From Primorskyibacter aestuariivivens (GTDB lineage Bacteria > Pseudomonadota > Alphaproteobacteria > Rhodobacterales > Rhodobacteraceae): a stretch of 64,000 bases of DNA. The first letter of the stretch is position 1; each line of letters starts with the position of its first letter. The notes beneath the pieces are model-generated. The model was given only the letters and a program-made list of their open reading frames with translations, ran no database searches and had not been told where the DNA came from. Below, in pieces: positions 1 through 64,000 of the stretch. Where the stretch lies: NCBI RefSeq assembly GCF_028023675.1, contig NZ_JAQIOZ010000005.1:188282-252281 (forward strand), in the 5' to 3' direction. Made by a program: the position numbers and the translations under genes.

Positions 1-705
1 GATCGTGACGTTCTGGCCGAGGAAATAGGTCCCTTCCGACACCAGAACGCGCCGCCCGTTCGCCGCGCTGTCCGCCGCCTCAAAGGCGGCGGAATCGTCC
101 GTCACCCCATCGCCCACAGCGCCATAGTCGCGCACATCCACCCAGGACATCATGTCCCGATGAAACACATGGGTCACATCCTCGACGACCAGATCATCAA
201 TCCGGACAATGCCGCCATTGGCCCCTGTCAGGTCCAGACCCAGATGCGCAAAAACCGGGTCGGTGCCCCATTGCAGGTCCACGCCGCTCCGCGCGCCGGG
301 ACCAAAAATGGCTGACACCTCCACGACAGACCCATAGCTGGTCAGCGCCACCGACTGTGCCTGCTGGGTCAGCCCGCTCACAACCGCGCCATTGCCTTGC
401 GCCGGATACCCCGCAATACGCACCGATGGAAGGTTGCCGCTGATCGCCTTGACCCGCGCCGTTACGCGCAGATAGGTCCCGGGCAACCACGGGGTTTCGC
501 CCATGTAACGCAACTTTTGCACCGATTGAGATTTCTGCAATTCCAGACAACCGCCGAAATCCTGGTCGGCTGGCACGAAGGCCGCGTTCACCGCCCCGTC
601 ATAAGTATCGTCACCCGGCCGGCCATTCTGGCTCGACCAGACATCCAGCCCATCCGCAAATGGCGTCGGCATGAACACCACGCCATCGGTAATTGCCTTG
701 TTCAT
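1..705 (-). CDS. Beta-helix (pectate-lyase-3 / GH28-related) protein, 3' end outside window
   Basis: The frame is open from ATG 705 to base 1, giving 235 codons without a stop, so the C-terminal part is missing at the window edge. Near the visible end is VRDYGAVGDGVTDDSAAF, the entry motif of the Pectate_lyase_3 domain that starts a right-handed parallel beta-helix. Residues 1 to about 185 form a separate N-terminal region that looks beta-rich. I see no signal peptide. An AAAGGGA ribosome-binding sequence lies just upstream of ATG 705; an in-frame ATG at 723 is less well placed. Proteins of this type bind or cut polysaccharide, or act as phage-tail-like or surface proteins. The family is clear; the substrate cannot be inferred. 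Confidence 0.72.
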   Translation of the reverse strand, partial: MNKAITDGVVFMPTPFADGLDVWSSQNGRPGDDTYDGAVNAAFVPADQDFGGCLELQKSQSVQKLRYMGETPWLPGTYLRVTARVKAISGNLPSVRIAGYPAQGNGAVVSGLTQQAQSVALTSYGSVVEVSAIFGPGARSGVDLQWGTDPVFAHLGLDLTGANGGIVRIDDLVVEDVTHVFHRDMMSWVDVRDYGAVGDGVTDDSAAFEAADSAANGRRVLVSEGTYFLGQNVTI

Positions 706-865
706 GAAGGTCCCTTTCCACATCGCTGACCCCCACGCGCTGCATGCGGCGCAGACGGCCTGTCGTCGTCAACTCACGAGAAAGCGGGATCAGCCCGCCG
801 ACGGAAAAGAGGTATCAACAAAGGGTTAAGCGGCGCTGAGACGACCGTACGGTGCACAGGCGTAG

Positions 866-885
866 GGTGGGCAATTCTGCCCACC
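866..885. repeat. REP-like palindrome, copy 1
   Basis: GGTGGGCA and TGCCCACC form a perfect 8-bp stem around an ATTC loop, within CGTAGGGTGGGCAATTCTGC and followed by CCACCGGCCCCTCAC. A degenerate copy with the same flanks is at 20353-20370. Both lie just outside genes, as dispersed REP-type palindromes do. It could also end transcription of the DUF4864 gene. Confidence 0.5.
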
Positions 886-895
886 GGCCCCTCAC

Positions 896-1312
896 CTAGA
901 CCGACACATCCGGCTTCGGCAAAATCTGCACACCGCTGATCTGCCAGCCGTTCTCCGTCTGGCTCATACGGTAATCCAGCCAATGCGCTTGCCCCGATTG
1001 GTCAATGATCTCAACACGCTGAAACAGACCTCCCGGGAAACGGCGCAGTTCCAGAAACCGCACATCGCCGGGTCGCCAGACCATGGGATAGCCATTTTCG
1101 ACCATGCGGCCAAAGTTGTCGGCCGTGCCGAATATGCCTTTGATATTGGGCGCGGCAAATGTAAATGCGGTGCTCACATCATCGGCCAGAAAGGCATCCA
1201 GCTGGCCCTGGATCACGCTCTGGATGTCCTTGTTTTCGGGCTGGACCTCCTGCGCCATCGCCGTCGCGGCAAATGCCAGGGTTATGACCAGTCCACTCAA
1301 GAAATGGCGCAT
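896..1312 (-). CDS. DUF4864-type exported protein
   Basis: Encodes 138 residues. An N-terminal signal peptide (MRHFLSGLVITLAFAATAMA) precedes a domain of about 115 residues with the SNTF2-like pattern of DUF4864: an early I-x-x-Q-x-x-AF segment, an aromatic central part and a final W-x-I-x-GV-x-I strand. Function is unknown; the fold suggests a small ligand-binding or periplasmic accessory protein. ATG 1312 is chosen because AAAGG lies 8 nt upstream; an in-frame GTG at 1321 would add three residues. It is downstream of lysK on the same strand but separated by a strong hairpin, so probably has its own promoter. Confidence 0.75.
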   Translation of the reverse strand: MRHFLSGLVITLAFAATAMAQEVQPENKDIQSVIQGQLDAFLADDVSTAFTFAAPNIKGIFGTADNFGRMVENGYPMVWRPGDVRFLELRRFPGGLFQRVEIIDQSGQAHWLDYRMSQTENGWQISGVQILPKPDVSV

Positions 1313-1378
1313 GACAACCACCTTTGCAAAAAAGCTGACGGATATGAGGTAGCCCGCGGCCCCGTCCCGTCAAACAAA

Positions 1379-1410
1379 GGGGGCCGCCGCGTTTTGCGCG
1401 ACGGCCCCCA
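1379..1410 (-). terminator. Terminator hairpin after lysK
   Basis: GGGGGCCGCCGCG and CGCGACGGCCCCC form a 13-bp stem with one mismatch and a TTTTG loop. Read on the minus strand it follows the lysK stop and is trailed by CTTTGTTTG, an interrupted T-run. Confidence 0.7.
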
Positions 1411-1437
1411 TTATCCGTTACTGACGTCCCTCGGGGG

Positions 1438-3087
1438 TCACCCTACAGAAAGCTCTCCCGCCAACGCCTTTTCGATCAAGGCGCAGGTTTCCGCGACGCC
1501 GTAAAGCGCCACGAAACCGCCAAAACGGGGACCTTGCGACGCACCCAAAAGCACCTCGTAAATCGCGGTGAACCAATCGCGCAGCGGCTCAAACCCGTGA
1601 ACCTTGCCCACCGCAAAAACGATGCTTTGCAGGAACTCTTCGTCACCGTAATCCACTTCGGGCAGCGGATCCTCATTGCCGACCAGCGCATTCTTGCGTG
1701 CGATCAGATCAAGCGCGAATTCGGCATCCTTCAACGCCTTGCCCAGATCCTCCAGCGCCGCGCGCTCCTGATCCGTGGGCGCGCGGAACGTCTTGGTCGG
1801 TTTCACGAAATCCTGGAAATAGCGCACCGCATGTTCCGCCGCCGCGTCCATGCCGGGATGGGTCTCGGCCGTGGCATCCGGCGCGTATTTGTTGATGAAC
1901 CCCCACAGCACCGCCTTGTCCTCGGCGCTGGACGCGCTGGCGAGGTTCAGGAGCATCGAGAAGGTCACAACCATATCCGATACCGGAACATCGCCATTGT
2001 GGATATGGAACACCGGGTTGTTGACCCGTCCCGCCGCGTCCTGCCCCTCATAGGCGCGCAGCTGCTGGTGGTATTCATCCACCGCACGCGGGATCACGTC
2101 GAAGAACAGCCGCTTGGCGGTTTTCGGCTTTTGATACATGAAATAGCTCAGACTCTCGGTCGAGGCATAGGTCAGCCATTCGTCGATCGAGATACCATTG
2201 CCCGACGACTTGGAAATTTTCTGCCCCTTGTCATCAAGGAACAGCTCATAGCTGAAATGGTTCGGCGGGCGTTCCCCCAGCGTCCGGCAGATCGCGTCAT
2301 AGATCTTCTCGTTGGTGGCATGTTCCTTGCCATACATCTCGAAATCCACGCCCAGCGCCGCCCAGCGCGCGCCGAAATCCGGCTTCCATTGCAGTTTCAC
2401 ATTGCCGCCCGTAACCGGCAGCGTCCATTCGCGGCCGTCCTCGTCGTCAAAGGTGATCTCGCCCTTCACCCCATCCACATGCTTCATCGGCACATAGAGC
2501 ACCCGGCCCGTTTCGGGATGCAGCGGCAGGAAGATCGAATAGCTCTGCTGACGCTCTTCGCGCAAAGATTTCAGCATGATCTTCATGAGATCATCGTATT
2601 TCTCCGCGCAGCGCAGCAGGATCTCGTCAAACTGCCCGGAGCGATAGAATTCACGCGCCGAATAAAACTCGTATTCGAACCCGAATGTATCGAGGAACCG
2701 GCGCAGCATGGCGTTGTTGTGATGGCCAAAGCTCTCATGGGTGCCAAACGGGTCAGGCACGGATGTCAGCGGCTTCTGCAGATGCTTGGCCAATTCTTCC
2801 TGGTTCGGCACATTGCCCGGCACCTTGCGCATCCCGTCCAGATCGTCCGAGAAACAGATCAGCTTGGTCGGAATATCTGAGATCACCTCAAACGCGCGGC
2901 GGATCATCGTGGTGCGCAAGACCTCGCCGAATGTCCCGATATGTGGCAGGCCCGACGGGCCATACCCCGTCTCGAACAACACATACCCCTTTTCCGGCGG
3001 TGCCTTTTCATAGCGTTTGAGCAGCCGGCGCGCTTCTTCAAAAGGCCAGGCTTTCGAGCTCATTGCGGCGTCGCGCAGATCAGACAT
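1438..3087 (-). CDS. lysK: Lysine--tRNA ligase, class I
   Basis: Charges tRNA-Lys with lysine. This is the class I (archaeal-type) LysRS that alphaproteobacteria use instead of class II LysS. At 549 residues it has the class I signatures: an HIGH-type motif in [14 protein letters not shown] near residue 50 and a KMSKS-type motif KISKSSGNG near residue 290, followed by an alpha-helical anticodon-binding part. The reading frame runs upstream to 3210, but ATG 3087 has GGAG 7-8 nt upstream and begins MSDLRDAAM, as expected; the extra 41 residues overlap the divergent intergenic region. The gene is monocistronic, with a divergent TerB gene upstream and a hairpin terminator downstream. Confidence 0.95.
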
Positions 3088-3189
3088 GTGTATTCTCCGA
3101 GTTTCCGCACGCCCCATGCGCGCGAACCCGCTCTCCCTATTGCGGGCGGGGCGCGGGGTCAATATTCTGCACTGCAACAGGAGACCCCC

Positions 3190-3615
3190 ATGAACCAAGA
3201 AATCCCCCATTCACTCAGCCCGCAGGACTGTCTTGTCGGCCTGATGATTGCCGTGTCCGCCTCGGATGAAAACCTGCGCACCGCCGAACTCGTCAAGATC
3301 GAAAGCGCGGTGAACAACCTGCCGGTTTTCGCGGATTACGACATCGACCGCATGAACGTGATCGCGCAAACCGTGTTTGACCTGTTCGAACAAGAGGATG
3401 GGCTGGACGCATTGTTCGGGCTGATCCGCGACAACCTGCCGGAACGTTTGTTCGAGACCGCCTATGCGCTGTCCTGCGATGTGGCCGTGGCGGATGGCAA
3501 ACTGCGCGAGGCAGAACTGCGCCTGCTGGAAGAGATTCGCTATGAGCTGAATATCGACCGGCTTCATGCCGCCGCCATCGAACGCAGCGCCCGCGCCCGT
3601 CATATGCCCGCCTGA
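3190..3615 (+). CDS. TerB-family (tellurite-resistance-like) protein
   Basis: Encodes 141 residues, all helical by composition, without a signal peptide. It shows the TerB/TerB-like layout: two related helical halves each carrying a D/E-rich turn ([14 protein letters not shown], then [17 protein letters not shown]), the acidic positions that bind metal in TerB. CAGGAGAC precedes ATG 3190. Stand-alone TerB proteins of this size are common in Rhodobacterales; no other ter gene is nearby, so a role in tellurite resistance should not be assumed. Divergent from lysK. Confidence 0.8.
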
Positions 3616-3620
3616 ACCGT

Positions 3621-3644
3621 ATTTTCGCTCAATTCGGCGAAAAT
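3621..3644. terminator. AT-rich stem-loop after the TerB gene
   Basis: ATTTTCGC (3621-3628) pairs perfectly with GCGAAAAT (3637-3644) across an 8-nt loop, 6 nt after the TerB stop. No T-run follows, so termination is only a guess. Confidence 0.35.
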
Positions 3645-3757
3645 CCAACGTGAAAAACCCTTTGCGGTCAGGATTCCCTTACTCTCGGGTAAGCGGAATT
3701 CTGCTAGAGTGAACGCGCAGGCTATTCTGCCTGTGCTTTCTGCCCGGAGGATTTCAC

Positions 3758-4186
3758 ATGACGCGTTATGTCTTCACCCTTCTCGCAGCACTTGTTCTGT
3801 TTTCGCTGCCCGTGATTGGATCTGCCGCACCGCTCGTGGCCAAGATCGACATTTCGTCCCAGACCATGACCGTTTACGAAAACGGCAAACCCACCTATCA
3901 GTGGGCCGTCTCCACCGCCCGCCGGGGCAAGGTGACACCGCGTGGCACCTGGACAGCCAAGTGGCTGTCACGGCACCATAAATCCAGCCGCTACAACAAT
4001 GCGCCCATGCCGTTTTCGATCTTTTTCAACGGGCATTACGCCATCCACGGCACCAACCAGGTCAGCCGCCTTGGCAGTCCTGCCTCTGCCGGTTGCGTCC
4101 GCTTGCATCCTGATCACGCCGCGATCCTGTTCGCCAAGACAAAACAGGTCGGGCTGGATAACATGAAGGTCGTCATTCACAACTGA
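3758..4186 (+). CDS. L,D-transpeptidase (YkuD), short exported form
   Basis: Encodes 142 residues: a signal peptide ending near SAA (residue 24) and one YkuD domain that fills the rest. The catalytic signature HGTNQVSRLGSPASAGCVRL (about residues 99-118) contains the active-site Cys in SAGCVRL and the conserved His upstream. Such enzymes make 3-3 cross-links in peptidoglycan or attach proteins to it, in the periplasm. CGGAGG lies 7 nt before ATG 3758. It is convergent with dacB, also a peptidoglycan enzyme, and a second YkuD protein is encoded at 15904. Confidence 0.9.
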   Translation: MTRYVFTLLAALVLFSLPVIGSAAPLVAKIDISSQTMTVYENGKPTYQWAVSTARRGKVTPRGTWTAKWLSRHHKSSRYNNAPMPFSIFFNGHYAIHGTNQVSRLGSPASAGCVRLHPDHAAILFAKTKQVGLDNMKVVIHN

Positions 4187-4198
4187 CGCGTTACACGC

Positions 4199-5701
4199 TC
4201 AGGAATTGGCAAAAACCCGCCCCCAGCGTTGCAGCAACCTTTGCTGCAACAATTTCGAGCGGCGGTTCCACTCCCGCCCGCCTTCGGGACGTTCACGTTG
4301 CGCCCGCGTCAATGCGGATCGTCGCGGAATGTCTGCGGTGAAAATCGCAAACGCCATCTCGCGCCCATCCTCCGCGGTGCAGTAGCCCGCCAGGGACGAT
4401 ACAAAATTCAACGTCCCCGTCTTGGCGTCCACTTTGACCGGATGATTGGGGATTTTGCGGCGGTCTTCATCGCGTATCGGTATCTCTTTGAGCAAGCTCC
4501 GGATCGGCCCGGCCCCGCGCGCCGCCTTGAGCGCCAGCACCATATCGCGCGCCGAGATCCGGGATTTGTCGCCCAGACCCGAGTGATCGACAAACCGCGT
4601 CCCGACGTCCAGCCCATAGGACTTTTGCGCCCATTGGCTCATCTCCCGCGCTGACGCAACGATATCGCTCACCCGGCCCGTGCGTTTTCGGGTTGCCGCC
4701 ATACCCACCACTTCGGCGGTAAGATTGGTGGAATATTTGAGCATCCCCCTGAGAATTTCGCTAAGCGGTTCGCTCCTGACCTGCGCGATCGCCGCCCCAC
4801 CCGGCGCGGACCTGGCCACTTTCGCGGTTTTGAGCGTTATGCCATGCGACCGCGCAAAGGTCTGGAACACTTCGCCGGCATAGATTTCCGGCTTGCGCAC
4901 CGGCAGCCATCGCGCCCCGCCATTGCCTAAGGCACCACGCGCCACGGTCCAGTTGTCGCGCCCGCCCGCGTCGGCATAGGTATAGACCGGGATGTCGCGG
5001 TTCTGGACCGATATGCGGGCAAAGCGCACATCGGGTCGGTATTTCTCGCTGCGCGCATCCATGCTGACCGTGTACGAACTGCCGGATTTGCGCCATTCGA
5101 AATGCACACGATTATAGTTCAGGTTCAAACCCGACACCGCCGGGTTATAGCCCACGTGATCGGGCTGTTCCGGGTCGATCCCGCGTGAGAACGGCAGGGC
5201 GCCGCCCCAGACAAGGAAATCGCCGCGCACCTCGCGCACACCAGCGCGTTTCAGCGCGGCGGCCAGATCGGCCAGCATATTCGTGTCCAACGTCGGGTCA
5301 CCACCCCCAGCAAGGATCAGATCGCCCTGCAGGATACCATTGCTGATCGCGCCTTTGGCATGAAGCGAGGTGGCAAAACGGTATCCCGCGCCCAGCGCAT
5401 CAAGCGCATAAAGCGCCGTCATCGCCTTGGCCACACTGGCCGGAGGCAATCCCAGAGCGGCCTTGCCCTCTTCCAGCATACGACCTTCGCTCAAGTCCAT
5501 CACCGCATAGCCCACGTCACCCGAAAGCCCCGCCTTGCGGACCAGTTCATCCGCACTGGGAACAGGCTGAACAACCTTGCTCGCGCTGCCCGGTCTTGCG
5601 ACGGGCCGAAGCGATACATCCGGTGGGTTGGCGAAAGCCGGGCTCGCAATTGCGCCCAGCGCCGAGCCAAGAAAAAAACGTCTCGAAAATGATTTGGTCA
5701 T
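4199..5701 (-). CDS. dacB: D-alanyl-D-alanine carboxypeptidase/endopeptidase (PBP4 type)
   Basis: Peptidase family S13 enzyme of 500 residues that trims or cleaves peptidoglycan peptides in the periplasm. All three penicillin-binding motifs are visible: SVAK (SxxK, in PPASVAKAMTALYAL), STN (SxN, in YSTNLTAEVVG) and KTG (in DAKTGTLNFVSSL). The N-terminus SFSRRFFLGSALGAIASPAF is a twin-arginine-type signal, unusual for PBP4. ATG 5701 is chosen because it starts this signal; the frame continues upstream to 5884 without similarity to anything. Convergent with the YkuD gene, with only 12 nt between stops. Confidence 0.92.
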   Translation of the reverse strand: MTKSFSRRFFLGSALGAIASPAFANPPDVSLRPVARPGSASKVVQPVPSADELVRKAGLSGDVGYAVMDLSEGRMLEEGKAALGLPPASVAKAMTALYALDALGAGYRFATSLHAKGAISNGILQGDLILAGGGDPTLDTNMLADLAAALKRAGVREVRGDFLVWGGALPFSRGIDPEQPDHVGYNPAVSGLNLNYNRVHFEWRKSGSSYTVSMDARSEKYRPDVRFARISVQNRDIPVYTYADAGGRDNWTVARGALGNGGARWLPVRKPEIYAGEVFQTFARSHGITLKTAKVARSAPGGAAIAQVRSEPLSEILRGMLKYSTNLTAEVVGMAATRKRTGRVSDIVASAREMSQWAQKSYGLDVGTRFVDHSGLGDKSRISARDMVLALKAARGAGPIRSLLKEIPIRDEDRRKIPNHPVKVDAKTGTLNFVSSLAGYCTAEDGREMAFAIFTADIPRRSALTRAQRERPEGGREWNRRSKLLQQRLLQRWGRVFANS

Positions 5702-5895
5702 GGCGTGATTAAACCGCAGGTCTGGGTCCGGAACAAGCATCTCATATGCCTGAACAGGGGGAACATAACGCTGAATTGATCCTGTCTTGCATGGCTTTCT
5801 GACGGATTTACGACAGCGCTTTGCCAAGACCGGGTCAAATCCCGTTGATTCCATGGCATCTTGTCCCCACGCCTTTAAGGCCATAGGGGATCGGC

Positions 5896-6756
5896 ATGTG
5901 GAAAGCTGCGGCCATCATGTTCATCGCCATGTCGTTCATCCCCGCCGGGGACAGCGCAGGCAAGCTGCTGTCCTCTGTGCATGGGGCGTCCCCGATCTTC
6001 ATTGCCGCCTCGCGATTCCTGATCGGGGCATTGATCGTGCTGCCCTTTGTCCTGCGCGACGGGTGGCGCATCTATTCCGACTGGCGTCTCTGGTTGCGTG
6101 GCCTGATGCTGACCGGCGGGATCGTGTCGATTCAGGTTGCCTTGAAGACGGCACCACTGGCCGATGTCTTTGCCGCGTTTTTCATCGGCCCGGCCATTTC
6201 GACTGTCTTGGCAATCTTACTGCTGCGTGAACCGCTGGACCTGCGCCGCACGGTTCTGCTGGGACTTGGCTTTGGCGGCGTTCTCCTGGTGGTTCGCCCG
6301 GGGTTTGAGGCCGCGCCGGGGCTGGAATACGCGGTACTGGCCGGAACATTCTATGGCGCCTACCTGACCGCGTCCCGCTGGCTGGGTGGTGTGGTCGCGC
6401 CCCGAGTGCTGTTGTTTTCACAACTCGCGCTAAGCGCGGTGGTCACGGTACCGTTCGCCCTGCCCCATATCCCTGAAATGACGGCTGAGATCGCGTGGCT
6501 CACACTGGCCTCGGCCATCTGCTCGATGCTGGGCAACGGTCTTTTGATCCTCGCCTATCGCATCGAACTGGCCAGCCGGTTGGCCCCGCTGGTCTATTTC
6601 CAGCTTGTCGCGGCAACGGTGCTGGGCTGGATGATCTTTGGGGACCTGCCCGACATGCTGACCTGGGCCGGGCTGGCCATGATCCTGGGCAGCGGCATCG
6701 CCTCAGCGCTCCTCCGCCCCGGAAGACCAACCGCCCTGCGCGCGGATCGCGCTTGA
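5896..6756 (+). CDS. DMT-superfamily transporter (EamA)
   Basis: 286 residues with about ten hydrophobic segments arranged as two EamA repeats (first half ends near residue 145). The N-terminal segment with a charged residue (AGDSAGKLL) and the E-P pair at the end of the first repeat (LLLREPLD) are typical. Exports or imports small metabolites; substrate unknown. AGGGG lies 6 nt before ATG 5896. Its 3' end overlaps the convergent nadD by 54 nt. Another DMT protein is encoded at 48094, not closely similar by eye. Confidence 0.85.
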
Positions 6757-7302
6757 ACTGTCGTCGCGCATCGCCACGTTGACAAAGCACCAGGCGGGTG
6801 CCTCCGCACCGGCCAGTTCATGCGACCGCTTGCCCTTGATCCGCGCCGCGCGGTACATGCGCGCGGCCCTCGAATTGCGCGCGCGAATGCGATCGCCGGG
6901 ACGGGCCAGCACGCCGACCGGCACGGTCTCCATGATCCAGCGCCAATCCTGCCACTGCGGAAATTGCACCAGATTGTCTGCCCCCATGAGCCAGACGAAC
7001 CGCGCCTGCGGATAGGTTTTCATCAGCGCCCTGATGGTCTGTGCGGTATACCGCGTGCCTGCGCGTGCCTCGAAATCGCTGATCTCCACCCGTGGATGAT
7101 CCATGATCGCCCGCGCCGCCGCGATCCGCTCGGCCATCGGCGCGGGGCCGTTTTCCTTGAGAGGATTGCCGGGGCTGACCAGCCACCAAACCCGGTCCAG
7201 CCCAAAGCGTTTGAGCGCCTCGCGGGTGATATGCACATGGCCCTCATGCGGCGGATCAAACGAGCCGCCCAGCAGGCCGATCACCTGTCCCCGATACGCC
7301 AT
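6703..7302 (-). CDS. nadD: Nicotinate-nucleotide adenylyltransferase
   Basis: Makes nicotinate adenine dinucleotide from NaMN and ATP, the penultimate step of NAD synthesis; nadE for the last step is at 33374. The 199-residue protein starts with [17 protein letters not shown], containing the (H/T)xGH nucleotidyl-transfer motif as HEGH, and has [12 protein letters not shown], the NadD substrate-binding stretch. The C-terminal ISTTxxR-type motif appears as [14 protein letters not shown] 7302 has GGAG 5 nt upstream; in-frame GTG 7320 is an alternative. In many alphaproteobacteria nadD sits next to proA and rsfS; neither is here. Confidence 0.93.
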
Positions 7303-7384
7303 GCCTGCTCCCATCACCAAGCCCCTGCCAAACCCAAGGCATATCAGGGCTTTGGCCGGGACTTGTCAATCGGGGCGGCCCGTC

Positions 7385-8281
7385 TCAGGGCAGCACTGCG
7401 ATGACCGGCTTGTGATCGGATTGTGGCACCGACACGTCATAGCGCTCCGGCACTCTGGGCACTGCCGCCCCTGCGCTGTCGAATACGTAGTCGCCGGGCC
7501 GACACCAGGGCTCCAGCCCGCTGCAGTTCCACGGGATCACGGTCGAACAGCAGCTCGTCGGCGCATCGCGCACCCCGGCCTCCGTCCCGATCCCCGCATC
7601 GCCAAAGGGCCGCCAGGTCACCGGCCCGGTCCCGGTCCGGCGATAGGAGGCCTCGTTGAAATCCCCGGTCAAGATGATCCGTGAGCGGCTGACAAAGGCG
7701 GAGACTTCGGCATAGTCCGGCGCATCCAGCACCCGCAGCGCATCGTCAATCGCCTGTTCCAGCCGGGTCAGGCTACAGCCACCGTGACAATTATGGATAT
7801 TCACAAAGGTATAGGCCCCGCCCTCCTGATCGGTGAACAGGTTCACCATGATCGGCCGCCCGCGCCCGATATCGCCATTGATCGACCTGAAGCGATGGGT
7901 AAACCGCTCGGGATCGTAAAAGATCACCATCTCCTCATGCCCCGAAGGCGGCCGGGTAATGGCCTGCATCCGGCCAATCGTCTCTGGCGCGAGAAACCGG
8001 AAGTCTTGCCAGTTGCTGGCTTCCTGCATGCCGATGAAATCGTAGCGCTCCGCATAGCCGTCAATCGCGCGGCCCATCGCCTGCGAACAACTGGTCACCG
8101 AACGCGCCGCGCCGCCGTCATTCACCGTCGTATCGCGGCACTGCCCACCCAGCCCCGCGCGTCCCGGTGACATGCATTGCCAGCACACATTATAGCTCAT
8201 CACGGTCAGCGGCTCCTGGGCGATGACACCGCCGCCGGTGAAGGCCAGAAAAATGGCGGATAGTATGGTTATGATGCGCAT
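7385..8281 (-). CDS. Secreted endonuclease/exonuclease/phosphatase (EEP) family protein
   Basis: 298 residues with a signal peptide (cleavage likely after GGGVIA) and an EEP fold. Metal and catalytic positions are visible: SYNV near the start, GMQEAS, NIHNCHGG, TGDFNEAS and the final SDHKPVIA. Family members hydrolyse DNA, phosphoinositides or sphingomyelin; which applies here cannot be told. The protein is unusually Cys-rich (CWQC, CSQ, CHGGC, SCCS, CSG, WC), so disulfides are likely and fit an extracytoplasmic location. ATG 8281 is chosen for the signal peptide. Divergent from the retron-like unit; I see no functional link because this protein is exported. Confidence 0.82.
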   Translation of the reverse strand: MRIITILSAIFLAFTGGGVIAQEPLTVMSYNVCWQCMSPGRAGLGGQCRDTTVNDGGAARSVTSCSQAMGRAIDGYAERYDFIGMQEASNWQDFRFLAPETIGRMQAITRPPSGHEEMVIFYDPERFTHRFRSINGDIGRGRPIMVNLFTDQEGGAYTFVNIHNCHGGCSLTRLEQAIDDALRVLDAPDYAEVSAFVSRSRIILTGDFNEASYRRTGTGPVTWRPFGDAGIGTEAGVRDAPTSCCSTVIPWNCSGLEPWCRPGDYVFDSAGAAVPRVPERYDVSVPQSDHKPVIAVLP

Positions 8282-8388
8282 GGCGTTGCTTCCCGATCTG
8301 CGCCGCAGAACGCGCGACCCCACCCAGCCTGACAGACATGCCTGCCCCCGACTGTGAGCCAGCGCATAGGTATTGGTGCAATTCCCGG

Positions 8389-8417
8389 TTGACGCCCAGC
8401 CGCGCCACCCGTTCAAT
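8389..8417 (+). promoter_or_regulatory. Sigma70-like promoter for the retron-like RNA
   Basis: TTGACG (8389-8394) and TTCAAT (8412-8417) are separated by exactly 17 nt and match 5 and 4 of 6 consensus bases. The predicted transcript start, about 8424-8426, coincides with the first base of the long inverted repeat at 8426. This is a manual match only. Confidence 0.5.
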
Positions 8418-8425
8418 GCGCACAA

Positions 8426-8582
8426 GGGACGGGCCGCCGTTCAAGCATCGCGGGCGACCGCATATACCCTGGGGCTTCCCCTCGGTCAGATAAGAACAGC
8501 ACCATTCGGCGCACGACCGTCACTGGGCCTTGCCCAGGCACGGTCGCGCAGAGCAGAGTTCGGTTGAAAGGCGACCCGCCCC
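8426..8582 (+). ncRNA. Candidate retron msr-msd RNA
   Basis: Lies in the 304-nt gene-free stretch 8282-8585. Segment 8426-8444 can pair with 8564-8582 at 16 of 19 positions with three isolated mismatches, as the a1/a2 repeats of a retron RNA do. The 3' repeat ends 3 nt before the reverse-transcriptase ATG. Inside are two hairpins: 8456-8487 (GACCG...CGGTC outside, GGGG-CTT-CCCC inside) and 8514-8546 (CGACCGT...ACGGTCG outside, CTGGGC-CTT-GCCCAG inside). Directly after the 5' repeat comes GCATCG, so G8445 in an AAGC context is where a retron branching guanosine would be. The AAAGG that could serve as ribosome-binding site for the RT is inside the 3' repeat. Folding was done by eye in GC-rich DNA. 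Confidence 0.6.
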
Positions 8583-8585
8583 CCA

Positions 8586-9863
8586 ATGACGGCAGAGCAG
8601 TTTTTCCACCGCCTCGCCGATCCGCTCTCCCGACAGCCCTGGCGCCCCGATGCGCTCGCCGCCCGGCTCCGCGCTCTCCTGCCCACCGAACTGGCCGGCC
8701 TGGCCCACCCCATCGCGCTGCAACTCTGCAACCGGCTCAAGGCCCCGGTCGGGCCTCCCGCTGCGCGCATCGCTGCGGCACTCCGGGAGATCCCGGAATG
8801 CGAATTGCCGCTGAAATACGCGCTGAAACACGGCGTGCTGCCCGCGCCGGACTGCGACTCGGCGGAGTTCCTGCCTGCCCATGCCTTCGCCACCGCGGCC
8901 CTGCCGCCCCTGACCAGCTCCGATGATCTCGCCTTCTGGCTGGGCCTCACCCCTGATCAACTCACCCGCTTCGCCGATCAGCTAGGGCTCTCCAACCGGA
9001 CGGACAACGCCTTCGCCCCACATTACCTCTTTCACACCCGCCCCAAGCGCGACGGCACGCTGCGGCTGATCGAAGAGCCCAAACCGCTGCTCAAACGCCT
9101 GCAGCGCCGCCTGCTGCATGGGCTTCTCGACGCGGTCCCGCCCAGCCCCCACGCCTATGGGTTCACGCCCGGGCGCAGTTGCGCCGAAGCCGCCAGCCGC
9201 CATTGCGGCGAGGCGCTGGTGGTGAGCTTCGACCTGCGCAGCTTCTTCCCGTCCATCACCGCGCCCCGCGTCTTCGGCCTGTTCCGCACGTTGGGCTACC
9301 CGGCGGATGTCGCACGTCTCCTGACCGGTCTCTGCACCCTGCGTACCCCGTCACATATCCGCCAAAAGCTCGGCCGCAACGCCGACCCGCGCTACGCCAA
9401 CCGCCATCTGCCCCAAGGCGCGCCAAGCTCGCCCGCGCTGGCCAATCTCTGCGCCTTCGGGCTCGACCGCCGCCTCGCGGGGCTGGCTCGCCGTCTCGAC
9501 GCCACTTACTCCCGCTACGCCGACGACCTGACATTTTCCGGCGATGCCGATATCGGCCCGCCGCTCCTGCGCGCCGTGCCGCAGATCGTCCGGGAAGAGA
9601 GGTTCGCGCTCGCCCCAGCCAAAACCCGCCTCAGCCGGGCCTACCAGCAGCAGCGCGTCACGGGCATCGTGGTCAACCGTCACCTGAACCTTCCCCGTCG
9701 CGATTTCGACCGGCTCAAGGCCGAGATCCACCAATTGCCCCGGGACGCCAGCACCGACACGCTCCATCGCCTCATGGGCCGCATCGCCTGGGTCGAGACG
9801 CTGAATCCGGCCAAAGCCGCCCGCCTGCGCGCGCAGCTCGACAAACGCCTCTCCCGGCCCTGA
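8586..9863 (+). CDS. Retron-type reverse transcriptase with N-terminal extension
   Basis: RNA-directed DNA polymerase of 425 residues. RT blocks in order: RPKRDGTLRLIEEPKP (152-167), HAYGFTPGRS (189-198), catalytic block A FDLRSFFPSI with Asp216, LPQGAPSSPALAN (275-287), and catalytic block C SRYADDLTFSG with Asp313/Asp314. The retron-specific VTG of region Y is present (358-360, QRVTGIVVN); the NAxxH of region X appears as AASRH (202-206), with the Asn replaced by Ala. Helix DDLAFWLGLTPDQLTRFAD (113-131) is the usual retron pre-RT element. Residues 1-110 are an extra N-terminal part I do not recognise; myxobacterial retron RTs also carry N-terminal extensions. ATG 8586 is the first start codon after in-frame TGA 8565. 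ettA follows 74 nt downstream. No effector gene, toxin or transposase is adjacent. Confidence 0.9.
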   Translation: MTAEQFFHRLADPLSRQPWRPDALAARLRALLPTELAGLAHPIALQLCNRLKAPVGPPAARIAAALREIPECELPLKYALKHGVLPAPDCDSAEFLPAHAFATAALPPLTSSDDLAFWLGLTPDQLTRFADQLGLSNRTDNAFAPHYLFHTRPKRDGTLRLIEEPKPLLKRLQRRLLHGLLDAVPPSPHAYGFTPGRSCAEAASRHCGEALVVSFDLRSFFPSITAPRVFGLFRTLGYPADVARLLTGLCTLRTPSHIRQKLGRNADPRYANRHLPQGAPSSPALANLCAFGLDRRLAGLARRLDATYSRYADDLTFSGDADIGPPLLRAVPQIVREERFALAPAKTRLSRAYQQQRVTGIVVNRHLNLPRRDFDRLKAEIHQLPRDASTDTLHRLMGRIAWVETLNPAKAARLRAQLDKRLSRP

Positions 9864-9937
9864 TCCCGATTGCTCCCGCCCGCCGCCTCGGCTATCACAC
9901 GCTCTGACCCGATTTTCCAAGCACCCAGAGGACAGAC

Positions 9938-11593
9938 ATGGCCGCTTACCAGTACGTTTACCACATGCAGGGCGTCTCCAAGACCTATCCCGGCGGCAAG
10001 AAATGTTTCGAGAACATTCACCTGTCCTTCCTGCCCGGGGTGAAAATCGGTGTGGTCGGTGTCAACGGTGCCGGTAAATCCACCCTGATGAAGATCATGG
10101 CCGGGCTCGACACCGATTTCACCGGTGAAGCCTGGGCTGCCGAGGGCGCCAAGGTTGGATATCTCCCGCAGGAGCCGGAACTGGACCCATCACTCGACGT
10201 GCGTGGCAACGTGATGCTCGGTGTCGCTGGGAAAAAAGCCATTCTCGACAAGTACAACGAGTTGGCGATGAACTATTCCGATGAAACCGCCGACGAAATG
10301 GCTGCGCTTCAGGACCAGATTGACAGCGAAAACCTCTGGGATCTGGATTCACAGATCGACGTCGCCATGGAGGCGCTGCGCTGCCCCCCCGATGATGCCA
10401 ACGTCACCTCGCTCTCGGGCGGTGAAAAGCGCCGCGTGGCGCTGTGCAAGCTGCTGCTTGAAGCGCCCGACATGCTGCTCCTCGACGAGCCGACCAACCA
10501 TCTGGACGCCGAGACCATCGCCTGGCTGCAACAGCACCTGATCGACTACAAGGGCACGATTCTGATCGTCACCCACGATCGTTACTTCCTCGATGACATC
10601 ACCGGCTGGATCCTTGAGTTGGACCGTGGCCGCGGCATCCCATACGAGGGCAACTATTCGGCCTGGCTGGAGCAGAAGGCCAAGCGCCTGCAGCAGGAAG
10701 CCCGCGAAGACAAGGCCAAGCAAAAGACGCTGGAGCGCGAATTGGAATGGATGCGGCAGGGCCAGAAAGCCCGCCAGGCCAAGTCCAAGGCGCGGATTCA
10801 GGCGTATGAGGAAATGGCCAACCAGTCCGAGCGCGAGAAAATCGCCCGCGCGCAGATCGTCATCCCCAATGGCCCACGCCTGGGTGGCAAGGTGATCGAG
10901 GTCGAGGGCCTGAAAAAGGCCATGGGCGACAAGCTCCTGATCGAAGACCTGACGTTCAGCCTCCCCCCCGGCGGCATCGTCGGCGTGATCGGCCCGAACG
11001 GCGCCGGTAAATCGACGCTGTTCAAAATGCTCACCGGTCAGGAACAGCCCGATGCGGGCTCGGTGACCTATGGCGACACCGTCGATCTGTCATACGTGGA
11101 CCAGTCCCGCGATGACCTGAAACCGGACGACACGGTCTGGGAGGCGATCACCGGCGGGGCCGAGATCATCCAATTGGGCGACGCGCAGGTCAATTCCCGC
11201 GCCTATTGCTCCTCCTTCAACTTCAAGGGCGGCGATCAACAGAAGAAAGTCGGCCTGCTCTCCGGCGGTGAACGCAACCGGGTCCACATGGCGCGGCTGT
11301 TGAAAGAGGGCGGCAATGTGCTGCTTCTCGACGAACCGACCAACGATCTGGACGTGGAAACCCTGCGCGCCTTGGAAGACGCGCTGGTCGATTTCGCCGG
11401 TTGCGCCGTGGTCATCTCGCACGACCGTTTCTTCCTTGACCGGATCTGTACCCATATCCTCGCCTTCGAGGGTGAGGCGCATGTGGAATGGTTCCAGGGC
11501 AATTTCGAGGATTACGAGGAAGACAAGAAACGTCGCCTCGGGGCCGATGCGCTGGAGCCGAAGCGGTTGAAGCATAAGAAGTTCAGCCGGTGA
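9938..11593 (+). CDS. ettA: Energy-dependent translational throttle protein EttA (ABC-F)
   Basis: Cytosolic ABC-F ATPase that binds the ribosomal E site and gates the first elongation steps according to ADP/ATP level. The 551 residues contain two nucleotide-binding domains: Walker A GVNGAGKST and signature LSGGEKRR in the first, GPNGAGKST and LSGGERNR in the second, joined by the charged helical P-site-interaction linker (about residues 240-320, rich in K, R, E, Q). Each domain has LLLDEPTN. There is no transmembrane segment. Length and both linker and C-terminus match EttA rather than Uup or YheS. Confidence 0.95.
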   Translation: MAAYQYVYHMQGVSKTYPGGKKCFENIHLSFLPGVKIGVVGVNGAGKSTLMKIMAGLDTDFTGEAWAAEGAKVGYLPQEPELDPSLDVRGNVMLGVAGKKAILDKYNELAMNYSDETADEMAALQDQIDSENLWDLDSQIDVAMEALRCPPDDANVTSLSGGEKRRVALCKLLLEAPDMLLLDEPTNHLDAETIAWLQQHLIDYKGTILIVTHDRYFLDDITGWILELDRGRGIPYEGNYSAWLEQKAKRLQQEAREDKAKQKTLERELEWMRQGQKARQAKSKARIQAYEEMANQSEREKIARAQIVIPNGPRLGGKVIEVEGLKKAMGDKLLIEDLTFSLPPGGIVGVIGPNGAGKSTLFKMLTGQEQPDAGSVTYGDTVDLSYVDQSRDDLKPDDTVWEAITGGAEIIQLGDAQVNSRAYCSSFNFKGGDQQKKVGLLSGGERNRVHMARLLKEGGNVLLLDEPTNDLDVETLRALEDALVDFAGCAVVISHDRFFLDRICTHILAFEGEAHVEWFQGNFEDYEEDKKRRLGADALEPKRLKHKKFSR

Positions 11594-11651
11594 TGCCGTC
11601 GGGCGCGCATGTATTGCGCACCCGAAAACCTGATGCAAGCCGAGGCCCCCC

Positions 11652-12023
11652 ATGCGCCAAGCCCTTCCCCTTCTCCTCACCCTGCTGGTCGCGGCCCTCG
11701 CCTATGCCACCAACGCCCCCGCCCAGTTCGGCGCGCATCCGCAATGGGCGCTGACCAATCTGCTGATCGGCGGCGCGCTGGGGATCGCCACAGCCTTTGC
11801 CGCCGGGTTCCTGCCGGGGCCAGCGTTTTTCCGCATCCTCGGTTTTACTGTCCTGTCCGGGTTCTTCATCTGGGCGGCGCAGGTCGGGGGCAGAGAATTC
11901 GCCGCCTCTTATGGCGATGATGCCCAAGCAGGCCAGCTTTGGTACCTGGGCTGGATCGCAGCACCGGCGGCATTGGCGGCGCTGCTCTACACGGCAACGG
12001 CGTGGCTCGTGAGCCAAAGGTAA
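11652..12023 (+). CDS. Small membrane protein, unknown
   Basis: 123 residues with four hydrophobic segments (about 5-23, 36-58, 62-80 and 98-119). The first could be a signal anchor. No motif recognised. A GAGG sequence sits about 7 nt before ATG 11652. It follows ettA by 58 nt on the same strand and may be co-transcribed. Codon use matches its neighbours, so it is likely a real gene. Confidence 0.65.
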   Translation: MRQALPLLLTLLVAALAYATNAPAQFGAHPQWALTNLLIGGALGIATAFAAGFLPGPAFFRILGFTVLSGFFIWAAQVGGREFAASYGDDAQAGQLWYLGWIAAPAALAALLYTATAWLVSQR

Positions 12024-12100
12024 GGATTTCCCCCGTCCGGAATCCCGGACTACCGTGAACCGCTCGCCTGCGCCAGATTAAAGGGCAGGAGGACAATCCG

Positions 12101-12196
12101 ATGACCAAGCAAACCGACAAAACCCCGCCGACCCAGCCGCGCCCCGGACCGACACCGCCCAAGACATGGCGTTTCACCGATTGGGCCGCGCTTTGA
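12101..12196 (+). CDS. Pro-rich 31-residue mini-protein
   Basis: A 31-codon ORF starts MTKQTDKTPPTQP and ends KTWRFTDWAAL. A near-perfect GGAGG lies 8 nt before ATG 12101, which is the main reason to call it. The disordered Pro/Thr-rich first two-thirds followed by a short aromatic tail suggests a peptide that docks through its C-terminus. No function known to me. It stands alone between the membrane protein at 11652 and the exported protein at 12305. Confidence 0.5.
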   Translation: MTKQTDKTPPTQPRPGPTPPKTWRFTDWAAL

Positions 12197-12304
12197 CCCT
12201 GTCATCCCGGGCGTCTCGCAAGACGCCCGTATTCCATTGTAGAAATGTGCTACACTCCCCACACGTCCCGTCATTTCCAGGGACAGATTCAGGAGGAGTT
12301 TTTC

Positions 12305-12781
12305 ATGTCACATATTCGTATTTCCGCCAGCGCGGCGGTCTTTGCTCTGTTGGCCAGCCCGGTCTTTTCCGAAACGGTCAGCGCCAATGGCACTGGTTAT
12401 GGCACCACGACAGCCACGCCGATGCCCGTCTCGGACTCACTCGTGATCGTGCATGCCACGTCCATGTATGAGCGTTTTGAGACCGAAAACCCTGACAATC
12501 CTTTTGCCGCCGCCTCCGGTCCCTGTTTCGGGGCGGTCCTGATCGACAAGGGGGCCGTATCTGGCGAGGGCCTGTGCCACTATACCGATGGCGATGGCGA
12601 TGTGGCCGTGGTCAAGTGGATGGCCACGGGCATGTCTGCCGACGGGCGCACGCTGGGCGACTGGATGGTGCAGGGCGGCACCGGGAAATGGGCCTCTATC
12701 AGCGGGGGCGGCAATTTCGACGCGGGTGGCGAAGGCGCGGACTACACCAACATGGTCACTGGTGACCTGACGATGAACTGA
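12305..12781 (+). CDS. Exported protein, unknown, probable beta-barrel
   Basis: 158 residues with a signal peptide cleaved near SPVFSE. The mature part is Gly-rich with alternating strands, one Cys pair (GPCFGAV and GLCHYTD) and a late GGTGKWASISGGGNFD segment. That segment recalls small calycin-like or allene-oxide-cyclase-like barrels, which I offer only as a guess. AGGAGG is 8-9 nt before ATG 12305; the longer frame from 12245 lacks support. Confidence 0.7.
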   Translation: MSHIRISASAAVFALLASPVFSETVSANGTGYGTTTATPMPVSDSLVIVHATSMYERFETENPDNPFAAASGPCFGAVLIDKGAVSGEGLCHYTDGDGDVAVVKWMATGMSADGRTLGDWMVQGGTGKWASISGGGNFDAGGEGADYTNMVTGDLTMN

Positions 12782-12790
12782 TACCAGCGG

Positions 12791-12813
12791 GCGGCGCGAA
12801 ACAAGCGCGCCGC
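12791..12813. terminator. Convergent stem-loop
   Basis: GCGGCGCG (12791-12798) and CGCGCCGC (12806-12813) pair perfectly across a 7-nt loop, between the convergent genes ending at 12781 and 12814. No T-run on either side. Confidence 0.5.
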
Positions 12814-13290
12814 TCACCCGATCACAGCCACCGCATACATGCCCAACCCGAACACCGTATGCGCCACAAGACCCATCGCCCGGCCCTTCCACGGGTTCGG
12901 CGTCTGCGACAAAGCCCATCCCAGCCCCATCCCCGGCTGCAACAAGAACCAGCCAGCAGCGATCGTCACCAGCGCAAATAACCATACAGGCAGGAATGTC
13001 GGCGCGGCCAACCAGGCGCTGCCCGCCAGAAACGCCCAGATGACCCCATAGAGTACGCCGACCCCGTAATGTACGGCCCAGCCGATCCCGACCTCACCCG
13101 CCACGGGCGCGACCGCTGCGATATCGTTGTGGAACACCCGTCCGCGCGGCACCTGCGCCGACCAGCGCCCGACATTGCCCCAATTGGGCCGGGGCTGGCC
13201 AAAGCCACGCGCCAGCAACTCGGCCCAGATATCCATCGCCATAGTACCGCCAAGCCCCATCAACACGCCCGCCCAGATCAATTCGCCCAT
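12814..13290 (-). CDS. DUF2938-family membrane protein
   Basis: 158 residues with about four hydrophobic segments. The first contains WAGVLMGLGGTMAMDIWAE and the last is near the C-terminus (VAHTVFGLGMYAVAVIG). The GxxxTxxMDxW start, an RGRVFHNDIA-type loop and HYGVGVLYG helix fit DUF2938. Function unknown. ATG 13290 has AAGGGA upstream; the frame extends to 13317. Confidence 0.75.
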   Translation of the reverse strand: MGELIWAGVLMGLGGTMAMDIWAELLARGFGQPRPNWGNVGRWSAQVPRGRVFHNDIAAVAPVAGEVGIGWAVHYGVGVLYGVIWAFLAGSAWLAAPTFLPVWLFALVTIAAGWFLLQPGMGLGWALSQTPNPWKGRAMGLVAHTVFGLGMYAVAVIG

Positions 13291-13356
13291 GCCCTGTTCC
13301 CTTCTGACTTGGGCCAAGCCTGACCGGTCTGTGGCCTCGCGGCAAGAGGTGGCGCA

Positions 13357-14466
13357 TCACTGGCAGGCGAATGGCGTGTCCGTCCGGTTGCGAATCGCTG
13401 CGTTGTCCAGCTTGACAACCGGCAGGTCTACGCCGGTCCAATCCTTGTAAAGTCCCGCGATACGTTGTGCGACCTGAGGATCGCCGGGGGCATTGGGCGC
13501 GCGTTCACAGCCCGACAGATAGTAGATGCCGATGAGGAATCCGTTCTGAGCGATATCATCCGCAGTATAGCTGTCCCAGTTCCACAGCACGAATTCGTTG
13601 ACCGGCCAGATCGTCTTGCTCAGATCCACACGTTTGCGCACATCCACCCAGGTGTTGAATTGCGACTTGGCCAGAGAACAGGTCAGCGACCCGGCCACGG
13701 ACCCACGGGTCTCGATCAACGTTTCGAAATAACTCTCGTAGTCTTCGGACGTCTCGCTCAGCGGGCATTGCGCTTCAGCTTGCCCTTGATTGGCAAATCC
13801 CCGCACCGAGATGCCGCAGCCCTGATCCTTGCGAAACCCGGTATCGCCATCCATCGGGTACATGCAGCCAAGGTTCTCTATGCCATTCACCGTCTGGTTC
13901 ATGTAGCCGTTGCTGAAGATCAGGCCGTAGCGTTTGTCATAGTCGCTCTCTTTCGCGCAGACGACCTCGTCATCGACACCCGGCTGCGCCCCCTGAATCA
14001 CCGTATCCGCCCGCACAAAGGTCCAGGACGACGCATCGCTCAGTGTCTGTTTGTTCGGCACATGATTCGACCCGCACCAGGGCAGGAACGTGCCTTCGCT
14101 CAGATACGCACCACAGGTCTTGTCGAGATAGGACCTGCAGGACTGGCTTTGCGGATTGGTACAGGCGGTTTGCATCTTGGCCGTCAGCGCGTCCAATGCG
14201 CCAAAGTCAAGGTATCCGGCCGCTCCCGGATTGGCACCCGGACCGTGAATCGTGTGCACGAGGATGCCCGAATCTTCGGGAATGTTGTCGTTGGATTGCA
14301 GGGCTTTCACCGTGATGAAACGCGTGTTCAACATATCCGCCGCGGCGGAGCAGGATGGCGCAATGCTTTCGGCCAGGCCCGCGGCGGGTGTGAAAGCCCA
14401 GGCAAGGGACAGCATGATCCCGGAGCAAATTCGCGACAATCGGAAGGAATGGGTAACAAAACGCAT
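13357..14466 (-). CDS. Halovibrin (HvnA/HvnC)-like secreted protein
   Basis: 369 residues with a signal peptide ending near PAAGLAE and at least eleven Cys in the mature part. The order of landmarks resembles the halovibrin family as I remember it: LNTRF early, SGILVHTIHGP, an aromatic SSWTFVRAD, GCMYPMDGDTGFRKDQGCG, FNTWVDVRKRV, WPVNEFVLWNWD, then IGIYYLSG and a C-terminal LYKDWTGVDLPVVKLD. Halovibrins of Vibrio fischeri are secreted proteins reported to have ADP-ribosyltransferase/NAD-glycohydrolase activity. The assignment rests on recalled pattern, not an alignment. ATG 14466 has AAAGG 8 nt upstream. It is alone between DUF2938 and a cold-shock gene. Confidence 0.55.
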   Translation of the reverse strand: MRFVTHSFRLSRICSGIMLSLAWAFTPAAGLAESIAPSCSAAADMLNTRFITVKALQSNDNIPEDSGILVHTIHGPGANPGAAGYLDFGALDALTAKMQTACTNPQSQSCRSYLDKTCGAYLSEGTFLPWCGSNHVPNKQTLSDASSWTFVRADTVIQGAQPGVDDEVVCAKESDYDKRYGLIFSNGYMNQTVNGIENLGCMYPMDGDTGFRKDQGCGISVRGFANQGQAEAQCPLSETSEDYESYFETLIETRGSVAGSLTCSLAKSQFNTWVDVRKRVDLSKTIWPVNEFVLWNWDSYTADDIAQNGFLIGIYYLSGCERAPNAPGDPQVAQRIAGLYKDWTGVDLPVVKLDNAAIRNRTDTPFACQ

Positions 14467-14720
14467 GAAGAGCACCTTTCGGACGGGACATGAACACGTA
14501 ACAGTTGCGCCGGGATCGTGGCACATCCTTCTGTCTCCGGACTAGGACACAGGTCACAGATCGCTTGCTATTGCGCCGCGCCTCTGTCATACGCGGCACT
14601 GCTAACGATCTTCTATTCGACCTTCTGTTTTCCCTTACCGGCACACAGTCTTCGATCCAGACGTGACTTCGCCGGGCCGTCGCATTGTGTGGACGGCAAT
14701 GAAAACTAAGGAATACTCAC
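14467..14720. other. Divergent intergenic region with csp leader
   Basis: 254 nt without a credible gene. It must hold the promoter of the halovibrin-like gene and the promoter and long leader of the cold-shock gene at 14721. The stretch from about 14600 is pyrimidine-rich with few GC stems, as cold-shock mRNA leaders often are. No convincing promoter picked out. Confidence 0.4.
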
Positions 14721-14927
14721 ATGGCCACTGGCACAGTGAAATGGTTCAACACCACCAAAGGCTTCGGCTTCATCGCACCCGATGGCGGCTCCAAGGACGT
14801 TTTCGTCCACATCTCCGCCGTTGAGCGTTCGGGCCTGACCGGTCTGGCCGACAACCAGAAAGTGACCTTCGACATCGAAGCAGGCCGCGACGGTCGCGAA
14901 AGCGCGACCAACCTGGCGCTGGCATAA
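14721..14927 (+). CDS. Cold-shock protein CspA family, copy 1
   Basis: 68-residue OB-fold RNA chaperone. RNP1 is KGFGFIAP and RNP2 is VFVHISAV, after the start [17 protein letters not shown]. Binds single-stranded RNA or DNA and melts mRNA structure. It differs from copy 2 at 18480 at only about nine positions, so the two are recent paralogues. Followed by a strong intrinsic terminator, so monocistronic. Confidence 0.95.
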   Translation: MATGTVKWFNTTKGFGFIAPDGGSKDVFVHISAVERSGLTGLADNQKVTFDIEAGRDGRESATNLALA

Positions 14928-14961
14928 GCCCGCTTTCGGCTTCTGTCGAACAAGATTGATT

Positions 14962-14986
14962 GGCGCGCCCCTGCGGCGCGCCTTTT
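14962..14986 (+). terminator. Intrinsic terminator of csp copy 1
   Basis: GGCGCGCC at 14962-14969 and again at 14975-14982 (each self-complementary) form an 8-bp stem with a CCTGC loop, followed by TTTT. Confidence 0.88.
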
Positions 14987-15014
14987 GCGTTTAACGGGAT
15001 GGGCGTTCCGTCCC

Positions 15015-15440
15015 TTATACCCCGAGCCAACCGACGATCTGTTCGGTGCGCATTGCGCCGGACTGACGGGCCGCTTCCCGCCCCCGGTCAAAGCGGATCA
15101 TCGTGGGAATGCCGCGAATGCCATAGGCTGAACCGGATTGCGGGTGTTCCTCGGTATTCAGCTTGACCAGCCGCGCGCGCCCCGCCACCTGCCCTGCAGC
15201 CTTGGCGAATTCGGGCGCCATCATCCGACATGGCCCACACCAAGGGGCCCAGAAATCCACCACCAGGGGCAGATCGTCATTGCGCGCGGCCTTCTGCAGC
15301 GTCGCAAGGTCAACCTCGGCCACCTTGCCGGTCACCAGACCCGCCCCGCAGGTGCCGCATTTCGGCCCCGAGGCCAGTTTCTCCGCAGGCACGCGGTTGA
15401 GTTGCCCGCAGTCCAGACAGGTCAGTTTCTTGCCGCTCAT
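15015..15440 (-). CDS. trxC: Thioredoxin TrxC (thioredoxin-2 type)
   Basis: 141-residue cytosolic disulfide reductase. An N-terminal zinc-ribbon with two CxxC pairs (CLDC near residue 8, CGTC near residue 29) precedes a thioredoxin fold with the active site WCGPC and cis-Pro in GIPTM. The zinc ribbon separates it from TrxA. Thioredoxin reductase is encoded at 61120. Convergent with csp copy 1. Confidence 0.94.
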   Translation of the reverse strand: MSGKKLTCLDCGQLNRVPAEKLASGPKCGTCGAGLVTGKVAEVDLATLQKAARNDDLPLVVDFWAPWCGPCRMMAPEFAKAAGQVAGRARLVKLNTEEHPQSGSAYGIRGIPTMIRFDRGREAARQSGAMRTEQIVGWLGV

Positions 15441-15570
15441 CAGCGCTCTCCGTTACATATTCCTTTTCGCATATGTAGGCATCCGTCAGGAATATGCACC
15501 ACCCTTGCCCCATTCACGCCACATTAACCTTCAATTGTGACCTTGTGAGACGAGAACGGGGAGACCGGTC

Positions 15571-15789
15571 ATGGCAATGGCGGCACTTATCGGCGGGAGC
15601 TTTTTGGGAACCCTTGGCGGGGTTTTTGGCTGGCTGCTCTTTGGTCTTTCGGGATCGCAGGCGTTTCTGCTGTATCTGGGCCTCGGGCTGTTTCTCCCGC
15701 TGATCGTCATGACGCTGGCGGCCATTCTCTCGGGGCGTGACGCAACCCGCACATCGCAGATTTCGGAAAATCACGCGCACACCGCCTGA
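15571..15789 (+). CDS. Small two-helix membrane protein
   Basis: 72 residues with two hydrophobic segments (about 4-28 and 30-52) and a polar C-terminal tail. Glycines dominate the first helix. GGGGAG lies about 8 nt before ATG 15571; in-frame ATG 15577 is an alternative. No family recognised. Confidence 0.6.
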   Translation: MAMAALIGGSFLGTLGGVFGWLLFGLSGSQAFLLYLGLGLFLPLIVMTLAAILSGRDATRTSQISENHAHTA

Positions 15790-15903
15790 CACTCCAATCG
15801 TTGCAGAGAGTCTACAGGCCCGCAGAGGTCACGAATTCCTGACTCCTTCGAGGCGCGCTTATATCTTAACATCATACCGCTGCTCACGAGAAGGATTCTG
15901 CCA

Positions 15904-16461
15904 ATGTTCACGCGCCGTTCATTCCTCGGCACTGCTGCCGCCGGTCTGGCGATGCCCGCCCTGGCCAACGCCCAGTTCCAGCTGGACCCGAAGTTCACCC
16001 CCCAATACGTCCGCGTCCGCGCCGACCTCGCTCCCGGACAGATCGTCGTGCTGCAAAAGGCGCGGTTCCTGTATTTCATCGAGGAACAGGGCAAGGCCCT
16101 GCGCTATGGCATTTCCGTTGGCAAGGCCGGGCTGGAGTTTTCCGGCACCGCGGTCATCCAGGTCAAAAAGGAATGGCCCACATGGCGCCCCACCGACGAG
16201 ATGATCGAGCGTGATCCGCATCTCTACGGTAAATTCAAGGATAACGACTATGTCCAGCCGGGCGGCCCGGGCAATCCGCTGGGGGCACGCGCGCTCTACC
16301 TGTTCCAGAACGGGCGCGACACCTATGCGCGGATCCACGGCACCAATGCGCTGCGCTCCATCGGGCGAGCCGCGTCCAATGGCTGTTTCCGCATGGCAAA
16401 TGAGCATGTGACCGACCTGTATAACCGCATCCCGATCGGGACCACCGTCACGGTAATCTGA
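15904..16461 (+). CDS. L,D-transpeptidase (YkuD) with Tat-type signal
   Basis: 185 residues. MFTRRSFLGTAAAGLAMPAL is a twin-arginine-type signal. The YkuD domain ends with the catalytic HGTNALRSIGRAASNGCFRM, with the active Cys in SNGCFRM. This is the ErfK/YbiS-like shorter form without a LysM domain. AGAAGG lies upstream of ATG 15904. It belongs to a different YkuD subgroup from the one at 3758 (SNGCFR against SAGCVR). Confidence 0.9.
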   Translation: MFTRRSFLGTAAAGLAMPALANAQFQLDPKFTPQYVRVRADLAPGQIVVLQKARFLYFIEEQGKALRYGISVGKAGLEFSGTAVIQVKKEWPTWRPTDEMIERDPHLYGKFKDNDYVQPGGPGNPLGARALYLFQNGRDTYARIHGTNALRSIGRAASNGCFRMANEHVTDLYNRIPIGTTVTVI

Positions 16462-16541
16462 TCCTGTGTCCCGGGGTCTTGGCCCCGGGCAAGCGCCTGC
16501 CGAGGCTTGCATGTCCCGACCTCTCTGCTACGGGATGCGTT

Positions 16542-17717
16542 ATGACGCCCGCCATCCAATACTTTGACCTGATCGTGATTGGCGCGGGCCCTGCCGGGTC
16601 CGCCGCCGCCCGCACAGCGGCAGCCCAAGGGCTGCGCACGGCTCTGGTCGACAAAGCGCGCTTTCCCCGCGACAAGCTCTGCGGCGGCGGCTTTACCGGA
16701 CGCGCGGCGCGCTATTTCCGCGAGATTTTCGAACGCGACCTCCCCCCGGAATTCGACAGCAAGACGGCTGTCGCGCTTTACGGGTTCGGGGAAAAACTGG
16801 GCGTGATCGCGGATATCCCGCCGGTCTATCTGACCATGCGTTTCACTCTGGATGATCTCCTGTTTCGCCTGGCAACCGAGGCCGGGGCGCAAGACTTTAC
16901 AGGCCAGCGCATTGTCCACATGGCCCCCGAGACCGGGCGCGTGGTCCTGAACGATACGGAACTGCGCGCGCCTGTAGTCATCGGCGCAGACGGGATCAAC
17001 AGCCCGACAGCGCGCGCGCTGTTCGGACGGCCCTTTGACCCCGAAGAAGTAGGCTTTGCGCTGGAATGCGAGGCACCGCCGGTGGACCCGGACGCCATTC
17101 TTCGCATCGACATGGGTGCGGCGGAATGGGGCTATGGCTGGTCCTTTCCGAAAGCCGAAAGCCACACGGTCGGCGTGGGCGGGGTGCATAGCCGCAACCC
17201 CGATCTCAAAGCCATCATGCGCGCCTACATGACCGAGTTCGACATTGCTCCCGACATGCGGATCAAAGGCCAATACCTGCCCTTTGGCCGCGCCCGCAAA
17301 CGCCCCGGAAGGGCCAATGTGCTGCTGGCCGGAGATGCGGCCTGGCTCGTGGACCCGGTGACGGGCGAAGGCATCGCCTATGCCATGAAATCCGGGCAAC
17401 AGGCGGCCCTTGCCGCGCGCGACGCGCTGGCCCGGCATGAACCGGGGGCGGCGTTGATGCTCTATCGCCACCGGCTGCGCCCGATCACGCAGGCCATGCG
17501 CCATGCCAATCTGGTGCGACTGCTGATCTATTGGGGGCCGCTGCAACGCGGCTTCGTGCGCGCGGCCAGAGGATCGGGCCACCTGCGCCACGACTACATG
17601 CGCCTGTTGGGTGGAGAGATCGAATACAGCGACCTGATGCGTCGCCTGTTCCGTCGCCTGCCCGGTTATCTGCTCCGGGCGAGCGGGCTGAAACAGACCG
17701 TCCAAAGCGATACTTGA
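16542..17717 (+). CDS. Geranylgeranyl-reductase-family FAD oxidoreductase
   Basis: 391 residues. An N-terminal Rossmann motif LIVIGAGPAGSAAARTAA binds FAD; KLCGGGFTGRA (about 48-58) follows, a stretch typical of this family and of PHBH-fold enzymes, and LLAGDAAWLVDPVTGEGI (about 262-279) is the second FAD motif. Members saturate geranylgeranyl chains of lipids or (bacterio)chlorophyll. No photosynthesis gene is within this window, so the substrate is open. ATG 16542 starts the protein; the frame extends to 16479. Confidence 0.85.
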   Translation: MTPAIQYFDLIVIGAGPAGSAAARTAAAQGLRTALVDKARFPRDKLCGGGFTGRAARYFREIFERDLPPEFDSKTAVALYGFGEKLGVIADIPPVYLTMRFTLDDLLFRLATEAGAQDFTGQRIVHMAPETGRVVLNDTELRAPVVIGADGINSPTARALFGRPFDPEEVGFALECEAPPVDPDAILRIDMGAAEWGYGWSFPKAESHTVGVGGVHSRNPDLKAIMRAYMTEFDIAPDMRIKGQYLPFGRARKRPGRANVLLAGDAAWLVDPVTGEGIAYAMKSGQQAALAARDALARHEPGAALMLYRHRLRPITQAMRHANLVRLLIYWGPLQRGFVRAARGSGHLRHDYMRLLGGEIEYSDLMRRLFRRLPGYLLRASGLKQTVQSDT

Positions 17718-17776
17718 CCTTTGGGAAACGGGCCGGGACACTCGGATCACTGATATTTCAAAAGAAAGGTTTTGCC

Positions 17777-18283
17777 ATGACTGTGACCCGTCGTTTGTTT
17801 CTTGGCGCGGGCCTTGCCAGTCTCGCCGCTTGTGGCAGCACCGCGGGCCTTATGGGGGGCGGGCCGGTTCGGCTTGCTCCTGGAACCCGCCTGATCATGG
17901 TGCGCCATGCGGACCGGGACGGCTCTGATCTGAGCGCCTTGGGCATCGCCCGCGCCACGGCATTGCCTGAGGCTCTGGAGGGCATCCCGCTCGACACAAT
18001 CTACAGCCCCGGCATCCAGCGCAATCTCGACACCGCAGCCCCCTTGGCCACAGCCCGGGGGATGGAGATCACGCGCATCCCGCAAGAGCGCCCCGCCCCG
18101 ATCATCGCCCGCCGAAGCCGCGGCAAGTCCGTGATCTGGGTCGGCAACAAGGGCAATCTGCAAAGCATCTGGGACGATCTGGACCTGCCCGGCGTGCCAC
18201 CGCTGGAATATGGGGATCTGTTCATCATCACCGCAGATGCCAACGGCGCACTGAGCGTGGACCGCCGTTCCTGGGGGCCGTAA
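17777..18283 (+). CDS. Histidine-phosphatase-family lipoprotein
   Basis: 168 residues. The N-terminus TRRLFLGAGLASLAACGS combines a twin-arginine motif with a lipobox (LAAC, Cys at residue 20), so it is probably Tat-exported and lipidated. The catalytic RHG motif appears as VRHADR. The second conserved His expected after the middle of the domain is not obvious, so activity is uncertain. Follows the reductase by 59 nt on the same strand. Confidence 0.75.
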   Translation: MTVTRRLFLGAGLASLAACGSTAGLMGGGPVRLAPGTRLIMVRHADRDGSDLSALGIARATALPEALEGIPLDTIYSPGIQRNLDTAAPLATARGMEITRIPQERPAPIIARRSRGKSVIWVGNKGNLQSIWDDLDLPGVPPLEYGDLFIITADANGALSVDRRSWGP

Positions 18284-18333
18284 CAGGCGTTTTGCATCCG
18301 GCGCAAATCCCACGCGCCGGGTGCGGATTTTTC

Positions 18334-18362
18334 TTGAAATACCCCATACCCCTACGCATATC
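18334..18362 (+). promoter_or_regulatory. Possible promoter of csp copy 2
   Basis: TTGAAA (18334-18339) and CATATC (18357-18362) are 17 nt apart. It would leave a leader of about 110 nt before the csp start, as usual for cold-shock mRNAs. Confidence 0.35.
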
Positions 18363-18479
18363 TTTGGGTGCGAAGTTATCTATCGACCACTGCTCCTACC
18401 CACGGCTCAGTCTCTCGATCTGCACTGACTAAGCCGGCCTGCCACAATCCCGTGGGCAGGACATAAAAGGAGTAGACGC

Positions 18480-18686
18480 ATGGCCACTGGCACCGTCAAA
18501 TGGTTCAACACCACCAAAGGCTACGGCTTTATCGCGCCCGATGGCGGCAGCAAGGACATCTTTGTCCATATTTCCGCCGTCGAGCGTTCGGGCCTCACCG
18601 GCCTGGCCGACAATCAGAAAGTGACCTTCGACATTAAACCGGGCCGCGACGGCCGCGAAGCCGCCGAGAATATCGCGCTGGCGTGA
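18480..18686 (+). CDS. Cold-shock protein CspA family, copy 2
   Basis: 68 residues, near-identical to copy 1 (RNP1 [11 protein letters not shown]2 IFVHISAV). The differences cluster at the C-terminus ([16 protein letters not shown]). AAAGGAG lies before ATG 18480. Like copy 1 it is monocistronic, with a long leader and an intrinsic terminator. Confidence 0.95.
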
Positions 18687-18711
18687 TATTGGTGTACGAT
18701 CGAAGACCAAG

Positions 18712-18740
18712 AGCCCCGTCTGGTTCAGGCGGGGCTTTTT
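18712..18740 (+). terminator. Intrinsic terminator of csp copy 2
   Basis: AGCCCCG (18712-18718) pairs with CGGGGCT (18730-18736), followed by TTTT to 18740. Confidence 0.9.
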
Positions 18741-18968
18741 GATAACGGTGTCCGGTTCGACCGCCTTGTCTTCGTCGTTCAGTGACAGGGTGTAAGCGAC
18801 GGCAATTAACGCCGCGACATCACCAGAGAGAAATACACGTACAATAGCGAATTTGAGCATTGAGGCTCATGTACTCGACAGCGACGGGATTTGTCTTGTT
18901 CTGATCGAATTACAGCCCGGGCGTTCGAGATCATACGGAAGCTCAAGCAACCTGCGAGGGCCCTTGCG
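18741..18968. other. Intergenic region with no gene seen
   Basis: 228 nt between the csp terminator and the arylesterase stop, less GC-rich than its surroundings. I see no tRNA fold and no credible ORF with a ribosome-binding site. Confidence 0.4.
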
Positions 18969-19634
18969 TCACTCCACCCGGCCGATCAACTCCACCACAT
19001 AGGGGCCCAGCGCATCAACGATCCGGGCAACACCTTCGCCATTGGGATGTATGCCGTCATCCTGCATGAACTCCCCGGCTGCCGCGATATCCTCCCCCTC
19101 GGTCATGATCCCTTCGAAAAAGCTTGGCGCGTGTAGCGCACCATAGCTTTCGGCCAGCTCGGGGTAAATCGCGTCAAATTCCGCCTTGTAGTCCGGGCCA
19201 TAGTTGCCCGGTGCCTGCATGCCCACCAAGAGCACCTCGATCCCCTGCGCCTCGGCCACTTTCATGATCCCGTCGAGATTGGCGCGCGCCACCTCGGGCG
19301 CAATACCGCGCAGCACGTCATTGCCGCCCAGCGCCACGATCATGGCGTCGATCTCGGGCGTGAGGCTCCATTCCACGCGCGACAGCCCTCCGGCGGTCGT
19401 GTCGCCGGACACGCCACCATTGACCACACGCACCTCGTGCCCGCGCTCTTCCAGCCATTCCCGCAGCTGCGGGACAAAGCCTTCATGGTCCATCAGCCCG
19501 TAGCCTTGGGTCAGACTGTCGCCCAGCGCCAGAATATCGACTTGCTCTGCCTGTGCGGCACCTGTCAGGGTGAAAACCAACGCCAGCGCCTTGCCGAAAT
19601 GCCCTGCACGCCCATATGTGAAAAACTGCAACAT
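18969..19634 (-). CDS. SGNH arylesterase / acyl-CoA thioesterase I (TesA-like)
   Basis: 221 residues with a signal peptide (cleavage near AAQAE). SGNH blocks are complete: GDS in LALGDSLTQGYG (I), the Gly block NGGVSGDTT (II), GGND (III) and DGIHPN with catalytic Asp and His (V). Hydrolyses esters or thioesters in the periplasm. It is divergent from an ABC transporter pair exactly as tesA is from ybbA-ybbP in E. coli; the start codons are 17 nt apart. Confidence 0.9.
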   Translation of the reverse strand: MLQFFTYGRAGHFGKALALVFTLTGAAQAEQVDILALGDSLTQGYGLMDHEGFVPQLREWLEERGHEVRVVNGGVSGDTTAGGLSRVEWSLTPEIDAMIVALGGNDVLRGIAPEVARANLDGIMKVAEAQGIEVLLVGMQAPGNYGPDYKAEFDAIYPELAESYGALHAPSFFEGIMTEGEDIAAAGEFMQDDGIHPNGEGVARIVDALGPYVVELIGRVE

Positions 19635-19651
19635 TGCCCGAAAGGCTCCTT

Positions 19652-20344
19652 ATGGCTGATCCTGTCCTCTCTCTCAAAGATGTGCATCTTGCGCTGGATG
19701 GCAATGCCGGACGGGTCGAGATCCTGCACGGGATCACGCTGGACGTGGCCAAGGGGCAGTCGATTGGCCTGATCGGGCCGTCCGGATCGGGCAAATCGTC
19801 TCTGTTGATGCTGATGGGCGGGCTGGAGCGCGCCACCGGCGGCACCATCACCGCGCTGGGCCAGGACCTGAGCGCCATGGACGAAGATGCGCTGGCCCGG
19901 TTCAGACGCGATCACATGGGCGTGGTGTTCCAAAGCTTTCACCTGATCCCGACGATGACCGCGCTTGAAAATGTCGCGACGCCGCTGGAGCTTGCCGGTC
20001 ATCGCGATGCGTTCGAGCGCGCCGAGGCCGAACTGGAAGCCGTGGGCCTTGGCCATCGCACGGGGCATTACCCGTCGCAGATGTCAGGCGGCGAGCAACA
20101 GCGCGTCGCGCTGGCCCGCGCCTCGGCTCCGCGCCCGGCGATCCTTTTGGCGGATGAGCCCACTGGCAATCTGGACGAAACCAATGGCAGTGCGATCATG
20201 GACCTGCTTTTCGGGTTGCGCGACCGGCACGGGGCGACGTTGGTTCTGGTCACCCACTCCAATGCGCTCGCCGCGCGCTGCGATCAGGTGATCCGCCTGC
20301 GCGATGGCCGCATCGACGCCCCCGCCCGCGCCGCCGCTGAATAA
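19652..20344 (+). CDS. ABC transporter ATP-binding protein (YbbA/LolD type)
   Basis: 230 residues: Walker A GPSGSGKSS, Q-loop VVFQSFHLIPTMTA, signature MSGGEQQRVALARA, Walker B ILLADEPTGNLDE. This is the MacB/LolD/YbbA group that drives FtsX-type permeases. ATG 19652 has AAAGG 7 nt upstream; the frame opens at 19634. The partner permease is at 20399 and the divergent TesA-like enzyme supports YbbA rather than LolD. Confidence 0.9.
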   Translation: MADPVLSLKDVHLALDGNAGRVEILHGITLDVAKGQSIGLIGPSGSGKSSLLMLMGGLERATGGTITALGQDLSAMDEDALARFRRDHMGVVFQSFHLIPTMTALENVATPLELAGHRDAFERAEAELEAVGLGHRTGHYPSQMSGGEQQRVALARASAPRPAILLADEPTGNLDETNGSAIMDLLFGLRDRHGATLVLVTHSNALAARCDQVIRLRDGRIDAPARAAAE

Positions 20345-20352
20345 CCCGTAGC

Positions 20353-20370
20353 GTGGGCAATCCTGCTCAC
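20353..20370. repeat. REP-like palindrome, copy 2
   Basis: GTGGGCA and TGCTCAC (one G-T wobble) around an ATCC loop, in the same context as copy 1 at 866-885 (CGTAG before, CACCG and a C-rich run after). It sits in the 54-nt gap between the ATPase and permease genes, so transcription must pass through it. Confidence 0.45.
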
Positions 20371-20398
20371 CGCCCCTCCCCGATCCGAAGGAACGCCC

Positions 20399-22915
20399 AT
20401 GGCCCTGAAAACAGCCGCCCGTTTCGCCCGTCGCGAATTGCGCGGGGGCCTGCGCGGGTTCCGCATTTTTCTCGCCTGTCTTGCGCTTGGCGTCTCCGCC
20501 ATCGCCGGGGTTGGATCGGTGCGCACCGCCATCCAGGCTGGACTGGAGGCCGAGGGCGCGCGGCTCTTGGGCGGCGATGCAGAGCTACGATTTACTTATC
20601 GTTTCGCCGAAGCTGACGAGCGCGCATGGCTGGAAGAGCGCGCGCTCGAAGTATCCGAGATCACCGATTTCCGCTCCATGGCGGTGGTGGACCGGGACGG
20701 AACCACGGAACGTGGCCTCACCCAGATCAAATCGGTAGACAATGCCTATCCGCTTCTGGGCGAGGTTCAGATCGAACCGGCCATGCCGCTGGATGAAGCG
20801 CTGGCAGGCAATGGCGCGCTCATGGCCCCGGTACTGGCCGACCGGCTGGGGCTAAGCCCGGGCGACACGTTCCGGCTTGGCTCCAAGGACTTCACGCTCA
20901 GCGCTGTCCTGACCCATGAACCCGACGATGCCGGCGGTGGCTTTTCTCTTGGGCCGCGCACATTGGTCCGGACCAAGGCGCTTGACGGCTCGGGCCTGTT
21001 GCAGCCCGGTACGCTGTTTGAAACCCATTACCGTATCACCCTGCCGCCCGGCACCGATCTGGACGCGCTGGAGGGCGAGGCCGAGAGGCGTTTTACCGAT
21101 GTGGGCGGGCGCTGGCGTGACGCACGCAATGGTGCGCCCGGCGTGGCGCGTTTCGTGGACCGGCTGGGCAATTTCCTGATCCTCGTGGGGCTTTCAGGTC
21201 TTGCCGTGGGCGGCGTTGGCGTCTCAGCGGCCGTGCGGGCCTATCTGGCCTCCAAAACCTCCGTCATCGCCACACTGCGCACATTGGGCGCGGCGCGGCG
21301 GGTGATCTTCCTGACCTATTTCCTGCAGATCGGCGTGCTCAGCGTGATCGGCATCACATTGGGTCTGATCCTTGGCGCGGTGGTGCCGCTGCTGGCGGCG
21401 CCGCTGATCTCGGCAAGCCTGCCGGTACCGGCGGTCTTTGCCATCCACCCCATCCCCCTGCTTGAGGCCGCGATCTACGGCGCGCTGACGGCGCTGATCT
21501 TCACGCTCTGGCCGCTGGCCCGCACCGAAGACATCCGCCCCGCAACCCTGTTCCGCGATGCGCTGGGGGCGGGCCGCCTTTTGCCGCGCTGGCCCTACCT
21601 CCTCGCGACACTGGCACTGACGGCCATCCTGCTGGCCACGGCGGCGCTGTTTTCCGGATCGACCTGGCTGACGCTCTGGACCGCTGGCGGGATCGTGACG
21701 GCGCTGGCAGCACTGGCTGTCTCGGCCTTGCTCATTCGCTTCATTGCCAAACGCGGCCAACGCGCCGCGCGCCACCGCCCGGCCCTGCGATGGGCGCTTT
21801 CAGCCATCTCCGGCCCGGGCGAAGGCGCGGCCTCGGTTGTGCTCTCGCTGGGACTTGGCCTGTCGGTGCTGGCCGCTGTAGGCCAGATCGACGGCAACCT
21901 GCGCTCCGCGATCCAGACCGAACTGCCTGATGTGGCACCATCCTATTTCTTCGTCGATATCCAGAAAGACCAGATGCCGGGCTTCATGGAGCGGCTGGAC
22001 AATGACCCGGCGGTCAGCCGCGTGGACAGCGCGCCGATGCTGCGCGGTGTGATCACCCGAATCAACGGCACCCCCGCCCGCGAGGTGGCAGGCGATCACT
22101 GGGTTATTCGCGGCGACCGTGGCATCACCTATGCCGCCGAGATGCCGGACAACACCACAATCACCGCCGGCGAATGGTGGCCCGAGGACTATTCCGGCCC
22201 GCCGCTGATCAGCTTTGCGCAGGAAGAGGCGGATGAGATCGGGCTGACGCTCGGCGATGAGATCACCGTGAACATCCTTGGCCGCGATATCACCGCCACC
22301 ATTTCTTCCCTGCGCGAAGTGGATTTCTCCAGCGCGGGCATCGGCTTTGTCATGACCATGAACGCCGCCGCGCTGCAGGCGGCGCCGCATACCTTCATCT
22401 CCACCGTCTATGCCGAAGAAGAGGCCGAAGCCGTGATCCTGCGCGATCTGGCCGCGAAATTCCCCAACATTACCGCCATTCGCGTGCGCGATGCGGTGGA
22501 CCGGGTGGCCGAGCTTCTTGGCGGGATCGCAAGCGCCACCTCCTGGGGGGCTGCGGCCACGTTGCTCACGGGGTTCCTCGTGCTGATCGGCGCGGCTGCG
22601 GCGGGTGTGGGCGCACGCACTTACGAGGCCGCGCTGCTGAAAACACTGGGGGCCGGACGCGCGCGCATCCTGCAAAGCTTTGCCTTGCGCTCCGGGCTTC
22701 TGGGGGCGGCCGCCGGACTGGTGGCTCTTGGATTTGGCATCGCAGGAGGCTGGGGGGTGATGACCTTCATCATGGAGGCCGAGTTCGCCGTGCAATGGGC
22801 GTCCGCCCTGACCATCGTGACAGGCGGGGTATTGGCCACGCTTTTCGCCGGGCTGGGCTTTGCATGGGGTCCGCTGGCGGCGCGTCCGGCACGGGTCCTG
22901 CGCGCGCGCGAGTAA
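20399..22915 (+). CDS. FtsX-like ABC transporter permease (YbbP type)
   Basis: 838 residues with a signal-anchor helix near residue 25, a periplasmic domain to about residue 255, three FtsX-type helices (about 255-370), two central helices near 400-440, a second periplasmic region and three more FtsX helices at the C-terminus. That ten-helix, double-FtsX plan is YbbP's. With the ATPase at 19652 it likely moves lipid or lipoprotein-like substrates or acts as a mechanotransmitter with the TesA-like enzyme. GAAGGAACGCCC precedes ATG 20399. Confidence 0.88.
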   Translation: MALKTAARFARRELRGGLRGFRIFLACLALGVSAIAGVGSVRTAIQAGLEAEGARLLGGDAELRFTYRFAEADERAWLEERALEVSEITDFRSMAVVDRDGTTERGLTQIKSVDNAYPLLGEVQIEPAMPLDEALAGNGALMAPVLADRLGLSPGDTFRLGSKDFTLSAVLTHEPDDAGGGFSLGPRTLVRTKALDGSGLLQPGTLFETHYRITLPPGTDLDALEGEAERRFTDVGGRWRDARNGAPGVARFVDRLGNFLILVGLSGLAVGGVGVSAAVRAYLASKTSVIATLRTLGAARRVIFLTYFLQIGVLSVIGITLGLILGAVVPLLAAPLISASLPVPAVFAIHPIPLLEAAIYGALTALIFTLWPLARTEDIRPATLFRDALGAGRLLPRWPYLLATLALTAILLATAALFSGSTWLTLWTAGGIVTALAALAVSALLIRFIAKRGQRAARHRPALRWALSAISGPGEGAASVVLSLGLGLSVLAAVGQIDGNLRSAIQTELPDVAPSYFFVDIQKDQMPGFMERLDNDPAVSRVDSAPMLRGVITRINGTPAREVAGDHWVIRGDRGITYAAEMPDNTTITAGEWWPEDYSGPPLISFAQEEADEIGLTLGDEITVNILGRDITATISSLREVDFSSAGIGFVMTMNAAALQAAPHTFISTVYAEEEAEAVILRDLAAKFPNITAIRVRDAVDRVAELLGGIASATSWGAAATLLTGFLVLIGAAAAGVGARTYEAALLKTLGAGRARILQSFALRSGLLGAAAGLVALGFGIAGGWGVMTFIMEAEFAVQWASALTIVTGGVLATLFAGLGFAWGPLAARPARVLRARE

Positions 22916-23010
22916 CCCCCGGACGGGGAAGCCTGCGCCAATCCTTCCCTTGAACCGCCCTGCCCCGGCTGGCACATCCCTGCCAAGACATTTGGAATCG
23001 GAGCCATCTT

Positions 23011-23910
23011 ATGACCGACAATTTGCCCATGCCCATTTCCGCGCCGTTGACACGCGCGCAGAAGACCTCACTCATCAACCTCGTCCGCCGCGCCGCCCGC
23101 TCTGAGATCCTGCCCCGCTTCCGCACGCTTGATCCGACGGATATCTCGGAAAAGACCAGCGCGCTGGACCTTGTCACCGATGCCGATGAAATGGCCGAGG
23201 CGATGATCACGCGCGGGCTGCAGATGGCCTTTCCCTCTGCTGTAATCGTCGGAGAGGAAGCCGCTTCGCGGCATCCGGATATCCTCGACAAGCTGGCCGA
23301 GGCCGAAATGGGCTTTCTCATCGACCCGGTCGATGGAACGTGGAATTTCGCCAACGGGCTGTCGGTCTTTGGCACCATGGTTGCCGTCACCCGGTTCGGC
23401 AAACCGGTCTATGGGCTGATCTATGATCCGCTCAATGATGACTATGTCACCGCCGACGAGGCCACGCCGTCCTTCTGGCAAGGCCCGCGCGGACGTCGCC
23501 GCAGCCTCGTGACCCGCGAAACCCGGCCCCTGGACCAGATGATCGGCTATATCCACCTCAAGCTGATGGATGCCGAGACCCAGCCCAAGGTCGCCGCCCT
23601 CTACCCCGAGATCGGCCAACCCACGGCGCTGCGCTGTTCGGCACATGAATACCGACTGTTGGCACAGGGTCATTGCGATTTCGTGCTATCGCCGAAAATG
23701 ACGCCCTGGGATCACGCGGCGGGCACGCTGCTCTGCCAACAGGCAGGCGGGCACGTGGCGTTTCTCGATGGGCGCGAATATTCGACGAGTATTCGTGACG
23801 GCTATCTGCTCTCGGCCGCCAATGAAGAAACGTGGAACACGGTGGCCACAAAACTCGGTTTCCTGACCGAGACCGAGGCGGACCCCGAGGCGGACACGAA
23901 AGAAGACTGA
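23011..23910 (+). CDS. Inositol-monophosphatase-family phosphatase
   Basis: 299 residues. Metal-binding motifs: GEE (about residue 83), DPVDGTWNF (about 107-115, normally DPIDGTxNF) and TPWDHAAG near residue 232. Family members act on inositol phosphate, histidinol phosphate, fructose-1,6-bisphosphate or PAPS; the W in DPVDGTWNF and the acidic C-terminal tail (ETEADPEADTKED) do not settle which. ATG 23011 has GGAG upstream. Confidence 0.85.
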   Translation: MTDNLPMPISAPLTRAQKTSLINLVRRAARSEILPRFRTLDPTDISEKTSALDLVTDADEMAEAMITRGLQMAFPSAVIVGEEAASRHPDILDKLAEAEMGFLIDPVDGTWNFANGLSVFGTMVAVTRFGKPVYGLIYDPLNDDYVTADEATPSFWQGPRGRRRSLVTRETRPLDQMIGYIHLKLMDAETQPKVAALYPEIGQPTALRCSAHEYRLLAQGHCDFVLSPKMTPWDHAAGTLLCQQAGGHVAFLDGREYSTSIRDGYLLSAANEETWNTVATKLGFLTETEADPEADTKED

Positions 23911-23914
23911 TCCC

Positions 23915-24421
23915 TCAGTCGCGGATTTCGTCCGGGCGCACGCCCCACAGCGCGGATTTGCGCGCCCAGCCCTTGTAGCCGCCCGAGGTCAGACGGCACC
24001 ATTCCAGATCACAATCTCCAAGCCGGGCAATCACGCCGCTTTCCAGCTTGGCGGTGACCTGCGTGCCCTCCTTGGGGCGGACATGCAGCTCAAGCAATTC
24101 CGCCTCGACGATGACCGTACGCGCGCCCGACAACAGCGAATAATGCACCCAGCCCCCGGCCCCTTCGCGGTCCCGGACGCGGCGCCAATGGCCGTATTCC
24201 GCCGTGATTTCCAACGGCATGTCGCGGCGTTTGAATACCCAGTCGATGCGATGGCTAAGCGACGGCCCGCGCCGCACATTGCCTTCGCTGGCCTTCATCG
24301 ACACGAAGCGCGGCAGCGGCAGATTGGTCACCGGACCGCGCGTTTCCGAGGCCTGCGCACTGCCTGCTGAAAGAAGGGCGGAAACCGCCAACGCCGCCAT
24401 CGCCTGCCTGCGAGACATCAT
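23915..24421 (-). CDS. Exported SH3-like domain protein
   Basis: 168 residues. MMSRRQAMAALAVSALLSAG is an export signal with paired Arg. The mature part is one bacterial SH3-like unit (VRRGPSLSHRIDWVFKRRDM, then W-R-RV-R-D-x-EGAGGWVH) followed by a second, weaker one ending in YKGWARKSALWGV. Such proteins bind peptidoglycan or proteins in the periplasm. ATG 24421 has AAAGG 8 nt upstream; the long upstream frame is the antisense of the next gene. The stop lies 4 nt past the convergent phosphatase stop. Confidence 0.82.
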   Translation of the reverse strand: MMSRRQAMAALAVSALLSAGSAQASETRGPVTNLPLPRFVSMKASEGNVRRGPSLSHRIDWVFKRRDMPLEITAEYGHWRRVRDREGAGGWVHYSLLSGARTVIVEAELLELHVRPKEGTQVTAKLESGVIARLGDCDLEWCRLTSGGYKGWARKSALWGVRPDEIRD

Positions 24422-24539
24422 CGCTGTCACCTTTGGTTGCCTGTCTGCTTTTCTTTTTGCCGCGAAGTTCTTGTGCCTCTGCGTGCTGTCATGCACTGTG
24501 CCAGCATCTGCCTGTCTGTGAAAGAAGGAGCCGGTGATT

Positions 24540-25526
24540 ATGCCATCAAAACGTCTGAGTGTTGTTGTGACGCGACGCTTGCCCGAGGTGGTCGAAACCC
24601 GGATGAAAGAGCTGTTCGACGTGCGCCTGCGCGACGATGACACGCCGATGACACGCGACGAGCTGGCCGCGGCGATGCAGGACAATGATGTTCTGGTTCC
24701 CACGGTCACGGACGCAATTGACGCGGGCCTGATCAGCCAGGCGGGCGAGCGGCTCAAGCTGATTGCCAATTACGGGGCCGGGGTCGACCATATCGACGTG
24801 GCAACCGCGCGGCAGCGCGGCGTTCTTGTCTCCAACACGCCCGGCGTGGTGACCGATGACACTGCCGATATGACCATGGCACTGATCCTCGCCGTGACGC
24901 GGCGCATTCCCGAAGGGCTTGCCAGAATGCAGGCCGGGGACTGGGACGGCTGGGCGCCCACAGCACTTCTCGGCGGGCGCGTCGCCGGACGGCGCCTTGG
25001 CATTCTGGGCATGGGTCGCATCGGTCAGGCGGTGGCACGGCGCGCGACCGCATTTGGCATGCAGGTGCATTACCACAACCGACGGCGGCTCCGTGCCGAA
25101 ACCGAAGAGGCGCTGGAAGCGACCTACTGGGAAAGCCTCGATCAGATGGTGGCACGGATGGACGTGATCAGCGTGAACTGCCCGCACACACCCTCTACCT
25201 TCCATCTGATGAACGCGCGGCGGCTGAAGCTTTTGAAACCCAGCGCGGTGATCGTGAACACCTCCCGCGGCGAGGTGATCGACGAAAACGCGCTCACCCG
25301 GATGCTGCGCGCGGGCGAGATTGCCGGGGCGGGGCTGGATGTCTATGAACACGGCACCGATATCAACCCGCGCCTGCGCGAGTTGAAAAACGTGGTGCTT
25401 CTGCCGCATATGGGATCGGCCACGGTGGAAGGCCGGATTGAGATGGGCGAGAAAGTACTGCTCAATATCAAGACATTTGAAGACGGGCACAGGCCACCGG
25501 ACCAGGTCGTGCCGTCGATGCTGTAA
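24540..25526 (+). CDS. D-2-hydroxyacid dehydrogenase (glyoxylate/hydroxypyruvate reductase-like)
   Basis: 328 residues. The NAD-binding motif is LGILGMGRIGQAVARRA (about 150-166); the catalytic triad is Arg in NTSRGEVIDE, Glu in the DVYEHGTDI stretch and His in LPHMGSAT. The substrate-domain motif NYGAGVDHID is present. R after the GxGxxG (HNRRRLRAE) suggests NADP preference. GGAG is 9 nt before ATG 24540; GTG 24534 is too close to it. Confidence 0.88.
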   Translation: MPSKRLSVVVTRRLPEVVETRMKELFDVRLRDDDTPMTRDELAAAMQDNDVLVPTVTDAIDAGLISQAGERLKLIANYGAGVDHIDVATARQRGVLVSNTPGVVTDDTADMTMALILAVTRRIPEGLARMQAGDWDGWAPTALLGGRVAGRRLGILGMGRIGQAVARRATAFGMQVHYHNRRRLRAETEEALEATYWESLDQMVARMDVISVNCPHTPSTFHLMNARRLKLLKPSAVIVNTSRGEVIDENALTRMLRAGEIAGAGLDVYEHGTDINPRLRELKNVVLLPHMGSATVEGRIEMGEKVLLNIKTFEDGHRPPDQVVPSML

Positions 25527-25544
25527 GCGATGGGGGCGTGACCC

Positions 25545-26105
25545 GTGCAGTGGTTGAAACGCAGCCTTGTCTTGCTGGTTTCGCTCTGGCTGTTCGCGTG
25601 TTCCGCGCCCCAAACGACGGCACCGCGCCCTGACAAGGTCAACGACCTAGCATGGGCGATCCAGAGCCTTGGTCGCAACATCTCTCCGCAAGAGGCCGCG
25701 CGCGCCGCACAGGTGGCCTATTCCGAAAGCGCCCGTCTGGCCGTGCTCTACGAGATCGAAGATCACCCGCTGGTCCATAACACCAAGGTCAATCTCGGGA
25801 TCAAGCCGCGTGGACTGTGCTATCACTGGGCCGATGATCTGGAGAAGCGGTTGAAACAGGAAGGGTTCGAAACGCTGTCCCTGCACCGCGCGGTGGCCAA
25901 TTTCGACCGGATCCGCCTTGAGCACAGCACGGTGATCATCAGCGCCCGGGGGGACGGCATGTATGAGGGCATCGTGCTGGACCCGTGGCGCAAGGGGGGT
26001 GATCTGACCTGGGTGCCCACGCTTGAGGACCCGCGCTATGACTGGATCCCGCGTGAGGAGGTGTTCCGCATCCGGAGGGAGAGGCGCGCGCGGGAGAGCA
26101 GGTGA
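25545..26105 (+). CDS. Lipoprotein with a possible Cys-His-Asp hydrolase triad
   Basis: 186 residues from GTG 25545, with a GGGGG stretch upstream. The lipobox is LWLFACSA (Cys at residue 19). In the second half RGLCYHWADDLEKRL, then RLEHSTVIISARG, then GIVLDPWRKGG place a Cys at a helix start, a His at a strand start and an Asp at the next strand. That is the order and spacing of a transglutaminase/papain-like triad. No family name comes to mind. It follows the dehydrogenase by 18 nt and is probably co-transcribed. Confidence 0.72.
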   Translation: MQWLKRSLVLLVSLWLFACSAPQTTAPRPDKVNDLAWAIQSLGRNISPQEAARAAQVAYSESARLAVLYEIEDHPLVHNTKVNLGIKPRGLCYHWADDLEKRLKQEGFETLSLHRAVANFDRIRLEHSTVIISARGDGMYEGIVLDPWRKGGDLTWVPTLEDPRYDWIPREEVFRIRRERRARESR

Positions 26106-26292
26106 TGAGACACAATTTCTTAGGGGAATTGGCGCAAGGGCGCGTCAGTCGGCCTTGCCTTTCAACTTAGCCATGGGTTCGGATATTCTGGCTGCTCGCG
26201 CAACACATCGGTTGGCCCAAATTGCGGAGAACGTCAGAAATCACGCCACACGGCCAGCACGCACAACTTCACACTAACTCTTGCTCGGTTTT
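26106..26292. other. A+T-richer spacer, no gene seen
   Basis: 187 nt, clearly lower in GC than the flanking genes, continuous with the two small minus-strand ORFs at 26293-26676. No ORF with a ribosome-binding site, no tRNA, no clear repeats. It may be remnant DNA of a small acquired islet. Confidence 0.4.
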
Positions 26293-26400
26293 CTATTTAG
26301 GACGTTTCGACAGTAACTCACGCGAGAACGTCGCCAATAGGAAAAAGATCAGCCCTGTGGTGGAGACGTCAACCCAGCTTCCGTTGCTCCAAGCTTGCAT
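26293..26400 (-). CDS. 35-residue single-helix membrane peptide
   Basis: ATG 26400 to TAG 26293. The peptide begins MQAWSNGSWVDV, has one hydrophobic segment (TTGLIFFLLATF) and ends in a basic tail (SRELLSKRPK), so it should insert with the C-terminus in the cytoplasm. Its ATG lies only 3 nt after the stop of the 90-residue gene upstream, which suggests translational coupling. Too short for family assignment. Base composition matches its upstream partner, not the chromosome. Confidence 0.4.
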   Translation of the reverse strand: MQAWSNGSWVDVSTTGLIFFLLATFSRELLSKRPK

Positions 26401-26403
26401 AGT

Positions 26404-26676
26404 CTAGTTGCAATCCATTTGCCCGCGCGAAACGACCTTCAATCGGCATTCTTTGGAAAGACCAAAAGCAAAGCAATTGAGTGCGCCCTGCTCCGCATCA
26501 AAATGTTCGTGCCAGCCGTCAAAGTTCACCTGATAGACGTCCCCATCGGCGACAATGGAGACGTCAAAGCTTTCGGGATTTTGGCACGTGACGGAAATGC
26601 TATCCTCGTGCACATCGACGGTGAAACCCGTGTACTGTTCTAGTTTTTCAAGGATGTTGTCACGCCAGTTCGCCAA
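26404..26676 (-). CDS. 90-residue acidic protein, unknown
   Basis: Starts with TTG 26676, supported by GAGG 7 nt upstream. The protein begins MANWRDNILEKLEQ, is rich in Asp/Glu and has four Cys. Its pattern of a helix followed by strands (FTVDVHEDSISVTC, FDVSIVADGDVYQVNFDGW) suggests a small alpha/beta protein of about the size of immunity or antitoxin-like proteins, without real evidence of such a role. Base composition is more A+T-rich than the neighbours, suggesting acquisition. Followed at once by a membrane peptide ORF. Confidence 0.6.
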   Translation of the reverse strand: MANWRDNILEKLEQYTGFTVDVHEDSISVTCQNPESFDVSIVADGDVYQVNFDGWHEHFDAEQGALNCFAFGLSKECRLKVVSRGQMDCN

Positions 26677-26707
26677 TTCAGATCCTCGGTGTTTTGCGGG
26701 TTTACTG

Positions 26708-26733
26708 CCAGGCTAAAGCCACCTTTAGCCTGG
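26708..26733 (-). terminator. Stem-loop after leuA
   Basis: CCAGGCTAAAG (26708-26718) and CTTTAGCCTGG (26723-26733) form a perfect 11-bp stem with a CCAC loop, 17 nt after the leuA stop. No T-run follows. Confidence 0.6.
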
Positions 26734-26749
26734 AGATATGTCCGGTAAC

Positions 26750-28339
26750 TCACCCCAGCTCTTTATAGCTGATCTCGCGCTTGTCGGCCCCAGGACCTAC
26801 CTTTTCGCGGCGGATGGCCAGACGGTTGAGCGCCTGAATATACGCTTTGGCAGAGGCCACCACCGTATCGGTATCGGCTGACTGCCCTGTGGCGATCATG
26901 CCGTCCTCTTCCAGACGCACGCTGACCGTGGCCTGCGCATCGGTGCCTTCGGTCACGGCGTGGACCTGATAAAGTTGCAGCCGCGCGGCGTTGGGGTGCA
27001 ACTCGCGCACCGCCTTGAACGTGGCATCCACCGGGCCGTCGCCATGGCAGGTGGCGCTGTGGTCCCTGCCGTCGACTTCCATTTCCAGCGTCGCCTCGGC
27101 CGGGCCACCGGTGCCGCAGACCACCTTGAGATTGATCAGCTGCAGCTTTTCCCCGCCATCGGTCGTGGCAGTGACCAGCGCGAGGATGTCATCGTCAAAC
27201 ACCTCTTTCTTGCGGTCGGCCAGTTCCTTGAACCGCACGAAAATATCCTTGAGCTGGTTGTCGCCCACCTCGACGCCCAATTCGCCCAGCTTGGCGCGCA
27301 GCGCTGCGCGGCCCGAATGCTTGCCAAGCGGCAGCGAGGTTCCGGCAATGCCCACATCCTCAGGCCGCATAATCTCGAAGGTTTCGGCATTTTTCAGCAT
27401 CCCGTCCTGATGGATGCCGCTTTCATGGGCGAATGCGTTCTTGCCCACGATGGCCTTGTTGAACTGCACCGGAAAGCCCGACACGGTCGAGACGCGACGC
27501 GAGATATGCATGATCTTCTTGGTGTCGATATTGGTGTAGAACGGCATGACATCGCCACGCACCTTGAGCGCCATGACGACCTCTTCCAGCGCGGTGTTGC
27601 CCGCGCGTTCGCCCAACCCGTTGATCGTGCATTCGATCTGGCGCGCGCCGCCCAGAACGGCGGCCAGCGAATTGGCCGTCGCCATGCCAAGGTCATTGTG
27701 GCAATGAGTGGCAAACACAACCTCATCGGCCCCCGGAACGGTTGCGATCAACCGGCGGATCAGATCGGCGGATTCATTCGGTTCGGTATAACCGACGGTG
27801 TCGGGGATGTTGATCGTGCTGGCACCCGCCTTGATCGCGATCTCGATCACCCGGCAGAGATAATCCCACTCGGTGCGCGTGGCGTCCATCGGTGACCATT
27901 GCACATTGTCACACAGGTTGCGCGCATGGGTGACCGTTTCATGGATACGGTCGGCCATTTCGTCCTGTGTCAGGTTGGGAATGGCGCGGTGCAGCGGCGA
28001 GGTGCCGATGAAGGTGTGGATGCGCGGCCGTTCCGAGTTGCGCACCGCTTCCCAGCAGCGGTCGATATCGGGCAGTTGCGCGCGGGCCAGCCCACAGATC
28101 ACCGATTGCTTGGAGCGCTCGGCAATCTCGGACACAGCACGGAAATCCCCCTCGGAGGCGATGGGGAAACCGGCCTCGATAATGTCGACGCCCATGTCGT
28201 CCAGAAGCTCGGCAATCTCCAGCTTCTCGTTATGGGTCATGGTCGCGCCGGGGCTTTGTTCGCCATCGCGCAATGTGGTGTCGAAAATGACGACTCGGTC
28301 CTTGTCGACAGGCGCGGTCGGTTTGGTCTGTTCAGTCAT
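26750..28339 (-). CDS. leuA: 2-isopropylmalate synthase
   Basis: First committed step of leucine synthesis: acetyl-CoA plus 2-oxoisovalerate to 2-isopropylmalate. 529 residues: HMGL-like TIM barrel with [14 protein letters not shown] and the metal-binding HCHNDLGMA, then the C-terminal LeuA regulatory domain (from about 395) that binds leucine. The bacterial long form, length as expected. ATG 28339 has AAAGAGA upstream. A Leu-rich leader peptide and mutually exclusive RNA stems lie upstream (28373-28503), so expression is probably attenuated by leucine in addition to feedback inhibition. leuB, leuC and leuD are not in the window. Confidence 0.96.
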
Positions 28340-28372
28340 GTCGGGTCTCTTTCAATTTCTCCTGAATGTCCG

Positions 28373-28423
28373 GGCGCGAACAATCCTCCTCTGAGCGGTC
28401 GCGCCGAACGGCACGCTCAGAGG
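28373..28423 (-). promoter_or_regulatory. Attenuator-like alternative stems upstream of leuA
   Basis: On the minus strand four segments follow one another. Segment 1 CCTCTGAGCG (28423-28414) can pair with segment 3 CGCTCAGAGG (28397-28388), a perfect 10-bp stem. Segment 2 GGCGCGA (28405-28399) can pair with segment 4 TCGCGCC (28379-28373). Pairs 1:3 and 2:4 exclude each other. The leader-peptide stop codon lies inside segment 1. No clear T-run follows either stem, so control could be transcriptional or translational. Confidence 0.55.
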
Positions 28424-28503
28424 CGGCTTAGGAGAAGCAGGCCAAGCGCAAGCACCGCGCCGGTGGCGCGTGTAGCGGATGCGATATGGCCCAAGGTCAT
28501 CAT
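28417..28503 (-). CDS. Leucine leader peptide
   Basis: 28 codons, reading MMTLGHIASATRATG then AVLALGLLLLSRL and a stop. Eight residues are Leu; four consecutive Leu codons (CTG CTT CTC CTA, ending with the rare CTA) lie just before the hairpin segments. This is the layout of a biosynthetic leader peptide whose ribosome stalls when Leu-tRNA is low. A TATAGT at 28516-28511 puts the transcript start at or next to the first ATG, so it may be leaderless, as the trp leader of Sinorhizobium is. If ATG 28500 is used instead, CAGG is 6 nt upstream. Confidence 0.7.
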   Translation of the reverse strand: MMTLGHIASATRATGAVLALGLLLLSRL

Positions 28504-28510
28504 GCGCCTG

Positions 28511-28538
28511 ACTATACGCGTGAAATTCTGAATGAAAA
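28511..28538 (-). promoter_or_regulatory. Promoter of the leader-leuA transcript
   Basis: TTTTCA (28538-28533) and TATAGT (28516-28511), 16 nt apart, match 4 and 5 of 6 sigma70 positions. The start would be about 28504, one base before the leader ATG. Confidence 0.5.
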
Positions 28539-28626
28539 GTAGGGATGCCGGGGTTTTTTGACATTGATCTCCGGTTGAAGCGATCGCGGACACCGCTAGG
28601 TCCCGGGTGAACAACACGGAGAGACC

Positions 28627-29292
28627 ATGCAACGCGCGCTTATCATTGGGTCATCGGGCGGGATCGGATCGGCTGTGGCCGCCGCTTTGACGGAGCGTGG
28701 ATTTGAGGTCGTCGGGCTGTCGCGCTCGGGCGGCGGGCTGGACGTGACCGAAGAGACCAGCGTCGCACATCATCTGGGCGCGCTTGAAGGGGCGTTTGAC
28801 CTGATCCTGGTCGCGACCGGTGCGCTGGAGGTCCGGGGCGCGCAGCCGGAAAAGACCATCCGCGATCTGACCCCCGCCGCCATGGCCGATCAGTTTGCGC
28901 TGAACACGATTGGTCCGGCCATGGTTCTGAAACATGCCTGGCCTCTGATTCCGCGTGACCGGCGCGCGGTCGTGGCAGTGCTGTCTGCACGGGTGGGCTC
29001 CATCGGCGATAACCGTTTGGGCGGTTGGTATTCCTACAGAACGGCCAAGGCGGCGGTGAACCAGATCGTGCACAGCGCAGCGATAGAACTTGGCCGCACC
29101 CACAAGCAGGCGATCTGCGTGGCACTGCATCCGGGAACGGTGCGGACGCCCTTCACGGAAAAATACCTTGGGCGGCACCCTTCGGTCCCGGCGCGGGAGG
29201 CGGCACAGAACCTGCTGAGCGTGATCAGCGATCTGACATCTGCCGATTCTGGCGGGTTCTTTGACTGGGCAGGCAAGGAGATCGACTGGTGA
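28627..29292 (+). CDS. Short-chain dehydrogenase/reductase (C-factor-like)
   Basis: 221 residues: nucleotide-binding IIGSSGGIGSAVA at the N-terminus, NTIGP in the middle, a Ser in VLSARVGS and the catalytic YxxxK as YSYRTAKAA. The missing NNAG-type motif (here VATGAL) and short length fit the CsgA/C-factor-like SDR group. GGAGAGACC lies before ATG 28627. Its stop overlaps the photolyase start by 4 nt (GTGA), so the two are coupled; an SDR beside this photolyase is common in roseobacters to my recollection, without known joint function. Confidence 0.88.
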   Translation: MQRALIIGSSGGIGSAVAAALTERGFEVVGLSRSGGGLDVTEETSVAHHLGALEGAFDLILVATGALEVRGAQPEKTIRDLTPAAMADQFALNTIGPAMVLKHAWPLIPRDRRAVVAVLSARVGSIGDNRLGGWYSYRTAKAAVNQIVHSAAIELGRTHKQAICVALHPGTVRTPFTEKYLGRHPSVPAREAAQNLLSVISDLTSADSGGFFDWAGKEIDW

Positions 29293-30815
29293 GCCGCCTG
29301 ATCCTTGTGCTGGGGGATCAGCTTTCGCCGGATATCGCCGCCCTGAAAGCAGCCGAGAAATCCCGCGATACCGTGGTCATGGCCGAGGTCGCAGAGGAAG
29401 CCAGCTATGTCGGCCACCACCCCAAGAAGATCGCGATGATCTTTGCCGCGATGCGCAAATTCGCCAGAGAACTGCGCAATGACGGCTGGGATGTGCGCTA
29501 TACGCAGCTGGACGATACGGCAAACGCCGGTTCGATCCCTGGCGAATTGCTGCGCCGCGCGGAGGAGACCGGCGCGGATGAGGTGGTCGCCACCGAGCCG
29601 GGCGAATGGCGGTTGATCGAGGCACTGAACGATGCGCCACTGAAGATACGGCAGATCGAGGATGACCGGTTTCTCGCCAGCCATGAGGACTTCAGCCGCT
29701 GGGCCAGCGGGCGCAAGACGCTTCGGATGGAGTATTTCTACCGTGAGATGCGGCGCAAGACCGGGCTTTTGATGGACGAGGATCAGCCCGAGGGCGGCAA
29801 ATGGAATTTCGACCACGAGAACCGCAAACCCGCCCCTGATGACGTGGAGTTCGGCGGACCGATTCAGTTTACGCCCGACGCGGCGGTCGAAGAGGTTCTC
29901 GATTTGGTTGAGGCGCGGTTTGATAGCAATTTCGGGGCGTTACGCCCCTTTTCTTTCGCAACCGACCGAACACAGGCGCGCCGTGCATTGAGCCACTTCA
30001 TCACCGGCGCGCTGCCGAAATTCGGCGACTATCAAGACGCGATGCTCAACGACAATCGCTTTCTCTATCACGCGCTGATCTCGCCCTATCTCAATATCGG
30101 GCTACTGGAGCCGCTGGAGGTCTGTCATGCCGCCGAGGATGCCTATCGCGCGGGCGATGCGCCGCTGAACGCGGTCGAAGGCTTCATCCGCCAGATCATC
30201 GGCTGGCGCGAATATGTGCGCGGGATCTATTTCCGTGAAGGGCCCGACTATGCCCGCCGCAACGCGCTGAACCATCAACGCAAACTGCCATGGCTCTATT
30301 GGGGCGGCGAAACGCGGATGAACTGCATCGCCAAAGCCGTTGAACAGACACGGGAAGAGGCCTATGCGCACCACATTCAACGCCTCATGGTCACCGGCAA
30401 TTTCGCGCTACTGGCGGGGGTGAACCCCACCGAATTGCACGAATGGTATCTCAGCGTCTATGCCGATGCATTCGAATGGGTCGAGGCACCCAATACGGTG
30501 GGCATGAGCCAGTTCGCTGACGGTGGGATCATCGCGTCCAAGCCCTATGTGTCTTCCGGTGCATATCTCAACCGAATGTCCGATTACTGCAAGAATTGCC
30601 ACTATCAGGTGGGGACAAAAACCGGTGACGGGGCCTGTCCGTTCAACCTGCTTTACTGGCATTTCCTCGACCGGCACCGCGATCGGTTCGAAGGCAATCC
30701 CCGAATGGGCAACATGTACCGCACGTGGGACCGGATGGATGAGGACAAGCGCGAAACTGTCTTGCAGGAGGCCGAGGCGTTTCTGACCCGTTTGAGCGAT
30801 GGGAAAATCGTCTAG
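29289..30815 (+). CDS. Fe-S cryptochrome/photolyase, (6-4) type (FeS-BCP, PhrB/CryB-like)
   Basis: 508 residues from GTG 29289. N-terminal Rossmann-like antenna domain starts LILVLGDQLSPD, as in DPRP-annotated proteins; the FAD-binding helical domain follows. The four Cys ligands of the 4Fe-4S cluster are visible: one in RMNCIAKAVEQT, two in YCKNCHYQ and one in GACPFN. This identifies the FeS-BCP family (Agrobacterium PhrB, Rhodobacter CryB), which repairs (6-4) photoproducts or acts as a light sensor. Antenna chromophore in known members is a lumazine. Coupled to the SDR gene upstream. Confidence 0.92.
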   Translation: MSRLILVLGDQLSPDIAALKAAEKSRDTVVMAEVAEEASYVGHHPKKIAMIFAAMRKFARELRNDGWDVRYTQLDDTANAGSIPGELLRRAEETGADEVVATEPGEWRLIEALNDAPLKIRQIEDDRFLASHEDFSRWASGRKTLRMEYFYREMRRKTGLLMDEDQPEGGKWNFDHENRKPAPDDVEFGGPIQFTPDAAVEEVLDLVEARFDSNFGALRPFSFATDRTQARRALSHFITGALPKFGDYQDAMLNDNRFLYHALISPYLNIGLLEPLEVCHAAEDAYRAGDAPLNAVEGFIRQIIGWREYVRGIYFREGPDYARRNALNHQRKLPWLYWGGETRMNCIAKAVEQTREEAYAHHIQRLMVTGNFALLAGVNPTELHEWYLSVYADAFEWVEAPNTVGMSQFADGGIIASKPYVSSGAYLNRMSDYCKNCHYQVGTKTGDGACPFNLLYWHFLDRHRDRFEGNPRMGNMYRTWDRMDEDKRETVLQEAEAFLTRLSDGKIV

Positions 30816-30859
30816 AAAAAGGGCGAGATCTCGCGAGCAACGGCTGTGCAGCCCGGGGT

Positions 30860-31498
30860 CTAGGGCTCCAGAAGTGCAAACACCTCATCTGCAAGCGCGC
30901 GCACTTCGTCCTTGGCTGACTTGGTGCTTTTCGCTTCCAACACGCCCAAACCATTACCCAGGGCTTCTGCATAGATCACCCGGTTGGCCAGTGAGGCCTG
31001 CAGTTTCGCTGTCTCCAGTTCAGCCACCGATTTCGACACCTGTTCGCCCACGCGGGTGCCTGCCCGGGTGCGGTTCATGACCAGGTAAGTCGGCTTGTCC
31101 GCGCGGTCGGCCAGATCCAAAAGATCATGCGTGGCCCAGACATCTGCCTGACTGACAGATACGGGCACCAGCACCAGATCGGAGTCGCGCAAGACCCAGC
31201 GCACATCGCTGTCCGCCTTGGGCGGGGTATCGATCAGAATAATATCAGCTTTGTCACTGAAGCCCCGGATGGCGCGCGAAATCCCATATGCCGTGGCCGT
31301 TGCGAACTGAAGCCTGTCGTTCACGCCCAAAGCTTCCTCGCGAACATCCAGCCATTTCCCAAGACTGCCCTGGGGGTCGGTGTCCAGCAGCGCGACACTT
31401 TTTCCGGCCTGCAGAAACGCAATCGCAAGGTTGGAGACAAGCGTTGTCTTGCCCGCGCCACCTTTTTGCTGTGCCACACAGATGATTTGACTGCTCAT
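30860..31498 (-). CDS. ParA/MinD-like ATPase, orphan
   Basis: 212 residues: deviant Walker A QQKGGAGKTT at the N-terminus, Walker B IILIDTPPK and LLDTDPQGS. No DNA-binding domain and no ParB, so this is the short ParA type that positions cargo on the nucleoid or acts with an unlinked partner. ATG 31498 has GGGAGG upstream. The neighbours (photolyase, MORN protein) give no hint of cargo. Confidence 0.85.
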   Translation of the reverse strand: MSSQIICVAQQKGGAGKTTLVSNLAIAFLQAGKSVALLDTDPQGSLGKWLDVREEALGVNDRLQFATATAYGISRAIRGFSDKADIILIDTPPKADSDVRWVLRDSDLVLVPVSVSQADVWATHDLLDLADRADKPTYLVMNRTRAGTRVGEQVSKSVAELETAKLQASLANRVIYAEALGNGLGVLEAKSTKSAKDEVRALADEVFALLEP

Positions 31499-31721
31499 TT
31501 GGCAGGCCTCCCGGAATACGCGCGTAGCGCAGCATGCTAACGGGGGGATGTAAAGGCGGCATTTCGCGAAAGGGTCGCGTTGCGATGGGGCTCTGCGCAA
31601 AATACGTGCAGATTGGCTGAGCGCAGCACCTCGCACTGTACCGCGCCATACCCCTCCCCCCGCTTGAGGGTGAAGGACTTGATTTCATGAGTATTAAGCC
31701 GCTGACGCGATTCCGCCCCTG

Positions 31722-33170
31722 CTATTCGGCAGGGGCTTCTTCGGTTGGCTCTTCGGCATTTGGATCAACCACCGATGTCGGTTCAACCAGCGCGCCGTTT
31801 TTCCAGTTCCCAGTGGCCTGCTGACCCTCTGAATAACGCATGGTGCCTTCGCCCTGCCGTTTACCCGCAACGAACGTGCCTTCATACACATCGCCATTGG
31901 CATAGGTCGCCACGCCCTGTCCGCTGATCTCGCCGTTTTTCCAGTCGCCGATATATTTGAATCCGTCAGGCATGGAGATCTCGCCCTGCCCATCGCGCTG
32001 GCCGTTGCGGAATTCACCGATATAAACCGTGCCGTCGGGATAGGTCGCTGTGCCTTTACCCTGCCGCTGGCCGTTGACCCACTCGCCCTCATAGCGATAG
32101 CCATCGGTATAGGTCATTATGCCGAAACCGTGGTTGCGGGCGTTCTTGAACCCGCCCTCATAGACCAGCCCGTTGGGATAGGTGGCGCGGCCTTCGCCTT
32201 CGATCACCCCATCGACCCAATCGCCCTCATAGGTCGCGCCATCGGGATAGGTGATATTACCCTTGCCATGGGCCAGATCATCGCGGAACTCGCCCACATA
32301 GATCGAGCCATCGGGATAGGTCACTGTGCCCACGCCCTCGATCTTGCCATTGACCCAGTCGCCCTCATAGCGATAGCCGTCCTCGCCGTTGAACACGCCC
32401 GTGCCATTGCGCTGGTCGTCGCGGAATTCACCCTCATAAATGTCGCCATTGGCATAAGTCACGCGGCCCTGCCCTTCGCGGCGGCCAGCGACAAGATCGC
32501 CCTCATAGACATCGCCATTGGGCTGAGTCAGCGTGCCCTGCCCGTTGATCTGGCCCTCGCTCCAGTTGCCCTCATAGACAAGCCCATCGGTCATCACGAG
32601 CTTGCCGGTGCCGTGGCGCAACCCGTCGGCCACCCGGCCCTCATAGACCGAGCCGTCGGGATAGGTGATCGTGGCGCTGCCATCCTTGACGCCATTGACC
32701 CAGTCGCCGTCATAGACATAGCCGCCGGGGCTGGTCATCACGCCGCGCCCGTGGTGCAGCGCATTACGGAACGCGCCTTCATAGCGCACGCCATTGGCGT
32801 AAATCGCCACGCCCTGTCCGGTGATCTGGCCGTCTTCCCACGACCCCTCATAGGTGCCGCCATCGGTAAAGGTGATCTTGCCAAGTCCGTGCGGCTTGCC
32901 CTTGGCGAACTCGCCCTCGTAGATCGAGCCATTGGGAAAGCGTGCCACGCCGTCACCCTTGATCTCGCCTTCGACCCATTCGCCCTGATATTCGTACCCG
33001 TTGGGAAGCCGGTAGGTCCCCTCGCCATGCTGGAGCCCGTTTTCGAACGTGCCCTCATAGACGCCGCCATCATCATATTGCTTGGTCAGGACTTCGCTAT
33101 CCTGTGCCAGAACCGGTGCGGCCAGCGCCATTGCGAGCGCGGGACCAAGGATGCGCATTGTGTGCTTCAT
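31722..33170 (-). CDS. Exported MORN-repeat protein, about 19 repeats
   Basis: 482 residues with a signal peptide (cleavage near PVLAQD) followed by about 19 MORN units of 23 residues, each like YEGEFxxGxxxGxGxxTYPDG. The units mostly alternate between an F end (YEGEF) and a W end (YEGDW), so the structural repeat is a 46-residue pair; the alternation slips once around units 7-10. The C-terminal tail is acidic (DPNAEEPTEEAPAE). MORN sheets bind lipids or proteins; here in the periplasm or outside. The DNA appears as tandem repeats only because of the protein. Start ATG 33170 or 33158. Confidence 0.88.
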   Translation of the reverse strand: MKHTMRILGPALAMALAAPVLAQDSEVLTKQYDDGGVYEGTFENGLQHGEGTYRLPNGYEYQGEWVEGEIKGDGVARFPNGSIYEGEFAKGKPHGLGKITFTDGGTYEGSWEDGQITGQGVAIYANGVRYEGAFRNALHHGRGVMTSPGGYVYDGDWVNGVKDGSATITYPDGSVYEGRVADGLRHGTGKLVMTDGLVYEGNWSEGQINGQGTLTQPNGDVYEGDLVAGRREGQGRVTYANGDIYEGEFRDDQRNGTGVFNGEDGYRYEGDWVNGKIEGVGTVTYPDGSIYVGEFRDDLAHGKGNITYPDGATYEGDWVDGVIEGEGRATYPNGLVYEGGFKNARNHGFGIMTYTDGYRYEGEWVNGQRQGKGTATYPDGTVYIGEFRNGQRDGQGEISMPDGFKYIGDWKNGEISGQGVATYANGDVYEGTFVAGKRQGEGTMRYSEGQQATGNWKNGALVEPTSVVDPNAEEPTEEAPAE

Positions 33171-33373
33171 TCTGCTGATCGTGCCCCCGGGGTTCTCGTT
33201 TGCAGCGAAGGTAATGGAGCATAAGGTCACAGACAATGCCTTTTGATGACAAGCCCATGATCTGACGGGACATGTCATCTTGACGGAGCATAATGAGCGC
33301 CGCTTTGCCGCTCTGCCCTTCCCCCTGCCGCATGATCTGCTAAGTCAGGGCGAAAGGCAAAAAGGGCACGGAC

Positions 33374-35032
33374 ATGGCCGAGACATTCCGCATCACGCTG
33401 GCGCAGCTCAACCCCACGGTCGGTGACATCACCGGCAATGCAGCTTTGGCGCGCAAGGCATGGGAGGCCGGGCGCGACGCGGGTACAGACCTTGTTGCGC
33501 TGCCCGAGATGTTCATCACCGGCTACAACACCCAGGACCTTGTGATGAAACCGGCCTTTCACACCGCAGCCATCGAGGCGGTACAGCAGCTTGCCAGGGA
33601 TTGCGCGGACGGCCCGGCGCTGGCCATCGGCAGCCCCTGGGTCGAGGGGACGGAGCTTTACAACGCCTACCTGATCCTCAAGGGCGGCAAAATCTCGGCC
33701 ACTCAGATCAAGCATCACCTGCCCAATGAAACCGTGTTTGATGAAGTGCGCATCTTTGATGCCGGACCGCTGGGCGGACCTTATTCGGTGGGCAATACCC
33801 GGGTCGGCAGCCCGATCTGCGAAGATGCCTGGTACGAGGACGTGGCCGAGACCCATGCCGAGACCGGGGCGGAATTCCTGCTGGTGCCCAATGGTTCACC
33901 CTATTACCGGGGCAAGTTCGATGTGCGGCTGACCCATATGGTGTCGCGGGTGGTCGAGACGGGCCTGCCGCTGATTTACCTGAACCTCGTGGGCGGTCAG
34001 GATGATCAGGTTTTTGACGGTGGCACATTCGGCCTGAACGAACATGGCAAGCTGGCGTTCCAGATGCCGGTTTTCGAGGAAGAGATCGCCCACATCACGC
34101 TGGAAAATGACGGCGCGGGCTGGGGCATCCAGCCCGGTGAGATTGCCCATCACCCGGATGAATGGGAGCAGGATTACAATTGCATGGTGCTGTCATTGCG
34201 CGACTACATGGCCAAGACCGGGTTCAAGAAGGTGCTGCTGGGCCTGTCCGGCGGGATCGATTCCGCGCTTGTGGCGACCATCGCGGTGGATGCGCTGGGC
34301 GCGGAGAACGTGCGCTGCGTGATGCTACCGTCTGAATACACCTCGCAAGGGTCCCTGGACGATGCCGAGGCTTTGGCGAAGAACCTTGGTTGCCGCTACG
34401 ATTTCGCACCCATCGCCGAGGGGCGCGCGGCGATCACCAACACGCTGGCCCCGCTTTTTGAGGGGACCGAACCGGGCCTGACCGAGGAAAACATCCAGTC
34501 ACGCCTGCGCGGGCTCTTGCTGATGGCGCTGTCGAACAAGTTTGGCGAGATGCTGCTGACCACCGGCAACAAATCCGAGGTGGCCGTGGGCTATGCCACG
34601 ATCTATGGCGACATGGCGGGCGGCTACAACCCGATCAAGGACCTCTACAAGACGCGCGTGTTTGAGCAATGCCGCTGGCGCAATGCCAATCACCGCGACT
34701 GGATGAAAGGGCCGGGCGGCGCGGTGATCCCGGTGGAAATCATCGACAAGCCGCCCAGCGCCGAACTGCGCGAGGATCAGAAAGACAGCGATTCACTGCC
34801 CGATTATCCGGAACTGGACGCGATCCTTGATATTCTCGTCGATCAGGACGGTTCGATTGCCGATTGCGTGGCGGCGGGCTTTGACCGCGAGACTGCAAAA
34901 CGTGTTGAGCACCTGCTCTATATCAGTGAATACAAACGCTTTCAGTCCGCCCCGGGCACGCGCCTGACCAAACGCGCCTTCTGGCTCGACCGGCGCTATC
35001 CCATCGTGAACTGCTGGCGCGATCCGACTTGA
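33374..35032 (+). CDS. nadE: Glutamine-dependent NAD+ synthase
   Basis: Amidates nicotinate adenine dinucleotide to NAD+, using glutamine. 552 residues: N-terminal nitrilase-type glutaminase (about 1-260) with the Glu-Lys-Cys triad in LPEMFITGY, IKHHLPN and SPICEDAWYE; C-terminal synthetase with the PP-loop GLSGGIDSAL and GNKSEVAVGY. The fused form fits alphaproteobacteria. nadD at 6703 provides the preceding step. ATG 33374. Confidence 0.96.
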   Translation: MAETFRITLAQLNPTVGDITGNAALARKAWEAGRDAGTDLVALPEMFITGYNTQDLVMKPAFHTAAIEAVQQLARDCADGPALAIGSPWVEGTELYNAYLILKGGKISATQIKHHLPNETVFDEVRIFDAGPLGGPYSVGNTRVGSPICEDAWYEDVAETHAETGAEFLLVPNGSPYYRGKFDVRLTHMVSRVVETGLPLIYLNLVGGQDDQVFDGGTFGLNEHGKLAFQMPVFEEEIAHITLENDGAGWGIQPGEIAHHPDEWEQDYNCMVLSLRDYMAKTGFKKVLLGLSGGIDSALVATIAVDALGAENVRCVMLPSEYTSQGSLDDAEALAKNLGCRYDFAPIAEGRAAITNTLAPLFEGTEPGLTEENIQSRLRGLLLMALSNKFGEMLLTTGNKSEVAVGYATIYGDMAGGYNPIKDLYKTRVFEQCRWRNANHRDWMKGPGGAVIPVEIIDKPPSAELREDQKDSDSLPDYPELDAILDILVDQDGSIADCVAAGFDRETAKRVEHLLYISEYKRFQSAPGTRLTKRAFWLDRRYPIVNCWRDPT

Positions 35033-35074
35033 TAAGCCCCACTCGTGCGGGCATGCCCCGGTCTGCCGCGACCG

Positions 35075-35470
35075 TCACATCCACCACTGGTCGATGGTGG
35101 CGATATCTTCGTCGGACCAACCAAAGTGATGCGCCAGCTCATGCACATAGACATGCGCGACCAGATCGGCCAACGCCACATCCCCCCGGTCGCGCCATTC
35201 CGCCAGGATCGGCTCGCGAAACAGCCAGATCGTGTCCGGCCCCAACGGCTGATCGAACACGGATTTTTCGATCAGCGGGATGCCCTCGTACAGCCCGGTC
35301 AAGTCCAGCGGGTCGTCAATTCCCATCGCCCGCAGCATATCGCGCGGCGGCCAGTCTTCGATCCGCAGCGCCACATGCGACGCAGCCGCGCGATAAGGCG
35401 GCGGTAGCGCTGCAATTGCGTCATGTGCCAGCCGGTCGAATGTGGCTGTTAACGTGGCTTGATCTTCCAT
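35075..35470 (-). CDS. Small zincin metallopeptidase (DUF1025/MPN-type family)
   Basis: 131 residues with a HExxH zinc motif and third ligand region, VYVHELAHHFGWSDEDI, near the C-terminus. This is the metallopeptidase family of about 120-130 residues common in alphaproteobacteria; its biological substrate is unknown. ATG 35470 is the natural N-terminus (MEDQATLTATFDRLA), but AGGGG abuts the start codon, so the start is less sure. Cytoplasmic. Confidence 0.85.
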   Translation of the reverse strand: MEDQATLTATFDRLAHDAIAALPPPYRAAASHVALRIEDWPPRDMLRAMGIDDPLDLTGLYEGIPLIEKSVFDQPLGPDTIWLFREPILAEWRDRGDVALADLVAHVYVHELAHHFGWSDEDIATIDQWWM

Positions 35471-35619
35471 CCCCTGAATATGGGGACATATGGCGCCGGG
35501 AACAGGGGCTTTTTCTGTCGCAAATGACGCCCGGGGTCGGATTTCAACAAGCTCCCGGCGGCCAGCGCGGGCATGGGACAGGTCTCCGATCACCTCTCGG
35601 AACACCTGGGGCCATTGCC

Positions 35620-36168
35620 GTGCTGACATCTCATACCCTTCTTGACGCGTTCAGCCCGGATGAATGCGCGCGGCTTATTGCCATCGCCGGTCAGAGCAAA
35701 GCCTCGGATGCGGGACTGGTCGGGCAGCGCCGCGACCATAACCTGCGGCGCGCTGATCTGGTCTGGCTCGACGAGACGCCGGAAAACGATTGGGTCATGG
35801 ACCGGATCATCGCGCTGGTGCGAGAGGCCAACCGTGCGTTCGGCTTTGACCTCACCGAATTCGCCGAAAGCCCGCAGATCGCCCGCTACGGGGCCGAGGT
35901 GCAGGGGCATTTCGACTGGCATGCCGATATCGGCGATGGCCCGGTCGCGCAGCGGCGCAAACTGACCATGGTTGTGCAATTGTCGGATGAACACAGCTAT
36001 GAGGGCGGCACGCTGGAACTCATGCCCTCGGCTGCCATCCGCAGCGCCCCGCGCACCCTCGGCTCGGCCACGCTGTTTCCTGGGTTCATCCTGCACCGCG
36101 TCACCCCGGTCACGCGCGGCGAACGTCATTCGCTGACCACCTGGGCGCATGGCCCGGCCTTTCGCTGA
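35620..36168 (+). CDS. 2OG-Fe(II) oxygenase, prolyl-hydroxylase type
   Basis: 182 residues from GTG 35620, with TGGGG 7 nt upstream. The jelly-roll iron ligands are HFDWHADIG (HxD) and the distal His in ILHRVTPVTRG; the 2-oxoglutarate-binding Arg is in GERHSLTTW. Resembles the PKHD/PiuC-like group. Hydroxylates a small molecule or peptide, unknown which. The open frame upstream to 35029 is antisense to the metallopeptidase and is not coding. Confidence 0.83.
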   Translation: MLTSHTLLDAFSPDECARLIAIAGQSKASDAGLVGQRRDHNLRRADLVWLDETPENDWVMDRIIALVREANRAFGFDLTEFAESPQIARYGAEVQGHFDWHADIGDGPVAQRRKLTMVVQLSDEHSYEGGTLELMPSAAIRSAPRTLGSATLFPGFILHRVTPVTRGERHSLTTWAHGPAFR

Positions 36169-36218
36169 TCTGCAATCCGGGCTTGGTCCGTTACGGGGGC
36201 TGGCGTTAAACTGCGCGT

Positions 36219-36647
36219 ATGGCCACCAATAAAACCCAGCCGACCCAAACCCGCCCCGAGGATTTCATTGCCTCGGTTGCGCATCCCGTGCGCCGCGCTG
36301 ACGCCGAAACGCTCGATGCGCTGTTTCGCGAGGTCACCGGGTTTCAGCCGCGCATATGGGGGCCTTCGATCATCGGCTATGGCCAGTACCACTACCGCTA
36401 TGACAGCAGGCGCACGGGCGATTTCCTCGCCACCGGATTTTCGCCGCGCAAAGCCGGCCTGTCGATCTATATCATGCCCGGTTACGCGGATTTCAGTGAT
36501 ATCCTGTCCCGACTGGGCAAGCACAAGCTGGGAAAATCCTGTCTCTACGTGAACAAGATGGCGGATGTGGACACGGATGTTCTGGCGGAGCTGATCCGCG
36601 CCGGGCTCGACGATCTGGCCAAGCGCTGGCCGGTGCAGCCCACCTAG
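36219..36647 (+). CDS. DUF1801 (YdhG-like) protein
   Basis: 142 residues, with the DUF1801 pattern: FREVTGFQPRIWGPSIIGYG, then YHYRYDSRRTGDF and FSPRKAGLSIYI, ending with a helix rich in K. Cytosolic, function unknown; the fold is YdhG-like, related to iron-chaperone frataxin-like sheets. 50 nt after the oxygenase. Confidence 0.85.
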   Translation: MATNKTQPTQTRPEDFIASVAHPVRRADAETLDALFREVTGFQPRIWGPSIIGYGQYHYRYDSRRTGDFLATGFSPRKAGLSIYIMPGYADFSDILSRLGKHKLGKSCLYVNKMADVDTDVLAELIRAGLDDLAKRWPVQPT

Positions 36648-36695
36648 ACAATCGCGCCCTCATGTGGGAAAGGGCGATCCGAACAGGAGACCCCC

Positions 36696-38021
36696 ATGAC
36701 CACCACCCGTTTTGCCCCCTCGCCCACCGGCTATATCCATATCGGCAACCTGCGTACCGCGCTCTTCAACTACCTGATCGCGCGCAAGGCAGGGGGGCAG
36801 TTCATCCTGCGCATCGACGACACCGACCCGGAGCGGTCGAAAGAGGAATATGTCGACGCGATCAAACAGGATCTGGACTGGCTGGGCCTGCACTGGGACC
36901 GGGTGGAGCGGCAGTCCGAGCGGCTCGATCGCTACGAGGCCGCGGCAGAGAAGCTGCGCGAGATGGGCCGCTTCTACGAGGCGTTCGAGACACCCACCGA
37001 GCTGGACCTCAAGCGCAAGAAGCAACTGAACATGGGCAAACCGCCGGTCTATGACCGCGCCGCGCTGAACCTGTCAGAGGACGAGAAAGCGGCGCTGCGG
37101 TCCGAGCGCGGCCAGGGCGTCTGGCGGTTCAAGCTGGATCACGAACGCATCGAATGGACCGACGGCATCCTTGGCGACATCTCGATTGATGCGGCCTCGG
37201 TCTCGGACCCGGTGCTGATCCGGCAGGACGGGCAGATGCTTTATACGCTGGCCTCGGTGGTGGATGACACGGAAATGGGCGTGACCCATGTGGTGCGTGG
37301 CTCGGACCACGTCACCAACACCGCGACACAGATCCAGATCATCAAGGCGCTGGGCGGTACGCCGCCCGTCTTCGCGCACCATTCGCTGCTGACCGGCCCG
37401 CAGGGCGAGGCGCTGTCCAAACGTCTGGGCACGCTGGCGCTGCGTGATCTGCGCGAGAGCGGGGTGGAACCGATGGCTGTGCTGAGCCTGATGGCGCGGC
37501 TGGGGTCGTCCGATCCGGTCGAATTGCGCACCGAGATGGCGGAATTGATCGACGGGTTCGACCTGAGCCGCTTTGGCTCTGCGCCCACCAAGTTCGATGC
37601 CGAAGATCTCTACCCGCTGACCGCGCGTTACCTGCAAACGCTGGATTACACCAGCGTCAAGGACGAGATCGCCGCATTGGGTGTGCCAGACGCGCTGGCC
37701 GAACGGTTCTGGACCGTGACACGCGAAAACATCACCACAAAATCCGACCTCAAGGGCTGGTGGGAAATGTTCCGCGACGGCGCAGAGCCGGTGATCGACG
37801 CCGAAGACGCGGAGTTCGTGGCCGAGGCCATGGCGCTCCTGCCCGAAGGTCCGTTTGACGGCGACACCTGGGGGACATGGACAGGGGCGGTCAAGCAGGC
37901 CACCGGGCGCAAGGGACGCGGGCTTTTCATGCCGCTGCGCAAGGCGCTGACAGGTATGGAACGCGGGCCCGACATGTCCGATGTCATGCCGCTTTTGCAG
38001 GTGGTCAAGGCACGCGGCTAA
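36696..38021 (+). CDS. gltX: Glutamate--tRNA ligase
   Basis: Class I synthetase of 441 residues charging tRNA-Glu (and perhaps tRNA-Gln for transamidation). HIGH motif in SPTGYIHIGNLRTA at the N-terminus; KMSKS motif in EALSKRLG near residue 246; C-terminal anticodon-binding helices. Alphaproteobacteria usually have two gltX copies with split tRNA specificity; this is the shorter one. GGAG lies before ATG 36696. Confidence 0.95.
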   Translation: MTTTRFAPSPTGYIHIGNLRTALFNYLIARKAGGQFILRIDDTDPERSKEEYVDAIKQDLDWLGLHWDRVERQSERLDRYEAAAEKLREMGRFYEAFETPTELDLKRKKQLNMGKPPVYDRAALNLSEDEKAALRSERGQGVWRFKLDHERIEWTDGILGDISIDAASVSDPVLIRQDGQMLYTLASVVDDTEMGVTHVVRGSDHVTNTATQIQIIKALGGTPPVFAHHSLLTGPQGEALSKRLGTLALRDLRESGVEPMAVLSLMARLGSSDPVELRTEMAELIDGFDLSRFGSAPTKFDAEDLYPLTARYLQTLDYTSVKDEIAALGVPDALAERFWTVTRENITTKSDLKGWWEMFRDGAEPVIDAEDAEFVAEAMALLPEGPFDGDTWGTWTGAVKQATGRKGRGLFMPLRKALTGMERGPDMSDVMPLLQVVKARG

Positions 38022-38030
38022 GGACCGGCA

Positions 38031-38057
38031 GGCCGAATTTTCGTTGAAAATTCGGCC
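38031..38057. terminator. Stem-loop after gltX
   Basis: GGCCGAATTTTC and GAAAATTCGGCC form a perfect 12-bp stem with a GTT loop, 9 nt after the gltX stop. No T-run downstream. Confidence 0.6.
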
Positions 38058-38128
38058 CCTGGGAACTGCGCGCTTGAGCTTTTGATATGCCCATGCTTCG
38101 CTGCTCGCCTCACAAAGTGGAGCGGTGC

Positions 38129-39517
38129 ATGTCCGGGACCGAGGCCAAATTCCTGAGCGGATCGCTCTTTGCCCATGTGGCCCGGATGTCGCTTGCCGCG
38201 TCCCTGGGGCTCATGGCGGTCTTCGCGGTCGATTTCATCGACATGATCTTCATCTCCATGCTGGGCAAGGCAGAACTGGCCGCGGCCATCGGCTATGCCG
38301 GGGCCATCCTGTTTTTTACCGGCTCCTTCGGCATTGGCGTGGCGATTGCCACCGGGGCGCTGGTTGCACGGGCGCTTGGACAGGGTGACCGTGATCTGGC
38401 CCGCCGCCGGGCCACAAACGCGCTGGTCATCGGCTTTGGGCTGGGCGTGGTCTTTGCTGCTGTGATCTGGCTAAACATAAGCCCCCTTGTCAGCGCCCTG
38501 GGCGCCAGCGGTGAGACACGCGACCTGGCAGTGGGCTTCATGCAGATCATCCTGCCCTCCCTGCCCATCCTGCTGATCGGCATCGTCGGCGGCGCGATCC
38601 TGCGCGCCCATGGCGACGCGCGACGCTCGATGATGGTCATGATCATCGGCGGGGCGGTCAATGCGGCGCTGGACCCGGTGCTGATCTTTGGGCTGGAGTT
38701 GGATCTGACCGGGGCGGCGCTGGCCTCGATCGCGGCACGGATCACGATTGCCGTACTGGCCCTGCGCGCCATTGCGCGCCACCATGGCGGCTTTGACACC
38801 CCGCGACTGGCTTCGCTCAGGGCCGATTTCGGCGCGGTCATGACCATTGCCGGCCCGGCGGTTCTCACGCAACTGGCCACGCCAGTGGGGCAGGCCTACG
38901 TTACCCGCGCCATGGCGGAATACGGCGAAGAGGCCGTGGCCGGCATGGCGATTGTCGGACGGCTGATCCCGGTGGCCTTTGGCGTGCTTTTCGCGTTATC
39001 CGGCGCAGTCGGTCCGATTATTGGCCAGAACGCAGGCGCAGGCCGGGGCGATCGGGTCAAGGGCGCGCTCAGCGCGGCGTTGATCTTTACCGGTTTGGTG
39101 ACGGTCCTTGTTGCGGCGGTGCTCTTTGCCCTGCGCGGCCCGCTGGAGGCGCTGTTTCAACTGGAGGGCGCGGCGCGTGATCTGGTGTTCCTGTTTGCCG
39201 GTCCGCTGGCGCTTTTGTGGTTCTTTAACGGGGTGATCTTTGTCGGCAACGCGGCGTTCAACAATCTGGGCCGTCCATTCTATTCCACTTGGATCAACTG
39301 GGGCCGGCACACGCTCGGCACGATCCCCTTCGTCATGGTCGGGGCAACGCTGCTTGGAGCGCAGGGGGTGTTGATCGGACAGGCCGTGGGTGGCGTGGTT
39401 TTTGGCCTTTTGTCGCTGTGGCTGGCGTGGCGCGTGTCCAATACACCGCTGGCGGTGGAGCGGCCCATATTCACCCGGCGCGGTCGCCTGCTGGACATGT
39501 TCCTGGGCCGCAGGTAG
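38129..39517 (+). CDS. MATE-family efflux transporter
   Basis: 462 residues, twelve hydrophobic segments in two six-helix halves; NorM/DinF-type. The N-terminal half includes FAVDFIDMIFISMLG, the usual first-helix Asp stretch. Exports cationic drugs or metabolites against Na+ or H+. ATG 38129 has GGAG 7 nt upstream; the frame opens at 38087. Confidence 0.88.
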   Translation: MSGTEAKFLSGSLFAHVARMSLAASLGLMAVFAVDFIDMIFISMLGKAELAAAIGYAGAILFFTGSFGIGVAIATGALVARALGQGDRDLARRRATNALVIGFGLGVVFAAVIWLNISPLVSALGASGETRDLAVGFMQIILPSLPILLIGIVGGAILRAHGDARRSMMVMIIGGAVNAALDPVLIFGLELDLTGAALASIAARITIAVLALRAIARHHGGFDTPRLASLRADFGAVMTIAGPAVLTQLATPVGQAYVTRAMAEYGEEAVAGMAIVGRLIPVAFGVLFALSGAVGPIIGQNAGAGRGDRVKGALSAALIFTGLVTVLVAAVLFALRGPLEALFQLEGAARDLVFLFAGPLALLWFFNGVIFVGNAAFNNLGRPFYSTWINWGRHTLGTIPFVMVGATLLGAQGVLIGQAVGGVVFGLLSLWLAWRVSNTPLAVERPIFTRRGRLLDMFLGRR

Positions 39518-39520
39518 CGC

Positions 39521-40717
39521 TCAACCCGCGTTGGGTTGGCAGGCCTCAATCTGCCTGCGGGCTGCGTCCGACATGCTGTCGGAGGGGTGCTCGCACAGGT
39601 TACCCAAGGCCGCGTTCAACCGCCCCATCACATCGGGGTCGTCCGCACCGTCCCGAGCAATGGGCACAAGCGCCCGCTCCAGTAGCGTTCCCGCCGTATC
39701 CGGCGCGAGAAAGACCCGCGTAAAGCGGGCATCGGCATCGTCCACCCGGTCAAAGCCGTCCGGCACATCCTCCCACAACAGGCGTTCCAGCCGACCGATC
39801 ACCTCGATCGCGGTGCCCGGATCGTTCACGCCGGGCGACAGCGCGCGCTGCGCCGTTTCCGCCAACAACGTCAGCCCGAAACTCGCATCCTGATCAAAAC
39901 TGCGCACATCACCGATCTCGAAACAGCGGGCGGCACTGGCACAAAATTCCTCGTCCCGACTGGTGCTTTGGGCCAGCGGTTGACCGCGCAGGACATACTC
40001 ACCGGGGCTGCGGGTTACATAGACCAGCGCCTCTTCGCGCGCGGCTTTTTCATTCAGGCGCGCCATGTCGATAAACCGGATAAACCCGCTCTTGCGGGCC
40101 AGCACCTCTCCCACATCGGCGGGCATGACGCTGTCGTCACTCACACAACCGCCGCCAAGGCAGGGCAAGGAGGCACGCTCCTTTAACACCGCGCGGGTGC
40201 GCGCTTCGATCAGCCGCAAAGTGTGATCCATGCTGCCCAGCGACGACAGATGATCAATCCAGCGCAGGATGGCGATCACGATCAGCGCCACGACAACAAG
40301 CGTGATCACGAAGACCGCAACGGCCGCCTGGGGCGTGTAGAGCTCGGCATGAAACAGGATAACCGCGATCAGCGAAAACACGAAACCGCCAACAAATGTC
40401 GCCAATACGCTCTGTGTGACCGTGTCCTCCAACAACAGCCGGTAGACCCGAGGCGTGGCCGTCGAAGATGCGGTGCGATATGCGCTGACCATGACATTGA
40501 GCGAAAACGTGGTGACCGCCAGCATCCCCGAGGCAAGGATCGTGAGCACCGGCAGGATCGCCTCGCGTCCGAAACGATACTGCATCTCTTCGGGCACGAT
40601 GAATGACAAAAGCGGTGCAACTGCCAACGCCAGAAGCGAGCCCAGCGAAATCAGCGCAACGCGCACCCAGAGTATCCGCGACCAGCGCCGCAGCAGGACG
40701 ACCCAACGCGAAATCAT
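39521..40717 (-). CDS. DUF2254 membrane protein
   Basis: 398 residues: four hydrophobic segments in the first 150 residues, then a soluble domain of about 240 residues with EYVLRGQPLA and ARRALSPGVNDPGTA, the DUF2254 hallmark. Function unknown. ATG 40717 overlaps the preceding gene's stop by 4 nt (ATGA), so translation is coupled to it. Convergent with the MATE gene, 3 nt between stops. Confidence 0.85.
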   Translation of the reverse strand: MISRWVVLLRRWSRILWVRVALISLGSLLALAVAPLLSFIVPEEMQYRFGREAILPVLTILASGMLAVTTFSLNVMVSAYRTASSTATPRVYRLLLEDTVTQSVLATFVGGFVFSLIAVILFHAELYTPQAAVAVFVITLVVVALIVIAILRWIDHLSSLGSMDHTLRLIEARTRAVLKERASLPCLGGGCVSDDSVMPADVGEVLARKSGFIRFIDMARLNEKAAREEALVYVTRSPGEYVLRGQPLAQSTSRDEEFCASAARCFEIGDVRSFDQDASFGLTLLAETAQRALSPGVNDPGTAIEVIGRLERLLWEDVPDGFDRVDDADARFTRVFLAPDTAGTLLERALVPIARDGADDPDVMGRLNAALGNLCEHPSDSMSDAARRQIEACQPNAG

Positions 40718-41286
40718 GCGCTTGGCACCATGATGCGCGCCCCGATATCGGTCAGACAGTCACGAAACATCTCGCTCTGCTCGGCGGTGATACGCTGGTG
40801 GCGGGGATAGACCGGCGCGGCGCGATCATCCCGGATCGGCGCATCCCAGCCGTCGGTCGTGGCGATAAAGCCCACGACCCCGTCACGGCCGAACTGATGC
40901 AGATAGCCCTGCAGCACGGTTTCCAGATAGGACATGAGGATCGGATGATCGTCAGAGGGCGGGCCGTGGCGTTCGGGTGCGATGGCATAGATCGCAATAT
41001 CCAGCGGATGCGGAACCTCATGCTCGACCTGATGCGTGGCATTCAATCGCTCATAGGCATGTTCGCGCGCATCCAGCGCCGCCCAGTCCGATCCGGGCAC
41101 CGACGCGATCAGCCCGTCGATACGGCTGAGCGTGTCGGGCACGGCGGTCAGGAACGACACCTCGCGCAGCGATGTATGCCGCCACGCGCGTCGCCAGCCG
41201 CGAGCGCTCGCCGTGCGGGTATTTTCGAAATCATGGGTCGCGGTGTTCACCAGCGAGCCATAGCCAAAGAAAAACGGATCATTCAT
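40714..41286 (-). CDS. Gamma-glutamylcyclotransferase-like protein
   Basis: 190 residues starting MNDPFFFGYGSLVN, the YGSLxN substrate-binding loop of the GGCT fold. The catalytic Glu is likely in the AREHAYERL stretch. May act on gamma-glutamyl or other acylated amines. It is coupled by ATGA overlap to DUF2254 downstream and is divergent from the Rrf2 regulator, with a palindrome between. Confidence 0.8.
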   Translation of the reverse strand: MNDPFFFGYGSLVNTATHDFENTRTASARGWRRAWRHTSLREVSFLTAVPDTLSRIDGLIASVPGSDWAALDAREHAYERLNATHQVEHEVPHPLDIAIYAIAPERHGPPSDDHPILMSYLETVLQGYLHQFGRDGVVGFIATTDGWDAPIRDDRAAPVYPRHQRITAEQSEMFRDCLTDIGARIMVPSA

Positions 41287-41293
41287 GCTCCCA

Positions 41294-41322
41294 ATTTGAC
41301 TGGCTATTGATATATGTCAAAT
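41294..41322. promoter_or_regulatory. Inverted repeat between GGCT-like gene and Rrf2 regulator
   Basis: ATTTGAC (41294-41300) and GTCAAAT (41316-41322) form a perfect 7-bp inverted repeat, centres two helical turns apart, in the 92-nt divergent gap. A candidate operator for the Rrf2 protein encoded next to it. It does not resemble the published NsrR palindrome. Confidence 0.45.
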
Positions 41323-41378
41323 CCCTCTTTGATGCTTTCTGGCATAAGACTGCATCGGCCAATCGGAGGAGTTGCCCC

Positions 41379-41828
41379 GTGCGCGTGACCAAAAGAACGA
41401 ATATCGCCATTCGCGTGTTGATGTATTGCGCCGCCAATAATGACCGGCTGGTGACCAAAGCCGAAGTTGCCCAGCGCTGCAACGCGTCCGAAAACCACCT
41501 GGCGCAGGTGGTGAACCAGCTTGGCCAGCTTGGCTATCTCAAGACCCACCGTGGCCGCAATGGCGGGCTGGAACTGGGCCGCACGGCGGCCAATATCCGC
41601 ATTGGCGAAGTGTTCCGCGCGATGGAAGCGCCGGTGCCGCTGGCCGAGTGTTTTGCGGATGTGGACAATACCTGCCCGTTGGTCGATGCTTGTCGGCTGC
41701 GCATTGCCCTGGCGGACGCGGCCGAGGTGTTTTATGCCCATCTTGACGAGGTCACGCTGGATGCGCTGGTCTGTGACAATGACGCCTTGATGGATATCCT
41801 TGCCCCGGTGGAATGCAACCGCGCCTGA
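41379..41828 (+). CDS. Rrf2-family Fe-S transcription regulator (NsrR-like)
   Basis: 149 residues from GTG 41379, with GGAGG 9 nt upstream. Winged helix at the N-terminus (NIAIRVLMYCAANN, then SENHLAQVVNQLGQLG) and three Cys in ECFADVDNTCPLVDACRL, the cluster-binding loop of NsrR/IscR. NsrR senses nitric oxide through a 4Fe-4S cluster. No nitric-oxide gene is adjacent, so the symbol is not assigned. The glycine riboswitch begins 59 nt after its stop. Confidence 0.85.
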   Translation: MRVTKRTNIAIRVLMYCAANNDRLVTKAEVAQRCNASENHLAQVVNQLGQLGYLKTHRGRNGGLELGRTAANIRIGEVFRAMEAPVPLAECFADVDNTCPLVDACRLRIALADAAEVFYAHLDEVTLDALVCDNDALMDILAPVECNRA

Positions 41829-41887
41829 GCAGGCAAATTCAAGTTGCCAGCACGGTGCGCCATCGCATACAGTCTGCCCGACTCAGT

Positions 41888-42038
41888 GGGAGAACCGGAC
41901 CAACCGGTGCCGAAGGAGCAACCGCCCCGGAAACTCTCAGGCCACAGGACCGCTGGGACACAGACAACTCTGGAGAGATCCCGGCATCGCCCGGGGCGCC
42001 GAAGGGATAACGATCTCAGGCGGAAGGACAGAGGGGGC
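41888..42038 (+). ncRNA. Tandem glycine riboswitch
   Basis: Two glycine aptamers in series. The first contains GCCGAAGGAGCAACCGCC, then GAAACTCTCAGGC and AGGACCGC; the second contains GCGCCGAAGGGATAACGA, then TCTCAGGCGGAAGGACAGAG. These match the conserved cores of the family. They are joined by the usual short linker (about ACAACTCTGGAGA). It precedes gcvT and switches on the glycine cleavage operon when glycine is plentiful. Confidence 0.95.
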
Positions 42039-42049
42039 ATCACCAAGCT

Positions 42050-42079
42050 GGCCCATGGGCCGGCAAAGGGAGATGCCGG
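42050..42079 (+). promoter_or_regulatory. Expression platform of the glycine riboswitch
   Basis: GGCCCATGGGCC (42050-42061) can form one stem; CCGGCA (42060-42065) with TGCCGG (42074-42079) forms another that shares bases 42060-42061, so they exclude each other. The loop of the second holds AAAGGGAGA, the same string that precedes the gcvT start (about 42110-42118). It may be a decoy or a control element. No T-run, suggesting translational control. Confidence 0.45.
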
Positions 42080-42126
42080 GATGATCCATCATGCGGACAC
42101 ACCGGCCCGAAAGGGAGAATTGGGAC

Positions 42127-43263
42127 GTGTCCGAAGACGATGATGGGCTGAAACACACGCCGCTTTATGACCTGCATGTAAGCCTTGGGGCCAAGATGGT
42201 GCCCTTTGCGGGCTATGACATGCCGGTGCAATATCCGCTGGGCGTGCTCAAGGAACACCAGCATACCCGCGCCAAGGCCGGGCTGTTCGACGTAAGCCAT
42301 ATGGGCCAGGTGGTGCTGCGCGCCAAGGACCCGGAAGCGGCCAAACGCGCGCTGGAGGCGCTGGTGCCCGTGGATGTGCTGGGTCTGGGCGAAGGGCGGC
42401 AGCGCTACGCGTTTTTCACCAATGACCATGGTGGGATCGAGGATGACCTGATGATCGCCAATCGCGGCGATCACCTGTTCGTGGTGGTCAACGCCGCCTG
42501 CAAGGCGGCCGATATCGCCCGGATGCGCGCCGCACTTGAGCCAGAGGTGACGGTCAAGGAAATCACCACCCGCGCATTGCTGGCCCTGCAAGGCCCGGCG
42601 GCGGAGGCGGTGCTGGCCGAGCATTACCCCAACATTACCAATATGAAATTCATGGATGTGGAAACGCTCCCCCTGGGTGGTGCCGAATGTTGGGTCTCGC
42701 GCTCGGGCTATACTGGCGAGGACGGGTTTGAGATCTCGGTGCCCGAGGCGGCGGCGGTCGATCTGGCCAAGGCGTTGCTGGCGCATGAGGATGTGGAACC
42801 CATCGGCCTTGGCGCACGCGACAGCCTGCGTCTTGAGGCGGGGCTCTGCCTCTATGGCCATGACATCGACAGCTCCACGACGCCGGTCTCGGCGCAATTG
42901 ACATGGGCGATGCAAAAGGTCCGCCGCCCCGGTGGCGACCGCGCAGGTGGCTTTCCCGGTGCGGATGAAATCTTCAGCGAACTGGCCGAGAGCTGCGCGC
43001 AAAAACGCGTCGGCCTGCGCCCCGACGGGCGCGCGCCGATGCGCGAAGGGGTGGAGATTTTCGCCAGCGAAGAAGGCGGCGAAGCGGTGGGCCGCGTCAC
43101 CTCGGGCGGGTTCGGCCCCACGGTCGGCGGGCCGGTGGCGATGGGCTATGTCTCGTCGGCCTTGGCCACCGAGGGCACGCAGCTATACGGTGAGGTGCGC
43201 GGCAAGAGACTGCTGGTGACGGTGGCGAAACTGCCCTTCGTGCCGCAAGGTTTCAAAAGATAA
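42127..43263 (+). CDS. gcvT: Glycine cleavage system T protein (aminomethyltransferase)
   Basis: Transfers the methylene carbon of glycine from the lipoyl arm of GcvH to tetrahydrofolate and releases ammonia. 378 residues: PFAGYDMPVQYPLG at the N-terminus, SHMGQV, YTGEDGFEIS and the folate-binding LGARDSLRLEAGLCLYGHDI. GTG 42127 has GGAG 9 nt upstream; an in-frame ATG at 42091 would add twelve unlikely residues. First gene of gcvTHP, downstream of the riboswitch. Confidence 0.94.
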   Translation: MSEDDDGLKHTPLYDLHVSLGAKMVPFAGYDMPVQYPLGVLKEHQHTRAKAGLFDVSHMGQVVLRAKDPEAAKRALEALVPVDVLGLGEGRQRYAFFTNDHGGIEDDLMIANRGDHLFVVVNAACKAADIARMRAALEPEVTVKEITTRALLALQGPAAEAVLAEHYPNITNMKFMDVETLPLGGAECWVSRSGYTGEDGFEISVPEAAAVDLAKALLAHEDVEPIGLGARDSLRLEAGLCLYGHDIDSSTTPVSAQLTWAMQKVRRPGGDRAGGFPGADEIFSELAESCAQKRVGLRPDGRAPMREGVEIFASEEGGEAVGRVTSGGFGPTVGGPVAMGYVSSALATEGTQLYGEVRGKRLLVTVAKLPFVPQGFKR

Positions 43264-43278
43264 CATGGAGAGTACCAG

Positions 43279-43638
43279 ATGAAATTTACCGAAGAACATG
43301 AATGGCTTGACGCAGATGGCGACGTGGTGACCGTGGGCATCACAGAACACGCCGCCGAGCAATTGGGCGATGTGGTATTCGTGGAACTGCCCGAGGTGGG
43401 CACATCCGTGAACAAGGATGACGAGGTGGTGGTGATCGAATCCGTCAAGGCGGCCTCCGATATCCTGGCGCCGATCGACGGCGAGATCGTCGAAGTGAAC
43501 GAGGCCATCGTGGAAGACCCCGGCAAGGTCAATGACGATCCGCAGGGCGCGGCATGGTTCTTCAAGATCAAGGCCGAGGATGCGTCCCAGATGGACGATC
43601 TTATGGATGAAGCGGCTTACAAGGACTTCATCGGCTGA
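43279..43638 (+). CDS. gcvH: Glycine cleavage system H protein
   Basis: 119-residue lipoyl carrier. The lipoylated Lys is in [10 protein letters not shown] (about residue 60). The hybrid-motif fold is complete (YxxxHEW start as [10 protein letters not shown]-terminal [18 protein letters not shown]). It shuttles aminomethyl and electrons between GcvP, GcvT and dihydrolipoamide dehydrogenase. Starts 15 nt after gcvT. Confidence 0.96.
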
Positions 43639-43710
43639 TTTCGGGCGCGGGGCGATTTTTCGACGGAAACCGCCCCCCCTTTCCCTCCGGATGCAAGGCG
43701 CGGATACATC

Positions 43711-46554
43711 ATGACATTCACCCCCACCGACTACCTCCCCTATGACTTCGCCAACCGCCGTCATATCGGGCCATCTCCCGCAGAAATGGCAGAGATGTTC
43801 GACGTGCTGGGCGTCGCCGATCTCGACACGCTGATCGACCAGACCGTGCCCAAAGCCATCCGGCAGGAAGCGCCGCTCGATTTCGGCAAACCAAAATCCG
43901 AGCGCGAGCTTTTGCACCACATGCGCAAGGTAGCGGATAAGAACAAGGTACTCGTGTCGCTGATTGGCCAAGGTTACCACGGCACTGTCACGCCCCCAGC
44001 GATCCAGCGCAATATCCTTGAAAACCCGGCCTGGTACACCGCCTATACCCCCTACCAGCCCGAGATTTCGCAGGGGCGTCTTGAGGCGCTCCTGAACTTC
44101 CAGACCATGGTTAGCGACCTGACCGGGCTGGAGATTGCCAATGCGTCGCTCTTGGACGAGGCGACCGCCTGTGCCGAGGCGATGACCATGGCGCAGCGCG
44201 TCGCTAAGTCCAAGGCCAAGGGGTTTTTCATCGACCGCGACTGCCACCCGCAGAACATCGCCGTGATGAAAACTCGCGCCGAGCCACTGGGCATCGAGGT
44301 GATTGTGGACAAGCCCGAAAAGCTCGACCCCGAGGCGGTGTTTGGCGCGATCTTCCAGTATCCCGGCACCTATGGCCATGTGCGCGACTTCACGCCCCAG
44401 ATGGAGGCCCTGCATGCGGCCAAGGCTATTGGCATCGTGTCCGCCGATCCGCTGGCCCTGACGCTTCTGAAGGAACCCGGCGCGATGGGGGCCGATATTG
44501 CCGTGGGCTCCACACAGCGATTTGGCATCCCCATGGGTTATGGCGGCCCGCACGCGGCCTATATGGCCACCAAAGATGCGTATAAACGCGCCATGCCGGG
44601 GCGGATTGTGGGCGTGTCGGTGGACAGCCATGGCAACCGCGCCTATCGCCTGTCGCTGCAAACCCGCGAACAGCATATCCGCCGCGAAAAGGCCACGTCG
44701 AATGTCTGCACCGCGCAGGCGCTCCTGGCCGTGATGGCCGGCATGTACGCGGTGTTCCACGGGCCAGAGGGGCTCAAGGCCATTGCCCAACGCATTCATC
44801 GCAAGACCGTGCGGCTGGCCAAGGGGCTGGAAGATAACGGGTTCAAGGTCGATCCCCGCGCCTGTTTCGACACAATCACCGTGGATGTGGGGCCGCTGCA
44901 ATCGGCGGTGTTGAAATCGGCGGTGGATGAGCGCGTGAACCTGCGCCGTGTGGGCGAGACCCGCGTCGGCATCACGCTGGACGAACGAACCCGCCCCTCG
45001 ACCATCGAGGCGGTCTGGCGCGCCTTTGGCATCACCCGTCAGGACAAGGATTTCGCGCCGGATTACCGCTTTCCGGAAGAAATGCTGCGCACATCCGATT
45101 ACCTGACCCACCCGATTTTCCACATGAACCGGGCCGAGACCGAGATGATGCGCTATATGCGCAGACTGGCGGATCGCGACCTTGCGCTGGACCGGGCGAT
45201 GATCCCGCTGGGGTCGTGTACGATGAAGCTCAATTCGGCCGCGGAAATGATGCCGGTGAGCTGGCGGGAGTTCTCTCTTCTGCACCCGTTTGTCCCGGAA
45301 AATCAGGCGCTTGGCTACAAAGAGCTGATCGATGACCTGTCGGACAAGCTCTGCGCGATCACCGGTTATGATGACTTCTCCATGCAGCCCAATTCCGGCG
45401 CGCAGGGCGAATATGCCGGGCTATTGACCATCGCGCGCTACCATCGCGCAAACGGCCAGGGGCATCGCAACGTCTGCCTCATCCCGATGAGCGCCCATGG
45501 CACCAACCCGGCCAGCGCGCAGATGGTGGGTTGGAAGGTCGTGGTGGTGAAATCGGCGGAGAACGGTGATATCGACCTTGACGATTTCCGCGCCAAGGCC
45601 GAGCAACATTCGGAAAACCTTGCCGGGTGCATGATCACCTACCCCTCGACCCACGGCGTGTTCGAAGAAACCGTGACCGAGGTCTGCGCCATCACGCATC
45701 AGCATGGCGGTCAGGTCTATATTGACGGGGCCAACCTCAACGCCATGGTCGGCCTGTCGCGCCCCGGCGATCTGGGCGGGGATGTGAGCCACCTGAACCT
45801 GCACAAGACCTTCTGCATCCCGCATGGCGGGGGCGGTCCGGGCATGGGACCCATCGGGGTGAAACAGCATCTGGTGGAACACCTGCCGGGTGATCCCAAT
45901 GGTGGCGACGGGCCGGTCTCGGCCGCGCCCTTTGGCTCTCCATCGCTGCTGCCGATCTCATGGGCCTATATCCTGATGATGGGCGGCGAGGGCCTGACCC
46001 AGGCAACGCGGGTTGCGATCCTCAACGCCAACTATATCGCCAAGCGTCTGGAGGGTGCCTATGACGTTCTCTACAAGGGCAAGACGGGCCGTGTCGCGCA
46101 TGAATGCATCATCGACACGCGACCCTTTGCCGACAGCGCGGGCGTCACGGTGGATGACATCGCCAAGCGTCTGGCCGATTGCGGTTTCCACGCGCCGACG
46201 ATGAGCTGGCCGGTGGCTGGCACGCTCATGATCGAGCCCACGGAGAGCGAGACCAAGGCCGAGCTGGACCGGTTCTGCGACGCAATGCTGGCGATCCGCG
46301 AGGAGATCCGGGAGATTGAAGACGGCAAGATCGACAAGGACAACAACCCGCTGAAAAACGCACCGCACACGATGGAAGACCTCGTTCGCGACTGGGACCG
46401 GCCCTATAGCCGCGAACAGGGCTGTTTCCCGCCGGGCGCGTTCCGGGTCGACAAATACTGGCCACCCGTGAACCGCGTGGACAATGTCTTTGGCGACCGG
46501 CACCTGATCTGTACCTGCCCGCCGATGGAGGACTACGCCGAAGCGGCAGAGTAG
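43711..46554 (+). CDS. gcvP: Glycine dehydrogenase (decarboxylating), P protein
   Basis: 947-residue PLP enzyme that decarboxylates glycine and loads GcvH. The single-chain form has two related halves; the PLP Lys is in [18 protein letters not shown] in the second half. The first half carries RRHIGPSP near the N-terminus. Full length for the family. 72 nt after gcvH, and followed by a convergent hairpin. Confidence 0.96.
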
Positions 46555-46576
46555 GTCCGGCACTTACGAAACCGAT

Positions 46577-46600
46577 CCGCGCGCCCGATCTGGCGCGCGG
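46577..46600. terminator. Convergent terminator hairpin, gcvP / FAH gene
   Basis: CCGCGCGCC (46577-46585) and GGCGCGCGG (46592-46600), 9 bp perfect, loop CGATCT. It can serve both converging genes. Confidence 0.65.
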
Positions 46601-46602
46601 GT

Positions 46603-47301
46603 CTATTCCGGGGCGGTGATCGTCAAGCGCACTGGCTCCAGCCCGTCAATCCCGCCTTCAAGCCGGTCCCCCTGCCCCACTGCGCCCACCCCAGCGGGCG
46701 TTCCGGTCAGGATCACGTCACCCGGCCCAAGGTGGTAATAGCCGGACAGATGCGCGGCGATGCCCGCAACGTCATGGATCATGTCCGACAGCGCGGCCTC
46801 CTGCCTGCGCACGCCGTTCACGTCCAGCCAGATTTTCTGCGGCCCGACTTCTCCAAAGTTTTCGGCTGGCAACATCGGCGCAAACACCGCCGAGCCTTCG
46901 AAATCCTTGGACAGGTCCCAGGGCCTGCGCTTGTCCTTGGCCTGCGCCTGCAGATCCCGCCGCGTCATGTCCAGCGCCACCCCATACGCATAGACCGCTT
47001 CGGCCGCCTCCGCACGACTGGCCCGGAATAGAGGCGCGCCCAGCGCAAAGGCCAGTTCCACCTCATGATGCAGGTCCTGCGTCCCGGGCGGATAGGGCAA
47101 CTCGGCACCGGACGGCACAACAGCGCTCAGCGATTTGGTGAAATAGAACGGCGCTTCGCGATCCACCGTATTGCCCATTTCGGCGGCATGCGCCGCGTAG
47201 TTGCGACCGACGCAAAAGATGCGCCGCACCGGATAAAGCTGCGCCTCTCCTTGGACGACAAGACCCGTGGGCGGCTCGGGCGGGAACAGGAAATCAGTCA
47301 C
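46603..47301 (-). CDS. Fumarylacetoacetate-hydrolase-family protein
   Basis: 232 residues from GTG 47301, with AAAGGA upstream. FAH fold: CVGRNYAAHAAEMG, then metal ligands in HHEVELAFALG and YGVALDMTRRDLQ, and ILTGTPAGVG near the C-terminus. Members include acylpyruvate hydrolase and oxaloacetate decarboxylase; the YAAHAAEMG segment fits the acylpyruvase (FAHD1/YcgM) group. Confidence 0.87.
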   Translation of the reverse strand: MTDFLFPPEPPTGLVVQGEAQLYPVRRIFCVGRNYAAHAAEMGNTVDREAPFYFTKSLSAVVPSGAELPYPPGTQDLHHEVELAFALGAPLFRASRAEAAEAVYAYGVALDMTRRDLQAQAKDKRRPWDLSKDFEGSAVFAPMLPAENFGEVGPQKIWLDVNGVRRQEAALSDMIHDVAGIAAHLSGYYHLGPGDVILTGTPAGVGAVGQGDRLEGGIDGLEPVRLTITAPE

Positions 47302-47407
47302 GTTACGCAGTCCTTTGCTTCGGTTTCACGGATTTGCACGCATTTCTGACCCTACTCTGCCCCTTCGTGCCATTGAATCCGAGCCTCTTTTCCGACTAGA
47401 CAAACAA

Positions 47408-48097
47408 ATGACCGATCTTCGCGCGCTTTCCATCCATTGGCTCACCGCTACCGGGGCCGTTTTCGCCATGCTTGCCTTGCTGGAGGCGGTGCAGGGCGAT
47501 TGGCCCATGATGTTCGTCTGGCTTGTCGTGGCCTTTGCCGTGGATGGGGTGGATGGACCGCTGGCGCGCAAATACGACGTCAAGACCAATGCACCGCGCT
47601 TTGACGGGGTGCTTCTGGACCTGATCATCGACTACCTGACCTATGTTTTCATCCCGGCCTATGCGCTGTTTGCCTCGGACCTCTTGCCGGGCTGGACCGG
47701 ATGGGTGGCCATCATCCTCATCACTTTTTTCAGCGCGCTCTATTTCGCCGATACCGGAATGAAAACAAAGGATAACTCCTTTGCGGGCTTCCCCGGCTGC
47801 TGGAATATGGTGGTGATCGTGCTCTTCGCGGTGGAACCGAATTTCTGGGTCATTCTCGGGATCGTCGCGGCGTTCTGCGTAGCGATGTTTCTGCCGCTGA
47901 AATTCATCCATCCGGTGCGCACCGAGCGCTGGCGCATGCTGTCGCTGCCCATCGCGCTGGCATGGACCTTCTTTGCCGGATGGGCGGCCTGGGTCAATTT
48001 CCACCCCGAAAGCTGGGCACATTGGGGGCTTGTGGTCACCTCGCTTTACCTGACCTTCGTGGGCATCATGCAACAGATCATCCCGGCCCGCGCATGA
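47408..48097 (+). CDS. pcs: Phosphatidylcholine synthase
   Basis: Condenses CDP-diacylglycerol with choline in the inner membrane. 229 residues, about eight hydrophobic segments. The CDP-alcohol phosphotransferase motif appears as [20 protein letters not shown] followed by [15 protein letters not shown], the variant typical of Pcs. Phosphatidylcholine is common in Rhodobacterales and other host- or algae-associated alphaproteobacteria. Stop overlaps the next gene by 4 nt (ATGA). Confidence 0.93.
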
Positions 48098-48924
48098 TGC
48101 GGCTGGTCGCGCTGACCGCGCTGGTCATGACCGCCTTTGCCGCCAATTCCGTTCTCAACCGTCTGGCCTTGGAACCGGGCACGACAGGACCCGCCAGTTT
48201 CGCGCTGATCCGGCTGGCGTCGGGTGCGGCCCTGCTTGCGCTTTTGGTCGTGTTGCAAGGGCAAGCCGGAACCTTGAAACCGCGCGCGGCACATCTGCCC
48301 GGTGTTTTAACGCTCACCCTCTATATCCTCGGGTTCTCCTTCGCCTATCAGACGCTACCCGCCGGTCTAGGGGCGCTGATCCTGTTTGGAGGTGTACAGA
48401 TCACCATGTTCCTCGGCGCCGTCATTGCACGAGAACCTTTGCCGCCTCTGCGTATTCTCGGCGCAGGCATCGCCTTTGCCGGGCTGGCGTGGCTCATGGC
48501 ACCAGGGGCGGCGCGCCCCGACCCTATGGGCTTTGCACTGATGAGCGCCGCCGCGCTTGGCTGGGGCCTCTTTTCGCTGATCGGGCGCAAGGCGGGCGCG
48601 CCGCTACCCACCATGAGCGCCTCTTTCCTCTGGGCCACGCCGCTGGGGCTGCTGGCCTTCCTGATCTGGCCGGACACAACCGACCTGCGTGGCGTGATCC
48701 TCGCCGTGATCTCCGGCGCGGTTACCTCCGGGCTGGGTTACGCGCTCTGGTATCGAGTCTTGCCCGCGATCCCCTCTTCCATCGCCGCGGTCGTACAACT
48801 GACCGTGCCGATCATCGCCATGGCGGGCGGCATGGTGTTCCTGTCCGAACCGCTGACCCTGCGCTTTGCTCTCGCCGCCGCGCTGGTGCTTGGCGGGGTG
48901 GCCTTGTCGCTACGTCGCGGCTGA
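48094..48924 (+). CDS. DMT-superfamily transporter (EamA)
   Basis: 276 residues, ten hydrophobic segments, two EamA repeats. The N-terminal helix contains [15 protein letters not shown]; the second repeat has [12 protein letters not shown] and FLSEPLT. ATG 48094 overlaps the pcs stop, so the two are co-translated. Whether it supplies choline or exports something related is speculation. Confidence 0.85.
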
Positions 48925-48965
48925 TCCCTCTTCCACAGCCGCGCCTGCTCCCATATGTGACAGAC

Positions 48966-49700
48966 ATGCGCTTCGTCCTTGCCCTCTGTGTCCTGCTGAT
49001 GCCGACCCTGGCCCGGGCCGATTGCATCGTCTTCCTGCACGGACTTGCCCGCAGCGAATACAGTTTCGCGGTGATGGAACAGGTCATGGCCGCCGAAGGC
49101 TTTGACACGGTGCTGCCCAGTTACGCCTCCACCTCTGCCAATGTGCAAAGCCTCGTGATGGACACGTTGCCCGACGCGATTGCGCAATGCGACGGCGACG
49201 AAATCCATTTCGTCACTCATTCGATGGGCGGCATTCTTCTGCGCGTCTGGCTGCGCGATCATGGTGCCCCCGCGAATATGGGCCGCGTTGTCATGCTTGC
49301 CCCGCCAAACCAGGGCAGCGAACTGGTGGACGAGTTGGGCGGGCTGGAGCTGTTCCGCTGGATCAACGGCCCGGCCGGGCTCCAGCTTGGCACCGATCCC
49401 GAAAGCCTGCCCCCGCAATTGCCGCCAGTCGACGCTGATCTCGGCGTGATCGCGGGCAACCGATCACTCAACCCCTATTTTTCATCACTGCTCGAAGGTC
49501 CCGATGATGGCAAGGTCTCAGTCGCGTCAACGCGGGTTGAGGGCATGGATTGGCACATTACCTTGCCGGTGACGCACACCTTCATGATGAACAACCCCTT
49601 CGTGATGCAGCAAACCCTGCTTTACCTGCGTGAAGGCCGGTTCGATCCCGAGATGGATCTGGCCGAGGCCCTGTTTGGCCCCACCGATGACGACGATTGA
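48966..49700 (+). CDS. Exported alpha/beta-hydrolase (lipase-like)
   Basis: 244 residues with a signal peptide (ends near ARAD). Oxyanion region VFLHGLARS; nucleophile Ser in [11 protein letters not shown]; His near the end in [11 protein letters not shown]. The pattern fits the PGAP1/lipase-like group. Its last 14 nt overlap phnM, so it is probably co-transcribed with it. Confidence 0.82.
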
Positions 49701-50853
49701 CCTGACATTTCACGGCGCGGACTGGCTTGCACCGGACGGGCTGCATGACACGCCGCTGAGCATTTCCGGGGGACATATCGGCGGCACCGGGCGCGCGGTG
49801 GACCTGTCGGGCAAGCTGATCCTGCCCGGCATCGTGGACCTGCATGGCGACGCGTTCGAACATCACATTGCCCCGCGCCGCGGCGCCATGACCGATGCCA
49901 CCGCAGGCATTCTCGCAGCCGAGGCCGACCTCGCCGCCAATGGCATCACCACCGCCGTGCTGGCGCAGTTCTACTCCTGGGAAGGTGGGATGCGCAGCCC
50001 CGAGGCGGCCAGACGCATGTTGTCCGCGACCGAGGCCGCACAAAAGCTGGTGGGCACCGATCTGCGCGTCCAGCTTCGCCTGGAAACCCATATGCTGGAT
50101 GATTTCCCCGAAGTGCTCGACCTGCTCGACCGCTATGACGTCCGCTATGTCGCCTTTAACGATCACCTGCCGCATGAGCGGCTCGCCACCGGGCGCAGTA
50201 TTCCGCGCCTGACCGGGACTGCGTTGAAATCCGGACGCAGCCCGGAAAAACACCTCGCCCTGATGCAGGCGCTGCACGCGCGTTCGCACGAGGTGCCCGC
50301 TGCGCTGGAAGCGCTCTGCAAGACCCTGACCGCGCGCGGTGTCCACATGGCCAGCCATGATGACGCCAGCGCCGGGGACCGCGCCACATGGGCGGCGCGC
50401 GGCGTGAGCATCAGTGAGTTCCCCGAAAGTTTCGAGGCGGCAGAGGCGGCCCGCGACGCCGGAGCACCGACCATACTTGGCGCGCCCAATCTGGTGCGCG
50501 GCGCAAGCCACAAGGGCAATGCCTCGGCCTTTGAGATGGTGAAACGGGGGCTGGCCACGGCCTTGGCCTCGGATTACCACTACCCGTCCCTGCGCGGGGC
50601 GGTGTGGAAACTTGTGGACGCGGGCACCCTGCCCCTGCACGAGGCCTGGGCGCTGGTATCCGCGAACCCGGCCCGAATGATAGGCCTGTCGGACCGCGGC
50701 AGCCTTGCCCCCGGTCACCGCGCCGACCTGATCATCCTCGACGCCGCCACCCGCCGCATCGAGGCCACGCTGTCCGGCGGTCGGATCACCTGTCTCACCG
50801 GCGATACCGCCGCGCGCCTGATCAGCTTTGCTTCGGAGCCGTCCCTCGCGTGA
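49687..50853 (+). CDS. phnM: Alpha-D-ribose 1-methylphosphonate 5-triphosphate diphosphatase (PhnM-like)
   Basis: 388-residue amidohydrolase. Metal sites: [15 protein letters not shown] (the family's HxDxxExH variant), ETHMLDD, SHDDAS and [10 protein letters not shown], all PhnM features. PhnM releases pyrophosphate from the triphosphate intermediate of the C-P lyase pathway. No other phn gene is in the window, so the operon is elsewhere or this is a paralogue. ATG 49687 lies inside the end of the lipase gene. Confidence 0.87.
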
Positions 50854-51008
50854 GCCGAAAGCGACAACGCGCGGAGCGGGACGCAAGGCAAATCGCCGAG
50901 GGGCCCCGCTTGCGGGGATACGGCTATTTTGCTTGCGGCACGGGAGCACGATGTCACGCACGGATCATGCGTGGGACGGGTCTGAGGCTTTGCTTTGGTG
51001 AGTTCTGA
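50850..51008 (+). CDS. Possible 52-residue ORF coupled to phnM
   Basis: GTG 50850 overlaps the phnM stop (GTGA). The peptide starts [19 protein letters not shown] and is very basic, with three Cys. No family recognised. The overlap is the only support. It may equally be the non-coding 3' region, since hairpins occur inside it (CCCCGC-TT-GCGGGG at 50904-50917). Confidence 0.22.
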   Translation: MSRKRQRAERDARQIAEGPRLRGYGYFACGTGARCHARIMRGTGLRLCFGEF

Positions 51009-51074
51009 AGCAACAGCCATGCTGGCCAAACACCAAACATCAGAAGCAAGGCGTCACCTCGCCCCAATCAGAAT

Positions 51075-51094
51075 AAAAGTGCGCGGAAGCGCAC
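51075..51094 (-). terminator. Intrinsic terminator of the purE-purK operon
   Basis: On the minus strand GTGCGC, loop TTCC, GCGCAC is followed by TTTTATT. It lies 12 nt after the purK stop. Confidence 0.85.
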
Positions 51095-51106
51095 AATTGG
51101 ATCAGG

Positions 51107-52180
51107 TCAGTCCCGCGCTACGATGCGGTTCACATGCCCCATCTTGCGGCCGGGCTTTACATCCGCCTTGCCATAGAGGTGCAGGCTCGCGCCCGGCTCT
51201 TTCGCGATCGCATCCACCCGGTCCATGTCATCGCCGATCAGGTTTTCCATCACCACGTCTGCATAGCGCGCGCCGTCGCCCAACGGCCAACCTACAACTG
51301 CGCGGATATGTTGTTCAAACTGATCGACGGTGCATCCCTGCTGCGTCCAGTGGCCGGAATTATGCACGCGCGGGGCAATTTCGTTCACCACGAGGCCTTT
51401 CGGCGTGACGAAAAGCTCCACCCCCATCACGCCCACATAATCCAGCGCGTTCAGGATCTTGCCCGCCATGAGAACCGCGTCTGCCTGCATCATCGGGCGC
51501 AGCTTCGCGGGCACCGTGGTGGTGCGCAAAATGCCGCCCTCATGCACGTTCTCGCCGGGATCGAAACAGGCCACCTCGCCGGTCACGCCGCGTGCGGCGA
51601 TGACAGAGATCTCGAATCCGAAATCGACAAAACCTTCCAGAATCGCCGGCGCACCGGCCATATCCGCCAGCGCCTGCTCTGCGTCTCCGGGCTCCATGAT
51701 CCGGGCCTGCCCCTTGCCGTCATAGCCAAAACGCCGGGTTTTGAGGATAGCGGGCGTGCCGATCTCGGCAATCGCCGCCTGCAATGAGGCCATGTCGCTC
51801 ACATCGGCAAAGGGCGCGGTGGTCAGGCCAAGCCCCTGCAGGAACTCCTTTTCCACCAGCCGATCCTGAGACACCCGCAGCGCCTCGCGGCCCGGGCGGA
51901 TGGGGCGCAGTGACTCAAGCACATCCAGCGCCTCGGTCGGGATATTTTCGAACTCATAGGTGATCACATCGACGGTCTCGGCAAATGCCTTGAGCGCCGC
52001 CACGTCGTCATACCCCGCCGTGGTCACCTGATCGGCTACATGACCGGCGGGCGGGTTGGCGCCGGGCTCAAAAATATGCGTGCGAAAGCCCAGACGGCTG
52101 GCCGCCACCGACAACATGCGCCCCAGTTGCCCGCCGCCCAGAATACCGATCACCGCCCCGGTAGAAAGTGTCTCGCTCAT
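51107..52180 (-). CDS. purK: N5-carboxyaminoimidazole ribonucleotide synthase
   Basis: ATP-grasp enzyme of 357 residues that carboxylates AIR with bicarbonate in purine synthesis. GILGGGQLGRMLSVAA at the N-terminus, TRRFGYDGKGQ in the ATP-grasp loop and NEIAPRVHNSGHWT near residue 265 are PurK signatures. ATG 52180 overlaps the preceding gene by 4 nt (ATGA). Ends at an intrinsic terminator. Confidence 0.95.
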   Translation of the reverse strand: MSETLSTGAVIGILGGGQLGRMLSVAASRLGFRTHIFEPGANPPAGHVADQVTTAGYDDVAALKAFAETVDVITYEFENIPTEALDVLESLRPIRPGREALRVSQDRLVEKEFLQGLGLTTAPFADVSDMASLQAAIAEIGTPAILKTRRFGYDGKGQARIMEPGDAEQALADMAGAPAILEGFVDFGFEISVIAARGVTGEVACFDPGENVHEGGILRTTTVPAKLRPMMQADAVLMAGKILNALDYVGVMGVELFVTPKGLVVNEIAPRVHNSGHWTQQGCTVDQFEQHIRAVVGWPLGDGARYADVVMENLIGDDMDRVDAIAKEPGASLHLYGKADVKPGRKMGHVNRIVARD

Positions 52181-52923
52181 TTTGCCTCCAACCGCGCGCC
52201 AATCGCGGCCAATGTCGTCGTCAATGCCTCATGCGCCCCGCCCGTGCGCAGCCCGTCCGTCATCTGCAGGCTCAGCGTGCCGTCTGTGGCCAGCGCATCG
52301 CGTTCCTCGGCCAAGCTGCCCTTCATGGAATTCAGGAACCCAGCTAAAAGCTGGGTGGTAAAAAACTCCGCCGCCTGACGGTCGCCGGTTTGCGCGCCCA
52401 GCCAGTCCGCGCCGCTGTTCATCAGGTCCAGAACCCCCGGCACCATGGCGCAGATCGCGAAATGCGCGTTCAGCGCCTCTTCGCTCGCCACGGGCACAAC
52501 CGGGTTTTCCGGCGCGAAGAGATCGCTCAACAGGCGGTCATTGCCATAGGCCGCCAGCGGGCAGCCGCCCTGTTCGAGAAAGCCCAGCGGGATGGTTTGC
52601 ACATAATCCGCTGCCGGGGCGCAGAACGCAGCCAGCCGGTCACGCGGCACTGCCGCCATGACCGAAACGATCTGTTGTTCCGCGCGGAAGCTCAGGCCCG
52701 ACAATACGTCTTCGGCGATATGCGGGCGCAGGCAGAGGAAAACAATGTCACATGCATCCACGACCGCTTGCGGCTCTGCCACGGCGACGCCCACATCACG
52801 CGCCAGCACGGCGGACACAGTCTCATTGCGGCGTGTCACGATGATCTCGTGCCCTTGCGCCGCCAGATGCCGCACCATCGGGGCCGCAATATGGCCAGTT
52901 CCGATAAAGCCGATACGGCTCAT
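52177..52923 (-). CDS. NAD(P)-binding dehydrogenase between purE and purK
   Basis: 248 residues starting [20 protein letters not shown], a GxGxxA Rossmann motif as in pyrroline-5-carboxylate reductase (ProC) and 3-hydroxyisobutyrate dehydrogenase relatives. RRNE at the end of the second strand suggests [17 protein letters not shown] and [14 protein letters not shown] fit the ProC-like plan of an N-terminal cofactor domain and a C-terminal helical dimerisation domain. It overlaps purE (ATGA) and purK (ATGA), so all three are co-translated. The long frame upstream of ATG 52923 is purE in another frame. Confidence 0.8.
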
Positions 52924-53405
52924 CCCTCGGGCACCTCTGGGATCGAGGCCGACAGCGCCGCGCGCCACGCGTCCAGCCTCTTGGCCAGCCCCTCGTCCTG
53001 CAGCGCCAGAATGCCCGCTGCCATCAGCCCGGCATTCTTGGCCCCCGCCGCGCCGATCGCCATGGTGGCCACCGGATAGCCACGCGGCATTTGCAAGATG
53101 GAATAGAGGCTGTCGACGCCAGACAGCGCCTTGGTTTGCACCGGCACGCCGATCACGGGAACGCGGGTCTTGGACGCCATCATGCCCGGCAGATGCGCCG
53201 CGCCACCAGCACCTGCGATGATCACCTGCAAGCCACGGCTCACCGCGGTCTTGCCATAGTCCCACAGCCGGTCGGGGGTCCGGTGGGCCGAGACGATGCG
53301 CGCCTCGTATGCGACGCCCAGTTCGTCCAGCACTTCGGCTGCTTCCTTCATGGTGGGCCAGTCCGATTGACTGCCCATGATGATGCCAATGCGTGGCTCT
53401 GCCAT
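52920..53405 (-). CDS. purE: N5-carboxyaminoimidazole ribonucleotide mutase
   Basis: Class I PurE of 161 residues that moves the carboxyl group to make [41 protein letters not shown] and [15 protein letters not shown] are all conserved PurE motifs. First gene of purE-dehydrogenase-purK. Start ATG 53405. Confidence 0.96.
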
Positions 53406-53493
53406 AATGTCCCCCGATCTCAGGAGCGCGCACTATAGCCAAACCGGCGCAAAGGACAATTGCCCTCGGCCAAGCAGGGGAATTTCGGGAAAA

Positions 53494-53718
53494 TCAGGCG
53501 ATAATGTCCGGCAGCAACCGGTCCTCGATCAGCGCAATCTTGTCCTTGAGCATCAGCTTTTTCTTCTTGAGCCGCTGAATGGTCAGCGCGTCGGCGCGCC
53601 CCTCGGCCTGAAGGGCTGTGATCGCCTCGTCTAGATCACGATGCTCACGCCGGAAAACTTCCAGTTCCACACGCAAAACATCATCGGTCTTCATCGACAG
53701 ATCACTTTGCATGTTCAT
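53494..53718 (-). CDS. YdcH-family (DUF465) small protein
   Basis: 74 residues, helical hairpin. FRREHRDLDEAITALQAE and IQRLKKKKLMLKDKIALIED show the DUF465/YdcH pattern, with the KKKKLxLKD stretch. Cytosolic, function unknown. It is divergent from hsp20. Confidence 0.85.
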   Translation of the reverse strand: MNMQSDLSMKTDDVLRVELEVFRREHRDLDEAITALQAEGRADALTIQRLKKKKLMLKDKIALIEDRLLPDIIA

Positions 53719-53784
53719 ATCAGGAGTCTCCGATCAGGCGGCAGGAGTTTCAAGATACTGATTCGCATGACGTTTGGCAAAGGT

Positions 53785-53813
53785 CTTGCGCAGTCCCCGC
53801 GCGCACCCCATAT
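53785..53813 (+). promoter_or_regulatory. RpoH (sigma32) heat-shock promoter of hsp20
   Basis: CTTGCGC (from 53785) and CCCCATAT (53806-53813), 14 nt apart, match the sigma32 consensus CTTGAAA-N13/14-CCCCATNT closely, in particular the whole -10. A 14-bp palindrome GGCAACCGGTTGCC (53818-53831) lies at the start of the transcript and could fold into a leader hairpin. Confidence 0.75.
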
Positions 53814-53876
53814 TTATGGCAACCGGTTGCCTCACGGGACCGGGCGAGACTGTCGCTTAACCGCTAAGGACGTGTC

Positions 53877-54290
53877 ATGACAAAACTGACCCTGGGCTCA
53901 TACCCCCATATGCTGGGGTTCGAGCAGCTGGAGCGCCTGCTGGAACGCACGGCAAAATCCGGAAACGAAGGCTACCCGCCTTTCAATATCGAGCAGACCT
54001 CTGATCATTCCTACCGTATCACGCTGGCCGTGGCCGGATTTGGCGAAGAGGATCTGTCGATCACGGTCGAAGACCGCCAGCTTGTCATTCGCGGACGGCA
54101 AAGGGATGACGGGCATGAGCGCGTCTTCCTGCATCGCGGCATCGCCGCACGCCAGTTCCAGCGCAGCTTTGTGCTGGCCGATGGCGTCGAGGTGGGCGAA
54201 GCGGTGATGGAAAACGGTCTTCTGCACGTGGATCTCACCATGCAGCGCCCCGAAACCGTGGTGCAGACCATCAATATCAGGAAAGGGTAG
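53877..54290 (+). CDS. Small heat-shock protein Hsp20
   Basis: 137-residue ATP-independent holdase with an alpha-crystallin domain: YRITLAVAGFGEEDLSITVE, then RQRDDGHERVFLHRGIAARQ and FQRSFVLADGV, a GLL motif as ENGLLHVDL, and a C-terminal IxI-like INIRK. IbpA-like class. Preceded by an RpoH-type promoter and followed after 4 nt by DUF1150, a constant partner in Rhodobacterales. Confidence 0.93.
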   Translation: MTKLTLGSYPHMLGFEQLERLLERTAKSGNEGYPPFNIEQTSDHSYRITLAVAGFGEEDLSITVEDRQLVIRGRQRDDGHERVFLHRGIAARQFQRSFVLADGVEVGEAVMENGLLHVDLTMQRPETVVQTINIRKG

Positions 54291-54294
54291 TCCA

Positions 54295-54534
54295 ATGAAC
54301 ACCAAGTATGATTTCGGCCCTGATCTGGAACGGGCCACTCCGCAGAACATCGTCTACGTCAAATCTGTGGCGGTGGCCGATCTGCCAATCGAAGTGCAGA
54401 ATCAGGCGGCGGGCGCACAGACTCTCTATGCCGTGCACCGCGAGGATGGCGAACAGATAGCGCTCGTCGCCGACCGGCGGCTGGCCTATGTGCTGGCGCG
54501 TCAGCATGACATGTCCCCCGTGGCCGTGCATTGA
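54295..54534 (+). CDS. DUF1150 protein
   Basis: 79 residues with the DUF1150 pattern (IVYVKSVAVADLP, then YAVHREDGEQIALVADRR and a C-terminal AYVLARQHDMSPVAVH). Function unknown; genetic linkage to hsp20 suggests a stress-related role. Four nt after hsp20 and overlapping the PhzF gene by 1 nt. Confidence 0.9.
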   Translation: MNTKYDFGPDLERATPQNIVYVKSVAVADLPIEVQNQAAGAQTLYAVHREDGEQIALVADRRLAYVLARQHDMSPVAVH

Positions 54535-55415
54535 TGACCGAGTTTGCCGTCGATTGGGTTGACGCCTTTACCGATCAACCCTTCGGCGGCAATGGCTGCG
54601 CCGTGGTGCAGGACGCAGCGCATCTGGATGATGAAACCTGCATGCGCTTCGTGCGCGAGACCTCACTTGTCGAATGTACCTTTCTCGGGCCGTCCGACGT
54701 GGCGGAAGTGCGGGTGCGCTATTTCCTCGCCTCTGGCGAGATCCCATTTGCCGGGCATCCAACCGTGGCCAGCGTTGCCGCACTGCGCCATCGCGGGTTT
54801 GCGCCGGGCGACAGTCTGACGCTTGAAACCGGGGCCGGTATTGTCCCGGTCGAGATCGGCACAGGCGACGCGCCCTGGATCACCATGACCCAAGTTGCGC
54901 CCAGCTTCGGCGATACGGTGCTGCATGAATTCGTGGCGCATGTGGTGGGGCTTGCCCCGGATGACCTCATTTCCGAGCCACAAATCACCTCGACCGGCCT
55001 GCCCTTCGTGATCGCGCTGGTCAAGGATCTTGAGACGCTGGTGCGGGCGCGGCTTGATCTGGATGCGCTCGACGAAATGGCACGGGTCACCGGCGCACGC
55101 GGGCCGGATATGCTGGAGCCTTATCTCATCACCCGCGAGGGCTGGACCGACGGCGGAGATACCTTTGCCCGGTTGATGCTGGCCCCACCCAGCCCGCCGG
55201 AAGATCCGTTTACCGGCTCCGCCACCGGAGCCGCGGCAGCTTATCTCTGGCATCACAGTTTGATCGACAGCCCCCGATACGTGGCCGAGCAAGGCCATGG
55301 CATGGGGCGTCCCGGTCAGGCGCGGGTCGAAGTGCTGGGACCGCGCGAGGTCATCACCGGGGTGAAAGTGTCCGGTCAGGCGCATGTGCTGATGAGCGGG
55401 TCGCTGTACCTTTAG
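54534..55415 (+). CDS. PhzF-family isomerase/epimerase-like protein
   Basis: 293 residues with the DAP-epimerase-like double fold of PhzF: VDAFTDQPFGGNGCAVV at the N-terminus, ETSLVECTFL with the catalytic Glu, GEIPFAGHPTVAS, and DPFTGSATGAAAAYLW. Most such genes are not in phenazine clusters and have unknown substrates. The start ATG 54534 shares an A with the DUF1150 stop, so it belongs to the hsp20 operon at least in part. Confidence 0.88.
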   Translation: MTEFAVDWVDAFTDQPFGGNGCAVVQDAAHLDDETCMRFVRETSLVECTFLGPSDVAEVRVRYFLASGEIPFAGHPTVASVAALRHRGFAPGDSLTLETGAGIVPVEIGTGDAPWITMTQVAPSFGDTVLHEFVAHVVGLAPDDLISEPQITSTGLPFVIALVKDLETLVRARLDLDALDEMARVTGARGPDMLEPYLITREGWTDGGDTFARLMLAPPSPPEDPFTGSATGAAAAYLWHHSLIDSPRYVAEQGHGMGRPGQARVEVLGPREVITGVKVSGQAHVLMSGSLYL

Positions 55416-55427
55416 CTGAACAGGGGC

Positions 55428-56111
55428 TCATTCCTTCGCGCACGGCCAGATCCCAAAGCGCGCGGTCAATGCCTCCACGCAAACCCGGTTAGCCGCAGCC
55501 CGGTCCCGCCCGAACAGTTCGGCATCCTGCAACCCGTCCGCCAACGCGCGCGGCACGCAAAGGTCACGCGCCGCAGAACACAGCGCGATCGGCAATCCAA
55601 AGCGCGCAAACTGTCCCGACAGCCAGATATCATCCACCGCAAACGCCTCATCCGGCACCGTGAGCGCCAGATCATCAAGATCATCCGGCCAGAGCGCCAC
55701 GCCGCCGAAACCCTGCGCGATGTCCACATCGCCGCGCAGAGCCTCTGGTTGGCGTTTCATACGCGCCACGTCAAACCCGGACACCGCCACGACAGGCGCA
55801 TCAACCGCGCTCAACGCCTTGGCCCAGCCGGTCGGGTAGATACAGTCGTCATCGCAATAGATCAGCCGCGCACCCTGACCACGGAGCGCCCGCGCCGCCG
55901 GGATCAGCTTGGTCGCCGGGCCATAATCCACGTCAGACCATATGATCCGCACGCGGTCTGGCACAGGTGGCACATCGCATGCCTCAAATCTTCGGGACTT
56001 GCGTGGCAGGCACAGCCAGACCGCATCCGCCCCCTGCACCAAAAGGCGCTCCAGCGTCGGCCCCAGATCGGCAAAGCGCGGCTGGATAGAGGTCAGAGAA
56101 ATCACCAGCAT
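55428..56111 (-). CDS. Glycosyltransferase-like protein (GT-A, DxD)
   Basis: 227 residues. A metal-binding DDD in IYCDDDCIYPTGW near residue 92 and VDDIWLSGQFARFG near residue 165 match the GT-A glycosyltransferase plan (nucleotide-sugar site, then acceptor site). No membrane segment. ATG 56111 chosen; the frame opens at 56129. Divergent from the dehydratase gene. Confidence 0.72.
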   Translation of the reverse strand: MLVISLTSIQPRFADLGPTLERLLVQGADAVWLCLPRKSRRFEACDVPPVPDRVRIIWSDVDYGPATKLIPAARALRGQGARLIYCDDDCIYPTGWAKALSAVDAPVVAVSGFDVARMKRQPEALRGDVDIAQGFGGVALWPDDLDDLALTVPDEAFAVDDIWLSGQFARFGLPIALCSAARDLCVPRALADGLQDAELFGRDRAAANRVCVEALTARFGIWPCAKE

Positions 56112-56202
56112 GCCTCTACCTGCCCGCAATCCCCACCCCGGTAAACACCCCCTTTACAGCCGCACGGCACCACAGCAGGCTTGCGTCAAAGGAGACGCGG
56201 CC

Positions 56203-57171
56203 ATGTTCACGAGTTCCGAATTGCAAGACGCCGCCCGCATGGTCCATGCCCATATGCCTCCTACCCCGGCGCATAACTGGCCCTTGCTGGCCGAGGCGCT
56301 GGGAACGCAGGTCATCGTCAAACATGAAAACCACGCGCCCACGGGGGCCTTCAAAGTGCGCGGCGGGATCACCTTTCTCGATTGGGTGCGCCGCACCTAC
56401 CCTGACGCGGAGGGCATCGTCACCGCCACACGCGGCAACCACGGCCAGTCGCAGGCCCGTGCCGCCACCGCGGTGGGGCTGAAAGCGAAAATCTACGTTC
56501 CGCGTGGCAATTCCACCGAAAAGAACACCGCCATGCGCGCCTATGGCGGCGAGGTGATCGAACATGGCGAGGATTTCGACGAGGCGCGGATCGAGGCGAT
56601 GCGGATTGCAGAAACCGGCGCTTATGTCCCCGTACCACCGTTTCACCGCGAACTGGTGCGCGGCGTGGCCACCTATGGGCTGGAGCTGTTCACTGCGCAT
56701 CTCGATCTGGACGTGGTCTATGTGCCCATCGGATGCGGCTCGGGCATCTGCGGCACGATTGCCGCGCGTGATGTGCTGGGGCTGAAGACGCGGATCATCG
56801 GCGTGGTCTCTACCCAAGCGGCGGGCGCGAAACTCTCCGTTGAGGCAGGGCACCTGGTCGAGACGATTTCCGCCCAAACCTTTGCCGACGGCATGGCGGT
56901 GCGCGGCCCGGTACAGGCGGCCTTTGACATCTACAGCGCGGGCGCAGAGCGGATCGAAACCGTTTCCGAGGCCGAGATCGCAAATGCGATCCGGCTCTAC
57001 TACACCGCGACGCATAACATCACTGAGGGCGCGGGCGCGGCGGCGCTGGCCGTGGCCCTGCGCGAAAAGACGCAGAACCGCGGCGCCAAGGTCGGGCTGA
57101 TCCTGTCGGGCGGCAATATCGACATGGGATGGTTTGCCACCCTTTTGGCGGGCGGCACGCCAGAGACCTGA
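56203..57171 (+). CDS. Threonine/serine dehydratase-like PLP enzyme
   Basis: 322 residues, fold type II. The PLP Lys is in PTGAFKVRGG; the phosphate loop is PIGCGSGICG; ATRGNHGQSQARAA follows the Lys by about 30 residues. Lacks the C-terminal regulatory domain of IlvA, so it is a catabolic threonine/serine dehydratase or a hydroxyaspartate dehydratase. AAAGGAG is 9 nt before ATG 56203. Confidence 0.87.
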   Translation: MFTSSELQDAARMVHAHMPPTPAHNWPLLAEALGTQVIVKHENHAPTGAFKVRGGITFLDWVRRTYPDAEGIVTATRGNHGQSQARAATAVGLKAKIYVPRGNSTEKNTAMRAYGGEVIEHGEDFDEARIEAMRIAETGAYVPVPPFHRELVRGVATYGLELFTAHLDLDVVYVPIGCGSGICGTIAARDVLGLKTRIIGVVSTQAAGAKLSVEAGHLVETISAQTFADGMAVRGPVQAAFDIYSAGAERIETVSEAEIANAIRLYYTATHNITEGAGAAALAVALREKTQNRGAKVGLILSGGNIDMGWFATLLAGGTPET

Positions 57172-57176
57172 ACGCA

Positions 57177-57206
57177 AAAGAGCCGCCCCAAGCGGGACGG
57201 CTCTTT
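57177..57206. terminator. Bidirectional intrinsic terminator
   Basis: AAAGAGCCG (57177-57185) and CGGCTCTTT (57198-57206), extended inside by two more pairs past one mismatch. It gives T-runs on both strands and separates the convergent dehydratase and Sat-CysC genes. Confidence 0.85.
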
Positions 57207-57225
57207 CTGTCTCGGTTGACCGGGC

Positions 57226-59304
57226 TTATTCGGCTGCGATCAGCCCCATGCTTTCCAGCTTGAGCAGAACCTGATGGGCGCAGTTGTCCACATCCACATT
57301 CTCGGTCTCGACGCTCAGTTCCGGGTTCTGCGGCACGTCATAGGGGTCGGAAATACCGGTGAATTCCTTGATCTTGCCTTCGCGTGCCAGCTTGTACAGG
57401 CCTTTGCGGTCGCGGCGCTCGCATTCCTCGATCGAGGTCGCAACATGCACCTCGATAAAGGCACCGAACTGCTCGATATCCTCACGCACCGCGCGGCGGG
57501 TCGTGGCATAGGGCGCGATGGGCGCGCAGATGGCGATGCCACCGTTCTTGGTGATTTCCGAGGCCACGTAACCGATGCGGCGGATGTTGAGGTCACGGTG
57601 CTCTTTCGAGAAGCCCAGTTCCGAGCTGAGGTTTTTCCGAACGATGTCACCATCCAGAAGCGTCACGGGACGGCCGCCCATCTCCATCAGCTTGACCATA
57701 AGCGCGTTGGCGATGGTCGATTTGCCGGAGCCGGAGAAGCCGGTGAAGAACACGGTAAAGCCCTGCTTGGAGCGCGGCGGTTTGGTGCGGCGCAGCTCCT
57801 TGACCACCTCGGGGAAGGAGAACCATTCCGGGATCTCCAGACCTTCGGCCAGACGGCGGCGCAGCTCGGTACCCGAGATGTTGAGGATGGTGACGTTGTC
57901 CTTGTCCTCGATCTCGTCCATCGGCTCGTATTGCGCGCGTTCCTGCACCCAGACCATGTGTTTGAAATCGACCATTTCGATGCCCATTTCCTCTGCGTGC
58001 TCGCGGAAGAGGTCCTGTGCGTCGTAGGGGCCATAGAAATCCTCGCCCTGGCTGTTCTTGCCGGGGCCAGCATGGTCGCGGCCAACGATGAAATGGGTGC
58101 AGCCGTGGTTCTTCCGGATCAGCCCGTGCCAGACCGCCTCGCGCGGGCCTGCCATGCGCATGGCAAGGTTCAGAAGGCTCATCGTGGTGGTGGACGACGG
58201 GTATTTGTCCAGCACCGCCTCGTAGCAGCGCACGCGGGTGAAGTGGTCCACATCGCCCGGCTTGGTCATGCCGACAACCGGGTGGATCAGCAGGTTGGCC
58301 TGTGCCTCTTTCGCGGCGCGGAAGGTCAGTTCCTGGTGCGCGCGGTGCAGCGGGTTGCGGGTCTGGAAGGCCACCACACGACGCCACCCCAGCTTGCGGA
58401 AATAGGCGCGCAGCTCGTTCGGCGTGTCGCGACGGGCGCGGAAATCGTAATGCACGGGCTGCTGGATGCCGGTTACCGGGCCGCCCAGATACACATTGCC
58501 CGCATGGTTGTGCAGGTAGTTCACGGCGGGGTGCGCGTCGTCATTGGCTCCGAACACCTTTTCCGCCTCGCGCGCCTTGTTCGGCACCCAGCGGTCGGTC
58601 ACGGTCATGGTGGCAAGGATCACGCCCTCCTGGTCGCGCAGCGCGATGTCCTGACCGATCTCCAGCTTTTCCGCAAACTCATCCGACACATCAAGGTTGA
58701 TCGGCATCGGCCACAGCGCGCCGTCGGCCAGACGCATGTTTTCAACCACGCCGTCGTAATCGGCCTCGGTCAGGAAGCCCTTGAGCGGGTTGAACCCGCC
58801 ATTCATCAGCAGTTCCAGGTCACAGATCTGGCGCGGCGTCAGGTCCCAGCTAACAAGGTCGGCGGCGTCGACCTTGAGCTTCTGCGCGCTGTCATAAGAC
58901 ACGTAAAGCTCGGGGATGGGGGCAAGGTTGTTTTGCATGAGTTTGGTCCTGTACTTAAAGGGAGCGAGACCGCTCGTGGCACCGGTTAATTCGGCGTGAA
59001 GCGCGTCATATTCGGCAAATTTGCGGGCAAGGAACTGGTCGGTAAGGCGGATTTTCGCAGCTGCGCCGCGCGCGGTCAGCGCATAGGCGAAACGTTGACG
59101 CCGATCCGGCCCGGAACGTTCACTGATCTTGATCAGACCCGCCTCAGCCGCAGAGCGCAGCAATGCGTTGAGACGCCCCAGCGAGATGCCCAGCGCGCCC
59201 GCGGTGGCCCGCTGCGACGCGTCCGGGGCCAGATCCAGCTGGCGCAGAAGACGAAAGAGAAGATCCTCGTCCTCCGGAGTTGATTTTGCCTGGGGCAATG
59301 CCAT
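57226..59304 (-). CDS. Winged-helix regulator fused to bifunctional ATP sulfurylase/APS kinase
   Basis: 692 codons without a stop. Residues 1-105 are a MarR-like winged helix of the EPS-associated regulator type (LDLAPDASQRATAGALGISL, GRLNALLRSAAEAGLIKI, then a YALTARGAAAK wing end). Residues 123-505 are ATP sulfurylase: NPLHRAHQELT and VGRDHAGPG. Residues about 510-692 are APS kinase with GFSGSGKST. The enzyme makes APS and PAPS from sulfate. Internal ATG 58938 has AGGA 8 nt upstream and starts the usual Sat N-terminus (MQNNLAPIPELYVSYDSA), so a 570-residue Sat-CysC may also be made. A 5-bp hairpin (58962-58975) lies in the linker. ATG 59304 has only a weak ribosome-binding site. Confidence 0.9.
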   Translation of the reverse strand: MALPQAKSTPEDEDLLFRLLRQLDLAPDASQRATAGALGISLGRLNALLRSAAEAGLIKISERSGPDRRQRFAYALTARGAAAKIRLTDQFLARKFAEYDALHAELTGATSGLAPFKYRTKLMQNNLAPIPELYVSYDSAQKLKVDAADLVSWDLTPRQICDLELLMNGGFNPLKGFLTEADYDGVVENMRLADGALWPMPINLDVSDEFAEKLEIGQDIALRDQEGVILATMTVTDRWVPNKAREAEKVFGANDDAHPAVNYLHNHAGNVYLGGPVTGIQQPVHYDFRARRDTPNELRAYFRKLGWRRVVAFQTRNPLHRAHQELTFRAAKEAQANLLIHPVVGMTKPGDVDHFTRVRCYEAVLDKYPSSTTTMSLLNLAMRMAGPREAVWHGLIRKNHGCTHFIVGRDHAGPGKNSQGEDFYGPYDAQDLFREHAEEMGIEMVDFKHMVWVQERAQYEPMDEIEDKDNVTILNISGTELRRRLAEGLEIPEWFSFPEVVKELRRTKPPRSKQGFTVFFTGFSGSGKSTIANALMVKLMEMGGRPVTLLDGDIVRKNLSSELGFSKEHRDLNIRRIGYVASEITKNGGIAICAPIAPYATTRRAVREDIEQFGAFIEVHVATSIEECERRDRKGLYKLAREGKIKEFTGISDPYDVPQNPELSVETENVDVDNCAHQVLLKLESMGLIAAE

Positions 59305-59323
59305 GACCTGCGACTCAAAGTGT

Positions 59324-59337
59324 GTTCACGAGTGAAC
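59324..59337. promoter_or_regulatory. Palindromic operator candidate before the wHTH-Sat-CysC gene
   Basis: GTTCAC-GA-GTGAAC is a perfect 14-nt palindrome 19 nt before the start codon at 59304. Its size and place fit a winged-helix repressor site, possibly for the regulator domain of the same protein. The rest of the 207-nt gap to the LysR stop holds no gene. Confidence 0.55.
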
Positions 59338-59511
59338 GCATCACATATTTTGCACTCGCAGCAAAGCGGGAATTCATTGATTTCAGGGTGATCGGCGGAA
59401 AGTTGCGGGAAAACCACAGCGCTCACGATAAACAAAGCGGGACAGAAAACCGGAGACTAGCGACCGGGCGGAACAAACCTCCGCCAATCACGGGAGCTTG
59501 CGACACGCGGT

Positions 59512-60423
59512 CTATTCGGCTGCAGCCACCTGCGAAACACCGGTCTTTTCGCGTATGACCTCGTCGAATATCCAGTCACGGAAGGCGCGGATCATCGGAT
59601 CCCCGGCGCGGTCGTGCTGGTAGGCCACCGAGTAAATGACAAAGGGGATCGTAACGGTGTCAAAAAGCCGTTCGACGCGCCCCGCCTCCACCGTGCTGCG
59701 GACCATTGCGTCATACGCCAGTGACACGCCATGCCCCTGCTCCACCGCGGTCGTGGCCAGTTCGCAATTGGGGAAGACTGGTCCTGAGGGCATCTTGGAC
59801 GGCGAAATTCCTGCCGCCTCGAACCATTCGGTCCAGGCATCGTCGGTTTCGTCATACATCAGTTGCAGCCGCAACAGGTCTTCGGGTGCGCGGATATTCT
59901 CGCGTTCGCGCAATTGCGGGCTGATCACAGGGTACCGGCTCGACTGCATCAGAGGCTCGGTAATGACGCCCGGGGTCTGGCTGGTCGCCCATTGGATCAC
60001 CACATCGCTGTCATTGCTGGCAAAGTCCGTTGAGGGCGCGCCCGACGACACCTGCAACCGCACCCGGTCGCCAAAGCTCAGCCGCCCCAATCGCGGTACC
60101 AGCCAGCGCGCGGCAAAGCCCGGCGTGCAAAGCACGCGAAACGGCTTGTGCCCGGCCTGCTGAACTGAACGGGTGGATGTGTCCAGAAGATCAAGCAACC
60201 CCGTCAGCTTGCCCGCATAGCCCCGCCCGGTCAGCGTCAGGTCCAAGCTGTTGCCGTCTCGCTCAAACAAAGCGGTGTCGAGATACGCCTCCAGCGCACG
60301 TACCTGATGGCTGATCGCCGAGGGCGACAAGCACAGCTCATCCGCCGCTTTCTTGAAGCTTTTGTGTCGCGCCGCGGCCTCGAATGCCTTGACCGCCGCG
60401 AAGGGGGGAAGCTGTCGGCCCAT
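59512..60423 (-). CDS. LysR-family transcription regulator (GcvA-like)
   Basis: 303 residues: N-terminal winged helix starting LPPFAAVKAFEAAARHKSFK, with ADELCLSPSAISHQVRALEA as recognition helix region, then a periplasmic-binding-like effector domain. The LPPLxALxxFEAAAR start is that of the GcvA/AmpR group. Divergent from the metalloprotein at 60532, its likely target, with direct repeats in the gap. Confidence 0.9.
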   Translation of the reverse strand: MGRQLPPFAAVKAFEAAARHKSFKKAADELCLSPSAISHQVRALEAYLDTALFERDGNSLDLTLTGRGYAGKLTGLLDLLDTSTRSVQQAGHKPFRVLCTPGFAARWLVPRLGRLSFGDRVRLQVSSGAPSTDFASNDSDVVIQWATSQTPGVITEPLMQSSRYPVISPQLRERENIRAPEDLLRLQLMYDETDDAWTEWFEAAGISPSKMPSGPVFPNCELATTAVEQGHGVSLAYDAMVRSTVEAGRVERLFDTVTIPFVIYSVAYQHDRAGDPMIRAFRDWIFDEVIREKTGVSQVAAAE

Positions 60424-60424
60424 A

Positions 60425-60511
60425 GCAGGTGAATTTCCTTCATCCGCAGGTGAAAAATGGTCTTTTGCGCCGTCGCGCGGCCTCAGCCTAACATCAAATC
60501 AGTTCAAATCA
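60425..60511. promoter_or_regulatory. Direct repeats in the lysR / DUF6647-like gap
   Basis: GCAGGTGAA occurs at 60425-60433 and 60446-60454, 21 nt apart (two helical turns). TCAAATCA occurs at 60494-60501 and 60504-60511, 10 nt apart (one turn). Both pairs are in the 108-nt divergent gap, as expected for LysR binding and activation sites. Confidence 0.45.
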
Positions 60512-60531
60512 AAATTCCGACGGAGGACGCC

Positions 60532-61071
60532 ATGCGTATCCTGATCCGGGCCAGCCTGTGGCTGGCACGCACAAGATTTCTGTGTCTTTTCATCCTGCTG
60601 GTGCCGGCCCACGCCTCGGCCGACCTTCTCGCCTGGCGTGACGCCCGCAACATGGGAGAGCTTGTTGCACATCTCGAAACCTGGCTGGACCGGAATACCG
60701 ACCTGCCCCGCCGCGACTCGCCGCCAGAGATTCGCATGATCACAACCGCCCGGGCCGCAAGCCTTGCGCCCGGCAAACTCTGGGCCGGTCAGGACACGCT
60801 ACGCGGCCTCTATGATCCGGAGGCCGAAGCCATCTGGCTGGTCCGTCCGTGGGACGCGCGCAATCCATTTGACGCGAGCACGCTTCTCCACGAGCTGATC
60901 CACCATCGTCAAGCTGCCAGCGGGCACTGGTACTGCCCCGGCGCGCAGGAATTGCCCGCCTATCGCATTCAGCAGGCCTGGCTCAACGAAATGGGGTTGG
61001 AACCGGACGTCAACTGGATCGCGGTGATGCTTGAGGCCGGGTGCACCCCGCGCGACATCCACCCGGATTAA
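60532..61071 (+). CDS. Exported HExxH metalloprotein (DUF6647-like)
   Basis: 179 residues with a signal peptide (cleavage near AHASAD). A zinc motif HELIHHRQA lies in the second half (STLLHELIHHRQAASGHWYC), with an ELPAYRIQ segment about 20 residues later that could provide the third ligand Glu, as in gluzincins. I recall this pattern as DUF6647 but could not check. CGGAGG is 6 nt before ATG 60532. Confidence 0.75.
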   Translation: MRILIRASLWLARTRFLCLFILLVPAHASADLLAWRDARNMGELVAHLETWLDRNTDLPRRDSPPEIRMITTARAASLAPGKLWAGQDTLRGLYDPEAEAIWLVRPWDARNPFDASTLLHELIHHRQAASGHWYCPGAQELPAYRIQQAWLNEMGLEPDVNWIAVMLEAGCTPRDIHPD

Positions 61072-61082
61072 GCGCAGGGCTC

Positions 61083-61114
61083 CGCATGGCCGCCATGCTC
61101 CCGGCGGCCATGCG
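61083..61114. terminator. Convergent terminator hairpin, 60532 gene / trxB
   Basis: CGCATGGCCGCC (61083-61094) and GGCGGCCATGCG (61103-61114), 12 bp perfect, 8-nt loop. Lies 12 nt after the metalloprotein stop and 5 nt after the trxB stop on the other strand. Confidence 0.7.
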
Positions 61115-61119
61115 ATCTC

Positions 61120-62106
61120 TTACGCGACGGGCGCCGCGTAGGGTCCCGCTTCGGTCACGGTTTCGCCTTCCTGCTCGGCAATGAACTTCTCCGCATCCAG
61201 CGCCGCCATGCAGCCCATGCCCGCGCTGGTCACCGCCTGACGATAGACATGATCGGTCAGGTCACCCGCTGCAAAGACGCCCGGAACCGAGGTCCGCGTG
61301 CTGCCAGCCTCGACTTTGACGTAGCCGCCATTGTGCAGCTCCAGCGTGTCCTTGACCAACTCATTGGCTGGCGCATGACCGATGGCCACAAACACGCCCT
61401 TGCAGGGGATTTCGGTGATCTCGCCGGTGTCCACATGTTTCACGCGCACCGCCTCGACGCCTTTGGGCATGTCGGTTCCGACCACTTCTTCCAGAGTGTG
61501 GAACCAGAGCGGTTCGATCTTTGGGTTTTTCAGCAACCGGTCCTGCAGGATCTTTTCGGCACGCAACTCGTCGCGGCGGTGGATCAGCGTGACCTTGGAG
61601 GCAAAGTTGGTCAGGAACAACGCCTCTTCCACAGCGGTGTTGCCGCCGCCGATCACCACGATCTCCTGCCCGCGATAGAAAAACCCGTCACAGGTGGCGC
61701 AGGCCGACACGCCAAAGCCTTTGAACGCCTCTTCCGACGGCAGGCCCAGCCATTTGGCGCGCGCGCCGGTGGCCAGGATCACCGCATCGGCGGTATAGGT
61801 CGTGCCGCTGTCGCCCTTGGCGGTGAAGGGACGCTTGGAGATATCCAGATCGGCGATGATGTCGCCGATGATCTCGCATCCCATCGCCTTGGCATGGGCC
61901 TCCATCCGCACCATCAGGTCGGGGCCCTGCACCTCGGTGTCGCCGGGCCAGTTCTCGACCTCGGTGGTGGTGGTCAATTGCCCGCCCGGTTCGATCCCCT
62001 GCACGAGAATGGGTTCGAGCATGGCGCGGCTGGCATAGACGCCCGCGGTATAGCCCGCCGGGCCGGAGCCAATGATCAGAACCTTGGTGTGACGTGTCTC
62101 GGACAT
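61120..62106 (-). CDS. trxB: Thioredoxin-disulfide reductase
   Basis: 328-residue flavoenzyme that reduces thioredoxin with NADPH. FAD motif [19 protein letters not shown], active site [13 protein letters not shown] (CATC), NADPH motif [16 protein letters not shown] with [10 protein letters not shown], and [18 protein letters not shown] 62106 has a weak ribosome-binding site. Divergent from an Lrp-type regulator, a pairing conserved in Rhodobacterales as I recall. trxC is at 15015. Confidence 0.96.
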
Positions 62107-62250
62107 GGGGGCGCCTTTGCGAAATGGATTGGGTCGGACACCGCATATAACGCCCCCCGCGCCAAACGAAAAGCCACCGGAAGCCGGCGTTGCGCCTGAC
62201 GCATGGCAAACCGTCATCGAAAAAGAATCTTACCCACAGGCGAAATATTA

Positions 62251-62278
62251 TTGCGCGCACCTACTAAGGTGCTATAAC
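62251..62278 (+). promoter_or_regulatory. Promoter with internal palindrome, lrp/trxB divergent region
   Basis: TTGCGC (62251-62256) and TATAAC (62273-62278) are 16 nt apart. The spacer holds a palindrome GCACCT-ACTA-AGGTGC (62257-62272), so a bound regulator would block the polymerase. The Lrp-type protein encoded at 62304 is the obvious candidate. Confidence 0.5.
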
Positions 62279-62303
62279 AATCGCAATTCGGCGGAGGGGT
62301 AAC

Positions 62304-62804
62304 ATGCCGGGAACACGTCTAGACCCGATAGATCGCAAGATATTGGCCGAGCTGCAAGCCGACGGCCGGATGACCAATGTGGAACTGGCCAAACGCGTCG
62401 GCATTTCCGCCCCCCCCTGCCTGCGCCGGGTGCGCACGCTTGAGGAACAGGGTTTCATCCGCGGCTACCATGCCGAGATCGACAGCCGCGAACTGGGCTT
62501 CGAGGTGCAGGTTTTTGCCATGGTCGGCCTGCAAAGCCAGGCCGAAAGCGACCTGTCGGCCTTTGAGGAACGCTGCCGCTCCTGGCCATTGGTCCGCGAA
62601 TGCCACATGCTGAATGGCGAGGTGGATTTCATCCTGAAATGCGTAGCACCGGACCTGTCCAGCTTTCAAAGCTTTCTCACCGGCGAATTGCTGACGACGC
62701 CCAATGTGGCCTCGGTCAAAACCTCGCTTGTGATCCGCGGTGCCAAGGACGAACCCGGCGTGCCCTTTGAGGTGCTCGAAGAACGGCTGAGCAAGAGCGC
62801 CTGA
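62304..62804 (+). CDS. Lrp/AsnC-family transcription regulator
   Basis: 166 residues: N-terminal HTH (LDPIDRKILAELQADGRMTN, with VGISAPPCLRRVRTLEEQG as recognition region), then the RAM effector domain with SFQSFLTGELLTTP. The C-terminal tail is slightly longer than usual. Divergent from trxB by 197 nt; GGAGGG lies before ATG 62304. Confidence 0.92.
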   Translation: MPGTRLDPIDRKILAELQADGRMTNVELAKRVGISAPPCLRRVRTLEEQGFIRGYHAEIDSRELGFEVQVFAMVGLQSQAESDLSAFEERCRSWPLVRECHMLNGEVDFILKCVAPDLSSFQSFLTGELLTTPNVASVKTSLVIRGAKDEPGVPFEVLEERLSKSA

Positions 62805-62864
62805 TCCCGGGCTCGACAGAAAGTGCCTGACGCGTTTACCCTTTCATCAGAAAGGCGGGCGGAT

Positions 62865-63458
62865 ATGGCACAGCTGGATTTCTGGTATTCCATTGGCAGC
62901 ACTTACACGTACCTGAGTGTGATGCGAATCGACTCCGCCGCCGAACGCGCGGGCGTTTCAGTCAAATGGTGCCCCTATAACGTGCGCCATGTCATGACGG
63001 TCCAGAACAACATCCCCTTCAAGGACAAGCCGGAGAAATCCGCCTACATGTGGCGCGACATTGAACGACAGGCGATGAAATACGGTCTGTCGCCGCGCCT
63101 GCCCGCGCCCTACCCGATCGCCGACCTGCCTCGCGCCAACCGGGTGGCGCGCCTCGGTGCGCGCGAAGGATGGGTTAATGACTACACGCGCGCCACCTAT
63201 CGCCGCTGGTTCGAAGCCGGGCAGCCCGCAGGCGAAGACCCTAACCTCTCTGACAGCCTTGCCGAGATTGGACAGGACCCGGCCCGCGTGTTGAGCCTCG
63301 CGGACAGCGCGGCAACCCATGACGCGCTGTCCGCCGCCACCGAAGAGGCCATGGAACGCGGCATCTTTGGCGCCCCCAGCTTCCTTGTCGGAGAGGAATT
63401 GTTCTGGGGCGATGACCGGCTGGAAGACGCATTGAACTGGGCGAAATCCCGCGCCTGA
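62865..63458 (+). CDS. DsbA-like 2-hydroxychromene-2-carboxylate isomerase family protein
   Basis: 197 residues with the kappa-GST/DsbA fold: LDFWYSIGSTYTYLSVMRI at the N-terminus (the Ser replaces the DsbA Cys pair), PYNVRHVM, and GIFGAPSFLVGEELFWGDDR with the cis-Pro and the family's WGxDR end. GSH-dependent isomerase of aromatic degradation, or a relative. ATG 62865; the frame opens at 62823. Confidence 0.88.
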   Translation: MAQLDFWYSIGSTYTYLSVMRIDSAAERAGVSVKWCPYNVRHVMTVQNNIPFKDKPEKSAYMWRDIERQAMKYGLSPRLPAPYPIADLPRANRVARLGAREGWVNDYTRATYRRWFEAGQPAGEDPNLSDSLAEIGQDPARVLSLADSAATHDALSAATEEAMERGIFGAPSFLVGEELFWGDDRLEDALNWAKSRA

Positions 63459-63592
63459 CCGGTTTGCACAACCTAAACCTAAAAACGAATCACCGCATGT
63501 GATACTCTCATAGGTGGTGGCGCATATTTTCGCGCCACGGCCGGCGGCATCAGGCCGTGGACCAAGTCATTTTGAACAAAGGACCTAACAGC

Positions 63593-63934
63593 ATGGCACA
63601 TCGCGCAAAATCCATTTCCGCAGACGCTCTCGCGGAAAAGACCTATGAGGTCGCAAAAGACGTCGTTTCGGCGCGCATCAAGGAGATCGGCGGACGCCCC
63701 GGCGATATCGGCTTTTTCCCCGATATCGGGATTTTCGGTCTGATCTGGGACGACCTCGACTTTAACCGGTTCCCGATCGAACCGCTCATCGAAACCTCAG
63801 CCAAGATCGCCAGCGGCGTGGGCGAGCTGGCCCGCACCGATATTGAACCGGTCGTTCTGGTCGGTCGGCACGGAACCACCATGGGCTATTTCCCCCGCAT
63901 CGACGAGATCGTACTGCGCAAGGGGGGCTTTTGA
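63593..63934 (+). CDS. Conserved-looking protein, unknown
   Basis: 113 residues starting MAHRAKSISADALAEKTYE, with GFFPDIGIFGLIWDDLDFNR in the middle and VVLVGRHGTTMGYFPR near the end. No signal peptide or membrane segment. Family not recognised. AAGGA is 9 nt before ATG 63593; in-frame ATG 63557 is less likely. Confidence 0.65.
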   Translation: MAHRAKSISADALAEKTYEVAKDVVSARIKEIGGRPGDIGFFPDIGIFGLIWDDLDFNRFPIEPLIETSAKIASGVGELARTDIEPVVLVGRHGTTMGYFPRIDEIVLRKGGF

Positions 63935-64000
63935 GCAGCAAAGGGGCTGCGCAGACTCCGCTTGCCTGCCCCAGCGCGCAGCCCGACATGGCAGGCGCCG
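63932..64000 (+). CDS. Possible start of a gene cut by the right edge
   Basis: TTG 63932 overlaps the preceding stop (TTGA) and the frame stays open for 23 codons to the window end (SSKGAAQTPLACPSAQPDMA follows the start). AAAGG does not precede it, so support is only the overlap and open frame. Confidence 0.35.

What the first reader, a model, noticed from the sequence alone, without database searches (positions are those of the whole stretch)
8389..9863. Retron-like unit: promoter, inverted-repeat-bounded RNA and N-terminally extended RT
The sequence shows three independent features in retron order. A 17-nt-spaced promoter-like pair at 8389-8417 predicts a start at about 8424-8426. Segment 8426-8444 then pairs with 8564-8582 at 16 of 19 positions. 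The RT start codon follows 3 nt later, and the RT has the VTG motif and retron-type catalytic blocks. From knowledge of retrons, a1/a2 repeats, a branching G just after a1 (here AAGC, G8445) and an RT directly downstream are diagnostic. Inference: this is an active msDNA-producing locus. I cannot tell whether this lineage has been described.
Basis: partly seen in the sequence, partly recalled or inferred. Interest (0 to 1): 0.93.

Follow-up and report, generated by a model that had tools for sequence, protein, structure and literature searches.

The report
Solo retron with conserved template RNA
This stretch of a Rhodobacterales chromosome holds what looks like a complete retron, a short structured RNA plus the reverse transcriptase that should copy part of it into DNA, of a widespread lineage without a recognised partner gene, so what it does for the cell is still open.

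Summary
The finding holds. 8426-8444 pairs with 8564-8582 at 16 of 19 positions, and the RT starts 3 nt later. The decisive evidence is comparative: the same RNA lies upstream of all 14 full-length orthologous RTs found in 394 genomes of the family. On 26 sequences its helices are 96.5% paired against 76.3% in shuffles, and 25 of 29 pairs show compensatory changes. Promoter spacing is conserved in 25 of 26. Of 80 named loci from a wider search, 65 have the RNA just upstream of the RT and 13 have no hit.

The RT lies in a well-supported clade covering six phyla in the tree, apart from presumptive Mx65 and Mx162 lineages. In 71 loci no neighbour recurs in more than 8, mostly local synteny. The RT's first ~100 residues form a helical domain without a match in the PDB or viral library. 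Three sister genomes have the same nadD-ettA site without the retron.

Verdict: a real retron, functional by conservation though no msDNA was observed; a new member of a known kind (PADLOC RT_outgroup/RT_other) whose effector is unsolved.

The parts
8389..8417 (+). promoter-like pair TTGACG - 17 nt - TTCAAT
   Evidence: position conserved in 25 of 26 sequences against 7.4 of 26 in shuffles; strict consensus scan lists none
8426..8444 (+). a1, 5' arm of the long stem
   Evidence: 16 of 19 pairs with a2; helix 1 of the family has both-side changes at 8 of 8 pairs
8445..8445 (+). predicted 2'-OH priming (branching) G
   Evidence: first base after a1; G in 25 of 26 sequences by eye, 16 of 26 automatically
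8450..8461 (+). msr hairpin 1 (GCGG-GCGA-CCGC)
   Evidence: MFE and centroid fold; hairpins at this place in folds of orthologues, read by eye; not part of the covariance structure
8466..8486 (+). msr hairpin 2 (GGGG-CTT-CCCC core)
   Evidence: helix 2 of the family model, 96.6% of cells paired
8499..8563 (+). predicted msd (about 65 nt copied from 8563 leftwards); left limit approximate
   Evidence: inferred from the layout; the length is guided by the 65 in the name Mx65; not measured
8509..8549 (+). msd hairpin (outer stem 8509-8520/8540-8549, inner stem 8523-8528/8532-8537)
   Evidence: helices 3 and 4 of the family, both-side changes in 12 of 13 pairs
8564..8582 (+). a2, 3' arm of the long stem
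   Evidence: helix 1
8586..9863 (+). retron reverse transcriptase, 425 aa
   Evidence: PADLOC RT_other 403 bits and RT_outgroup 387 bits; Pfam RVT_1; AF2 model pLDDT 94.9, nearest solved fold Ec86 RT, TM 0.83 by target length
8586..8900 (+). N-terminal ~105-residue helical domain of the RT
   Evidence: five helices between residues 3 and 82; no Pfam match at E 1, no PDB or BFVD match at E 0.001

Best explanation
A complete two-part retron. Shown: a ~157-nt RNA (a1, msr hairpins, msd hairpin, a2) of conserved structure directly upstream of a retron-type RT with intact catalytic residues, with a conserved promoter position. Inferred from retron biology: one transcript is made; the RT binds the msr, primes on the 2'-OH of G8445 and copies about 65 nt leftwards from G8563; RNase H trims the template, leaving msDNA bound to the RT. 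Inferred function (about 0.5; I first put 0.6 and lowered it because the RT core changes no faster than the neighbours nadD and dac): anti-phage surveillance like other retrons but without a dedicated neighbouring effector, the output lying in the N-terminal helical domain of the RT or in an unlinked host protein.
For: Pairing and order. Covariation: 21 of 29 pairs on 14 orthologues; 25 of 29 pairs, score 0.582 against 0.172 shuffled and 0.09-0.12 slid, on 26 sequences, 12 of which were not in the model's training set. RNA model just upstream of the RT in 65 of 80 named loci, 63 at E 0.01 or better. RNA and full-length RT co-occur: 14 RT carriers and 15 RNA carriers of 394 family genomes; the odd one (G079) has an open frame after the RNA that resembles the RT N-terminus by eye and is cut by the contig end. 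RT family and fold. Promoter position. For a dispensable, defence-like gene: patchy presence (14 of 394) and three sister genomes empty at the site.
Against: No msDNA or transcript data. Region X lacks the N of NAxxH in 14 of 14, though validated Mx65 also departs there (PMC6868368, passages). 13 of 80 loci gave no RNA hit (2 of them, L049 and L087, begin too near the locus end), and 2 hits fell outside the rule used (L096, L104). L125, a full-length RT elsewhere in the class, also gave none. No conserved effector in 71 loci. The RT core (57-65% identity) is less conserved than EttA (77-87%), but like nadD (61-72%) and more conserved than dac (46-57%), so fast evolution does not argue for defence.
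Confidence: 0.9

Rival explanations
1. The retron is real but works outside phage defence: an old, vertically inherited element whose msDNA serves a host process, for example titrating a DNA-binding or repair protein.
For: No conserved effector. The nine-RT subclade of the window shares one chromosomal site: nadD upstream in 8 of 8 relatives, EttA downstream in 7 of 8. RT core change is ordinary beside nadD and dac. No relative found in viral contigs, one weak one in phages, six partial ones in plasmids.
Against: Patchy distribution (14 of 394 family genomes) and absence at the site in 3 of 3 sister genomes looked at suit a dispensable gene.
Confidence: 0.3
2. A neighbour is the effector: the divergent exonuclease-endonuclease-phosphatase family gene (7385-8281, minus strand) or ettA (9938-11593).
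For: Both are adjacent; the former is missing together with the retron from three sister genomes.
Against: The phosphatase-family gene has no homologue in any other locus fetched (many of which have only 1.5 kb flanks) and seems to start with a signal peptide (by eye). EttA is housekeeping: matches at E 1e-200 in 18 of 21 genomes, own included. In the sister genome G099 the DNA aligns from window 9860 on, so ettA seems to keep its own promoter (by eye).
Confidence: 0.04
3. A decayed retron whose RT or RNA no longer works.
For: Three mismatches in the a1/a2 stem; the window scores lowest (85.3 bits) of 26 in the RNA model.
Against: Intact 425-aa frame with YADD, other hairpins intact, fold model pLDDT 94.9. 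Imperfect stems occur in relatives too. The low score is partly a one-column misfit of the window in the model alignment.
Confidence: 0.06
4. The paired RNA is only a leader or attenuator of the RT gene and not a template.
For: It lies in the 5' leader of the RT.
Against: Long closing stem, G after the 5' arm, msr-like hairpins then an msd-like hairpin, kept in that order beside retron-type RTs in several phyla.
Confidence: 0.03

Closest known systems
Uncharacterised ~442-448-aa Myxococcus RTs ('group A' here: L069 = L133, L070 = L134, L141-L151)
   Same: three tested rows (L069, L070, L144) fall in the same 49-row clade, 100/100; RNA model upstream of the two tested (L070 42.2 bits, L069 28.9 bits); profile match over positions 5-426 of 433 for L133 and L134
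   Different: 45% identity to the window over the RT core only, N-terminal part not alignable pairwise; L069 has LAG for VTG
Retron-Mxa2 (Mx65)
   Same: RT of nearly the same length (427 aa by the coordinates in PMC8934634, passages), N-terminal extension, N of NAxxH replaced, AGC-type priming site (PMC6868368, passages)
   Different: presumptive Mx65 RTs (427-428 aa, GAxPH; identified by length and motif only) fall outside the clade and match the family profile only from about position 99
Retron-Mxa1 (Mx162)
   Same: N-terminal extension and msr-msd-RT order (PMC6868368, passages)
   Different: 162-nt msd; presumptive RTs (483-485 aa, NALAH; the 485 aa of Mx162 is recalled) fall outside the clade
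PADLOC retron RT_outgroup / RT_other models
   Same: best matches over nearly the whole protein including the N-terminus, for the window and five relatives
   Different: the library rows shown name no effector for them; the window scores 403 bits against 551 for Myxococcus L069
Retron-Eco1 (Ec86)
   Same: nearest solved RT fold, E 1.1e-21
   Different: 28% identity over the aligned part; solved with a separate effector (entry title); shorter chain (314 residues)
Other retrons reported from Rhodobacterales
   Same: same order of bacteria: a PADLOC-predicted msr-msd + NDT + RT system in Sulfitobacter faviae (PMC10221251, passages) and a 314-aa retron-like RT on a Paracoccus plasmid (PMC3832669, passages)
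   Different: shorter RTs, the first with its own effector; not compared by sequence here

Membership tests
Retron (msr-msd-RT element) | a1/a2 stem closing an RNA directly upstream of the RT | tested here: met
Retron (msr-msd-RT element) | priming G at or right after the end of a1 | tested here: met
   G8445; 25 of 26 sequences by eye, 16 of 26 automatically; AGC itself not conserved
Retron (msr-msd-RT element) | RT with YxDD catalytic core | tested here: met
   14 of 14 YxDD: 13 YADD, one YVDD
Retron (msr-msd-RT element) | VTG at the start of region Y | tested here: met
   window VTG; 12 of 14 orthologues
Retron (msr-msd-RT element) | NAxxH in region X (14 of 16 validated retrons, PMC6868368) | tested here: not met
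   N is A, G or S in 14 of 14, A203 and H206 invariant; validated Mx65 and Ec48 also depart, so it is common to retrons but not required
Retron (msr-msd-RT element) | msDNA with 2'-5' branch | not testable with these tools
   needs nucleic acid from the strain
Tripartite retron defence systems with a typed effector | type-specific effector fused or adjacent | tested here: not met
   no neighbour recurs in more than 8 of 71 loci, mostly local synteny; the N-terminal domain has no known match, so an unrecognised fused effector is not excluded
PADLOC RT_outgroup / RT_other retron RT | best profile match over the whole RT | tested here: met
   403 (RT_other) and 387 bits (RT_outgroup) against 302 for the next model, RT_XIII
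Mx65 / Mx162 lineages | RT inside the same clade | tested here: inconclusive
   49-row clade 100/100 excludes presumptive members of both, but these were named by length and motif, not by the authentic sequences
Rfam RNA families | match to a curated model | tested here: not met
   no family at E 10 over 8300-8700

The most novel reading that the evidence does not exclude
The ~105-residue N-terminal helical domain, unmatched in the libraries searched, is the built-in effector or sensor of a single-protein retron class present in at least six phyla: msDNA bound by the RT part holds the N-terminal domain in check, so no separate effector gene is needed.
Probability: 0.25. Interest if true: 0.75.

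Novelty: new member of a known kind. Interest (0 to 1): 0.45.

Why it matters
Most studied retrons have a recognised effector. This lineage keeps a covarying template RNA and an RT in several phyla with no constant partner found, so it gives a clean set of loci in which to ask how a retron acts without a dedicated neighbour. That is an open point for the myxobacterial retrons too. The RNA model can find such loci, which no Rfam family matched here.

Tried and rejected
Rfam search for a known retron RNA: none. Effector search by neighbour clustering in 71 loci (those of the 90 sources with both an RNA hit and a readable RT; the rest were dropped): nadD in 8 and ettA in 7, all Rhodobacterales; across orders the largest sets are 6 loci, a MarR-GNAT fusion (4 of the window's subclade, 2 Burkholderia, at varied places and strands) and a generic ABC ATPase. 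The MarR-GNAT gene was not found near the window's retron and was not pursued. Seven genes downstream of the RT in four other loci (DCC1-like, DUF4166 dehydrogenase, GGDEF and GGDEF/EAL, MscS; two had no Pfam match) look ordinary. EEP gene and ettA rejected as partners. Mobile-element reading: no long flanking repeat in 7250-9960; no viral-contig relative; one phage record at 32.5% identity over 62%; six plasmid records at 40-46% identity, none covering 80% of the query. RT fast evolution as a sign of defence: dropped, since nadD and dac change as fast or faster. Alignment A2 is not structure-aware; in A3 the window's a1 and hairpin 2 sit one column off, so the window's stem was checked directly. 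N-terminal fold searches gave nothing at E 0.001. Single-protein scans of genome contigs and viral contigs gave nothing. Literature: nine searches showed no paper on this lineage in their listings and in passages of seven papers; most listed papers were not opened, and the classification paper of Mestre 2020 and two others are not held, so absence from print is not claimed.

Full report
OBSERVATION. Positions 8426-8444 pair with 8564-8582 at 16 of 19 positions, all Watson-Crick; in 60 dinucleotide shuffles of the region the best 19-nt pairing averaged 12.0 and never exceeded 14. The stretch 8420-8590 folds at -76.4 kcal/mol, z = -3.61, 0 of 200 shuffles as stable. The RT starts at the ATG at 8586, three nt after a2. 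A search of its own genome with this RT gave one match, itself (E 0.001).

WHAT THE RT IS. The 425-aa protein matches PADLOC RT_other (403 bits) and the retron model RT_outgroup (387 bits) over nearly its whole length, ahead of RT_XIII at 302 bits. It matches Pfam RVT_1, and retron RTs head the PDB sequence matches. NCBIfam retron models match below their cut-offs. On 14 full-length orthologues YxDD is present in 14 (13 YADD), VTG in 12, and region X keeps A203 and H206 with the N of NAxxH replaced in all 14. A review says that Mx65 and Ec48 also depart at that N, and that myxococcal RTs carry an N-terminal extension of unknown function (PMC6868368, passages). The AlphaFold2 model made with a 40-row alignment has mean pLDDT 94.9; the nearest solved fold is the Ec86 RT (E 1.1e-21, TM 0.83 by target length).

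THE RNA. Upstream of the 14 full-length orthologous RTs found in the family I read, in folds and by eye, the same arrangement: long outer stem, msr hairpins, msd hairpin, then the RT start. RNAalifold on the 14 predicts 29 pairs, 21 with compensatory change. A covariance model (R1) recovers 26 of 27 sources at 85 bits or more, 12 of them not used to build it; the 27th, L125, gave no hit. On these, 96.5% of cells pair against 76.3% in shuffles, 25 of 29 pairs change on both sides (13.3 shuffled), and the covariation score is 0.582 against 0.172 shuffled and 0.09-0.12 with slid partners. That alignment was fitted to the model, which leans towards the structure; the 14-sequence alignment was not. 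The outer stem is 98% paired, with both-side changes at 8 of 8 pairs. The base after a1 is G in 25 of 26 by eye (the script's own count is 16 of 26 because it extends some helices further; L034 has A then G). The best promoter-like site ends 2-12 nt before the RNA in 25 of 26, against 7.4 in mononucleotide shuffles; the strict scanner finds none in the window.

DISTRIBUTION. Of 394 family genomes, 50 have some RT match at 1e-10 and 14 a full-length one. Fifteen have the RNA: the same 14 plus G079, whose contig ends 354 nt after the RNA within an open frame that resembles the RT N-terminus by eye (tblastn itself gave no significant match there). Of 80 named loci, the best of 562 relatives found, 65 have the RNA just upstream of the RT, 63 at E 0.01 or better. 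Thirteen have no hit, two of which begin too near the locus end; two hits break the placing rule, L104 (far off) and L096, whose short RT frame does start 9 nt after the hit. Hosts by record title include Rhodobacterales and other Alphaproteobacteria, Burkholderia, Planctomycetota, Acidobacteriota, Actinomycetota, Gemmatimonadota and Myxococcota; one title, 'Exiguobacterium' (L036), sits among Rhodobacterales and looks mislabelled. A 64-row tree, drawn with midpoint root, puts the window in a 26-row alphaproteobacterial clade (100/100) within a 49-row clade (100/100) that excludes presumptive Mx65 and Mx162 RTs and other retron RTs of the family (that output warns of long branches among the outer rows and of odd composition in eight). 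The names Mx65 and Mx162 were assigned by length and motif (the 485 aa of Mx162 is recalled), not by sequence identity.

SITE AND INHERITANCE. In the nine-RT subclade of the window (100/99), nadD lies upstream in 8 of 8 relatives and EttA downstream in 7 of 8. Identity to the window is 57-65% for the RT core, 32-38% for the N-terminal part in the 5 of 8 where it is detected, 77-87% for EttA, 61-72% for nadD, and 46-57% for dac in the 7 of 8 where dac is found. The RT core is thus not unusually fast. Three sister genomes of the same genus have nadD and ettA with no retron between them; R1 finds only an 11.6-bit hit at E 0.62 inside ettA of one. In G099 homology resumes at window 9860, the RT stop. 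G099 has no match to this RT anywhere at 1e-10; G802 and G803 were examined at this site only. No long flanking repeats were found. One old acquisition followed by vertical descent and loss is the simplest reading, but the RT tree was not compared with a species tree. The RT is richer in G+C (69.6%) than the window (62.4%) or ettA (60.4%), which a later arrival could also explain.

EFFECTOR. Clustering the genes within 4 kb of the RT in 71 loci finds none in more than 8; nadD (8) and ettA (7) are local synteny, and across orders the largest sets are 6 loci, a MarR-GNAT fusion and an ABC ATPase. The adjacent phosphatase-family gene has no homologue in the other loci fetched. The constant extra part is the RT's first ~105 residues, five helices with no Pfam match (five proteins) and no PDB or viral structural match at E 0.001.

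MECHANISM. Shown: conserved RNA, conserved RT, conserved order and promoter place. Inferred: 2'-OH priming at G8445, copying of ~65 nt leftwards from G8563, RNase H trimming, an RT-bound msDNA. The ~65 nt is inferred from the layout and from the size in the name Mx65. Function is inferred as defence without a dedicated neighbour, about 0.5; a non-defence host role is the main rival (0.3).

NOVELTY. The kind is known and the RT falls in a catalogued profile. Retrons and msDNA are already reported from Alphaproteobacteria (10 of 63 rhizobial isolates, PMC6868368, passages; PMC8867640, passages) and other retrons from Rhodobacterales. That some retrons lack a clear neighbouring effector is also in print (PMC8867640, passages). 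The RNA matches no Rfam family. No paper on this lineage showed in nine searches, but the main classification paper is not held. I therefore call it a new member of a known kind, of moderate interest.

Noticed in passing
window 41877-41962 (+): Glycine riboswitch (RF00504, 58.9 bits) just upstream of an ORF at 42091-43263 that looks like gcvT by eye and a 947-aa ORF that looks like gcvP: an ordinary glycine-cleavage operon.
   Followed up: partly
window 7385-8281 (-): Divergent endonuclease/exonuclease/phosphatase-family gene, apparently secreted (by eye), found only in the window among loci fetched and missing with the retron from three sister genomes.
   Followed up: partly
loci L133-L139 and L141-L168 (Myxococcus genus): All 27 genomes searched in the genus of G774 hold 2-4 retron-type RTs at E 1e-40, in several groups by motif and length; the ~442-aa group related to the window has FAxPH where the script could read it, and no VTG in region Y.
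   Followed up: partly
window 8450-8461: msr hairpin 1 of the window carries a GCGA (GNRA-type) tetraloop.
   Followed up: no
L172 and L170, between nadD and ettA: In two sister genomes the nadD-ettA interval holds about 560-680 bp of other sequence (a MOSC-like minus-strand gene by eye), so the interval seems prone to gene turnover.
   Followed up: no
L033, L034, L036, L117, L064, L099: A MarR-GNAT fusion gene lies within about 4 kb of the RT in six loci of two orders, at varied places and on either strand.
   Followed up: partly
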